This document shows positions 1-41,209 of a DNA stretch of 41,209 nt, one piece after another. Source of the stretch: Nitrospira sp. (lineage in GTDB: Bacteria > Nitrospirota > Nitrospiria > Nitrospirales > Nitrospiraceae); NCBI GenBank assembly GCA_005116965.1, contig SWDG01000025.1, forward strand, positions 532,933 to 574,141, in the 5' to 3' direction. The notes under the pieces were generated by a model that worked only from the letters and a program-made list of their open reading frames with translations, was not told where the DNA came from and ran no database searches. Both the position numbers and the translations under genes were made by a program. Position 1 is the first letter of the stretch, and every line of letters starts with the position of its first letter.

Positions 1-75
1 CCAAATGGCATCACCCAGGAACTCATCCCCTCCTGGCGGAATGCGCTCGACAGACGAACCCGCCACTCGAACTCA

Positions 76-318
76 TCACGAGAGCATCGTCGGAAAACCA
101 GGTCGCCGAAGCGAGGCGAAAACGATCGGCACATGGCCGACCTCGGCCCACGACAGGACCACCACCTCCGGTTCAGCACTCAACGATTGGAACAGCAGAA
201 GGGCACCGAGAAAGAGGGCAATGATGCCGGGCCAGATCATCGAGAGGGCACCGATAACAAACAGAAACGTGATCGCCGACAACATCAGCTGGAGGAACTG
301 GCTCTTGGCTGTAATCAT
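76..318 (-). CDS. Small two-helix membrane protein, function unknown
   Basis: This is an 80-residue hydrophobic protein I do not recognise. Residues about 8-30 and 33-48 are strongly hydrophobic and probably form two membrane segments, followed by a short polar tail. The start is supported by a near-perfect Shine-Dalgarno sequence (AAGGAGGG) four bases upstream of the ATG on the minus strand. It stands alone at the window edge, so its operon context cannot be judged. The opposite strand has a longer frame (5-370), but its composition is arginine- and proline-rich and unlike a real protein. I am fairly sure it is translated and unsure of its role. Confidence 0.6.
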   Translation of the reverse strand: MITAKSQFLQLMLSAITFLFVIGALSMIWPGIIALFLGALLLFQSLSAEPEVVVLSWAEVGHVPIVFASLRRPGFPTMLS

Positions 319-370
319 AAGGCCCTCCTTCGTTTACTCTCGACTGAAACCTCTATGTCTCATTGATTGA

Positions 371-1191
371 ATGTGGAACAAGCACGCTGTCTCACCCAGT
401 CCTAGCACGGCTGTCATCACCGCAATGGGAGCTTGTGCAATTCCTCTTTTGAATGAAGACGATCATCCCTAGCAACTAGGTCTCTTTAGCCCACCGATAA
501 CTAAAGCCATTTATCTCATCTCGTATTCTGCTATCAGCGAAATCCTTTGCCTGTAACACTCAGCAAAGAATGGGCCACGGTGCATTACGTATAAGCACCT
601 GAATTCTCAACTATTGTGCGTTGCCTGGGATATGAAAACCCTACTCGGTGAATCTCTTTCGATTCAGGGGTATCCGAATGGATTCAGCGAGGTGGGGTGT
701 GGCAGAGTCGCAACCGAGAACGTAGAGACACATTCGAGCATACGATTGTCCGGCTCGTCCTTCAGAACATGAAGGGCAGCCAGGTCTTCAGCTCAGTCGG
801 CCTTCATGTGGAACACTCTCGCGGTTTCTGTCAGTATGGCCACTATCTGTGGTGTGACGGAAGCCTGGAACACCTATTACTTTTTGATCCCCATCACGTC
901 GCACAACGAAATGCCTGCAGGCCTTGCTGGACGCGGTATTCTGTCAAAATCCCCAGTTGCAAAGCGCCGCCGGACGGCGTATAGGGTAGAGTAAGCTTTG
1001 TTGGTTTTACGTATCGCTCGATGCGGTGTTTGTGTGTCGGTTTTTTTGTTTTGGCCACCGGTCGTTTCCCTGTTTAATAACTGGTTCTTGTGGCGTGAAC
1101 GGGATCGACTGTTGCCCCAATAATTCGCATTCTAACATCTTGACTCCATACGGTGGGGTCGCTGCACTTTATACTTGAGTGAGGTGAGATT
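371..1191. other. About 820 bp without a convincing gene
   Basis: I see no gene I can defend between the small membrane protein and the OmpA-like gene. Two overlapping plus-strand frames exist (697-984 and 806-994). Neither has a good ribosome binding site or recognisable motifs. A short perfect inverted repeat, TGAATC-6-GATTCA, lies at 649-666. A TTGACT (1140-1145) and a TATACT (1170-1175) sit before the next gene but are 24 bases apart, too far for a standard sigma70 promoter. The stretch could hold decayed coding sequence or an unrecognised RNA. Confidence 0.5.
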
Positions 1192-2604
1192 ATGATTATG
1201 AAGCTGGTCGCTTTCGTGTTTCTCTTCACCTTCACAGTCAATGGACAGGAATCAAGTCAGGCTGCGGCCACTCAGTCCATTGCCGACAACCAGCCGACCA
1301 CAGGTCAATCGGAGAATGGTCAACGCTCTCTCCTGGCCATGCTCGTCGGATTCTTGACACCGGCCGATGTTCGGTCGGCTCAACAGGACAACGAGGCGGG
1401 CTCGTATATTCACAAAGTCGACGGCGACGAGACTTCTCTTACTCCGTCAATTACGCCTATGACGTCGATTACGATCGACACACCCCAGAGCCAATCTTCG
1501 GAAGCAGAGAAGGAAACGGTCAGATTGGAACAACTCCTCGAACAGCTCACGGTTAAAGAGAAAGAGTTGTCCTTACTGCGAGAGAAAACGACAGCGGCAG
1601 CGAATCAGGTAACCGTCGAAAAAACCCGCGCGGAAGCCTTGGAAGCGCAGCTGACCCAAAAGGAGCAGGAACTCGCAGGGCTCTGCACCCAACGGGACAC
1701 CCACCAGTACATGTCGCAGGAGCTGAACCGGACACGAAGCAGCCTGGAGTTGGCCAGACAACAAGTCTTCGACATTGAGCGGCAATTTGCCACCAACAAT
1801 GACCAGCTTGATACCGCAATGCAACGGATCGCGGACCTTGACCTGCAGTTGGTGGCGAAAGAGCAGGACTTCCAACTAGCCAAGGCCAACATGGATATGG
1901 AACTCGCCGCCCGCGACTCACAGCTCGTGCAGGCGAAGCGCCTGCTCGCGAGCCTTGGCAAGAGCTTGCCGAAGCCGGTCAAACTGCCTTCCTACGCCAA
2001 GAATGCACTTCCTCAGCCAGCCATCACGACAGCACGTGCCACAGTTGACCTCACTCGGGTCAGCGAGAAGCTGGCGAGCGCCCTCCAAGACGAACTCAAA
2101 CGAGGCACCGTGGTGTTGGAGCAGCGCGGCGACAAACTCACGCTGGCGCTGTCATCGGGAGAACTGTTTGGCAAAGGTCGAGTGATCATGACACCGGCGG
2201 GAACCACCTTGATCAAGCGCATCGGCAGCGCCTTGCGGAAATTCCGTCCCCAGAGCGTCGAAGTCGCCGGCCATACCGACAGCATACCGGTCAAGTACGA
2301 TCCTCGGCGGCAGTTTAAGGACAACGCTGAGCTTTCTCGTGCACGGGCCGAGAATGCCGGCAAGGCCCTTGTTAAGGGAGGGTTAGGGGCCGACCGAGTC
2401 AGGGCTGTCGGATATGCGGACGCACGCCCCATCGCGACCAACGATACAGAAGAAGGCCGAAGTAAGAACCGGCGGGTCGAGATTGTCGTAACCCAGTCGC
2501 CCGAACCAATCGCCTCTACTGGTGAAACGGACGAGCAACTTGCACAGAACACTCGGGGCACGTCCCAATACGGTGGAATAGTCAAAAAAGTTTCGAATCG
2601 CTGA
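1192..2604 (+). CDS. OmpA-family protein with long coiled coil
   Basis: The 470-residue protein starts with a short hydrophobic segment (about residues 3-18) that looks like a signal peptide or membrane anchor. A low-complexity linker follows, then a coiled coil at about 103-255 rich in Glu, Gln and Leu, then a C-terminal OmpA/MotB peptidoglycan-binding domain at about 318-434. The domain shows VEVAGHTDSIPV (357-368), the LSRARA helix (381-386), GYAD (407-410) and the closing NRRVEIVV. It probably tethers the envelope to peptidoglycan from the periplasm. Two ATGs lie at 1192 and 1198; GAGGTGAG just upstream could serve either. It appears monocistronic because a strong hairpin follows the stop. 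A MotB-like or chemotaxis-related annotation is possible, but the N-terminus is not a MotB stator segment. Confidence 0.88.
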   Translation: MIMKLVAFVFLFTFTVNGQESSQAAATQSIADNQPTTGQSENGQRSLLAMLVGFLTPADVRSAQQDNEAGSYIHKVDGDETSLTPSITPMTSITIDTPQSQSSEAEKETVRLEQLLEQLTVKEKELSLLREKTTAAANQVTVEKTRAEALEAQLTQKEQELAGLCTQRDTHQYMSQELNRTRSSLELARQQVFDIERQFATNNDQLDTAMQRIADLDLQLVAKEQDFQLAKANMDMELAARDSQLVQAKRLLASLGKSLPKPVKLPSYAKNALPQPAITTARATVDLTRVSEKLASALQDELKRGTVVLEQRGDKLTLALSSGELFGKGRVIMTPAGTTLIKRIGSALRKFRPQSVEVAGHTDSIPVKYDPRRQFKDNAELSRARAENAGKALVKGGLGADRVRAVGYADARPIATNDTEEGRSKNRRVEIVVTQSPEPIASTGETDEQLAQNTRGTSQYGGIVKKVSNR

Positions 2605-2617
2605 TACTCAACAGACA

Positions 2618-2655
2618 ACCATGTCGGCCTATGAGAGGCCGACATGGTTCGGTCG
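2618..2655 (+). terminator. Intrinsic terminator-like hairpin after the OmpA-family gene
   Basis: A perfect 13-bp stem (ACCATGTCGGCCT at 2618-2630, its complement at 2636-2648) closes a 5-base loop 13 bases after the stop codon. Only a modest T-rich tract follows (GGTTTCCC), so the U-run is weak. The stem is nevertheless strong enough to be a likely transcript end. Confidence 0.75.
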
Positions 2656-2759
2656 GTTTCCCACAAAAATCTGCCCCCTGCCCGTTTAGAAATACGCCCT
2701 TTCTTTAATGTTCTGCAGGACGGGTGAATCACCGAAATGTTTTCCATCCAAGCCACCAC

Positions 2760-2789
2760 TTGAGGGTATGACGCACCCTGCAGTATCCT
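2760..2789 (+). promoter_or_regulatory. Possible sigma70-type promoter for the 2812 gene
   Basis: TTGAGG (2760-2765) and TATCCT (2784-2789) are separated by 18 bases and sit 22 bases before the ATG. Position and spacing are reasonable, while the -35 and -10 each have mismatches. Confidence 0.4.
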
Positions 2790-2811
2790 ACGCACCAACA
2801 GGAAAATTGAG

Positions 2812-3294
2812 ATGACGCCTACCGAAGCCGCAGCTGCCTTGTTCAACGCCATGCCGCAACCTCTCACCGTGTCTCAGCTTGAGGAATATGGAGTCGAGGC
2901 ATCGGAAGCGACCTCCGGCCAGATCGCTCGCGAAATCTTGTCGCTAAATCTGTATTGGATCCTGGCTGCGGTGGATGCGCATATCCCCACCAAGTACAGG
3001 GCCTCCATTACAGAGACTCTGTTGGAGTCTGTCCGGAAAGCGTGGTGGGAATCAGGATGGTGCGGAGCTGGCACCTGGGACGAGTATCAACCGGAACTGA
3101 ACGACCGGCAAGCGCACTATGCACGCCTGATCGATCAGGAGGGGATCAATCCTATGGGTGTTTGCGCGGAGACGGCGTCACTGATGGAGGATCAAGGCAT
3201 CATTTCGCCGGAGGATCGAGCAAAGCTACTCGTGTTGCTAATCGACTATGCACCGGCTTCGGAATACGGCAAGTTACTCGAAGATGTGGGATAA
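2812..3294 (+). CDS. Hypothetical protein, 160 residues
   Basis: I do not recognise this family. The protein is soluble, mixed polarity and slightly acidic, and probably mostly helical, with no signal peptide or membrane segment. It contains a Trp/Gly cluster at about 82-92 (AWWESGWCGAGTW) and no obvious catalytic motif. The start is the ATG preceded by AGGA at eight bases. It is convergent with gpmA, whose stop lies only 9 bases past this gene's stop. The separate promoter candidate and the terminator upstream suggest an independent transcription unit. Confidence 0.7.
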   Translation: MTPTEAAAALFNAMPQPLTVSQLEEYGVEASEATSGQIAREILSLNLYWILAAVDAHIPTKYRASITETLLESVRKAWWESGWCGAGTWDEYQPELNDRQAHYARLIDQEGINPMGVCAETASLMEDQGIISPEDRAKLLVLLIDYAPASEYGKLLEDVG

Positions 3295-3303
3295 ACTACA
3301 CGC

Positions 3304-3909
3304 TCACAAATAACGGTGTGACAATACCTTTCCGCTGTCGTCCAATTCGTAGAGGAGCGGCACGCCGGTCGGAATGTTGAGTTCCAACACCTCTTCCTTC
3401 GACAATTGATCGAGCTCCATCACCAACGCACGAAGGCTGTTGCCATGCGCCGCGATGATGATGGTTTCCCCCTTCAATAAACAGGGCTTGATCATCTTCT
3501 CATAATAGGGCAACGCTCGCTCGGCCGTATCCTTGAGGCTTTCCCCGCCAGGCGGCTTCACATCATAGCTCCGTCGCCAGATTTTCACTTGCGCGTCCCC
3601 GTACTTCTTGGCAGTTTCGGCCTTATTCAGCCCTTGAAGGTCTCCGTACATCCGCTCGTTTAGTGCCTTGTCCTTCTCGATCGAGATGGTCGTTTGGCCA
3701 ATGGCCTCCAAGACAAGTCTCAAGGTCTCATTTGCGCGAGTGAGCACCGATGTGAACGCCCGATGAAAGGTCAACCCACGGAGCTTTTCACCGGCTTGTT
3801 TCGCTTCCTCGATCCCTTTGGGGGAAAGTGGGACATCAACCCACCCCGTGAAGCGGTTTTCCAAGTTCCATTGCGACTCCCCATGCCGAAGCAAGACTAA
3901 TCGAGCCAT
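3304..3909 (-). CDS. gpmA: 2,3-bisphosphoglycerate-dependent phosphoglycerate mutase (short form)
   Basis: The enzyme interconverts 3- and 2-phosphoglycerate in glycolysis and gluconeogenesis. The N-terminal [12 protein letters not shown] motif places the phospho-accepting histidine at residue 9. [13 protein letters not shown], the [13 protein letters not shown] segment with the catalytic Glu, and [10 protein letters not shown] with the second active-site His are all present. At 201 residues it is shorter than the roughly 250-residue E. coli enzyme and lacks the C-terminal tail, as in the known compact dPGM forms. AAAGGA lies upstream of the start. A promoter candidate lies inside the end of the neighbouring DUF2628 gene. 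A cofactor-independent enzyme elsewhere in the genome cannot be excluded. Confidence 0.93.
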
Positions 3910-3953
3910 CGCAGATCCTTTGCTATCAACTTGAACATCTCATCAGGGACCAA

Positions 3954-3981
3954 AGCATACTGAATTGTCGTGCCAAGTCAA
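3954..3981 (-). promoter_or_regulatory. Candidate promoter for gpmA
   Basis: On the minus strand TTGACT (complement of 3976-3981) and TATGCT (complement of 3954-3959) are 16 bases apart, about 45 bases before the gpmA start. The -35 overlaps the last codons of the gene upstream, suggesting gpmA can be expressed separately from it. Confidence 0.42.
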
Positions 3982-4631
3982 GCCTGTGACTGCAAGACCG
4001 CTTGTTTGGCTGGTCGGCCGGGTGATTGCTCCAGATCGGGCGGACCTTCTTGCACCATCTTGGTCAACGTCGCCAGGAAGACGATGTAGAAAAACACACC
4101 GACCCAGATGACATAGGGCTGCACCCCGCCTGACTCCTTCAGTGCGGTTTCTTGCACAGCAACATCCATCCGGCCGGCTTTCTTGATTTCACCGATGTGC
4201 TCATGGCAATGCCAAAAATACAGATAGTTCGCAGTCGCTCCCGCCATGACGCTCCATACAATGCCAGCGGAAAAATCTCCTGTGAGATAGGTTGAGACCA
4301 TCGGGCCGACCGCGTAGACGAACGCGTGCAGATACATCTTACGGTACAAAAACCACAGGAAGGAGATATAGAGAAAGGCCGGCCAGTTCCACGAAAGCGC
4401 GAACTTTGGCTGGCCGTTCGACGAAAATTTCTTAAATACGGTCAGGTAGTGGTCAGCGTTGGGACCGAGGAATTGGCGCCAGAGTGTGTCCTCGCTTTGA
4501 ATCGGCTGCGCAGTGGACCTGGTAGTAGCAGTCTCTGCGGTAGTCGTGGCCTCAGCCAGTTTGGCTCCACACTGATGACAGAAATGGGCCTCGTCGGAGT
4601 TCTGTTGACTGCACTGACTACACATCATCAT
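3978..4631 (-). CDS. Zinc-ribbon membrane protein, DUF2628-like
   Basis: The N-terminus is a zinc ribbon with C4-x2-C7 and C18-x2-C21 (numbered from the ATG at 4631), followed by a Thr/Ala-rich linker. The C-terminal part has three or more hydrophobic segments, including one beginning SWNWPAFLYISFLWFLYRKM, which is characteristic of DUF2628 proteins. The likely location is the cytoplasmic membrane with the zinc ribbon inside the cell. Function is unknown. The frame extends to a GTG at 4649, but no Shine-Dalgarno supports it; the cluster of three ATGs at 4631-4623 just before the first cysteine is more plausible. It reads towards gpmA with about 70 bases between. Confidence 0.8.
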   Translation of the reverse strand: MMMCSQCSQQNSDEAHFCHQCGAKLAEATTTAETATTRSTAQPIQSEDTLWRQFLGPNADHYLTVFKKFSSNGQPKFALSWNWPAFLYISFLWFLYRKMYLHAFVYAVGPMVSTYLTGDFSAGIVWSVMAGATANYLYFWHCHEHIGEIKKAGRMDVAVQETALKESGGVQPYVIWVGVFFYIVFLATLTKMVQEGPPDLEQSPGRPAKQAVLQSQA

Positions 4632-4802
4632 GGCGACGCAGCTTACCACACTCGGAACAGGAGGATACCACCTATCGCGTACTAGCTGATTGGAGAATGT
4701 TGTGCGCGCGACTTCTGACGGTAATTTCTCGATGCTCCGCTTATTGCTCTTCCCATTGCCCCTGTGCTAGCTTTTCCTTCTTTCTTAAGGGGATACGTCG
4801 TC

Positions 4803-6020
4803 ATGCCGACCGAAGAACTAAAAGATGATGCCGCCAAATATCTGATGCAGACCTACACGCGCCAGCCGGTTTCGATTGTACGGGGGCGAGGCGCAAAGGT
4901 CTACGATCTGGAGGGGCGAGAGTACCTCGATTTCGTCGGCGGGATTGCCGTCAATGTATTGGGGCATGGTCATCCTGACCTGGTTCAAGCCATCCAACGC
5001 CAGGCCGCCCAACTGATCCATACGTCCAACCTGTATTACACCGAACCGCAAGTGAAGCTGGCTCGCCTGCTGGTGGACCATTCGTTCGCCGACCGCGTGT
5101 TTTTCTGCAACAGCGGAGCCGAAGCCAATGAAGCGGCGATTAAGCTGGCTCGACGGTACGGACATGAGCGGCATGGGCCCGATCGTTATGAAGTCATCAC
5201 GATGAAGAATTCGTTCCATGGCCGCACGCTGGGTATGCTCACGGCCACGGGACAGGAGAAGGTTCAGAAGGGTTTCGAGCCGCTGATGCCTGGGTTTGCC
5301 TATGCTTCATTCAACGATTTCGGCGCGATTGAGTCCATGGTCAATGCGAAGACTGCGGCAATCATGCTGGAACCGATTCAGGCAGAAGGCGGCGTGCATG
5401 TGGCCGACCGGGATTATCTGAGGAGCCTGCGTGAGATCTGTACACAGCAAGACATCTTGCTCATTTTCGATGAAATTCAAACGGGCATGGGTCGAACCGG
5501 CACCTTCTTCGCCCATGAGCAACTCGGCGTGAAACCCGATATCATGACCCTTGCAAAGGGTCTCGCCGGAGGAGTGCCGATCGGCGCCTGTCTGGCAAAA
5601 GAATCGGTGGCCGCAGCGTTTACGCCTGGCTCTCATGCGTCGACGTTCGGTGGGAACCCCTTGGCCTGTGCCGCAGCGCTGGCTGTCTGCCGGGTGTTGC
5701 TCGAAGGAAAGGTGTTGGACCAAGCCAGGCGCATGGGCGAATACTTGGCTAAAGGGTTGGCCGACTGCAAAGACCGCCATCGAATCGTGAAGGATGTGCG
5801 AGGCCTTGGTCTCTTGCAAGGCATGGAGTTGGAGACCGATGCCCGAGCAGTGGTGGCCGATGCACTCGCCCGTGGTGTGCTGGTCAACGCGGCAACCGAG
5901 CGGGTGCTGCGCTTTGTACCGCCCTTGGTAATCACACAGCTCGAAGTGGATAAGCTCATCGACCTCCTCGACATTCTGTTCAGCCAACGCCAGACGGCGG
6001 GAAAAGATTCACACCACTGA
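4803..6020 (+). CDS. argD: Acetylornithine aminotransferase
   Basis: ArgD is a PLP-dependent class III aminotransferase that converts N-acetylglutamate semialdehyde to N-acetylornithine using glutamate. Numbering from the ATG at 4803 (405 residues), the Schiff-base lysine is K252 in TLAKGLAGG. FCNSGAEANEAAIKLAR binds the cofactor phosphate, and LIFDEIQTGMGRTG carries the PLP-contacting Asp. A longer frame begins at a GTG at 4764, but AAGGGGA ahead of the 4803 ATG and the usual N-terminus of the family support the later start. Its stop overlaps the argF start by one base. Some ArgD enzymes also act on succinyl-diaminopimelate intermediates; with a DapL-type enzyme also in the window that role may not be needed. 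Confidence 0.95.
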   Translation: MPTEELKDDAAKYLMQTYTRQPVSIVRGRGAKVYDLEGREYLDFVGGIAVNVLGHGHPDLVQAIQRQAAQLIHTSNLYYTEPQVKLARLLVDHSFADRVFFCNSGAEANEAAIKLARRYGHERHGPDRYEVITMKNSFHGRTLGMLTATGQEKVQKGFEPLMPGFAYASFNDFGAIESMVNAKTAAIMLEPIQAEGGVHVADRDYLRSLREICTQQDILLIFDEIQTGMGRTGTFFAHEQLGVKPDIMTLAKGLAGGVPIGACLAKESVAAAFTPGSHASTFGGNPLACAAALAVCRVLLEGKVLDQARRMGEYLAKGLADCKDRHRIVKDVRGLGLLQGMELETDARAVVADALARGVLVNAATERVLRFVPPLVITQLEVDKLIDLLDILFSQRQTAGKDSHH

Positions 6021-6997
6021 TGCCGTTATCAGCCCGACAAAGCATCAGCCGCTCGCGCTATGCCAAGGACTTGCTCGACGTCGCGACCCTGTCACGACAG
6101 CAGGTTCTCGACTTATTACGCTTGGCGACGTCTCTGAAGAAAAAGCAGCGTCAAGGCACTCCGCATCGGCTCCTGCCCGGGAAGACATTAGGATTGCTGT
6201 TTCAAAAGCCGTCGACGAGGACGCGCGTGTCGTTCGAGGCGGGAATGAACCAGCTCGGCGGCCATGCGATGATCCTTCCCATGAGCGACATCCAACTCTC
6301 GCGCGGGGAGACGGTCTCGGATACAGCACGCGTCTTGTCCCGTTACCTAGACGGAATCGTGATCCGTACCTATGACCATGCGATCGTCGAAGAGTGGGCA
6401 ACAGAAGCCACGATGCCGGTGATTAATGGGCTGACTGACCATAGCCATCCCTGTCAGGCCTTGTCCGACTTGATGACGATTCAGGAGATCAAGGGCCGAC
6501 TCAAGGGACTCAGCCTGGCCTACATCGGCGATGGAAACAACGTGGCCAACTCGCTCATTGAAGCAGGGGCAAAGGTGGGTATGCGTGTCGTGATCGGATG
6601 CCCGTCCGGCTATCAGCCGGATCAGCGGGTGATCGATCGTGCGAGAATGGAAGGGCACACCACCGGCGCGTCCATCGAGGTGCTGGAGAATCCCCTCGTT
6701 GCCGTGAAAGAGGCCGATGTGGTGTATACCGACGTATGGATCAGCATGGGCCGCGAGCGGGAGCAGGCTCGACGATTGCGGACACTCGCTCCCTACCAGC
6801 TGAACAAACGGCTGCTACAACGGGCGAAACCCGACGCCATCGTCATGCATTGTTTGCCGGCTCATCGCGGAGAAGAGATTACGGCGGATGTACTGGACGG
6901 CCCACAGTCCGTTGTCATCGATCAAGCAGAAAATCGCCTGCACATGCAGAAGGCCATCTTGACTCAACTGCTCAACCAAAAGAAACATACCGGGTAG
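6020..6997 (+). CDS. argF: Ornithine carbamoyltransferase
   Basis: ArgF makes citrulline from ornithine and carbamoyl phosphate in the cytoplasm. The carbamoyl-phosphate site S65-T-R-T-R69 is intact, as are [11 protein letters not shown], the carbamoyl/ornithine-binding segment, and the ornithine-closing loop HCLPAHRG starting at H277. The length of 325 residues is normal. The gene begins in a TGATG overlap with argD, which implies translational coupling. argG starts 8 bases after its stop. An N-terminal extension of about 15 residues precedes the usual start of the fold (around DLLDVATLS) and is Ser/Arg-rich. Confidence 0.96.
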
Positions 6998-7005
6998 GAT
7001 CCACC

Positions 7006-8220
7006 ATGAAACCAACATCGATCAAGAAAATCGTCCTGGCCTATTCAGGCGGACTGGATACATCCGTCATCCTCAAGTGGCTGCAGGAAACCTATCAGGC
7101 CGAGATCATTGCGTTTTGCGCTGACCTTGGCCAGGGCGAAGACCTCAAGGCCGTCAAGGTTAAGGCTCAAGCGCTCGGCGTCAAGAAGGTCTATGTCGAG
7201 GATCTCCGTGAGACCTTCGTCAAGGACTATGTATTCCCGATGTTGCGTGGAAATGCGATGTACGAAGGCTGTTACCTCCTGGGGACGTCGATCGCTCGCC
7301 CGCTGATCGCTCGTCGTCAGGCTGAAATCGCGCTCAAAGAGGGCGCCGAAGCGGTGTCGCACGGCGCCACAGGGAAGGGCAACGATCAGGTGCGTTTCGA
7401 GTTGACCTACATGGCCCTCGCGCCAAATCTCAAGATCATTGCGCCTTGGCGGGAATGGACCATGCGCTCCCGACGCGAACTGATCGAGTACGCCGATCGC
7501 CACGGCATTCCCGTGACCGCGACCAAAGCCAAGCCCTACAGCACAGACCCAAATCTGTTTCATATTAGTTATGAAGGCGGCATTCTGGAGGACCCATGGA
7601 AATCACCGCCGGATGAAATATTCCAGCTGACTGTTTCCCCGGAGAAGGCCCCGAACAAGCCATTGGAAGTTGAGATCGAGTATCAAGCCGGCAATCCCGT
7701 CGCAGTCGATGGCAGGAAAATGAGCCCTGCGGCCTTGCTCGCGCATCTCAATAAATTGGGTGGGGCACACGGGATCGGTCGGGTCGATTTGGTGGAAAAC
7801 CGCTACGTCGGGATGAAGTCGCGCGGTGTGTATGAAACGCCCGGGGGCACGATTCTGCATGTGGCACATCGCGGGATCGAATCCCTGACGATGGACCGCG
7901 AAGTCCTTCACTTCCGCGACAGCTTGATCCCACGTTTTGCGGATCTGATCTACAACGGGTATTGGTTCAGCCCTGAGCGCGAAATGATACAGACGGCTAT
8001 CGATGAGGCGCAGAAGGACGTCAGCGGCGTCGCACGGGTCAAACTTTACAAGGGAAGCTGCACCCTGGCCGGACGCAAATCGAAACGGTCACTCTATCGC
8101 CTCGACATCGCCACCTTCGAGGAAGATGACGTGTATGACCAGAAAGACGCGGAAGGCTTCATACGGTTGAATGCATTGCGACTGAAGATTCGCGCGCAGA
8201 AACGGAAAGCTTCGTCCTGA
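7006..8220 (+). CDS. argG: Argininosuccinate synthase
   Basis: ArgG ligates citrulline and aspartate at the expense of ATP. The start is the ATG at 7006, giving 404 residues and the expected N-terminus with the ATP-binding P-loop AYSGGLDTS at residues 12-20. A much longer open frame extends upstream inside argF, but its composition is that of an out-of-frame shadow. [16 protein letters not shown] and [15 protein letters not shown], the citrulline/aspartate-binding regions, are present. GGGTAGGAT upstream provides a ribosome binding site. The stop overlaps the argH ATG by one base (TGATG). Confidence 0.96.
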
Positions 8221-9632
8221 TGGCCAAGCGTCGCAACGATCCGAAGTCAGCTGGCGGCGGAGGGAAAGCCTGGGCCGGTCGGTTTCGAGAGAAGACCCAT
8301 CGATTGGTCGAAGCGTTTACCAGGTCGGTGACGGTCGATAGTCGACTCTATGGCGAGGACATCGCCGGAAGCATCGCCCATTGTAAAACACTCGAGAAGG
8401 CCCGGGTCCTCACGCGGGCGGAAACGCGCGCCATCGTCCGCGGGTTGGAATCGGTCAAACGAGAACTGGATCGTGGAGAATTCGCCTTTTCGCCTCAGGA
8501 CGAAGATATTCACATGGCGATCGAACGGCGATTGACCGAGATGATTGGTCCGTTGGGAGGCAAGCTACACACGGGGCGCAGCAGGAATGACCAGGTGGCA
8601 TTGGATATTCGACTGTACCTGCGTACACAACTGGATAAGCTGCAGGGACAATTGACTGACTTTCAACGCGTGCTGGTGGCGCAGGCCGCTGCAAACCGCA
8701 CCCGCATGATGCCCGGGTATACCCACTTACAGCGTGCCCAACCGGTCCTGTTTGCGCATCACTTGCTGGCCTACGTGGAGATGCTCGAACGAGACAAGGG
8801 TCGAATCCGCGATGCAAGAGACAGGCTCAATGTCATGCCGCTAGGGTCCGGCGCCTTGGCGGGCACGAACTATCCGGTAAACCGGCTATACACCGCTGAG
8901 CTGCTGGGCTTTCCTGCCGTCACCCTGAACAGCATGGATGCGGTTTCTGACCGTGATTTTATGATCGAAGTGGCCTCGGCTCTCTCGATTGTGATGATGC
9001 ATTTGTCCCGGCTCAGCGAAGAGTTGATCGTGTGGGCCTCACAGGAGTTTCAGTTCGTCGATCTGCCGGACGCCTTCTGCACAGGAAGCAGCATGATGCC
9101 GCAGAAGAAGAACCCGGACGTTCCTGAGTTGGTCCGAGGAAAAACCGGACGCGTATACGGCCACCTCGTCAATCTGCTGACCCTGCTCAAGGCGCTGCCG
9201 TTAAGCTACAATCGAGATTTGCAAGAAGACAAACCGGCGCTCTTTGACGCCCTTGATACCGTGGCGGCCTCGCTCCAAGTGATGACGGAGTTGATGCGCC
9301 GACTGAAAGTCAATGGAGAGGCCCTCACGCGAGCGTTGCAAGGGGGTGGACTACTTGCGACAGAACTGGCCGACTATTTGGTCATGAGGGGCGTACCTTT
9401 TCGCGAAGCCCACGGGATCACCGGACGAATCGTACGGGCGGCGCTTGATGGTGGACGTGACGTCACGGATTTTTCACTGAAAGAATTACAAGCATTTTGT
9501 GAACGGATCGATAAGACGGTATTTTCTTGGCTGACGACCGTAGCAGCAATCGATCATAAGGGACAAATCGGCGGGACCGCTCGAGGGCGAGTTGAGCAGC
9601 GGATCAAGGAACTTGAGCGGTTACTATCATGA
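8220..9632 (+). CDS. argH: Argininosuccinate lyase
   Basis: ArgH cleaves argininosuccinate to arginine and fumarate, the last step of arginine synthesis. The fumarase/aspartase superfamily signature GSSMMPQKKNPD begins at about residue 289 and contains the catalytic serine of the mobile loop. TGRSRNDQVALDIRL and PGYTHLQRAQPV, the other two conserved regions, are also present. The 470-residue protein has a basic, glycine-rich N-terminal extension of about 15 residues ahead of KAWAGRF. The ATG overlaps the argG stop, and the 3' end overlaps the next small gene by ATGA, so argDFGH looks like one transcript. Confidence 0.96.
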   Translation: MAKRRNDPKSAGGGGKAWAGRFREKTHRLVEAFTRSVTVDSRLYGEDIAGSIAHCKTLEKARVLTRAETRAIVRGLESVKRELDRGEFAFSPQDEDIHMAIERRLTEMIGPLGGKLHTGRSRNDQVALDIRLYLRTQLDKLQGQLTDFQRVLVAQAAANRTRMMPGYTHLQRAQPVLFAHHLLAYVEMLERDKGRIRDARDRLNVMPLGSGALAGTNYPVNRLYTAELLGFPAVTLNSMDAVSDRDFMIEVASALSIVMMHLSRLSEELIVWASQEFQFVDLPDAFCTGSSMMPQKKNPDVPELVRGKTGRVYGHLVNLLTLLKALPLSYNRDLQEDKPALFDALDTVAASLQVMTELMRRLKVNGEALTRALQGGGLLATELADYLVMRGVPFREAHGITGRIVRAALDGGRDVTDFSLKELQAFCERIDKTVFSWLTTVAAIDHKGQIGGTARGRVEQRIKELERLLS

Positions 9633-9856
9633 GAGCATTCGTCGTGATCGCATCGGCAGGGCTTCTGCTTTCTTGCGGGGTGGTGGGAACACCCGTCGCC
9701 CCGGAACTCATCGGTGTTGCGCCCACGATCGCCAAGCAGAAACGGCAACATGCCATTGAGGCAGAGCGGCAGGCAACGGAGTCGGCTGAACCGGACCCTA
9801 CCCTGGGAGGCCATGAGATGGACCTGCCTCCATCGCAGCCGGTCGGAATACGATAA
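9629..9856 (+). CDS. Small LptM-like lipoprotein
   Basis: This 75-residue protein has a lipoprotein signal with lipobox LLSC, so Cys16 would be lipidated. The mature N-terminus CGVVGTPVAPE resembles the CGxKGPLxxP start of the LptM (YifL/LppL) lipoproteins. In E. coli LptM acts on the LptDE lipopolysaccharide translocon. The same kind of small gene lies next to lysA or dapF in many Gram-negative genomes, and here it sits between argH and lysA. It starts in an ATGA overlap with argH. The rest of the protein is a disordered, polar tail. The family assignment rests on position and a short motif, so the functional label is tentative. Confidence 0.7.
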   Translation: MRAFVVIASAGLLLSCGVVGTPVAPELIGVAPTIAKQKRQHAIEAERQATESAEPDPTLGGHEMDLPPSQPVGIR

Positions 9857-9902
9857 GCGGTATTGGGCCTGATTCCATTGGATTAACACTAGGAACTACG
9901 CG

Positions 9903-11174
9903 ATGCATAGTTTTGAGTACCACCACGGTGAATTGTATTGTGAACAGGTACCGGTCAGCCGCATGGCAAAGGAACTCGGCACTCCCTGCTATATCTATAG
10001 CCATGAGACACTCGTCCGGCATTTCCACGCCTATGACAGTGCCTTCAAGAGTATCCCGCATGTCATCGCATTTGCGATGAAAGCCAATTCCAATCTGGCC
10101 ATCCTTCGCCTGATGGCCAAGGAAGGCAGCGGCGCGGATATCGTGTCGGGTGGCGAGCTGTTCCGAGCCCTCAAAGCCGGGGTGCCAGCTTCCAAAATCG
10201 TGTTTGCCGGCGTCGGTAAATCGCCGGACGAAATCCGCGACGCGCTGAAGGCCGACGTCCTTATGTTCAATGTCGAGTCGTCGGCTGAGATTCATGCAAT
10301 CAACGAGGTCGCGGCATCGGTCGGCAAAAAGGCGCGCATCGCGTTGCGGATTAATCCGGACGTGGACCCCAAAACCCATCCCTACATCTCGACGGGGATG
10401 AAGAAGAGCAAATTTGGCATCGCGTCGGATCGCGCGGTCGAAGAATACAAGATGGCATCCTCGCTGGACCACATTGACGTTGTCGGGGTCCACGCCCACA
10501 TCGGCTCGCAGTTGACTGACGTGACGCCGTTTGTCGATTCGCTGAAGAAGGTCGTGACGCTCATCCATACGCTGAAAAGCCATGGCATCACTATCCGCTA
10601 CCTGAACATTGGCGGCGGACTCGGTATTACCTATTCCGAGGAAAAGCCGCCGTTACCCCAAGACCTGGCTGACGCGATTTCGCCGCTCGTCAAAGATTTG
10701 GGGTTGACGCTGGTTATGGAACCCGGACGTGTTATCGTCGGCAACGCTGGCATCCTGGTGACAAAGGCATTGTACGAGAAAGCCGGGGAGACGAAGCACT
10801 TCATTATCGTCGACGCCGCCATGAACGATTTGATTCGACCCAGCCTGTACGGCGCCTACCACGAAATTCGTCCAGTGAATGAGGAAGCCATTCATCGGAC
10901 CAGACAGACGGTGGACATTGTCGGGCCGGTCTGTGAATCGGGTGATTTTCTGGCCAAGGATCGATCGCTACCTGGCACCAAGCCTGGTGAGTTGTTGGCA
11001 GTCATGAGTGCGGGAGCGTATGGCTTTGTGATGGCGTCGAATTATAACTCTCGACCCCGCGTACCGGAAGTGCTCGTCAAGGGTGGAGAGTTTCACGTGA
11101 TTCGTGAGCGAGAAACATACGACGACCTCGTACGGGGCGAGAGAATTCCGTCCTTCCTCAACGAAACGGAGTGA
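9903..11174 (+). CDS. lysA: Diaminopimelate decarboxylase
   Basis: LysA converts meso-diaminopimelate to lysine and CO2, using PLP. The Schiff-base lysine is K60 in IAFAMKANSN. HAHIGSQ, the GGGLGI phosphate-binding loop, MEPGR and the GPVCESGDF segment with the active-site cysteine contributed across the dimer are all visible. The length of 423 residues is typical of the fold type III decarboxylases. AGGAA lies ahead of the ATG. The stop overlaps the upstream edge of dapA, so synthesis of the last and first lysine-branch enzymes may be coupled. Confidence 0.96.
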   Translation: MHSFEYHHGELYCEQVPVSRMAKELGTPCYIYSHETLVRHFHAYDSAFKSIPHVIAFAMKANSNLAILRLMAKEGSGADIVSGGELFRALKAGVPASKIVFAGVGKSPDEIRDALKADVLMFNVESSAEIHAINEVAASVGKKARIALRINPDVDPKTHPYISTGMKKSKFGIASDRAVEEYKMASSLDHIDVVGVHAHIGSQLTDVTPFVDSLKKVVTLIHTLKSHGITIRYLNIGGGLGITYSEEKPPLPQDLADAISPLVKDLGLTLVMEPGRVIVGNAGILVTKALYEKAGETKHFIIVDAAMNDLIRPSLYGAYHEIRPVNEEAIHRTRQTVDIVGPVCESGDFLAKDRSLPGTKPGELLAVMSAGAYGFVMASNYNSRPRVPEVLVKGGEFHVIRERETYDDLVRGERIPSFLNETE

Positions 11175-11176
11175 GC

Positions 11177-12049
11177 ATGTTTACCGGATCTCTTGTCGCG
11201 ATTGTGACGCCATTTCGACAGGGCAAGGTCGACGAGCGCGCCTTGGCCGAGTTGATCGAATGGCAGATCACCAATGGCACCAATGGCGTTGTCCCCTGCG
11301 GAACCACTGGTGAATCGGCCACCCTTTCTCATAGCGAGCATAATCGGGTGATTGAGTTGACGGTCGAGGTGGTCCGGCGGCGGGTACCGGTTATTGCCGG
11401 AACCGGCTCGAACAGCACGGAAGAAGCCATCACCCTCACGAAACATGCAAAGCAGGCCGGAGCCGACGGCGCGTTGCTCATTACTCCCTACTACAATAAG
11501 CCGACTCAGGAAGGACTCTATCGACACTACACGGCTGTTGCAGAAGCCGTCGACCTGCCTTTACTCCTGTACAATATCCCCGGTCGTACTGGAGTCAACA
11601 TGCTACCATCGACGATCGCCCGACTCTCAGATATGAAGACGATCGTCGGGGTTAAGGAAGGAAGTGGCTCGGTCCAACAGGCATCAGATATCGTGCAGAT
11701 GTGCGGTGACCGCCTAACCGTGCTGGCTGGCGACGACTCCCTCACGTTACCGATGATGGCAGTCGGCGGAAAGGGTGTGATCACCGTAACGGCCAATATC
11801 GTGCCGATGGAAATGGCCGGTCTTGTGAAGGCCTTTGCAGAGGGACGAATCGACGAAGCGCGACGGATTCACTTTAAACTCTCTCCCCTCTTTGCGGCGT
11901 TGTTCTATGAGACCAATCCCATTCCCGTTAAAGAAGCGTTAGGGCTCATGAGGAAAATCGACCCAGAATTACGCTTACCGCTCTGCCCAATGGCGCAGGA
12001 CACACGAGAGAAATTGATTCGCGTCCTCAAGGATGCGGCGTTAATCTAA
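11177..12049 (+). CDS. dapA: 4-hydroxy-tetrahydrodipicolinate synthase
   Basis: DapA condenses aspartate semialdehyde with pyruvate, the committed step towards diaminopimelate and lysine. Numbering from the ATG at 11177, K160 in VGVKEGSG forms the Schiff base, and Y132 in YNIPGRTGVN is the catalytic tyrosine. GTTGESATLS, the pyruvate-carboxylate site, is intact. A GTG six bases earlier (11171) overlaps the lysA stop, but MFTGSLVAIVTPF is the standard N-terminus and GGAGTG lies just upstream of the ATG. The length of 290 residues is normal. Lysine feedback may apply but cannot be judged here. Confidence 0.96.
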   Translation: MFTGSLVAIVTPFRQGKVDERALAELIEWQITNGTNGVVPCGTTGESATLSHSEHNRVIELTVEVVRRRVPVIAGTGSNSTEEAITLTKHAKQAGADGALLITPYYNKPTQEGLYRHYTAVAEAVDLPLLLYNIPGRTGVNMLPSTIARLSDMKTIVGVKEGSGSVQQASDIVQMCGDRLTVLAGDDSLTLPMMAVGGKGVITVTANIVPMEMAGLVKAFAEGRIDEARRIHFKLSPLFAALFYETNPIPVKEALGLMRKIDPELRLPLCPMAQDTREKLIRVLKDAALI

Positions 12050-12077
12050 CTTGAGCAAGGTCTAGGTGCACGACAAG

Positions 12078-12881
12078 ATGATCAAGATCATTGTAGCAGG
12101 TGCGGCCGGTCGAATGGGTTGCCGACTAGTGTCCCTGATCCGCGATTCAACGGCGTTGACATTGGCAGGGGCTTTGGAGGGAAAAGGACATCCGGCGTTA
12201 GGGGAAGATGCAGGCGAGACTGCAGCCTCAGGTCGTGCCGGCATTCCCATCACAGATGACCTCTCCATTCTGATGGAGCGAGGAGAGGTTGTGATCGATT
12301 TCTCCGCGCCCTCGGCGACACTGGAACATATGCGGACCGTTGCTCACCATCGGCGAGCTATGGTTATCGGGACCACCGGATTGTCGGCTGTTCAACTCGA
12401 TGAGCTGAAGTCACTGGCCCAGCAAATTCCCTGCGTCTTTTCTCCGAACATGAGTGTTGGAATCAACCTGATCTGTAAAGTCATCGGCGAAATGGCCAGA
12501 ACGCTTGGGGACGAGTACGACATCGAAGTGATTGAAGCGCACCACCGGCTGAAAAAGGACGCGCCAAGCGGTACGGCCCTCAAGATTGCCGAAGTCCTCG
12601 CCCGTTCGGTGAACCGAGACTTGGACCAAGTCGGAGTTTATGCCCGCAAGGGACTGATCGGAGAGCGAACGAAAGCAGAAATCGGAATACAAACCATTCG
12701 CGCCGGTGATATCGTCGGCGACCACACGATTCTGTTTGGTGGCATGGGAGAGCGAATCGAGGTCACTCATCGGGCCAGTAGCCGGGATACGTTCGCCCTC
12801 GGAGCCCTGCGAGCCGCCAGGTGGGTCGTCCGCCAACCACCTGGTTTATACGACATGATGGATGTCTTGAACCTTCGTTGA
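12078..12881 (+). CDS. dapB: 4-hydroxy-tetrahydrodipicolinate reductase
   Basis: DapB reduces the DapA product with NAD(P)H. From the ATG at 12078 (267 residues) the dinucleotide-binding loop is GAAGRMG at residues 8-14. EAHHRLKKDAPSGTA carries the catalytic His and Lys. The frame extends to a GTG at 12066, but the family normally starts MIKI, and AGGTG lies nine bases before the ATG. It is the last gene of the arginine/lysine block, followed by about 500 bp without a gene. DapF was not seen in the window. Confidence 0.95.
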   Translation: MIKIIVAGAAGRMGCRLVSLIRDSTALTLAGALEGKGHPALGEDAGETAASGRAGIPITDDLSILMERGEVVIDFSAPSATLEHMRTVAHHRRAMVIGTTGLSAVQLDELKSLAQQIPCVFSPNMSVGINLICKVIGEMARTLGDEYDIEVIEAHHRLKKDAPSGTALKIAEVLARSVNRDLDQVGVYARKGLIGERTKAEIGIQTIRAGDIVGDHTILFGGMGERIEVTHRASSRDTFALGALRAARWVVRQPPGLYDMMDVLNLR

Positions 12882-13226
12882 CCATCTTCCAACTGCGCCT
12901 CGGCATCAATCCACTTGATGCATACGCCTTCAATGAATGCACGGGTGGGATGCAGCCATGCAACACCCTCCCACAGAATATTCAGGTATGCAGTGACTCA
13001 CTGAATAGGTAGTGCTTCTAGCTGGGGACTTTGAATCCGTTACCGACTATGAAGGAAGAATGAATGCGCCATGATGCCAGAACTCATGGCTAATCTCTGT
13101 CTAGCCACCGCTGGTTACCTGCGGAGCAGCCATTCCCCACAATGGTTGGAAGGCGCTGAGATCAAGCCTGACCTCGCAACCCTCCCGCTCGTCAGTAGGT
13201 AGTGGTGTGGAGACAGACAGGAAAGA
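12882..13226. other. Gene-free stretch with inverted repeats after dapB
   Basis: No coding frame is convincing in these 345 bases. Several inverted repeats are grouped near its start. GGGTG (12943-12947) pairs with CACCC (12964-12968) around TGCA-GCCA-TGCA, a possible weak terminator for the arg/lys block. TATTCAG (12979-12985) pairs with CTGAATA (13001-13007). Within the latter, CAGTGACTCACTG (12991-13003) is a perfect interrupted palindrome. No clear U-run follows any of them. Confidence 0.45.
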
Positions 13227-13379
13227 TTAGTGGCGAGCCGTAATCGGTCGAGGTTCTTGATCCGCTGCTTTTCGACGACCACAGTTCAAACAGGCAAACA
13301 CAGTGATCGCAAGCCCGGCGTCCAAATCCACCGCCCGTTCCGGTAACATCGCACCATGGCATTTATCGCATGTCTTCAT
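13227..13379 (-). CDS. Small zinc-ribbon protein
   Basis: From the ATG at 13379 this is a 50-residue protein with C4-x2-C7 and C30-x2-C33, a compact zinc ribbon, and a basic, disordered C-terminus. The frame runs back to a TTG at 13454, but that extension is compositionally unlike a protein and the ATG sits directly before the first cysteine pair. There is no clear Shine-Dalgarno for either start. The function is unknown; such mini zinc ribbons may bind nucleic acid or act in regulation. It is divergent from the membrane-anchored protein at 13580. Confidence 0.65.
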   Translation of the reverse strand: MKTCDKCHGAMLPERAVDLDAGLAITVFACLNCGRRKAADQEPRPITARH

Positions 13380-13525
13380 GGTCGGCACTGTAGCACCATA
13401 GAATTGAGAAACCAATACTCCTGAAGTACTGGATGGCACTGGCAATAGTCCCAATAAGACCTAGCGCCATAGGCCATTTGCGCATCATCCATCGATCTGA
13501 TTTACGATCTGTAACAGGTCCATTC

Positions 13526-13554
13526 TTGACAGGCCTATCCTACTCGCATAGGAT
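13526..13554 (+). promoter_or_regulatory. Sigma70-type promoter with overlapping inverted repeat
   Basis: TTGACA (13526-13531, perfect -35) and TAGGAT (13549-13554) are 17 bases apart, about 25 bases before the 13580 start. The -10 hexamer is also the right arm of a perfect inverted repeat, ATCCTA (13537-13542) and TAGGAT, with a six-base centre. This arrangement would let a dimeric repressor block the -10 element. Confidence 0.6.
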
Positions 13555-13579
13555 TGTGGCCTCAACTGGATAACCCACT

Positions 13580-13852
13580 ATGTATAGATTAATATTAGCC
13601 ATTTTGCTTTTCACAACTCTTTACTTCTTGCTCCGACAAATATTCCGTGGATTCAACAAGCCTATTGAGGATGGCCGGAAGAAATCGTCCGTACGCGTCC
13701 AAGACGAAGAACAAGATCAGATGGTCGAGGATCCAGTGTGCCACATATTCGTCCCGAAGCGAATTGCCGTGATCGAGACGATCGGTGCACGGGAATACTG
13801 TTTTTGCAGCCAAGAGTGTGCAGTGAGGTTTCGGAGTGAGCACCCCGTCTAG
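13580..13852 (+). CDS. Membrane-anchored Cys-rich (YHS-like) protein
   Basis: The 90-residue protein has one N-terminal membrane segment (residues about 3-20), a charged linker, and a C-terminal domain beginning DPVCHIFVPK. Cys54, Cys74, Cys76 and Cys80 (YCFCSQEC) form a treble-clef or YHS-type metal site, of the kind that binds zinc or copper. The domain layout resembles the PP0621-type small membrane proteins. No strong Shine-Dalgarno is seen, but a good promoter sits 25 bases upstream. The role is unknown; metal sensing or trafficking at the membrane is possible. Confidence 0.78.
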   Translation: MYRLILAILLFTTLYFLLRQIFRGFNKPIEDGRKKSSVRVQDEEQDQMVEDPVCHIFVPKRIAVIETIGAREYCFCSQECAVRFRSEHPV

Positions 13853-13929
13853 TAGGGACTATTCAAACGCTATATGAAATTGTTGCCGTGAAAGGAAGAT
13901 CCGGGCTATTGCTTGACAATGAAGTTCTG

Positions 13930-14241
13930 TTAGCAGCCTGAATAGGTGTAGTCGGAAAGTTTCTCCTCTTTGTCGAACTTGAGGGTGATCTGACATTGAT
14001 TAGGAGAAAAATTGAAGAATGGAGGCCCTGATTTTCCTCCGGCTATACGATAGTAGGTCCAGGTCTCTCCACCAAAAAATCTTGACGCCTTGCCATCTGG
14101 AGCCCCCCAGTTCTTTTCGAACCAGTTTTTATCTTTACCCTGAAGCTCGGCCGGTTTCAGTGAAGCCTCGAGGTATGGGTTCTTCCCTGAACAGGCTGGA
14201 ATGACAAGGGAAAAGAGCAGCAACCAGACAAATCGTTTCAT
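13930..14241 (-). CDS. Small BamE-like lipoprotein
   Basis: From the ATG at 14241, preceded by GAGGAG, the protein is 103 residues. It begins with a lipoprotein signal ending VIPAC (lipid Cys17). The mature part contains a GAPDGK...GGETWTYYR segment and ends with FDKEEKLSDYTYSGC, a pattern like the helix-and-sheet SmpA/BamE fold found in outer-membrane assembly factors and many unrelated small lipoproteins. The frame continues upstream to 14454, but that extension overlaps the next gene and is unlikely. A strong promoter lies 44 bases upstream. The name is by resemblance only. Confidence 0.8.
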   Translation of the reverse strand: MKRFVWLLLFSLVIPACSGKNPYLEASLKPAELQGKDKNWFEKNWGAPDGKASRFFGGETWTYYRIAGGKSGPPFFNFSPNQCQITLKFDKEEKLSDYTYSGC

Positions 14242-14284
14242 CGTGCTATCTCCTCTAAGACCGATGGGCATCTTCAACCGGGAA

Positions 14285-14313
14285 ATTCTATCTCCCGCTC
14301 GAAAGCCTGTCAA
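14285..14313 (-). promoter_or_regulatory. Promoter for the BamE-like lipoprotein gene
   Basis: On the minus strand a perfect TTGACA (complement of 14308-14313) and TAGAAT (complement of 14285-14290) are 17 bases apart. They lie 44 bases before the ATG at 14241. This is one of the two best promoter matches in the window. Confidence 0.7.
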
Positions 14314-14330
14314 ACTTTTGTATCGACTTC

Positions 14331-14359
14331 TTGCAGTGAAGTTGAGTTCTCCATACAAT
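14331..14359 (+). promoter_or_regulatory. Promoter for the transaldolase-like gene
   Basis: TTGCAG (14331-14336) and TACAAT (14354-14359) are 17 bases apart and about 53 bases before the ATG at 14413. Its -35 is 17 bases from the -35 of the divergent lipoprotein promoter, so the two may share upstream DNA contacts. Confidence 0.62.
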
Positions 14360-14412
14360 GACCGATAAGAACGGTATCGACTCACGATCTCTTCGCTAGG
14401 AAAGGGACCATT

Positions 14413-15060
14413 ATGAAAATCTATCTCGATACAGCCAACGTCAAGGAAATCCATGAAGCGGCAAGCTTTGGATTACTCGACGGCGTGACCACGAATCCCT
14501 CCTTGGTCGTTAAGGAAGGCCGAAGTTTCCGGGAAATGCTGCAAGAGGTCTGTAAGATCGTGGACGGGCCGATCAGCGCCGAGGTCGTGAGCATGGAAGC
14601 GGACGCTATGGTAAAGGAAGGTAAAGAGCTCGCCAAGATCCACAAGAACATCGTGGTCAAATGCCCATTGGTTCCGGAAGGCCTTAAAGCAACAAAGCGG
14701 TTGGCGGCCGAGGGAATCAAAGTGAACGTAACCCTCTGTTTTTCACCGACACAGGCGCTGCTAGCGGCCAAAGCTGGCGCTTGGTGCGTCTCGCCGTTTA
14801 TCGGACGGCTCGACGATATCAGCTCAAGCGGCATGGAGCTCATCCGACAGATCTTAACGATCTATAAGAACTATGACTACAAGACCTTGGTATTAGTGGC
14901 AAGCGTCCGCCATCCGCAGCATGTTGTCGAGGCGGCGTTAGCCGGCGGTCACATCTGCACAATGCCCTACAGCGTGTTTCAAATGCTCTTCAAACATCCG
15001 CTGACCGATGCTGGACTGAAGAAGTTTTTGGACGACTGGAAGGCGAAGGGGCAGCAGTAG
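14413..15060 (+). CDS. tal: Transaldolase (TalC/fructose-6-phosphate aldolase family)
   Basis: The 215-residue protein is the short, single-domain TIM-barrel type. DGVTTNPSL and the Schiff-base lysine K83 in [11 protein letters not shown] are present. Two positions help separate true transaldolases from fructose-6-phosphate aldolase. The residue equivalent to FSA Gln59 is Glu57 here (ISAEVV), and the one equivalent to FSA Tyr131 is Phe129 (SPFIGRLD). Both are the transaldolase states, so a pentose-phosphate role transferring dihydroxyacetone units is more likely than free aldolase activity. AGGAAAGGG precedes the ATG, a good promoter lies upstream, and a hairpin follows the stop, suggesting a monocistronic unit. 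It is often annotated fsa. Confidence 0.92.
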
Positions 15061-15072
15061 CAGCTGTCTACT

Positions 15073-15117
15073 GGGGTGAGCTTCGCGTTCAGCGGATGCT
15101 CACCCCCACTTCTTCTT
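15073..15117 (+). terminator. Terminator-like hairpin after the transaldolase gene
   Basis: GGGGTGAGC (15073-15081) pairs perfectly with GCTCACCCC (15098-15106) across a 16-base loop, 12 bases after the stop. A pyrimidine-rich tract (ACTTCTTCTTTC) follows. It could act for this gene and in part for the convergent glycosylase gene. Confidence 0.6.
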
Positions 15118-15155
15118 TCAAACTGAAGATAAGTACCTGTTAATACTCGCCTAGG

Positions 15156-15842
15156 CTACGCCGAGTCGATTTCTTTTCTCGCCCTCTGAAACACTGAGTG
15201 AAACATCGAGCGAGTTAATTTTCCAGTAAAGGTGTTTTGCTGGCTAGGATGATAGGAACCCAGCAGTATCACGCCCCAGGGTAAGCGATAAGCGACCCCA
15301 TGTCCAAATTTGGGAAGCGGCGCCGGCAGGGCACGCCCCTGTGTCCGGCAGGTCTTGAGGTAATGGTCGAAGGCGATTTTTCCTAGAGTAATCACCACGC
15401 GGTGGTTCTTCAGGAGGCGAACTTCATCCTGCAAAAATCGGCTGCAGCGTTGAAACTCATCGGGCGCAGGTTTGTTTCCTGGCGGTGCGCACCGCACGGT
15501 TGCTCCGATGTAACAATCCCTCAACGATAGACCGTCGTCTCGGTGCGTCGACAAGGCCTGACTGGAGAACCCATACTGGTACAACGCGTGATACAGCCAA
15601 TCCCCACTCCGATCACCGGTGAAGACACGACCTGTCCGATTCCCCCCATGTGCCGCAGGGGCAAGGCCAAGCACATAGAGCCGAGCTTGGCAATCTCCGA
15701 AACCGGGAACCGGCCGCCCCCAATAGGTCCAATCACGATATTGCTTCCGTTTCTGCCATGCAATCCCCTGCCGATAGATGACCAACCGAGGACAGGCCAT
15801 GCAATCAGTGATAGTCTTGTTCAGAACGGTCAGGGCTCGCAT
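15156..15842 (-). CDS. Uracil-DNA glycosylase, family 5 (UDGb-like)
   Basis: The enzyme removes uracil, and in this family also other deaminated bases, from DNA. Motif A reads GLAPAAHGGNRTGR (59-72) with no catalytic acid at the position where other UDG families have one, a hallmark of family 5. The second motif includes H198 in GSYHPS. C14, C17, C118 and C133 fit the iron-sulfur cluster ligands. The length of 228 residues is typical. There is no strong Shine-Dalgarno before the ATG. It is divergent from the MltD-like gene, with 116 bases between. Confidence 0.88.
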   Translation of the reverse strand: MRALTVLNKTITDCMACPRLVIYRQGIAWQKRKQYRDWTYWGRPVPGFGDCQARLYVLGLAPAAHGGNRTGRVFTGDRSGDWLYHALYQYGFSSQALSTHRDDGLSLRDCYIGATVRCAPPGNKPAPDEFQRCSRFLQDEVRLLKNHRVVITLGKIAFDHYLKTCRTQGRALPAPLPKFGHGVAYRLPWGVILLGSYHPSQQNTFTGKLTRSMFHSVFQRARKEIDSA

Positions 15843-15958
15843 AAGAGCGGCAGTGTAACACGGACAGGCTCCTTTGCTTGCTGGTGATTGGGTGAGCTGT
15901 TAGCATAAGTTCTCGTTGTGTGACGGCTTGTATCTGGATGCAATAGAGGAGTACGAGA

Positions 15959-17008
15959 ATGATCATCCGTGGTATGCAGTCCTTGCTTTCTATAGTTGGA
16001 ATTTGCTTCGTAATCCTGTCGCTGTGTCCTCCAGCCTTTGCCGCATCGGAACCAGCAGATAATGGCGGCCAAAAATCAGAGGCAGAGAAAGATCTCCTCA
16101 TACAGGACCTGCTGGATTCGCAACCAGAACCAGAAGACCGCCTGGTCATTTTGCCCGAAATCAAACGCGAGGGAGAACGGTTCTTTCTAAGTTCATTCAA
16201 GTTGCCCGATAAAATTACATTTGCCGGCGTGCCAGTTCCTCTGGATAACTGGCAAGTGAGAGAACGGATCGAATACGAGTTCTATCAATTTCTAGAAGAT
16301 CAGGGGGAAAGCATCATCCTCGCCAAACGTACTGGACGATGTTTCCCTCCTGCAGAAAAGCAGTTAGCCGACGCCGGTTTGCCGGATGATCTGAAGTACA
16401 TGTTGCTGGTCGAGAGTAAATGCATTTCCGCCGCCTACTCTAAGGCAAAGGCCTCCGGTCCCTGGCAGTTCATCCCCTCCACCGGGCGCCGGTACCGGCT
16501 GAAGAGCGACGCCGTCCGAGATGAACGTCGCAATCTCGAAATGTCGACCGAAGCGGCCGTGAAGTACCTCAAGTACCTCAAAGACTTTCAGGAGAATGAT
16601 TGGTTCATGGCCATGGCCTCCTACAATGCCGGCGAGGAACGAGTCCGCAAGCTGCTCAAAGGGCAAAACATTACCGACTATTGGAAGATGCATGGGCCAC
16701 GTGAGACGATGCGGTATGTCCCTCGCATCATCGCAGCCAAGGAAATTTACTCCCAACCGGAAAAGTATCTGGGCCTGACGAAGAAGGACCTGTATGTGCC
16801 GCTTGAAACGGAAACCATCACGGTGAATGTCAAGGAGTCTCAGCGCGCATTGACCTCGATTGCCGAAGAGTTCGGCACCTATCTGCTCGAACTCAAGATG
16901 TTGAACCCTGAATTCAAGAAGGATATGCTCCCTCACGGCACCTATCAAATCAGAGTTCCCCGTCAAACCTGTCCCAGTCGCTGTTTTAAGCAAGAGAAAG
17001 CACCGTAG
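15959..17008 (+). CDS. mltD: Membrane-bound lytic murein transglycosylase, MltD-like
   Basis: The 349-residue protein starts with a signal peptide (about 1-28, ending AFA). It has a lytic transglycosylase (SLT) domain at about 128-275. The catalytic glutamate is E152 in LLVESKC, followed by AKASGPWQFI and MASYNAGEERV (219-229), the hallmark family-1 motifs. The C-terminal segment at about 288-338 looks like a single degenerate LysM-type repeat. The enzyme would cleave peptidoglycan glycan strands to anhydromuropeptides in the periplasm. GAGGAG precedes the ATG. A glycerate 2-kinase gene follows after 12 bases, so it heads a three-gene operon whose other members are cytoplasmic enzymes. Confidence 0.9.
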   Translation: MIIRGMQSLLSIVGICFVILSLCPPAFAASEPADNGGQKSEAEKDLLIQDLLDSQPEPEDRLVILPEIKREGERFFLSSFKLPDKITFAGVPVPLDNWQVRERIEYEFYQFLEDQGESIILAKRTGRCFPPAEKQLADAGLPDDLKYMLLVESKCISAAYSKAKASGPWQFIPSTGRRYRLKSDAVRDERRNLEMSTEAAVKYLKYLKDFQENDWFMAMASYNAGEERVRKLLKGQNITDYWKMHGPRETMRYVPRIIAAKEIYSQPEKYLGLTKKDLYVPLETETITVNVKESQRALTSIAEEFGTYLLELKMLNPEFKKDMLPHGTYQIRVPRQTCPSRCFKQEKAP

Positions 17009-17020
17009 CACGCACACCAC

Positions 17021-18358
17021 ATGACGCTTCGTTTGCCCTCCTCCCCCGCGCAATCACTTCTTCGGAAGCTGATTGCGGCAGGGCTGAAGACAGCCGACCC
17101 CTATCAAGCCTTGCTCAATAGCATCTCTCTCAATAAACATTCCTTGCGTGTGGGCCGTCGCACCTACAACCTTTCACACATTGACCGTATTGTCGTGGTC
17201 GGTGCCGGCAAGGCTTCAGCAAGGATGGCACAAGCATTAGAGACTGCACTGGGGCCAAGGCTGGACGATGGACTTGTCATCGTCAAAACAGGTCACACAC
17301 TCCCGACCAAACGGATCACCGTCCTCGAAGCCAGCCATCCAATTCCCGATCGTGCTGGTCTTCACGCGACTCAACGGCTTCTGCGTCTGACACAATGTCT
17401 GACGCCTCGGGATCTGCTGATCGTGCTCCTGTCCGGAGGCGCATCGAGCCTACTCCCGGCCCCAGTCGCTGGTGTGACGTTGGCCGATAAGCAACGTACG
17501 ACGCGCTTGCTGCTTCGCAGCGGTGCAACGATCAACGAAATAAACGTCGTGAGAAAGCATTTATCATTGATCAAAGGAGGGGGATTAGCCACATCCACCC
17601 AGGCGAGGATTGTGACGCTCCTGCTTTCGGACGTCATCGGCGATGATCTCGGCTCTATCGGCTCTGGACCGACAGCGGCCGATCCCTCGACATTTGCGGA
17701 CGCAGTGGGAGTGTTGCAACGGTACAGAAGCTGGCATGCAGTACCCGAATCGGTACGACGCCACTTGGCCCGGGGCCGACAAGGAGATGCCTCAGAGACT
17801 CTGAAGCCTGGATCACGACGGTTGCGCAGCGTACAGCATCACATCATCGGGAACAACCGGATCATGCTGGAAGCCGTCGCAAGTACCGCACAGCAGGCCG
17901 GTCTCCATACCAAGTTCGCCTCTCACCCCATCACGGGAGATGCGCGCGGGGTAGCGAAGCAGTTGACGGACCTCGCCAAGGCGATTACCGAAGGGCATGG
18001 TCTCTTGAAGCGCCCATGTTGCGTGGTAGCGGGAGGCGAGACCACGGTGACGGTCACAGGCCGTGGAATGGGTGGACGCGCACAGGAATTCGCGGCTTCT
18101 GCGGCATTTGAGATCGCCGGTCTCCCCAACACATGGGTCGTGGCACTGGGCACCGACGGCACCGACGGACCCACCGATGCAGCCGGGGCGATTGTCACTG
18201 GAGGCACCGTCGCGCGAGCAAAGAAACTCGGCATTGATCTCCGCTCTTCCTTAGATCGGCACAATACCTACCCTGCCTTGAAAGCTCTTGGATGTCATAT
18301 CCATACCGGTCCGACGGGAACCAACGTCAACGACCTTTACCTTCTTCTCCTGCTCTAG
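17021..18358 (+). CDS. Glycerate 2-kinase (DUF4147/MOFRL family)
   Basis: This family phosphorylates D-glycerate to 2-phosphoglycerate with ATP. The N-terminal DUF4147 half has VVVGAGKAS with Lys64 and LLSGGASSLLPAP. The C-terminal MOFRL half starts near residue 330 with GGETTVTVTGRGMGGRAQE and ends near ATGTNVNDLYLLL-type sequence (GPTGTNVNDL). The 445-residue length is usual. It would feed carbon from glycerate into lower glycolysis and hence phosphoenolpyruvate, one step beyond the window's phosphoglycerate mutase. It lies 12 bases after mltD and 15 bases before the dikinase gene. The symbol gckA or ttuD would be conventional, but I leave it blank. Confidence 0.9.
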   Translation: MTLRLPSSPAQSLLRKLIAAGLKTADPYQALLNSISLNKHSLRVGRRTYNLSHIDRIVVVGAGKASARMAQALETALGPRLDDGLVIVKTGHTLPTKRITVLEASHPIPDRAGLHATQRLLRLTQCLTPRDLLIVLLSGGASSLLPAPVAGVTLADKQRTTRLLLRSGATINEINVVRKHLSLIKGGGLATSTQARIVTLLLSDVIGDDLGSIGSGPTAADPSTFADAVGVLQRYRSWHAVPESVRRHLARGRQGDASETLKPGSRRLRSVQHHIIGNNRIMLEAVASTAQQAGLHTKFASHPITGDARGVAKQLTDLAKAITEGHGLLKRPCCVVAGGETTVTVTGRGMGGRAQEFAASAAFEIAGLPNTWVVALGTDGTDGPTDAAGAIVTGGTVARAKKLGIDLRSSLDRHNTYPALKALGCHIHTGPTGTNVNDLYLLLLL

Positions 18359-18373
18359 CTACTATGCCGGGGT

Positions 18374-20995
18374 ATGACCCGTCCCATCATCCTTTCATTG
18401 TCTCAATGCAGCGATCTCGATCTTGTAGGCGGCAAGGCCGTTGGGCTCGCTCGGCTCATTGCGAGTGGGTTCCCTGTTCCTCAAGGGTTCTGCGTTACGA
18501 CAGAAGCCTATACGCAGTATGTACAGGCGTCAGGATTTATTGAGCATGAGGAGTGGCAGAGGGTCGGCGCATTATCAGGAAACGAGCGAACGTCGGTGCT
18601 GGCGGGCTGCCGGGAACGGATCAGACGGATAGAGATTTCCCAACTTGCCGCTCAATGTGTGACTGCGCTTCAGGCTCTTGATCAGCCGCCGAACACTCGC
18701 TGGGCCGTCCGGTCGTCGGCCACGAATGAGGATGCGGCTCATACCAGCTTTGCTGGGCTCTATCGCACTCACCTCGGTGTGGCGCTCTCAGGCATTGAGG
18801 CCGCGCTGAAAGACCTCTGGGTGTCGCTCTGGGACGAACGAGTGGTGAGGTACCAGGCTCGACAGAGCAACCAGATGGCTCCGAGAATGGCTGTGGTGGT
18901 CCAACCGATGGTCGAGGCACAATCGGCCGGAGTCGCCTATTCAATACACCCCGTGACCGGACGATCGAATCAGGTGACGGTTAACGCCGTACCCGGGCTC
19001 GCAGCGCCACTCGTCGACGGTACGGTCGCGCCAGACCAGTATGTCGTAGAAGTGACCGACAACGGGCAACCGACTCGGGTTCGTCGACGTATTCTTGTCC
19101 GTAAGTCTGACCGTCTGACGGTGTCGAAAGAGGGACTGCACACCGATCCGCTCGACGGAGTGACCACACTCCAATCGTCACTCACTGATGCTCAGCTTTT
19201 CTCCCTCGCCGAGACTGCCAAACACATCGAACGGTCCTTCGGACAGCCAATGGATCTTGAATGGGCGTTTGATATCCGACAATTGTGGATCGTGCAAGCC
19301 AGGCCGATTACCGCCGTCCGCCCTTCCTCCGATCTCACCAATGATGACTGCGAGTGGTCGCGTACGAATTTCAAAGAGACGCTGCCTGAACTGCCGAGCC
19401 TGCTGAGCCTCTCATTTCTTGAACGGTTTATGGATACTTACATCCTCTCGCATTATCGAAGACTTGGATGCCGTATCCCCGACGGACTCACGTCGGTCCG
19501 CGTGCTGAAGGGACGCCCGTACTTGAACGTCACTCTTTTCCATATCCTCATCGCTCAACTTCATGGAGACCCCTCCATGAACACCGAGCAAATGGGCGGT
19601 AAGCCACTACAGACCGTGCCACAGGTCCAGCCACTCAGTGGGTTCGCCTTTGTCCGCGCGAGTTGGATGGTGTGGGCAGAAATGCGACGGGTGGAACGAT
19701 CGGGCCCGCGTCTGTTTGAGGAAATGAAGGCGCTGGCCGCAACGTATCGTCGAGAGCACATTCTACACCTCTCTGTGGAGGAGCTCGTGCCCGAGCTCGA
19801 CAAGCTCGGACCCTGGTTGGAGGGCCGTGAAGTCACGTTCGGTATTGCCGGGGGAGTCGGGCAATGCCTACAGATTTTCAGCCAGCACTTACCTCAATGG
19901 CTTGGTCCAGACTGGAGAGGTCTGCTGAATGCCGCCCTTCAAGGACAAGGGACAGTGATCAGTGCACAGCAGATTCTCCGGCTCGCTGAGCTTACAGATA
20001 TCGCCAGAGATGAAGCAGTGGCGAACGCATTTCTCACATCTGAACCATGGAACCCATTGACGTTTCGGATGGCTCTCGCCGACACCACATTTCTGCGCAC
20101 CTTTGATAAATACCTTGAAGAGTATGGCCATCGTGCGGTTGGCGAATCAGACGTGATGGCCCCGCGTCTCGCCGATAACCCGGAACCGATACTCGCTATC
20201 TTGCGATCCCAACTCATCTCCACTGCTCCTTCTCAGGAAACCATTCGCTCGCGCCAAGACGAGACGAGAGCCGCTGCACTGGACCAGATCAAACGGCGAA
20301 TCGGCTGGCGTCTGGACAGATGGGCCCTGTTCTTGTGGTGTTACCATAGATTGGGCCGGTTCTTTGCTCTGCGTGAAGCCAACCGGCACCACCTGATGTA
20401 TTACTCAATCGCCATTCGCACCCTCTTGTTGCGCCTCGGAGAACTGCTGGTCGAGCGGGGCCAGCTCAACCAACGCGACGATATCTTTTTTTTGACGATC
20501 AGCGATCGAGCCGACCTGTTGGCTGGAAGCATGCGAGACTGGAAATCTGAGATTCGAGCACGGCGAACTGCGCACGAGCACAACGCAAAATTTGAAGTTC
20601 CTGACACAATTCACGACTGGGAAGCTGCGAGCGTACAGACCGTGACATCTGACAAATTCGAAGAGAACGGCATCCTGACGGGCATGCCGATTAGCGTGGG
20701 AACCGTAGCAGGTCTAGTTCGAACGATCCGTTCAGCCACAGATTGGGGCAAGGTGAGGCCGGGGGAGATCCTGGTAGTCTCCGTCATCGATCCCGGCTTG
20801 GCTCCTCTCTTCGGTCTTGCTGGAGGCCTGATCGCGGAAATGGGTGGTACGCTGTCTCACGGAGCCATTATTGCACGCGAATATGGACTCCCAACCATCG
20901 CCAATGTCGCAGGCGCCATGACACGACTGACAGATGGAATGCAGGTCTCCATTGATGCCGGATCAGGGACCATTCGTATAGAGCCATTTCCATAA
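18374..20995 (+). CDS. PEP-synthase-like dikinase resembling rifampicin phosphotransferase
   Basis: The 873-residue protein has an N-terminal ATP-grasp domain (about 1-315, opening VGGKAVGLARL and containing AVRSSATNEDAAHTSFAG). A long middle domain of about 500 residues follows, then a C-terminal swivelling phosphohistidine domain with H829 in GGTLSHGAIIAREYGLP. It lacks the C-terminal PEP/pyruvate-binding barrel of PEP synthase and pyruvate phosphate dikinase. That order, the length and the histidine position match rifampicin phosphotransferases, which transfer the ATP beta-phosphate to a small molecule. The substrate here is unknown: it may be an antibiotic or a metabolite. It is the third gene after mltD and the glycerate kinase. 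Annotators may call it ppsA, which I think is wrong. Confidence 0.85.
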   Translation: MTRPIILSLSQCSDLDLVGGKAVGLARLIASGFPVPQGFCVTTEAYTQYVQASGFIEHEEWQRVGALSGNERTSVLAGCRERIRRIEISQLAAQCVTALQALDQPPNTRWAVRSSATNEDAAHTSFAGLYRTHLGVALSGIEAALKDLWVSLWDERVVRYQARQSNQMAPRMAVVVQPMVEAQSAGVAYSIHPVTGRSNQVTVNAVPGLAAPLVDGTVAPDQYVVEVTDNGQPTRVRRRILVRKSDRLTVSKEGLHTDPLDGVTTLQSSLTDAQLFSLAETAKHIERSFGQPMDLEWAFDIRQLWIVQARPITAVRPSSDLTNDDCEWSRTNFKETLPELPSLLSLSFLERFMDTYILSHYRRLGCRIPDGLTSVRVLKGRPYLNVTLFHILIAQLHGDPSMNTEQMGGKPLQTVPQVQPLSGFAFVRASWMVWAEMRRVERSGPRLFEEMKALAATYRREHILHLSVEELVPELDKLGPWLEGREVTFGIAGGVGQCLQIFSQHLPQWLGPDWRGLLNAALQGQGTVISAQQILRLAELTDIARDEAVANAFLTSEPWNPLTFRMALADTTFLRTFDKYLEEYGHRAVGESDVMAPRLADNPEPILAILRSQLISTAPSQETIRSRQDETRAAALDQIKRRIGWRLDRWALFLWCYHRLGRFFALREANRHHLMYYSIAIRTLLLRLGELLVERGQLNQRDDIFFLTISDRADLLAGSMRDWKSEIRARRTAHEHNAKFEVPDTIHDWEAASVQTVTSDKFEENGILTGMPISVGTVAGLVRTIRSATDWGKVRPGEILVVSVIDPGLAPLFGLAGGLIAEMGGTLSHGAIIAREYGLPTIANVAGAMTRLTDGMQVSIDAGSGTIRIEPFP

Positions 20996-21037
20996 CTTGC
21001 CATTGACTAGAGCTAATCGATCCAGGCCTTCTGCTCC

Positions 21038-21066
21038 TTGACCTTTTTCAATTCCTTGCGTAGTCT
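21038..21066 (+). promoter_or_regulatory. Possible promoter for rmuC
   Basis: TTGACC (21038-21043) and TAGTCT (21061-21066) are 17 bases apart in the only intergenic gap before rmuC. The -10 is a weak match. Confidence 0.35.
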
Positions 21067-21126
21067 TCGATCAAATTGTGAATCTTCACGCTATATGTAG
21101 CGGTTCAATGCAATGGGACTTGTGCC

Positions 21127-22497
21127 ATGGATCAATCACTAGCCGGCATCACCCCCCTTGCGATCGGTTTCGGCGCAGGACTGCTCCTGGGCGGGGTGTT
21201 TGCAGGACTGTGGATCACCACTCGTCTCCGACCTCAAGCTCAGCGGGCTGAAGCAATGGTGGATGAGCTGCGAAGACAGATAGACCAAGAGCGAGACGCG
21301 ATGGCCTCTCTCCGCCACGAGTTGTCCGACGCTCAACACGCACGAGTCACTGCGGAAACCAGAATGGAGGACGCCTCACGCCAGCTCACAGACCAGAAAG
21401 TCCTCATTGATCACACACGTCAGGAACTCATGGGGTCATTCCAGGCTCTGTCCGGCGAAGCGTTGAAACAAAATAACGAGGCGTTCTTGAAGCTCGCCGC
21501 CGTGTCGTTTGAAAGCCTTCACGTCAAAGCAGAGGGTGACTTGGTGCAACGGCAGCAGGCTGTCGATGCGCTGGTCCGCCCGCTCCAAGAATCCCTGCAA
21601 CGCTACGATGAACAGTTGCGCTTATTGGAACAATCGCGACAGTCGGCCTACGGTGGATTAGATCAACATTTGAAGTCGCTAGCGGAATCGCAGCAACGGT
21701 TGCAGCAGGAGACTGGAAACTTAGTCAAAGCCTTGCGGGCTCCGACCGTACGAGGCCAATGGGGTGAGTTGACGTTGAAGCGAGTCGCCGAACTGGCAGG
21801 CATGGTCGACCACTGCGATTTTATCGAACAGCCGTCTGTCACGGGCGACGATGGGCGCTTTCGGCCAGATATGGTCGTGCAATTGCCTGGCGGACGCCAA
21901 ATTATCGTGGATGCGAAGACCGTGCTGTCTGCGTACCTTGATGCCCATGAAGCCCAGAGCGAGGCCCAACAACTGGAAGCCTTGCGTCGCCACGCAGCCC
22001 AGGTGAAGAGCCGTATGGACGAGTTGTCGCTGAAAGCGTACTGGACACAGTTCGACCGCGCGCCTGAATTTGTCGTGTTGTTTCTTCCGGGTGAGCAATT
22101 CCTCGGAGCGGCGCTGGACCAGAACCCCAGACTCATTGAAGAGGGATTCGCAAACGGAATCGTGTTGGCAACCCCAGCGACACTCATTGCGTTACTCCGT
22201 GCAGTCGCGTACGGCTGGCGTCAAGAACGAATGACCGCCCATGCAGAAGAAGCCGGTCGGTTAGGCAAAGAACTGTATGAGCGCATGGCGGTGCTGGCTG
22301 AACATATGAATGACGTCGGTCAGGCCCTTGGGAAAAGCGTATCGGCGTATAACCGAGCCGTCGGCTCTCTTGAAACGCGCATTCTTCCCGCAGCCCGGCG
22401 CTTCAAAGAATTGGGGGTCTCGTCGGATCGGGACATCCCGGTGCTGGAGTCGGCAGGCGTGGTTCCACGTAAGACCTTGCCATTTGATATCGAATGA
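21127..22497 (+). CDS. rmuC: DNA recombination protein RmuC
   Basis: RmuC is a membrane-anchored, nuclease-fold protein that limits recombination at short inverted repeats. The 456-residue protein has one N-terminal membrane segment (about 9-31), a coiled coil (about 35-110 and 150-200), and the RmuC core domain from about 195 to 410. The core includes APTVRGQWGELTLKRVAELAGM, a GRFRPDMVVQLPGGRQIIVDAK segment containing the conserved Asp-Lys pair, and FLPGEQFLGAAL. A MazG-like gene begins 10 bases after the stop. It probably forms an operon with that gene and the PilZ gene. Confidence 0.93.
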   Translation: MDQSLAGITPLAIGFGAGLLLGGVFAGLWITTRLRPQAQRAEAMVDELRRQIDQERDAMASLRHELSDAQHARVTAETRMEDASRQLTDQKVLIDHTRQELMGSFQALSGEALKQNNEAFLKLAAVSFESLHVKAEGDLVQRQQAVDALVRPLQESLQRYDEQLRLLEQSRQSAYGGLDQHLKSLAESQQRLQQETGNLVKALRAPTVRGQWGELTLKRVAELAGMVDHCDFIEQPSVTGDDGRFRPDMVVQLPGGRQIIVDAKTVLSAYLDAHEAQSEAQQLEALRRHAAQVKSRMDELSLKAYWTQFDRAPEFVVLFLPGEQFLGAALDQNPRLIEEGFANGIVLATPATLIALLRAVAYGWRQERMTAHAEEAGRLGKELYERMAVLAEHMNDVGQALGKSVSAYNRAVGSLETRILPAARRFKELGVSSDRDIPVLESAGVVPRKTLPFDIE

Positions 22498-22507
22498 AGG
22501 AGCAGGC

Positions 22508-22939
22508 ATGACCGACGAACAAGCCATGGTCGAAGCATTTCATCGCAAGTTCGAGATTGTGGCACAAACAGCCCCGATGGATGTGAGTGAAGAGACGAAA
22601 CACCTCCGCGTTCGACTCATTCAGGAAGAGTTCGACGAATTAAAGGAAGCCCTGGCCTCTGGAAATCTTGCTGCGGTGGCCAAAGAAATGGCAGATCTTC
22701 TGTATGTGACCTATGGTACTGCGGTTTCCTACGGGATCGATATGGAGCCGGTATTTCAGGAAGTCCACCGATCGAATCTGAGCAAAATCGGCGGCTACAA
22801 GCGGGCGGATGGAAAGTGGGTGAAGCCCCCCACCTATTCGCCGGCGAATATCGAACCGATTTTGGAGACCCAACGTGAGCAACTGCCGACGGAGCGGCTA
22901 TCGGTGCATGATGCCGCCGGTGTGTCCCAAAGTTCATGA
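22508..22939 (+). CDS. MazG-like nucleotide pyrophosphohydrolase
   Basis: From the ATG at 22508, preceded by AAGGAG, the protein is 143 residues. The all-alpha NTP-PPase motif is visible: E41-x-x-E44 in QEEFDELKEAL and E60-x-x-D63 in KEMADLLYV, which coordinate magnesium. The family hydrolyses nucleoside triphosphates or related nucleotides such as phosphoribosyl-ATP to monophosphates, often for housecleaning. A longer frame opening at 22310 inside rmuC is ignored because of the strong ribosome binding site. It lies between rmuC and the PilZ gene, which starts in an ATGA overlap with this stop. A nucleotide-pool role alongside DNA maintenance is inference. Confidence 0.87.
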   Translation: MTDEQAMVEAFHRKFEIVAQTAPMDVSEETKHLRVRLIQEEFDELKEALASGNLAAVAKEMADLLYVTYGTAVSYGIDMEPVFQEVHRSNLSKIGGYKRADGKWVKPPTYSPANIEPILETQREQLPTERLSVHDAAGVSQSS

Positions 22940-23448
22940 GAGATCCACACTGCCCTAGTTGCGGAACCCCCTTCGTCCGAGTCGTCTATGACGAAGGAAC
23001 CGTCGAGCGAATCTTGAATCGCTTCAGGATGTTCTCATTCCGGTGCCAACTCTGCACCGCACGCTTCCGTGTCTATCGGGCTCAGCCCCCAGCCCAGCCC
23101 TCCGTCTCGGATCGCCGGCAATACAAACGACTACCAGTGTCGTTCAGGGCCAACCTGCTTGCAGGAAACGCCAGGCGAATGGACAATCGCGTGACGGATA
23201 TCTCCATGGGAGGGTGCACGCTCGAGACGACGGCAACCTTGCCTCAGGGCTCGTTTATCGAGCTGGTCATCAAACCGGCTTCCAATGAAGAACCCATTAA
23301 GATTGGGACGGCCATGGTGTGTTCTTCGCGACCGGAATCGATGGGCATCCGATTTCTCGAAATGGTGGCGGATGACAAGAACCGCCTTAGCCAGGTCATC
23401 CTCAGCTTGCTGGTAGGACAAAGCCTCCATCCTAATCTTCTCGCCTAA
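22936..23448 (+). CDS. PilZ-domain protein with N-terminal zinc ribbon
   Basis: The 170-residue protein begins with a zinc ribbon (C6-x2-C9 and C37-x2-C40). The PilZ domain follows from about residue 60: R61-QYK-R65 gives the RxxxR motif and D88-I-S90-MG-G93 the (D/N)xSxxG motif, both needed to bind cyclic di-GMP. It therefore probably binds that second messenger, and the ribbon may contact protein or nucleic acid. It starts inside the MazG-like gene's stop (ATGA) and is convergent with panC, 12 bases away. The output process is not evident from neighbours. Confidence 0.87.
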   Translation: MRDPHCPSCGTPFVRVVYDEGTVERILNRFRMFSFRCQLCTARFRVYRAQPPAQPSVSDRRQYKRLPVSFRANLLAGNARRMDNRVTDISMGGCTLETTATLPQGSFIELVIKPASNEEPIKIGTAMVCSSRPESMGIRFLEMVADDKNRLSQVILSLLVGQSLHPNLLA

Positions 23449-23460
23449 AGACGCCTCGCT

Positions 23461-24324
23461 TTATTTGGAAGACCGCTGAGGCAGGGCAACCAGAAGATTG
23501 TCGATAAGCCGAACGGATCCTATCCGCACTGCGCCAAGCAGCACGACTCGCGACGTGACATCGCACAAGGGTTCCAAAGTAGACGGATCGCACACTGCCA
23601 GATAGTCGATCGTGATGGCCGGTTCTTTCTTGAGAACATGAGCCATCGCTGACTGTACGGCCTTCCCATCGGTGACGCCTCTCCGAATCACCCTGGCGCC
23701 TGCTTGCAAGCTCTTGTACAACGTGACCGCACGCTTTCGTTCATCCGGCGACAGATAGACATTGCGTGAGCTCATCGCCAGCCCGTCTGTTTCACGGACG
23801 GTAGGACAGACAACCATCTCCACACCGAGATTCAAATCTTTCACCAGCTGCCGGACCAGCGCCGATTGCTGGAAATCTTTCTGTCCAAAGAGCGCGACCT
23901 GAGGGCGGACAATTCCGAAGAGCTTCGTCACGACAGTCGCAACACCGGAAAAATGGTGAGGACGTATTTCCCCTTCCCACCGGTGTGTGACTGTCGGAAG
24001 TGTGACCACGGTTTGAAATCCGTTCGGGTACATCGCCTGCACGGTCGGCTCAAAGCAGACATCAACCCTTTCTTTTCGGCACAGGGCTCGATCCTGAGAA
24101 AGAGCACGTGGGTACTTGGCCAGATCTTCCTGAGGACCGAACTGCGCAGGGTTCACAAAGATACTGACGACAAGCGTATCGCATCGCAACCGCGCCGCTC
24201 GTATCAGAGCCCGATGGCCCTCGTGCAGCGCCCCCATCGTCGGGACCAGACCGATCCTCACGCCTTCGCGCAGGAATCTCTGGCTCAAAACCGCCATGCC
24301 TGTAGCCGAACGAATGATCTTCAT
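23461..24324 (-). CDS. panC: Pantothenate synthetase
   Basis: PanC condenses pantoate and beta-alanine with ATP to make pantothenate, the precursor of coenzyme A. The HIGH-type nucleotidylyl motif PTMGALHEGH is at 28-37, FGQKDFQQ at 146-153 binds pantoate, and MSSRN at 184-188 is the KMSKS-like motif. The 287-residue length is normal. It overlaps the folK stop by four bases (ATGA), so the two cofactor genes are translationally coupled. Confidence 0.96.
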   Translation of the reverse strand: MKIIRSATGMAVLSQRFLREGVRIGLVPTMGALHEGHRALIRAARLRCDTLVVSIFVNPAQFGPQEDLAKYPRALSQDRALCRKERVDVCFEPTVQAMYPNGFQTVVTLPTVTHRWEGEIRPHHFSGVATVVTKLFGIVRPQVALFGQKDFQQSALVRQLVKDLNLGVEMVVCPTVRETDGLAMSSRNVYLSPDERKRAVTLYKSLQAGARVIRRGVTDGKAVQSAMAHVLKKEPAITIDYLAVCDPSTLEPLCDVTSRVVLLGAVRIGSVRLIDNLLVALPQRSSK

Positions 24325-24875
24325 GAGTCAGATGGAGAACTGCAGGCAGGACGTGAGCCGTATCTCGTGGACGGCTGAGGAAACAGGAGACGCACTTGAG
24401 AGTGGTCCTTGGCATCGGTCAAGAGTTGCGCCATCGATTGGTTGAGCGTTGGATGGACCCACAGCGGATCCAGTTCATTCATCGGCATCAGGACAAATCG
24501 GCGTTGATGGAGACGAGGATGGGGGATGGTCAGCCCTGGCTCCTTGATCACATGCTCCCCATAAAAGAGGATGTCTAAGTCGATCGTGCGAGGACCGGAC
24601 CGATTGTCTTCATCTCGATCAAGTGCCCGTTCAATTTCCTGGAGTGTCGAGAGGAGGCTGCGGGGCGTAATGTTCGTTTCAAGCTGCACCACCCCGTTGA
24701 GGAACCATCCCTCTCCGGGATCGATCCGGTCGCGTACCGGTTCTGTTTCATACAGCAGTGAGACGCCTTGCAGTCGAGAATGTGGGAGGAGGCTGAGCAA
24801 CGTCACTACTCGATCGCAAAAATCGACTCGATCACCGACGTTCGATCCAAATCCGATGAAGACCGTCTCTTTCAT
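24321..24875 (-). CDS. folK: 6-hydroxymethyl-7,8-dihydropterin pyrophosphokinase
   Basis: FolK transfers pyrophosphate from ATP to hydroxymethyl-dihydropterin in folate synthesis. GSNVGDR near the N-terminus, the magnesium-binding GPRTIDLDILFYG (94-106, with D99 and D101) and HPRLHQRRFVL (119-129) are all intact. The 184-residue protein has a C-terminal tail of some 25 residues beyond the usual end. The ribosome binding site is poor. It pairs with panC, a pairing of folate and pantothenate genes seen in many bacteria. Confidence 0.94.
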   Translation of the reverse strand: MKETVFIGFGSNVGDRVDFCDRVVTLLSLLPHSRLQGVSLLYETEPVRDRIDPGEGWFLNGVVQLETNITPRSLLSTLQEIERALDRDEDNRSGPRTIDLDILFYGEHVIKEPGLTIPHPRLHQRRFVLMPMNELDPLWVHPTLNQSMAQLLTDAKDHSQVRLLFPQPSTRYGSRPACSSPSDS

Positions 24876-24884
24876 GCCCGTATC

Positions 24885-24980
24885 TCGTGAAGCGTTATTC
24901 GTGAATCGCTAAGACAAAAAAGCCTTCTGCGAACGACGCTCGCCTCGCTGAGTCGGAGAAGCGGGCTTCACGCTTCACGA
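24885..24980. repeat. 11-bp inverted repeat flanking a 74-base spacer
   Basis: TCGTGAAGCGT (24885-24895) and its exact complement ACGCTTCACGA (24970-24980) bracket the gap between folK and the DapL-type gene. The sequence between them includes related short words (TTCGTGAATCGC, GGCTTCACGC), so the element looks like a REP-type dispersed repeat rather than a simple terminator. A T-run is absent. Confidence 0.5.
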
Positions 24981-24989
24981 ACGACATGG

Positions 24990-26165
24990 TCAAAAACCTA
25001 TCTTCTTGATCCGCTCGACCGCTTCCGCCAGCCGCTCTTTGGTCGTGCAGACCGTCATGCGGATATAGCCTTCGCCCGGTGCGCCGAAGCCGTTGCCCGG
25101 CGTCGTGACGATCCCGGCTTTTTCCAACAGATGGGCGGTGAAGGATGCGGAGGTGTAGCCTTTCGGCACCGTCACCCAGATATAGAAGGCGGCGGGCGGC
25201 GCATCCACTTCCAATCCTAGCTGCTTGAGCCCGGGAACGAGCGTATCGCGGCGCTCCTGGTAGATCGTTCGGATGCCGTCGGTGACGGACTCGTCCAATC
25301 CCAACGCTGTAATGCCCGCTTCCTGGACGGCCTCGAATACGCCCGAATCCAACTGACTCTTCACCTTGCCCAGCGCAGCCAAGACCGTCTTGTTGCCAAC
25401 GACAAATCCGATACGCCAGCCGGTCATATTGTACGTTTTCGAGAGAGAATGGAATTCGACGCCAACGTCTTTCGCACCCTCCACTTCCATAAAACTCGCC
25501 GGGCGCTGGCCGTCGTAGTAGATTTCCGAGTAAGCCGCATCGTGGCAGATGATGATTTGATTATCCTGTGCGAACTCGATGGCCCGCTTAAAGTAGTCCT
25601 TCGTCATAATCACGGACGTTGGATTATTCGGAGAGTTCAGCCACATCAGCTTGGCTTTCTTGGCGACATCCTTTGGGATCGCATTCAGATCCGGCAGAAA
25701 TCCATTTGCTTTTGTCAGCGGCATGATGTGCGAGACACCACCTGAAAATCCCGTACCGACGGGATACACCGGATAGCCAGGGCTAGGAACCAGGACGACA
25801 TCGCCAGGGTCGACAAAGGCCAGATGAATATGTCCAATGCCCTCTTTCGAACCGATCAGGGTAAGGACCTCGTTCGCTGGATCAAGCGTTACATTAAAAC
25901 GGCGCTTGTACCAACCAGCTACGGCTTTTCTGAACGACAGCATCCCTTCATAGGAGGGATATTGGTGATGCTTGGAATCCTTGGCCGCTTTGGCCAAGCT
26001 GTCGATGATCGGCGCAGGCGTCGGCAAATCAGGGTCGCCGATGCCAAGATTGATGATATCCACGCCACGCGCGATGGCTTCTTGCTTCATTTTGTCGATG
26101 GCAGCAAACAAGTAGGGAGGCAGCGTCTTGATACGTGCCGCAACTTCAATCGGGAAACCGGCCAT
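24990..26165 (-). CDS. dapL: LL-diaminopimelate aminotransferase (DapL-type)
   Basis: This 391-residue class I/II PLP aminotransferase carries the Schiff-base lysine K243 in SLSKTYNMTGWRIGF and the substrate-carboxylate Arg near the end. NLGIGDPDLPTPAPI near the N-terminus and LNSPNNPTS are typical of the DapL subgroup. DapL converts tetrahydrodipicolinate directly to LL-diaminopimelate with glutamate, bypassing the succinyl or acetyl branch. dapA, dapB and lysA 8-15 kb away fit this pathway. AAGGAG precedes the ATG by ten bases. A general alanine or aspartate aminotransferase is the alternative, since the subgroup shares most motifs with those enzymes. Confidence 0.82.
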   Translation of the reverse strand: MAGFPIEVAARIKTLPPYLFAAIDKMKQEAIARGVDIINLGIGDPDLPTPAPIIDSLAKAAKDSKHHQYPSYEGMLSFRKAVAGWYKRRFNVTLDPANEVLTLIGSKEGIGHIHLAFVDPGDVVLVPSPGYPVYPVGTGFSGGVSHIMPLTKANGFLPDLNAIPKDVAKKAKLMWLNSPNNPTSVIMTKDYFKRAIEFAQDNQIIICHDAAYSEIYYDGQRPASFMEVEGAKDVGVEFHSLSKTYNMTGWRIGFVVGNKTVLAALGKVKSQLDSGVFEAVQEAGITALGLDESVTDGIRTIYQERRDTLVPGLKQLGLEVDAPPAAFYIWVTVPKGYTSASFTAHLLEKAGIVTTPGNGFGAPGEGYIRMTVCTTKERLAEAVERIKKIGF

Positions 26166-26296
26166 TATGATCTTGCTCCTTTCGGGATGAGTTCACATAT
26201 TGGAACGTGACAAGGTTAGAAAGTGCGGAGAAGAACCTTCTAATTGTTAGACGTTCAAGCTGAAGGCGTTAGGTTACTTCAGAGACGCGTTGGCAA

Positions 26297-26983
26297 TCAA
26301 CGTGTCGGGTTAAGAAGATGGCCGATCAGCCGATCAGCCATCTCATGAAGTTGCGGGAGCCGCGGCAACGCGGTTGCTTTGACCTGCTGTGCAGAAAAAC
26401 GCGCTTTCATCAAATCCGGAGCGCATTCTCGGCATAGCGAGTCGATTCCCGTCTCTTCCATCTCCAAATGAAAGAGCAGGCCATAGGCACGATCTCCATA
26501 GCGAAACGCCTGCAGTGGCGCAATGTCCGATCCAGCCAAGGGCACGCAATCATTCGGCAAATCATAGATCTCTCCGTGCCATTCAAAGACCTCGAAGGAT
26601 TCAGGGCCAGCCCCAAACACGCGGTCCGTTTTCCCCTCATCGGTCAACCGAACAGGCGTCATACCGATTTCCAATGCCTTGCCTGATCGCACGGTGGCAC
26701 CGAGTGCCTTCGCCATGAACTGGCTCCCAAGGCACACCCCGATCACCGGCTTACCGGCGAGAAGGGCAGATCTGATGAAGGCGGCCTCCTCGGCGATCCA
26801 TGTGTCAGAATCGTTCACCGACATCGGCCCACCCATCACGATCAGGAGATCACCAGTATCGTGAGGCAACCCTTCCTTCGGGACGAGAGAATGCTCAAGG
26901 CTCACGCCACGTTTGGCAAGAGCCGTTGCAAAAGCCCCTGGACCTTCAAAGAGAACGTGTTGGAGACAGATGGCCTTTGTCAT
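26297..26983 (-). CDS. Class I glutamine amidotransferase domain protein
   Basis: The 228-residue protein is a free-standing class I glutamine amidotransferase. The nucleophile is C84 in GVCLGSQ, and the catalytic His and Glu are H172 and E174 in LFHLEME. It resembles the GMP-synthase-like GATase domain used in stand-alone enzymes such as gamma-glutamyl hydrolases, but no synthase partner is encoded nearby. It could hydrolyse a gamma-glutamyl substrate or supply ammonia to an enzyme elsewhere. It is divergent from the GH13 gene with 128 bases between. The substrate is not predictable. Confidence 0.85.
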   Translation of the reverse strand: MTKAICLQHVLFEGPGAFATALAKRGVSLEHSLVPKEGLPHDTGDLLIVMGGPMSVNDSDTWIAEEAAFIRSALLAGKPVIGVCLGSQFMAKALGATVRSGKALEIGMTPVRLTDEGKTDRVFGAGPESFEVFEWHGEIYDLPNDCVPLAGSDIAPLQAFRYGDRAYGLLFHLEMEETGIDSLCRECAPDLMKARFSAQQVKATALPRLPQLHEMADRLIGHLLNPTR

Positions 26984-27111
26984 GTACGCGTCCGGATGAA
27001 TGATCGTGACCGAGCGTCAGGACCTGGACTTTCGCTAGCTGGATACATACACTGTCCTCTACAGACGCAGCAAGCAAAGAATCTCTCACCCGAACGCATG
27101 AGAGGTCTCAC

Positions 27112-29067
27112 ATGCCTACTCCCGCTGCTCAAACGCTCCTTAGTCAGCCAGTACCTCAGAACCTCACAGGCATCGCCTTGCCACGACGCGTAAAGTTTCA
27201 CTCGTCGCCAGGAGACTGGCGCGACGAAGTTCTCTACTTTCTCCTCGTCGATCGATTCAGCGATGGACGAGAAGCGTCACGGCCTCTCCTTGATCGTAAC
27301 CGTCGCGCGGCATTTCGACCTCACGGGCACCACCGACAACCGTGGCGATGGGATCGCTGGGCCGAATCCGGCGCACATCGGTGGCAAGGGGGAACGCTTA
27401 ACGGTGTGGAATCCAAGCTTGGGTATCTGCATGACCTCGGTGTCACTGCGCTATGGTTAAGCCCAGTATTTAAGCAGCGCGGTCACCTTAATACGTTTCA
27501 TGGTTACGGCATTCAACATTTTTTAGATGTCGATCCTCGATTCGGCACGAGAAACGATCTGGTCGCCCTCGTCGATGCGGCGCATGCTCGTGGCATGCGG
27601 ATCATCCTGGACATTATTTTCAACCATTCCGGGTTCAATTGGGTCTATCCAGGAGGGGTCAAGGAACCTGTGTACAAACCGTTTCCGGATCGCTACCCAT
27701 TCGGTTCATGGCTGGGCCGGAGCGGGGAAGAAATCGGTAACCATGTGGATGAACATGAGGCCGGAGTCTGGCCGGCTGAGATGCAGGCCATCGATTCCTA
27801 TACTCGGGCAGGCGTTGGAAATCTCGGGGGCGGCAGCCTGGACGATTTGAATGCGGAGCACAAACGAACGGACTTTTTCACGCTCCGGGATTTTTCGCTC
27901 AGTGCGCCGGGTGTCCTTGATCATCTGGCGGCTTGTTATCGCTACTGGATTGCCCTGACGGATTGCGATGGTTTCCGCATTGATACGTTGAAACATGTGT
28001 CCTACGAGGAGGGGCGAAATTTCTGCGGTGCCATCAAGGAGTTCTCTGCGAATCTTGGCAAGACAAACTTCCTGCTCGTCGGCGAAGTCGCGGGGGGTGA
28101 TTTTGCGCAAGATCGCTTCCTCGATGTGCTTGGACGCAATCTTGATGCAGCCCTTGATATCGGCGGAATGCGGATGACGCTTCAGAATGTGGCGAAGGGG
28201 CTGGCACCTCCGCAGACCTACTTCGATGGCTTCGATGCCGGCAAAGCGGAGATGGGATCGCATCGGAATATCGGTCAGCGGCATGTCTCCATCCTGGACG
28301 ATCACGACCATGTGTTCGGTCACAAGATCCGCTTCTCCAGCGAAGCAGCTTCGGAAGAACAGGTTGTCGCCGGTGTGGCGTTACAGCTGTTTACACTGGG
28401 TATTCCCTGCATTTATTACGGAACAGAGCAGTCATTCGCCGGACCGGAGGAGTCGGAGCGCCGATTTCTTCCTGGCTGGAAGGGTGGCGACCACGCTGAT
28501 CGGTACTTGCGCGAAGCCATGTTCGGCCCGGAGCATCCTCGGGCTGCTGGACGAGCGGGCTTGTCAGTGTCCGACGGGCTGGACCTGACCCTGCCGGGAT
28601 TCGGTCCGTTCGGAACGGCGGGCGCCCACTGTTTCGATCCGAACTTTCATGTCTATCGTCGGATTGCAGCCCTTGCTTCCATTCGCCAACGCTTTCCGGT
28701 GCTGCGCGTAGGACGGCAATATTTACGACCGATCTCGCTCTTCGACGGGCCATTCTTGTTTCGAGGGTCTGGAGAACTTGTCGGATGGTCAAGAATTCTC
28801 AGTGATGAAGAGGCCTTGTGCATTGTCAACGCCCATGGGGCTCAAATACGTGGTGGTGATGTGATGGTAGACGCAGATCTCAACCAGCCTGACATGGCGT
28901 TTACTGTCGTTGCGAACAGCATGGAGGCTGGGGCTGGAACATCGGCTGGGATCGCCCATCCGGTCGCCTCACAGCTCCCCATCAGGCGCCACTCCGACGG
29001 TACCGCGTTCGTGGAGATCCGTAATCTCGCACCGTCTGCTGTCATCGTGGCGGTCAATCATCCGTAG
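27112..29067 (+). CDS. GH13 family (alpha-amylase-like) glycosidase
   Basis: The 651-residue protein has the (beta/alpha)8 GH13 catalytic domain from about 35 to 500, opening DEVLYFLLVDRFSDG. The nucleophile is D291 in CDGFRIDTLKHV, the acid/base E325 in LVGEVAGG, and the third acid D399 in LDDHDH, where families usually have NHD. The DxxxNH region I is LDIIFNHSG. A C-terminal beta-domain follows. There is no signal peptide, so it is probably cytoplasmic and acts on alpha-glucans such as glycogen, or as a glucan-transferring enzyme. GAGAGG precedes the ATG. The precise activity (amylase, cyclomaltodextrinase, trehalose-type) cannot be read from the motifs. Confidence 0.9.
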   Translation: MPTPAAQTLLSQPVPQNLTGIALPRRVKFHSSPGDWRDEVLYFLLVDRFSDGREASRPLLDRNRRAAFRPHGHHRQPWRWDRWAESGAHRWQGGTLNGVESKLGYLHDLGVTALWLSPVFKQRGHLNTFHGYGIQHFLDVDPRFGTRNDLVALVDAAHARGMRIILDIIFNHSGFNWVYPGGVKEPVYKPFPDRYPFGSWLGRSGEEIGNHVDEHEAGVWPAEMQAIDSYTRAGVGNLGGGSLDDLNAEHKRTDFFTLRDFSLSAPGVLDHLAACYRYWIALTDCDGFRIDTLKHVSYEEGRNFCGAIKEFSANLGKTNFLLVGEVAGGDFAQDRFLDVLGRNLDAALDIGGMRMTLQNVAKGLAPPQTYFDGFDAGKAEMGSHRNIGQRHVSILDDHDHVFGHKIRFSSEAASEEQVVAGVALQLFTLGIPCIYYGTEQSFAGPEESERRFLPGWKGGDHADRYLREAMFGPEHPRAAGRAGLSVSDGLDLTLPGFGPFGTAGAHCFDPNFHVYRRIAALASIRQRFPVLRVGRQYLRPISLFDGPFLFRGSGELVGWSRILSDEEALCIVNAHGAQIRGGDVMVDADLNQPDMAFTVVANSMEAGAGTSAGIAHPVASQLPIRRHSDGTAFVEIRNLAPSAVIVAVNHP

Positions 29068-29362
29068 GCCCACCAAGGTTTCCTCAATCCTATCGATACC
29101 ACCAGTACGAAGAAATTACTCATGGCATCCTTCACATGCTTAATGAGAGTGCGAATCTTACGTTGACCGTTTACATCAGGCTCGCATAGTAGAGTTCGAC
29201 CATGGCCAACCTTCCGGTGGTCTATGAAGGGACATTGTGTTGTTTTTCTCCAAATGACTTGATGGTGTACCAAGAGTACCTCGCTCGGGCCTGACGATAT
29301 CACTCGCCGCTCCCCCATTTCCGTCTTTAGCCCTTCAGTCGACCGACCGACAAGTACATATC

Positions 29363-30247
29363 ATGGGTCTTCCAGCAGCCGACGTAAACCACACGATGTG
29401 CGATATCCCTCTGACCTGCCCGCAAATTACGCTGGATACCCTTCCTCGTTGTTCATTTCAGCAGAGGGTGAGCTCACACTATCACGCATTCTGGTACCAC
29501 CTTGGGGAACGATTCGCCTGGTCTCGAGGAGCGTATCATGAACGACCGGTCAGGCGGCTTTCGCAACTGAGCGGCATTCAGCAAGCACGTGTCGCCTCGC
29601 TCCAACGACGCTTCCGTGTAGGATTCGAACAGCAGGCGGAACAGTCGACAGCCCTGAAGCAATACGACTATCTTGAGGTGCTGGAACGAACCTGGTCGGC
29701 GCTCGGCTTACCCTATTCAGTAGGTGGAGCTGTTCAGGATATGGGGTCGAGTAACTTCTGGTATGCGGCCGCCTTGCATGCGTTTTTTCAGCCATCGGAA
29801 CTGGTCGGCGTTGAAGTGGAGGGGCACCGGATCTACACCAATGGGTATAGTCGCCTCGACTATGCCCATGGCTATATCCAAAACCTGTCACATACAGAGT
29901 TCATCGTCGGCGACTATGCCGGCTATGATCACCCAGCTGACGTCGTCACCGCGTGGTATCCCTTCGTGACGCCGGACCCTGTGCTGGCCTGGCGGATGCC
30001 GCTCTCAGTGTTAGCGCCGCGCGCATTGTTTTCTCGGGTAGCCCGCAATCTCACCCCTCACGGCTTGTTCGTCATGGTCAACCAAGGACAGGACGAAGCG
30101 GCAATCGCTGCCGCCTGGTGCGAGAAGGTCGGCCTCGTACGGTACGGCTCCTGCGAGGTCAGAACCCTGTTGCGTTCTCGGCGTCCTGCTGTGGTATCGT
30201 GCTGGACAAGCTCACACCTGTCACACGTGCGTCCATACCAGAACTAG
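29363..30247 (+). CDS. Methyltransferase-like protein, degenerate SAM motif
   Basis: The 294-residue protein is not a named family to me. Its C-terminal two thirds follow a class I methyltransferase plan. VQDMGSSN (124-131) sits where motif I should be, without the GxGxG glycines. GVEVEG (149-154) supplies the acidic motif II, GDYAG (183-187) motif III, ADVVTAWYPFVTPD (192-205) motif IV, and LTPHGLFVMVNQG (230-242) the usual LxPGG-type strand. The N-terminal 110 residues are Arg- and aromatic-rich and helical. It may bind a different nucleotide or be catalytically changed. The ribosome binding site is weak. A second unknown gene follows after 10 bases, suggesting a pair. Confidence 0.72.
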   Translation: MGLPAADVNHTMCDIPLTCPQITLDTLPRCSFQQRVSSHYHAFWYHLGERFAWSRGAYHERPVRRLSQLSGIQQARVASLQRRFRVGFEQQAEQSTALKQYDYLEVLERTWSALGLPYSVGGAVQDMGSSNFWYAAALHAFFQPSELVGVEVEGHRIYTNGYSRLDYAHGYIQNLSHTEFIVGDYAGYDHPADVVTAWYPFVTPDPVLAWRMPLSVLAPRALFSRVARNLTPHGLFVMVNQGQDEAAIAAAWCEKVGLVRYGSCEVRTLLRSRRPAVVSCWTSSHLSHVRPYQN

Positions 30248-30257
30248 AATTTGCCAT

Positions 30258-31076
30258 ATGAAGCACTCCATCAAGAACACGGAAGACCTTCGGTGGTTCA
30301 TCGGGCATACGGGCGGTTTTCGCTCAGGGTATGTGACCGACCTGCAGATTTCCAAACGCCGTCTCTTCGACGAAGGAACTGCACGGGAGGTACCGGCCGG
30401 TACAACCATCTCGCTCACAATCCGTTATGAAGTTCGTGGATACGTCCGAGTGGCCAAGCTCACGATGACCGGCGTCACGGATTTCTCCGTCTTCGAACAA
30501 GATGGGACTGATTGTTCATCTCTTGGCGTGATCCAGACGGAGTTCAATGCGGGGAAAATGCGCTTCTGGTTCGATCCCCAGGGAGAGCTCTACGTGGTGT
30601 GCGATGAGGCCACGCTGGATGAAATCGCCACGCCGTTCGTGACGGCCGATCAGGCGGCCGAATTCGCTCGATGGATATTCCAGGGCCGAGCTGCCGAAGG
30701 CCCCACGGTGGAGTGGCTGTTACACAAACTGGATCGAGCCGGTCTGCCGTGCGCGTGGCGTGATGCGACGCGGGCGGTCGCGGTTCATCCGGCGGTGCAG
30801 TGGGAGGGCGATCTGATTCCGGCAGGCGAATCTACGGCCAGCGAGGAGCATAGGGTCCACGTCCTGGGCTATGGTCCACTGGAGGGGCAAGGCTTTGGTC
30901 TGATGCTGCGGGTGATGGGGATTCAGGATCGACGGATGAGCCGGATCCTGGAAGTGCTGGCTGATCAGATCACTCAACAATTTGTCGGTGACTGTCTCGT
31001 CGGCACAACGATCATCCCCGGCCGTGAGTGGGAGGGCTGGTTGATTCGGGAACTCCAGACACGACACAGTCGATAA
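30258..31076 (+). CDS. Hypothetical protein, 272 residues
   Basis: I do not recognise this soluble protein. The first 130 residues are beta-rich with alternating hydrophobic and charged strands. The remainder is alpha/beta with a helical segment (RRMSRILEVLADQITQQFVG). No catalytic motif, signal peptide or membrane helix is visible. It starts 10 bases after the methyltransferase-like gene, so the two are probably co-transcribed. It is convergent with the PmtA-like methyltransferase gene, 23 bases away. A partner or regulatory subunit of the upstream protein is conceivable but unsupported. Confidence 0.7.
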   Translation: MKHSIKNTEDLRWFIGHTGGFRSGYVTDLQISKRRLFDEGTAREVPAGTTISLTIRYEVRGYVRVAKLTMTGVTDFSVFEQDGTDCSSLGVIQTEFNAGKMRFWFDPQGELYVVCDEATLDEIATPFVTADQAAEFARWIFQGRAAEGPTVEWLLHKLDRAGLPCAWRDATRAVAVHPAVQWEGDLIPAGESTASEEHRVHVLGYGPLEGQGFGLMLRVMGIQDRRMSRILEVLADQITQQFVGDCLVGTTIIPGREWEGWLIRELQTRHSR

Positions 31077-31099
31077 GCAGCGATGAGGGGGAACGCTGA

Positions 31100-31837
31100 T
31101 TAGTGCGCGTGCTCGGGGGAGTAACGCCCGTTGCCGTTCCCATTTGCAAAACCGGCTGCACCGTTGCCGTTCACATACCCTGTAACAGAGTGGGGCGCAC
31201 CATTCCCATTTGTCTGCTGGTCCTTACCGTTGATGCACTCGACCAAGGCCCAAAGCCGTAATGGGTTCACGCGTTGATTCCGAGCGATACGGAGCGACGT
31301 CCCTTCCAACACGGTATTGAGCGACAGATCCGTCCGCCAGCCCAGGTGCTTGGTCAGCGGGGAGATCACTTTTTCCACGGCTGCAATCACCTTGTTCCCA
31401 TTGCTGAAGTGGTTGAGCATGATAATCCGGCCACCGGGACGGCAGACCCGAATCATCTCACTGACCACCGTCCGATAGTCCGGCACCGCCGTGACAACAT
31501 AGGCCGCCACAACCGTATCGAAGCTGTCGTCCTTGAATTCCATCGCGCCTGCATCCATGCGGTGCAGCTGGACGTGATCAAGGCTATGCGCTTCCGCCTT
31601 TTCCTTTGCTTTGGCGAGCATCCCTTCGGACACGTCGATCCCAACAATCCGGCAATGGCGAGGATACATGGGAAGGGCGAGTCCAGTCCCCACACCGACT
31701 TCAAGAATCTGTTCGTTGGGCTGCACATTCAGATTACGAATGGCCGACTCACGCCCTTCGTGGAAGACTTTTCCAAAAACCTTGTCGTAGAACCCCGCGT
31801 AGTTCGTGTAGACACGCTCAATCTTGTTGGGATCCAT
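31100..31837 (-). CDS. Class I SAM-dependent methyltransferase, PmtA-like, with Asn-Gly tail
   Basis: From the ATG at 31837, preceded by a strong GGAGGAGG, the protein is 245 residues. Motif I is ILEVGVGTGL (44-53), followed by GIDVSEGMLAKA and CRPGGRIIMLNHF. The N-terminal YAGFYDKVFGKVFHEGR and the LALPMYPRHC segment are close to Rhodobacter-type phosphatidylethanolamine N-methyltransferase PmtA, so phospholipid methylation is the best guess. UbiE-type quinone methylation is the alternative. Residues from about 205 to 240 are low-complexity with repeated Asn-Gly pairs, absent from the family core. A longer frame to 31888 exists, but the ribosome binding site decides against it. Confidence 0.85.
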   Translation of the reverse strand: MDPNKIERVYTNYAGFYDKVFGKVFHEGRESAIRNLNVQPNEQILEVGVGTGLALPMYPRHCRIVGIDVSEGMLAKAKEKAEAHSLDHVQLHRMDAGAMEFKDDSFDTVVAAYVVTAVPDYRTVVSEMIRVCRPGGRIIMLNHFSNGNKVIAAVEKVISPLTKHLGWRTDLSLNTVLEGTSLRIARNQRVNPLRLWALVECINGKDQQTNGNGAPHSVTGYVNGNGAAGFANGNGNGRYSPEHAH

Positions 31838-32122
31838 GCCTCCTCCAGACTTGAAACGATCGACTATCTGAGAGCCCTGACCCTGCAAGGCTCACAACCT
31901 GCTCTGTCAACGCGGGTAAAAATAAGGGCAGGGCATGACGTGGTGCCAAAGCCAGCCATGGAACGTAATGGCGGGTAATGTAGCCAACTCATCTTCGTGA
32001 GTCAACAGCTTCTTGCGTGAGGCGAGAAAGAAATACCATCGTAGGATCGCCGAAAGAAAATGGATCCTGACCGGTCCTCGTCGCCTTGATTCGCGTTGAG
32101 CTCCTATGGGATAGCTACATGT

Positions 32123-32746
32123 ATGATACTGGCTGGCCTCTTCGCAGGAATCTTGTTTGTCGGATTGGTCGTCGGTGATTGGCTGTATTTTATTCGTCTG
32201 ACCCCGGACGCCATTCGGTACGGGTGCCGTGTCGCAAGCAATCCAGACCAGTGGCCTGGAACCGCTCTCGCAACCCTCGGCGGTCGGTTCACTCCCGAGG
32301 GCGTGCTGATGCTCCCGCACGGAGTGGCCTGGTTTTATCCACAGCTCTCCCAGATTGCGATCCGCCCCCAGTATCGATTGTTCTCCAGACGGTTCCGGAC
32401 CGCCTGGCCGGTGAAAGGGCTGATTCAGCTTTCACAACAGGACGGATCGTTGAACACGCTCTGCGTGAAGCGTATGCCATGGTCATCAGCCATCATCACG
32501 CTCCTATGGTTTGCGCTCGTATTGATCGGGTCCCTGACCTTCGTGGTGCAGTATGCCCTGGATGGAGGATTCGCTTCACTAGGAGGAACCCTCACGGGCG
32601 TGGCAGTCATGGCCCTCGCCGCCCTTGTGCTGGCTTTCGGACTCGTCACGGGGGCTCTCGCGTATCGGCTCGAAGACAGCCGCCTCATGAAAGTCTATGC
32701 CGAATTGCGAGATGCCGTCGCGCTCCCCATCTCCTCCTCTTCCTAG
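32123..32746 (+). CDS. Hypothetical membrane protein, three helices
   Basis: From the ATG at 32123 the protein has 207 residues. One membrane helix lies at the N-terminus (about 1-24), a soluble region of about 95 residues follows, then two helices (about 121-145 and 153-180) and a short cytoplasmic tail. I do not recognise the family. The frame opens at a TTG (32096), which I regard as less likely. There is no strong Shine-Dalgarno. It is convergent with a small hypothetical gene at 32767. Confidence 0.62.
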   Translation: MILAGLFAGILFVGLVVGDWLYFIRLTPDAIRYGCRVASNPDQWPGTALATLGGRFTPEGVLMLPHGVAWFYPQLSQIAIRPQYRLFSRRFRTAWPVKGLIQLSQQDGSLNTLCVKRMPWSSAIITLLWFALVLIGSLTFVVQYALDGGFASLGGTLTGVAVMALAALVLAFGLVTGALAYRLEDSRLMKVYAELRDAVALPISSSS

Positions 32747-32766
32747 CCCACCCGTCGCGCTTTTCC

Positions 32767-33111
32767 TCAGACAAGAAACAAGTTCAAGAAGTGATCGTAT
32801 TCGGCCGGCAAGTTCAAGGCTGATCGGGTACGGGCCAGGCCGGCAATGATCCCGCGATGCTTCTTCGCAAGCCCTGATGCATGAAACGCCTGTGCAAACG
32901 GCTGCCAGTGCAAGATAGGATCGGAAACAATTCGAACTTGCTCCTCCTTCGGCAGGGCATGCACGATGGTGGTCAGCATTCGAATCGCTTTCTCTACGCT
33001 CTCGTAGGGTGGGGCCAATTTGAGATGGGCATAGAAAATCTCGAGATGTCGGCGGAACTCCTCCTTCAGAACCTGACTGGGGTCGGACAAGGTAGGTGTG
33101 ACATCGGCCAT
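32767..33111 (-). CDS. Small helical hypothetical protein
   Basis: This is a 114-residue, mainly helical protein from the ATG at 33111; another in-frame ATG is at 33120 and the frame opens at 33210. No ribosome binding site picks one start. The sequence has no catalytic motif or membrane segment that I recognise. It is divergent from the His-rich lipoprotein gene with 61 bases between and convergent with the three-helix protein. The role is unknown. Confidence 0.55.
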   Translation of the reverse strand: MADVTPTLSDPSQVLKEEFRRHLEIFYAHLKLAPPYESVEKAIRMLTTIVHALPKEEQVRIVSDPILHWQPFAQAFHASGLAKKHRGIIAGLARTRSALNLPAEYDHFLNLFLV

Positions 33112-33172
33112 AGTAATCATGTGGATAATACGGTATGAAGAAGGTAGGGAACAACTCTCAATGGAGGTACGC

Positions 33173-33655
33173 ATGAAACAAATGTTTGGCGGTTTACTCG
33201 GTGCGCTCACCCTGATGGTGCTGGTTGGGTGCTCGTCTCACCACCACCACGGCATGATGGGAGGCGGCAAGAGTGACGCCTATTGGCAGAAGGGCCAGCA
33301 AGATATGGAGGGATTGATCAATCGGACCGTGCAGGATCCCGAAAAAGCGAAGAGTGTGAATGCCTACGTCGGTGAGATCATCAAGGAGCTCAAGGAGAGC
33401 CGTGCGCAGGAGCGGGCCTATCATCGGCAGCTCTACACCTTGAACACCAGCTATACCGCGACACCCGACGAATTTTCAAAAATCGTGAACGAGGCAAACA
33501 TTCAGCGGGCGCAAAGCTCGGCCAGGGTACTGAGCCTTCGGTTCAAGATGAAGGACCTGATGACCGCAGACGAGTGGAAAACACTCTCAGACCGCATGGT
33601 CTCCTATAGCGGCCGTTATCAACATGGGGAAGTAGGCGCAAAAAGCAGTTATTGA
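33173..33655 (+). CDS. His-rich lipoprotein, possibly Spy/CpxP-like
   Basis: From the ATG at 33173, with GGAGG upstream, the protein has 160 residues. The lipobox LVGC puts the lipid cysteine at residue 20, followed by SSHHHHGMMGGG, a cluster likely to bind metal. The rest is helical and highly charged (about 40-150), with a pattern and length like periplasmic Spy/CpxP/ZraP-type chaperones, though I see no LTxxQ motif. It may sense or sequester metal in the envelope. Its 3' end overlaps the convergent propeller lipoprotein gene by seven bases. The family link is weak. Confidence 0.78.
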   Translation: MKQMFGGLLGALTLMVLVGCSSHHHHGMMGGGKSDAYWQKGQQDMEGLINRTVQDPEKAKSVNAYVGEIIKELKESRAQERAYHRQLYTLNTSYTATPDEFSKIVNEANIQRAQSSARVLSLRFKMKDLMTADEWKTLSDRMVSYSGRYQHGEVGAKSSY

Positions 33656-34683
33656 CTCGAAATTGGCGCGGCGGTGAGCGGCACCGCCGCCCACGTCGCG
33701 CCGGCATCGGTGGAGCGATAGAGCCCGCTGCCGTTCGTGCCGGCGTAGAGTAGTTGCGGATTCTTCGTACTCATAGCCAACGCGCGCATATTGAGCGTCG
33801 CAATGCCCTGGTTGATCGCCTGCCACGTCTTTCCGCTATCCAAACTTTTCCAGACCCCTTTCGGCCCACCAACATAGAGCTGCGACGGTTCCGTAGGATG
33901 GAGCAGCATGCTGCTGATAAAGGGATCAGGAAGGGATTGTCCAATCCGCTCCCATTGTTCACCTTTATTGACCGTGCGAAATAGCCCTTTCGTCGTCCCC
34001 GCATAAACAATAGAAGGATTCGTCTGATCGATTTCAATGGCATTCACGCCCAACGCCATGGACGCCATCAGCTCGCTCTCGGGAATCAACCCGTTATTGA
34101 TCCTTTTCCAGGACATTGCTCCATCCTCTGAGCGATACATCCCGCCCGTTGTTCCTCCGTACAGGGTGGAAGGGGCTTTGGGATTCATGGCGATGGCCGT
34201 CACAATGTGAACTTCCTTCATCCCGTTCATCCGTTCTTCCCATTCCCGGCCTGCATCTTTTGTGAAGAACACACCGACAGTCGTCGCAATATAGATCTTC
34301 TCGCTCAGCGTGGGATGGAACACGAACTGATTCACGAACGAGACATGTTCCTTCAAGCCGACATTATGCGGCAGCCAATGTTGCCCGCCATCCGGACTCT
34401 TGTACACCGCGTCCCCCATGGTACCGGCATAGATCGTAGCCGGCAGCAAAGGATCAATCGCGAGCGTGGTGACCCGCCGCGCACTGAAGCTTGGAAATCG
34501 CTCCCAGCTCCCACCGCCATCGCGGGACTTGTAGACCGCATCGTTCGTGGCGACGTAGAGAATATTTACATTCGTCGGATGGAGCGCAATCGAGACGACA
34601 GACTCGCTCTCCTTTTGGCAGCCATTGGAGAACAAGAAGAGCCCGAACAGGCTGAGGCTAAGGAGTGAACGAAATAGCTTCAT
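33649..34683 (-). CDS. Seven-repeat beta-propeller (BNR/Ycf48-like) lipoprotein
   Basis: From the ATG at 34683 the protein has 344 residues. A lipoprotein signal ends LFSNGC (Cys22). The remainder consists of seven repeats of about 43-46 residues, each of the pattern hPxxxxxxYxGTxxGhYxSxDxGxxWxxh. Seven such repeats would close a seven-bladed propeller, like sialidase/BNR and photosystem assembly factor Ycf48 proteins. No sialidase catalytic residues stand out, so a binding or assembly role in the periplasm is likelier. An alternative ATG at 34704 lies seven codons upstream; neither start has a good ribosome binding site. Confidence 0.88.
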   Translation of the reverse strand: MKLFRSLLSLSLFGLFLFSNGCQKESESVVSIALHPTNVNILYVATNDAVYKSRDGGGSWERFPSFSARRVTTLAIDPLLPATIYAGTMGDAVYKSPDGGQHWLPHNVGLKEHVSFVNQFVFHPTLSEKIYIATTVGVFFTKDAGREWEERMNGMKEVHIVTAIAMNPKAPSTLYGGTTGGMYRSEDGAMSWKRINNGLIPESELMASMALGVNAIEIDQTNPSIVYAGTTKGLFRTVNKGEQWERIGQSLPDPFISSMLLHPTEPSQLYVGGPKGVWKSLDSGKTWQAINQGIATLNMRALAMSTKNPQLLYAGTNGSGLYRSTDAGATWAAVPLTAAPISSQ

Positions 34684-34789
34684 CGTGGTGCGGGACCTAA
34701 TCATAGGAATTGACGATGAGTCAAGCTGAAGCGCTGATCGCTAATGTTCCTCCAACTCCAGAGATCTTGTCTCGTGCTTCACGCTTTGG

Positions 34790-34818
34790 TTGATAATAAT
34801 TAGGCATTTCAGTAGACT
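34790..34818 (+). promoter_or_regulatory. Promoter and possible operator of the DUF433/DUF5615 pair
   Basis: TTGATA (34790-34795) and TAGACT (34813-34818) are 17 bases apart. An imperfect palindrome, GACTT-CA-AAGTC (34815-34826), overlaps the -10 and expected start site. Antitoxins with DNA-binding N-termini often repress their own promoter through such a site. Confidence 0.48.
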
Positions 34819-34886
34819 TCAAAGTCACAGGGTTTGCGGAGTTGTTGTCAGATCCTAGGAGCTTCTTCGACCAGAAGACATCTATC

Positions 34887-35111
34887 ATGGCCGAACTAGT
34901 CGAACGCATTACCGTCAATCCAGAGCAATGCGGTGGGAGACCCTGTATCCGCGGGATGCGGATTCGGGTAGTGGATGTGCTGGATTTACTTGCTGCCGGC
35001 CTTTCTCAGCAGCAAGTCCTTGGAGAATTGCCGGACCTCGAAGCGGAAGATATTTCTGCCTGCCTTAGATTTGCCAGCAGCCGACTTAATCATCCCATTC
35101 TCGCAGCGTGA
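34887..35111 (+). CDS. DUF433 family antitoxin
   Basis: The 74-residue protein shows the DUF433 pattern: ERITVNPEQCGGRPCIRGMRI, then VVDVLDLLAAGLS and LGELPDLEAEDISACL, a winged or helix-turn-helix fold. DUF433 proteins are commonly encoded directly upstream of DUF5615 PIN-like toxins, and that is the case here. The start at 34887 agrees with the family; the frame opens at a TTG further upstream. The stop overlaps the toxin's GTG start (GTGA), so the two are translationally coupled. It likely binds its own promoter and neutralises the toxin. Confidence 0.87.
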   Translation: MAELVERITVNPEQCGGRPCIRGMRIRVVDVLDLLAAGLSQQQVLGELPDLEAEDISACLRFASSRLNHPILAA

Positions 35112-35452
35112 AGATCTGGGTAGATGCGCAGCTCTCTCCAGTAATTGCTCAGTGGCTCAGCTCCACCTATGGCGTGGAAGCTGCAGCAGTCAGAGACCTG
35201 CGACTGCGTGATGCACGGGATCGAGATATTTTTCTGACCGCACGAGATGCGAAGGCGATTCTTTTGACCAAGGACAGCGACATGATCGATCTCGTCACCC
35301 AACTCGGAGCACCGCCTCAGATCTTGTGGGTTAGATGCGGGAACACATCGAATAGTAAACTGATGACCATCCTCGCGAAGGCATGGCCGGTAGCAGAGCC
35401 TCTCCTCAAGGCAGGAGAGAAGATCGTCGAGATCAGTGACACAACGGGCTAG
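35108..35452 (+). CDS. DUF5615 PIN-like toxin
   Basis: The 114-residue protein starts KIWVDAQLSP, giving an Asp early in the chain, and includes LLTKDSDMIDLV with the acidic cluster typical of PIN-like folds, then PPQILWVRCGN. DUF5615 proteins are predicted ribonuclease toxins related to the Mut7-C and VapC groups. The GTG start overlaps the antitoxin stop by four bases. Together with the DUF433 gene it forms a standard type II-like module, part of the AT-rich accessory segment. Toxicity and RNA target cannot be read from sequence. Confidence 0.85.
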   Translation: MKIWVDAQLSPVIAQWLSSTYGVEAAAVRDLRLRDARDRDIFLTARDAKAILLTKDSDMIDLVTQLGAPPQILWVRCGNTSNSKLMTILAKAWPVAEPLLKAGEKIVEISDTTG

Positions 35453-35805
35453 GGAACGCAAAGATGCCGCAATTACCGGAAGCATTGCGAACCAGTAAGA
35501 AGCTGCCGGTAAGGCACTCGTCAACTTCGAGGCCACATGCGATGTGTGGCAAGAAGTCCTGGACGGTGTGCGAGAGATCAAAGCTGGAGAAGGAAAGCGG
35601 ACCAACGTTGAAGCTAAGTCCTACGTCGTTCGCGTGCGATGTGCCACGCAAGTGTACTCTGACCCCTATTATTTCCTGCTTGAGGTGGCAGACGTTCCTA
35701 TCGTCGGTGGTCGTCTTATGCTTGTCAACTAAGCCGTTGCGCGATGCAAATAACAAGATGTGTTCCCTAGCCTCATTTCGGAAATTAAACCATTGGTAGT
35801 TCACC
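35453..35805 (+). pseudogene. Probable broken gene after the toxin, with a possible remnant frame at 35544-35732
   Basis: No intact gene is visible here. A plus-strand frame encodes about 62 residues from 35544 (GTG) to 35732, with a protein-like sequence (VEAKSYVVRVRC, DPYYFLLEVADVP). The same frame continues upstream with protein-like composition through an in-frame TAA at about 35495-35497, back to a GTG overlapping the DUF5615 end. This suggests a gene inactivated by a nonsense change. The family is not recognisable. It could instead be a short real gene starting at GTG with no ribosome binding site. Confidence 0.4.
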
Positions 35806-36243
35806 ATGCCGAGATTCTTTCATGTCGCGCCCATTCTTCTTAGTCCGGGCAGTGTAATCTTGCCTGGCAACTGGGGTCGCATTCTTCGGGTTTATTTCCA
35901 AGCAAACGATGTTCTATTCAGAGAGTACGTCTTGGAGGAGACACGAAGATCTAAGTTTCCTGAGAAACCAAGTCGGCTGAACGCGGTCTTTCTCCTCGAA
36001 ACATTCGAAGAGGCACTTTGGTACAAAAATAATCTCGCTAACACAAACCTGGTTTATGAGGTAGACGCTGAAACCGAAGGTGTTGTTATTCATCGAGGCG
36101 ATTACACAAAAGTAAGCCCCGTTAACCAGCCTATGCTTGATGCAGTACCGAGATATGCAGAGGAGTATTGGTCACGTATTCCCACTGAGAGGATTGAGGT
36201 TGTTTTCCCAAACGCCGTTACTGTGGTGGCCAAACGGGACTAG
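35806..36243 (+). CDS. DUF2441-like protein
   Basis: The 145-residue protein begins FFHVAPILLSPGSVILPGNWGR and contains FPEKPSRLNAVFLLETFEEA, both of which resemble DUF2441 proteins, thought to share an ADP-ribosyltransferase-like fold. A later GVVIHRGDYTKVSPV and the YWSRIP segment complete it. It is soluble. I cannot point to a full catalytic set, so activity is uncertain. Codon use is more AT-rich than in the flanking metabolic genes, which fits its place in an accessory islet. Confidence 0.65.
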   Translation: MPRFFHVAPILLSPGSVILPGNWGRILRVYFQANDVLFREYVLEETRRSKFPEKPSRLNAVFLLETFEEALWYKNNLANTNLVYEVDAETEGVVIHRGDYTKVSPVNQPMLDAVPRYAEEYWSRIPTERIEVVFPNAVTVVAKRD

Positions 36244-36322
36244 ACTGATCCGTGTTCGGTTACACACACCACAGATTGTTGAGGCCATGTATTGTTAAAA
36301 TCTTCGACAAGATAAGGACCAT

Positions 36323-36787
36323 ATGGAGAGCTTAACCGTTTTCTTTACCGTGCTTTCCGGGGTCATCACCTTCGTCGTCGGGCAATTGGCTGTCAAACTG
36401 ATCCTTGATCCGGTCCAGGACTTAAAAAAGACCATCGGTCAGATCTCTCATACACTTGTCGACCGCGCCAATGTCATCGCCAATCCTGACGTGTCAACCA
36501 AAGAGGAGAAAAATGAGACTTCGGTATTGCTTCGCAAACTGTCAGCCCATCTACACGCTCACCTTTATCTCGTCCCTTGGTATGTGACTACTTGCCGAAT
36601 CTTTCGCATCCCATCGAAGGAGAAGCTACTTTCCGCATCGAAGAACCTTATTGGGCTATCCAACGGTATCTACAGTGCCAATCCGACCAAGGCAGACGAG
36701 TGGAACGCCAAGCGAATAGAAGCCATCTGCGATTCGCTAAGCATTTACCTTGCCGATGAATCCAGGTGGCCAAAGGACCTCAAGTGA
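36323..36787 (+). CDS. Membrane-anchored hypothetical protein
   Basis: The 154-residue protein has one N-terminal membrane helix (about 5-28) followed by a helical cytoplasmic domain. The DPVQDLKKTIGQISHTLVDR segment after the helix and the soluble remainder resemble a group of unnamed accessory proteins found in variable regions. AAGGA precedes the ATG. No catalytic motif is seen. A hairpin follows the gene. Confidence 0.68.
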   Translation: MESLTVFFTVLSGVITFVVGQLAVKLILDPVQDLKKTIGQISHTLVDRANVIANPDVSTKEEKNETSVLLRKLSAHLHAHLYLVPWYVTTCRIFRIPSKEKLLSASKNLIGLSNGIYSANPTKADEWNAKRIEAICDSLSIYLADESRWPKDLK

Positions 36788-36800
36788 TGCCGAATCATTC

Positions 36801-36825
36801 ATGCCAATAGACAGCCCTTTGGCAT
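36801..36825 (+). terminator. Terminator-like hairpin
   Basis: ATGCCAA (36801-36807) pairs perfectly with TTGGCAT (36819-36825) around an 11-base loop, 13 bases after the stop of the membrane-anchored protein. The following bases are AT-rich but have no T-run, so the call is tentative. Confidence 0.45.
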
Positions 36826-36853
36826 ATTAATGTCAGGTGTGAGTATTAACGTC
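36825..36853. repeat. Imperfect direct repeat
   Basis: TATTAATGTC (36825-36834) recurs as TATTAACGTC (36844-36853), one mismatch, 19 bases apart and so on nearly the same DNA face. It may be an operator or a decayed element end in the accessory segment. Confidence 0.3.
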
Positions 36854-36983
36854 GAGAATAGGGGCGGATCTTGCTTTGTGCATCACGGCATGATCGCCAA
36901 ATCCTCACCGCGTAGCCACGCCAGATCCAATGTGCCGAGATACCATACGAATCCTACTGACCTGTTGGCTGTGATCCGGAGAC

Positions 36984-37229
36984 ATGAGTAGAGAGACGAA
37001 GTCCGCGCGCTTCAAGAATATCGACGCTCTGGTGAAATCCGGTGGCGAGGTCACAATCGGGAGAATCGGCCAGGTACGCTGCGGTGCGACCGCCGCCGAT
37101 GAAGACCAATCGCTCGCGATGCTTGCACGCCAACCTGAGGAGTCCTTGGAGGAACTTCTTGACCGCCTCGACAGAGCAATCGTCAAAGCATGGGACGAGG
37201 GGGAGTATATCGACGAGATCAACAGATAG
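36984..37229 (+). CDS. Small conserved-looking hypothetical protein
   Basis: This is an 81-residue, acidic, helical protein with a short N-terminal beta region (GGEVTIGRIGQVRCGA) and a helix-rich C-terminus (ESLEELLDRLDRAIVKAWDEG). I do not know the family, but the composition is that of a real protein. CCGGAG lies just upstream of the ATG, although close. There is no obvious operon partner. It may be an accessory or toxin-antitoxin-related protein. Confidence 0.62.
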   Translation: MSRETKSARFKNIDALVKSGGEVTIGRIGQVRCGATAADEDQSLAMLARQPEESLEELLDRLDRAIVKAWDEGEYIDEINR

Positions 37230-37518
37230 CGGCTCTAAAACGGTTCGAGAAGTAAGCGTCGAAAGCCTATATGCCTGCGAACGGTCGCCGTGATGTCGTG
37301 TCACAATACGATTCGGGTTTGTAGTGTCAGCTGACCTTTGGCAACGATAAAACTTCGGCATCTCCTTCGCCTAAGTACCACCTCTAGGCATCGCCTTCCA
37401 AATAGCCCACTTCCCAACAGATAATCGAGACGGCGTTTGCGGCTACCAGGACTATCGCAGAAGATAACGACAAGGGGATCCCATCAGTTGCTGAAGCGCG
37501 TTGCTTCTAGGAGACATC

Positions 37519-38292
37519 GTGGAACTACCCATCGTCTGCATCGCAGCATTACTTGCCTCCGCCCTCACGCTGTTTTCCGGATTTGGGCTTGGCACGTTGC
37601 TAATGCCGGTGGTCGCCGTCTTCTTTCCCTTGGAACTGGCGATTGCCATGACGGCCATGGTCCATCTGGCCAACAACCTATTCAAGATCGGGCTGCTCGG
37701 ACGGAAGGCCGATTACTCTGTGCTGCTGAAGTTCGGGCTACCCGCAGTTGCGGCAGCCTTTGCGGGAGCTGCGTTGCTAACATACTTGGGGGAAGTCCAA
37801 CCACTCTATGAGTACCAGGCATTGGGGAGCAATCGGCAGGTAACGGCACTCAAGCTGATCATCGGTGCACTCATCGTGTTGTTCATTATCTTGGAACTCT
37901 CCCCGACATTCTCGAAGACTGCGCTCGATCGAAAATGGCTCCCGTTCGGCGGCGTCATCAGTGGGTTCTTCGGCGGATTGTCGGGGCATCAAGGCGCTTT
38001 CCGCAGCATGTTCCTGATGAAGGCGGGTCTGGAGAAAGAGGCGTTTGTGGCTACTGGAGTTGTGCTGGCTGTCATGGTCGATCTTTCTCGCATGGTCATC
38101 TACGGTGTTGGACTATCGGATCAGGGCGATACGATCGAGTGGCAGTTAGTCATCGGCGCCAGTGCGTCTGCCTTTGCCGGGGCCTACGTCGGCGCACAGA
38201 TGCTCAAGAAGGTCACGCTCCGATCGCTCCAGTTGATGGTCTCGGCTCTGTTGATTGTGGTCGGCTGTGGGCTGATCGTGGGTGTCTTGTGA
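37519..38292 (+). CDS. TauE/SafE-family membrane transporter
   Basis: The 257-residue protein consists of seven or eight membrane helices with the GFGLGTLLMPVVAVFFP opening and the GGLSGHQGAFRSMFL loop typical of the TauE/SafE (sulfite or organosulfonate exporter) family. The internal start is the GTG at 37519, chosen because AGGAG lies five bases upstream; the frame opens at a TTG at 37501. Substrate within the family is variable, and no sulfur-metabolism neighbour points to one. It is convergent with the AttH-like gene. The preceding 290 bases contain no other gene. Confidence 0.85.
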   Translation: MELPIVCIAALLASALTLFSGFGLGTLLMPVVAVFFPLELAIAMTAMVHLANNLFKIGLLGRKADYSVLLKFGLPAVAAAFAGAALLTYLGEVQPLYEYQALGSNRQVTALKLIIGALIVLFIILELSPTFSKTALDRKWLPFGGVISGFFGGLSGHQGAFRSMFLMKAGLEKEAFVATGVVLAVMVDLSRMVIYGVGLSDQGDTIEWQLVIGASASAFAGAYVGAQMLKKVTLRSLQLMVSALLIVVGCGLIVGVL

Positions 38293-38314
38293 TTCGACTA
38301 TGCGGCCTTTCTCC

Positions 38315-39478
38315 CTACAGCTTGAGGCGTTCGACATAGCCGGTCAGCTCGACGTAGCCTTGACCTTTCACGGGTTTGCCTTGTTTAGTCCCTGTCACCG
38401 CCACCGCCCCTTCCCAATAGGAGACCTTGGTGCTGCGCGAGGTGCGTAGTTCCTGATCCGCGAGCAGCGGCGTGACATCCAGCACTAGGTCGAGCGACGG
38501 GAATGTCAGCTTCCATCGGCTGGGATACGTGGCCTTGCTCTCAGGGCTGGTCCAGGTTGCGGTGGATTCGATCTGAAAGTCGGTCACCTCCAGGTGTCGA
38601 GTGCGTCCATCCGGCGACACCGCGGTCCCGCTGGAAGCCAGATCGGACGAGCCATCTTTCCGCCGCATCCGATACAGCATGAGTTCGGTGTCGTCTTCCA
38701 ACTGGATGCTAAACCAGTCCCATCCGACCTGATCCGTCCCGAGTTCGGTCGACCCGAATTCATGGTCCATCCAGGTGAGACCAGTCACTTCGAACTGTTC
38801 GCCGTCGATCGTCAGGCTGCCCGTTGTCGCAAGTCTGGTAAACGAATAGTAGTGAGAGGCTTGACTGACATCTTTCCCCTTTCGGCTGATACCTGCTGCG
38901 CCGTGGGTGACGAGAGGCTTAGCCGGTTGGAGTGTGAGGGCGAGCGAATGGGTGTCGTCATGGGCGACCACGGTATGGGATCCGGTCGAGTCCGTGGCAG
39001 CCTCCGCACGCCAATCATCGATCCAGACGCGAAGCCGCGACTCGTCGGCACCGGCCTTCCCCAACCCTTCTCGACTGAACTTTTCCGAGAAATGAAATCG
39101 CTTCCCGGTGATGTCGGTCACAGCGAAATGGGCCAGATACAGGTGGCTGATCGACCATTTGGACGGCAGAGTTTTGATGTCGTCAGGCGGCACCCCTCGA
39201 CGGAAGAAGGTCAATTCAAAGCCAAATGCTCGTCCGTTTTTCGACCGCAGATGGCCTGTGTAGTACCACCACTCGGTTCGATAGCGAGCATGCGATCCAT
39301 GGTCTCTGGGAAACTCGTACCGATAGCCGGCGGTCGCCGGTTGAAAAGGTACGGAAGCCGGACTTGCGGCGAGTGCCATCGACACAGTCACGCTCAGCAA
39401 GACAGGGACTACCATGAGGATCCGTCTCCAGGCTGTCAGGCGCTGTCTTGCATCGTCAGCTACTTGTAAGTGGATCAC
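38315..39478 (-). CDS. AttH/CrtC-like lipocalin-family protein
   Basis: The 387-residue protein has an N-terminal basic stretch then a signal peptide (about 20-37, ending ALA). The hallmark EWWYYTGH is at 69-76 and WMDHEFGS at 236-243, followed by GWDWFSIQL, the three signature elements of the AttH/carotenoid 1,2-hydratase (CrtC) beta-barrel fold. In many bacteria the AttH form is encoded beside FtsX/MacB-type ABC transporters; none is adjacent here. The substrate is unknown; hydration of an isoprenoid or ligand carriage is possible. The frame starts with a GTG, supported by GGGAGGG ten bases upstream, and is divergent from the LON-domain gene. Confidence 0.86.
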   Translation of the reverse strand: MIHLQVADDARQRLTAWRRILMVVPVLLSVTVSMALAASPASVPFQPATAGYRYEFPRDHGSHARYRTEWWYYTGHLRSKNGRAFGFELTFFRRGVPPDDIKTLPSKWSISHLYLAHFAVTDITGKRFHFSEKFSREGLGKAGADESRLRVWIDDWRAEAATDSTGSHTVVAHDDTHSLALTLQPAKPLVTHGAAGISRKGKDVSQASHYYSFTRLATTGSLTIDGEQFEVTGLTWMDHEFGSTELGTDQVGWDWFSIQLEDDTELMLYRMRRKDGSSDLASSGTAVSPDGRTRHLEVTDFQIESTATWTSPESKATYPSRWKLTFPSLDLVLDVTPLLADQELRTSRSTKVSYWEGAVAVTGTKQGKPVKGQGYVELTGYVERLKL

Positions 39479-39593
39479 GTACCCTGAGCCCTCCCGTTGT
39501 ATCGGTTATACCACGCGTCCAACCCATGAACCAATCGACTGTCTCAGAGCGATGTTTTGTATTTCGCCATGACTCGTCACCGAGCAAACGGCG

Positions 39594-39623
39594 TTGACAA
39601 TTTTCACACGTGTCAGCTATCGT
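39594..39623 (+). promoter_or_regulatory. Promoter for the LON-domain gene, probable leaderless start
   Basis: A perfect TTGACA (39594-39599) and TATCGT (39618-39623) are 18 bases apart. The gene's ATG at 39629 is only six bases after the -10, where transcription should begin, and there is no Shine-Dalgarno. The 8-bp palindrome ACACGTGT (39606-39613) lies in the spacer and could be an operator. Confidence 0.55.
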
Positions 39624-39628
39624 GAGCC

Positions 39629-40318
39629 ATGCAGGCTGATCATGAGCGGGGGCCGTCTGATCGGAGTTCGTCCAAATATGTCGAACCGTTTCCGATTCCC
39701 GATCGCCTTCCGGTGTTTCCGTTACCCAATGTCGTCTTTTTTCCCAGAACGTACCTGCCGCTCCACATTTTTGAACCACGCTATCGCCAGATGATCGCTG
39801 ATGTGACAATGGGTGGTCAATGTATTGCCATGGCGCTTCTGAAAGAAGGGTGGGAGCCGGACTACTATGGGAATCCGGCAATCTATCCCGCACTCTGCAT
39901 CGGACGGATCGTGAGTGTGCAACCCTTGCCGGACGGGCGCTCCAATATCTTGTTGCAAGGGCTCGAACGGTGCGAGATTTCCGAAGAACACTTCGACAAG
40001 CCTTATCGCGAAGCGACGATTCAGGTTACGCCCATGTGCTCCAACGAGGGACTGGCCAAAGGCGTTCGGCGAGCGCTGGTCGATGTGCTTGGGCGGTACC
40101 TTCAGGCGAGAGAAGATAGTGCGGCATGGCAAGGGTTTTTTCGCGAAGAAGTCAGTGATGAAGTCTTGGTCAATACTCTCTCAACCTATTTGGACTGTAC
40201 CCCCTTGGAAAAACAATTTTTACTGGAAGCGGACGGGCTCCACCAACGAGCTCGTCGATTGAACGATCTGGTTCAATTCATGCTCCACGAACCTCACGGC
40301 ATAAAGGGCTTGGACTAA
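39629..40318 (+). CDS. LON substrate-binding (N-terminal) domain protein
   Basis: The 229-residue protein lacks the AAA+ and protease parts of Lon and consists of the LON N-terminal domain alone. LPVFPLPNVVFFPRTYLPLH (28-47) followed by IFEPRYRQM is the family opening, with GRIVSVQPLPDGRSNILLQGLERCEI further on. Stand-alone LON-domain proteins are of unknown function and may bind unfolded proteins or ligands. Its stop is directly followed by the ABC ATPase ATG with no gap, so the two are tightly coupled. The start is fixed by lack of another in-frame ATG before the domain. Confidence 0.88.
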   Translation: MQADHERGPSDRSSSKYVEPFPIPDRLPVFPLPNVVFFPRTYLPLHIFEPRYRQMIADVTMGGQCIAMALLKEGWEPDYYGNPAIYPALCIGRIVSVQPLPDGRSNILLQGLERCEISEEHFDKPYREATIQVTPMCSNEGLAKGVRRALVDVLGRYLQAREDSAAWQGFFREEVSDEVLVNTLSTYLDCTPLEKQFLLEADGLHQRARRLNDLVQFMLHEPHGIKGLD

Positions 40319-41209
40319 ATGGATCGGACCATCGCAATCGACGTCAGCCATCTGAGCAAAACCTATGACAGCTATAAGGCTGTCGATGACCTCTCGTTCC
40401 AGGTCTACGCAGGAGAGATTTTTGGCCTACTGGGACCGAACGGCGCAGGCAAGAGCACCACGCTTCGCACCCTCATCACGTTGCTGCACCCGACATCGGG
40501 CACGGCGACGGTCATGGGGTGCGATACGGTGCGCGATGCCGACAAGGTTCGGACCCTCATTGGGTACGTGCCTCAAGAACGCGCGATCGACCGATTCCTC
40601 ACCGGACGTGAACACTTACAACTGCTGGGCGCGCTCTATCATCTGACGAAAGAAGAAGCGGCCAAACGCATCGCCGAACTGCTCACACTGGTCGAGCTGG
40701 AGGCCCATGCGGACCGGCCGGCCAAGACCTATTCCGGTGGGATGAAACGCAAGCTCGATATCGCCTGCGGATTGCTGCCTGACCCCAAAGTCTTGTTTCT
40801 CGACGAGCCCACACTCGGCCTCGACGTACAAAGCCGTCTCCGGATTTGGGAGTACGTTCGAATGCTCAAAGCCCGTGGGATGACGATTGTGATGACGACC
40901 AACTATCTGGATGAAGCCGATCAACTCTGCGATCGACTCGCGATTATCGACGGGGGCAAGATCAAAACGCTGGGTTCACCGGTCGAGCTCAAAATTGCCC
41001 TCGGTGGGGACATTGTGTCCCTGACCTTGAAAGAGACCGACCGAATTCATTCGTTAGAGTCCGAGCTCAAAGATCGGCCTGCGATCAAGGCCGTGCGGGC
41101 AACCACCAAGGGTTTGGATATCAGAGTGGAATCTCCTGAAAAAGCATTGCCCACCATTCTCGAATCGGCCAATCGATTAGGTTGTAACATCGAGTTTATT
41201 CAATATAAC
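40319..41209 (+). CDS. DrrA-type ABC transporter ATP-binding protein (3' end outside window)
   Basis: The first 297 residues of an ATPase are in the window, open at the right edge. Walker A is GPNGAGKST (39-47), the Q-loop glutamine Q86, the signature YSGGM (138-142) and Walker B VLFLDEPT (158-165). The switch position, usually His, is Asn195 in TTNYLDEAD; DrrA-type drug exporters tolerate Gln or Asn here. A C-terminal extension after about 215 is typical of the DrrA group. A membrane partner would be expected downstream. Export of a hydrophobic compound is likely but the substrate is unknown. The start is the ATG directly after the LON-domain stop. Confidence 0.9.
   Translation, partial: MDRTIAIDVSHLSKTYDSYKAVDDLSFQVYAGEIFGLLGPNGAGKSTTLRTLITLLHPTSGTATVMGCDTVRDADKVRTLIGYVPQERAIDRFLTGREHLQLLGALYHLTKEEAAKRIAELLTLVELEAHADRPAKTYSGGMKRKLDIACGLLPDPKVLFLDEPTLGLDVQSRLRIWEYVRMLKARGMTIVMTTNYLDEADQLCDRLAIIDGGKIKTLGSPVELKIALGGDIVSLTLKETDRIHSLESELKDRPAIKAVRATTKGLDIRVESPEKALPTILESANRLGCNIEFIQYN

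Follow-up and report, generated by a model that had tools for sequence, protein, structure and literature searches.

Within a 41,209 bp stretch of the Nitrospira sp. contig SWDG01000025.1, here called the window and taken from a genome of 3.7 Mb, we analysed two adjacent genes, P1 and P2. We put at roughly 0.55 the probability that P1 encodes a divergent class I enzyme, probably one that binds S-adenosylmethionine (SAM). A predicted fold, a collinear order of motifs, a loop variant found throughout the P1 family and purifying selection were all computed for it. P1 is an accessory gene beside P2, paired with it locally in some lineages. The Nitrospira family carries P2 almost universally, as a separate core protein with a function of its own. 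These results do not support an obligate pseudoenzyme complex; what they support is a methyltransferase fold in a new variant form.

An earlier reading made from the sequence alone had described P1 and P2 as a two-gene unit. Both open reading frames are real, they lie where that reading had placed them, and the gap between them is exactly 10 bases (Table 1). Homologues of both genes are conserved at the protein level, with dN/dS values well below 1 that indicate purifying selection. When the P1-P2 region was scanned for promoters and terminators, the scores were near the shuffled mean. In the pairs measured from the window's genus (g1), the gap is 9-72 bases, with a single value of 177. Because the spacing is short, P1 and P2 probably share a transcript in this genus.

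Table 1. Features of the P1-P2 region, with positions numbered from the first base of the window
Feature	Position	Strand	Details
P1, predicted divergent class I methyltransferase-fold protein	29363..30247	+	ATG at 29363, stop at 30247, 294 aa
P1 variant motif I, D-M-G-S-S-N-F-W-Y-A, residues 126-135	29738..29767	+	Loop joining strand 1 and helix A; 55 aligned copies; predicted strand 123-127 and helix 135-142
P1 E151, acidic residue of motif II closing strand 2, expected to contact the ribose	29813..29815	+	E or D in 55/55 copies; aligns with D85 of the neighbouring methyltransferase
P1 D184, motif III acidic residue past strand 3, expected base contact	29912..29914	+	D in 52/55 copies; aligns with D112 of the neighbouring methyltransferase
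P1-P2 spacer, 10 bases	30248..30257	+	No terminator-like site within the spacer
P2, two-domain core protein of family f1	30258..31076	+	ATG at 30258, stop at 31076, 272 aa
P2 N-terminal domain, residues 8-122, weakly immunity-protein-like	30279..30623	+	8owu_D, Z 8.7; 5v77_A, Z 7.8
P2 second alpha/beta domain, residues 130-250	30645..31007	+	Best match 3c6k_B, Z 9.3; without sequence support
PmtA-like class I methyltransferase, intact motif I E-V-G-V-G-T-G, convergent with P2	31100..31888	-	Orthologue beside P2 in 37/37 loci

Searches of Pfam, NCBIfam and PHROGs with P1 returned no meaningful match, and no curated Pfam methyltransferase model scored above its cut-off for P1 or for 24 diverse members of its family. 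The best curated match was to Methyltransf_23, in one of these 24 (E 0.0042), and, judged from the E value, it falls well under the 27-bit cut-off of that model. Searches of PDB sequences with P1 alone and with profiles gave nothing, or weak matches of the kind expected by chance. The structure predicted for P1 from 32 aligned sequences (pLDDT 80.3, pTM 0.81) has the Rossmann-like order of strands and helices of the class I methyltransferases. When this model was used to query the PDB with Foldseek, 835 matches were returned at E <= 0.001 (best 4.7e-9), and nearly all of the 50 matches listed for each structure search were methyltransferases. On realignment, 992 of 1000 chains had Z >= 8. The highest score was for Rv2258c with SAH (Z 14.6, rmsd 4.6, 189 aligned), with which NodS (Z 14.1, rmsd 3.3, 166 aligned) is tied, as rows less than 1 Z apart were treated as equal.

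Comparison of the P1 profile with that of the neighbouring PmtA-like family, which needs no structure model, gave an hhalign probability of 73.7% (P 2.9e-5) and a collinear alignment spanning motif I through the turn of strand 5. This alignment pairs D126-x-G128 with motif I, the acidic residues of motifs II and III with their counterparts in the neighbour (Table 1), and L-T-P-H-G with R-P-G-G. With a more diverse P1 set the values were 67.8% and 4.9e-5, and P2, used as a negative control against the same PmtA-like profile, scored 0.2%. P1 is thus predicted, from the model, to be a Rossmann protein of the class I methyltransferase type. With SAM-dependent members of this class such as NodS, DnrK and the PmtA-like neighbour, it shares the predicted fold, the order of the motifs, the Asp and first Gly of motif I, the acidic residues of motifs II and III and the Gly turn before strand 5. 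It differs from them in that the second and third glycines of motif I are replaced and followed by N-F-x-Y-A, in an extra aromatic helix at the N-terminus, and in the lack of a convincing match in Pfam or NCBIfam.

The variant loop was followed through 55 aligned copies of P1: 33 from g1, 6 from g18, 4 from g16, 1 from g25, 8 from family f3 and 3 from family f18. The form D-x-G-[SAC]-x-N-F-x-Y-A was found in 52 of these, in three families of Nitrospirota (f1, which includes g1, and f3 and f18). The three departing copies have P after the first G, R at the same place (in the partial row G051, which has a gap at D) or T for N. D126 is present in 54 copies, the other having the gap, N131 is present in 54, and G128, F132, Y134 and A135 are invariant. 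S, A, L, K or Q stands in place of the second glycine and F, without exception, in place of the third; both glycines are absent from all 55 copies. The claim that the motif I glycines had been lost therefore stands for the second and third, but not for the first glycine, which is kept together with the acidic residue. Motifs II-IV and the L-x-P-x-G turn that had been ascribed to P1 were also found, and motifs II and III retain their acidic residues in all or nearly all copies (Table 1). In the neighbouring methyltransferase family, motif I is E-V-G-V-G-T-G in 11 of 12 rows and D-L-G-A-G-T-G in the twelfth, a UbiE-like protein from f3. Of 24 invariant P1 columns, 12 fall in the expected pocket loops, against 4.6 expected (p 3e-4), with the loops picked from general topology after the alignment had been seen.

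According to PMC1282579, none of the three motif I glycines is universal among class I proteins and their replacements are typically small. The same review places residues of motifs I-III near SAM, the acid of motif II contacting the ribose and that of motif III the base, and describes a bulky Tyr in the motif I loop of yeast mtTFB, a non-catalytic relative. By sequence, P1 agrees with both sides: its acidic residues are retained, yet a bulky Phe occupies the place of the third glycine. Mere decay of motif I was ruled out, because the same variant has been kept in f1, f3 and f18. From the pattern of conservation, we conclude that the P1 pocket is likely to be in use.

Nicotianamine synthase and RdmB perform non-methyl chemistry on the class I fold, and both were among the structural matches of P1. 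It is thus conceivable, though in our view unlikely, that P1, with the fold retained, uses a nucleoside ligand, SAM-derived or other, for a different reaction, such as aminoalkyl transfer, hydroxylation or cyclisation. Such a pocket, changed but used, predicts what is seen in P1, where the glycine loop has been swapped for one specific and nearly invariant alternative. According to PMC1282579, both nicotianamine synthase and mtTFB have a modified motif I, and the former transfers another part of SAM. However, that source describes nicotianamine synthases without a motif I acidic residue, which P1 keeps in 54 of 55 copies (one gap), and many ordinary methyltransferases match P1 equally well. 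Nicotianamine synthase, RdmB and mtTFB, non-methylating or non-catalytic proteins with the same fold, were all absent from the PDB sequence matches of P1.

We therefore favour the reading of P1 as a divergent enzyme of the methyltransferase class. It would most likely bind SAM or its product and would pass a methyl group to a substrate that is small or lipid-like, over which the aromatic N-terminal helix may close. The gene for this putative enzyme lies just upstream of P2 in g1 and g18 and is often missing where P2 exists. Several findings count against this reading: motif I has lost two of its three glycines, with a bulky invariant Phe in the third position; just one of the 24 diverse members has even a weak Pfam methyltransferase match; selection is looser in the window's clade; and no genomic context shared among P1 genes names a substrate.

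Median dN/dS values for P1 (NG86) were 0.090 and 0.131 in two clades (21 pairs each). In the window's clade the median was 0.283 (28 pairs, range 0.16-0.48), or 0.245 with the first 30 codons removed; in the same clade P2 had a median of 0.167 (20 pairs) and the PmtA-like gene one of 0.101 (21 pairs). With another set of rows, P1 values in this clade reached 0.58, the highest of them involving locus L066. P1 is constrained, but in this clade selection on it is looser than on P2 or the PmtA-like gene. In L066 (5956-6840), the first approximately 40 residues of P1 resemble those of a distant Nitrospira copy, L050, and the remainder resembles the P1 of the window, which suggests recombination between P1 alleles.

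The two genes differ in distribution. Among 98 related genomes, P1 was found in 40 (32 of 59 from g1 and 8 of 39 from outside it, those eight all from f3) and P2 in 58 (58 of 59 from g1 and none of the 39), a count that includes a 33-residue piece in G026 and a broken copy in G046. P2 lies directly downstream of P1 on the same strand in 31 of the 32 P1 carriers of g1. The exception is G055 (L173:6343-7236), where P1 adjoins orthologues of an aminotransferase, folK and panC, and no P2 was present in the 14 kb fetched; the contamination value for this genome is 6%. On the other flank of this P1 are genes that, from their translations, we take to be thrS- and infC-like. No P1 match was found in 27 of the 59 g1 genomes, and 26 of these 27 have some P2, including the 33-residue piece and the broken copy.

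When 295 genomes of the phylum were searched, P2 was found in 76, all from family f1, corresponding to 76 of the 79 f1 genomes (by listing order, with partial and interrupted copies included). P1 was found in 49, of which 41 are among the 79 from f1, 5 are from f3 and 3 from f18. P2 was present in all 41 P1 carriers of f1, and was not found in the P1-bearing genomes of f3 (8 in the set of 98) and f18. Within f1, the two genes are adjacent in 24 of 24 carriers in g1 and within 0.7 kb of one another in 4 of 4 in g18, and are at separate places in 12 of 12 in g16 and in the one in g25. In four of these 13 unlinked genomes (G148, G183, G276 and G311), P1 and P2 are on one contig and approximately 1 Mb or more apart, and in the other nine they are on different contigs of draft assemblies; g16 accounts for three genomes of the former kind and nine of the latter. 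Two g18 genomes, G195 and G309, contain tandem P1 paralogues (L139:6974-8863 and L140:7827-9764), the first copy having the motif I D-V-G-C-A-N-F-W-Y-A also seen in g16 and the second grouping with g1 copies.

In a quickly built tree of P2 (74 proteins), presence of P1 changes 11 times, 8 of them within the 56 rows from g1. Broken copies were scored as present, support is weak for many branches, and gain and loss are not distinguished. Counting strongly supported branches alone, and using intact P1 as the label, there are 8 changes over the whole tree. P1 is split or interrupted in G001, G034, G051 and G353, and a stop was reported in G323; as the assemblies are drafts, some of the broken copies may be assembly errors. 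Across 117 nearly complete genomes of the order, a profile search detected P1 in 54; these belong to the known genera and to one further genus of f1, g144. Beyond the phylum, the search extended to plasmids, one viral scan for P1 and a single-sequence P1 scan of 84,980 species genomes. The last of these returned 12 loci, the nearest 96% identical (9 Nitrospira sp., 1 Nitrospirae bacterium, 1 Nitrospiraceae bacterium and 1 'uncultured Nitrosospira'). No relatives were found in the plasmid searches, made with P1 and P2, or in the one viral_contigs scan, made with P1 only.

On this distribution we rejected an obligate P1-P2 pair, because P1 is repeatedly absent where P2 is kept, linkage is lost in g16 and g25, and in f3 and f18 there are P1 genes but no P2 was found. 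The description of the genes as a conserved pair is therefore accurate for their adjacency in g1 but does not extend to f1 as a whole, whose 79 genomes include 76 with P2 and 41 with P1. Co-occurrence within Nitrospirota, proposed as a check on the pairing, fails in that P1 changes about eight times within the genus while P2 stays. The sequence-only reading had also suggested that P1, unable to use SAM, is a pseudoenzyme that works in a complex with P2. We consider this quite unlikely. The altered glycine loop with its bulky Phe would suit such a protein, as would the near-constant adjacency, shared strand and short spacing in g1. However, the acidic residues of motifs I-III that would contact the cofactor are kept in nearly all copies, and an obligate complex is contradicted by P2 that persists without P1 in g1, P1 that occurs without P2 in the eight f3 genomes, and the separate locations in g16 and g25. 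P1 and P2 may nevertheless form a complex in genomes that carry both.

That P2 has no recognisable family, as had been stated, held in Pfam, NCBIfam, PHROGs and PDB sequence searches, none of which gave a match. The P2 model (pLDDT 72.2, pTM 0.50) is weaker than that of P1, and no PDB match was found with Foldseek at E <= 0.001. In structural alignments, the N-terminal domain weakly matched 8owu_D, which is the immunity protein PIM7(Bc) (over residues 8-121; Z 8.7, rmsd 2.8, 96 aligned; model mean pLDDT 72), and an uncharacterized protein (5v77_A; Z 7.8, rmsd 4.5, 97 aligned). The best match of the second domain, over residues 134-250, was the N-terminal domain of spermine synthase (3c6k_B; Z 9.3, rmsd 3.3, 95 aligned). 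Scores of 7 to 8 are the usual level of the tool without a clear match, so that 8.7 and 9.3 are just above it, and unrelated proteins reach Z 6-8 on the second domain. The 3c6k_B match raised the idea of a split spermine-synthase-like unit made of the second domain of P2 together with P1, which found no support: P2 and the SpeD-like (S-adenosylmethionine decarboxylase-like) proteins of related genomes gave an hhalign probability of 0.25%, both profiles being shallow.

The site of P2 is fixed. An orthologue of the PmtA-like gene (at least 64% identity) is convergent with P2 in all 37 P2 loci, with or without P1; ten of these loci are copies of genomes present twice in the data, and each was counted once. 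The best NCBIfam match of this gene is phospholipid N-methyltransferase PmtA, at 182 bits against a cut-off of 390. Upstream in many P2 loci are genes that, from their translations, are presumably panC, folK, an aminotransferase and a glutamine-amidotransferase-like gene. In the window, a GH13 alpha-amylase-type gene (27112-29067) lies upstream of P1. Its cluster was found in only 5 of the compared loci, which makes this stretch a variable site flanked by conserved blocks.

The PIM7(Bc) match raises the further possibility that P1 is an effector and P2 its immunity protein, with orphan P2 genes retained after loss of P1. The N-terminal domain of P2 may share a fold with this polymorphic-toxin immunity protein, and every P1 carrier in f1 also has P2. 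The latter is nearly automatic because P2 is near universal in f1. The fixed site in 37 of 37 loci and the occurrence of P1 without P2 in f3 and f18 argue against this explanation. P2 also differs from PIM7(Bc) in its second domain and in being a core gene whose site is fixed, it shows no sequence match to that protein, and a Z of 8.7 is barely above the background level. We regard this explanation as highly improbable.

Away from P2, P1 keeps varied company. One locus from each group was compared, and the neighbours were a universal stress protein and an M90 peptidase in g11, a UbiE-like methyltransferase and a radical SAM protein in g9, an FAD-dependent protein in g7, a GH13 protein with CBM48 and a transglycosylase in g16, and an ABC protein and a phosphatidylserine decarboxylase in f18. 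No shared theme or hint of a substrate was found among these five loci.

In a limited literature search, not by gene name, we found no description of the P1 or P2 genes. More speculatively, and with low confidence, P1 could represent a Nitrospirota family new to the class I fold, with its loop rebuilt for a ligand other than SAM, or for SAM held in another posture for non-methyl chemistry, and with co-regulation alongside the core protein P2 in Nitrospira. Conserved uncharacterised genes make up a large share of what remains to be learned about Nitrospira. Here, a misleading annotation of P1 and P2 as a pair is removed, P2 is revealed as a near-universal gene of the family that is worth attention, and P1 gains a predicted fold and a testable question about its cofactor, namely whether the N-F loop binds SAM.
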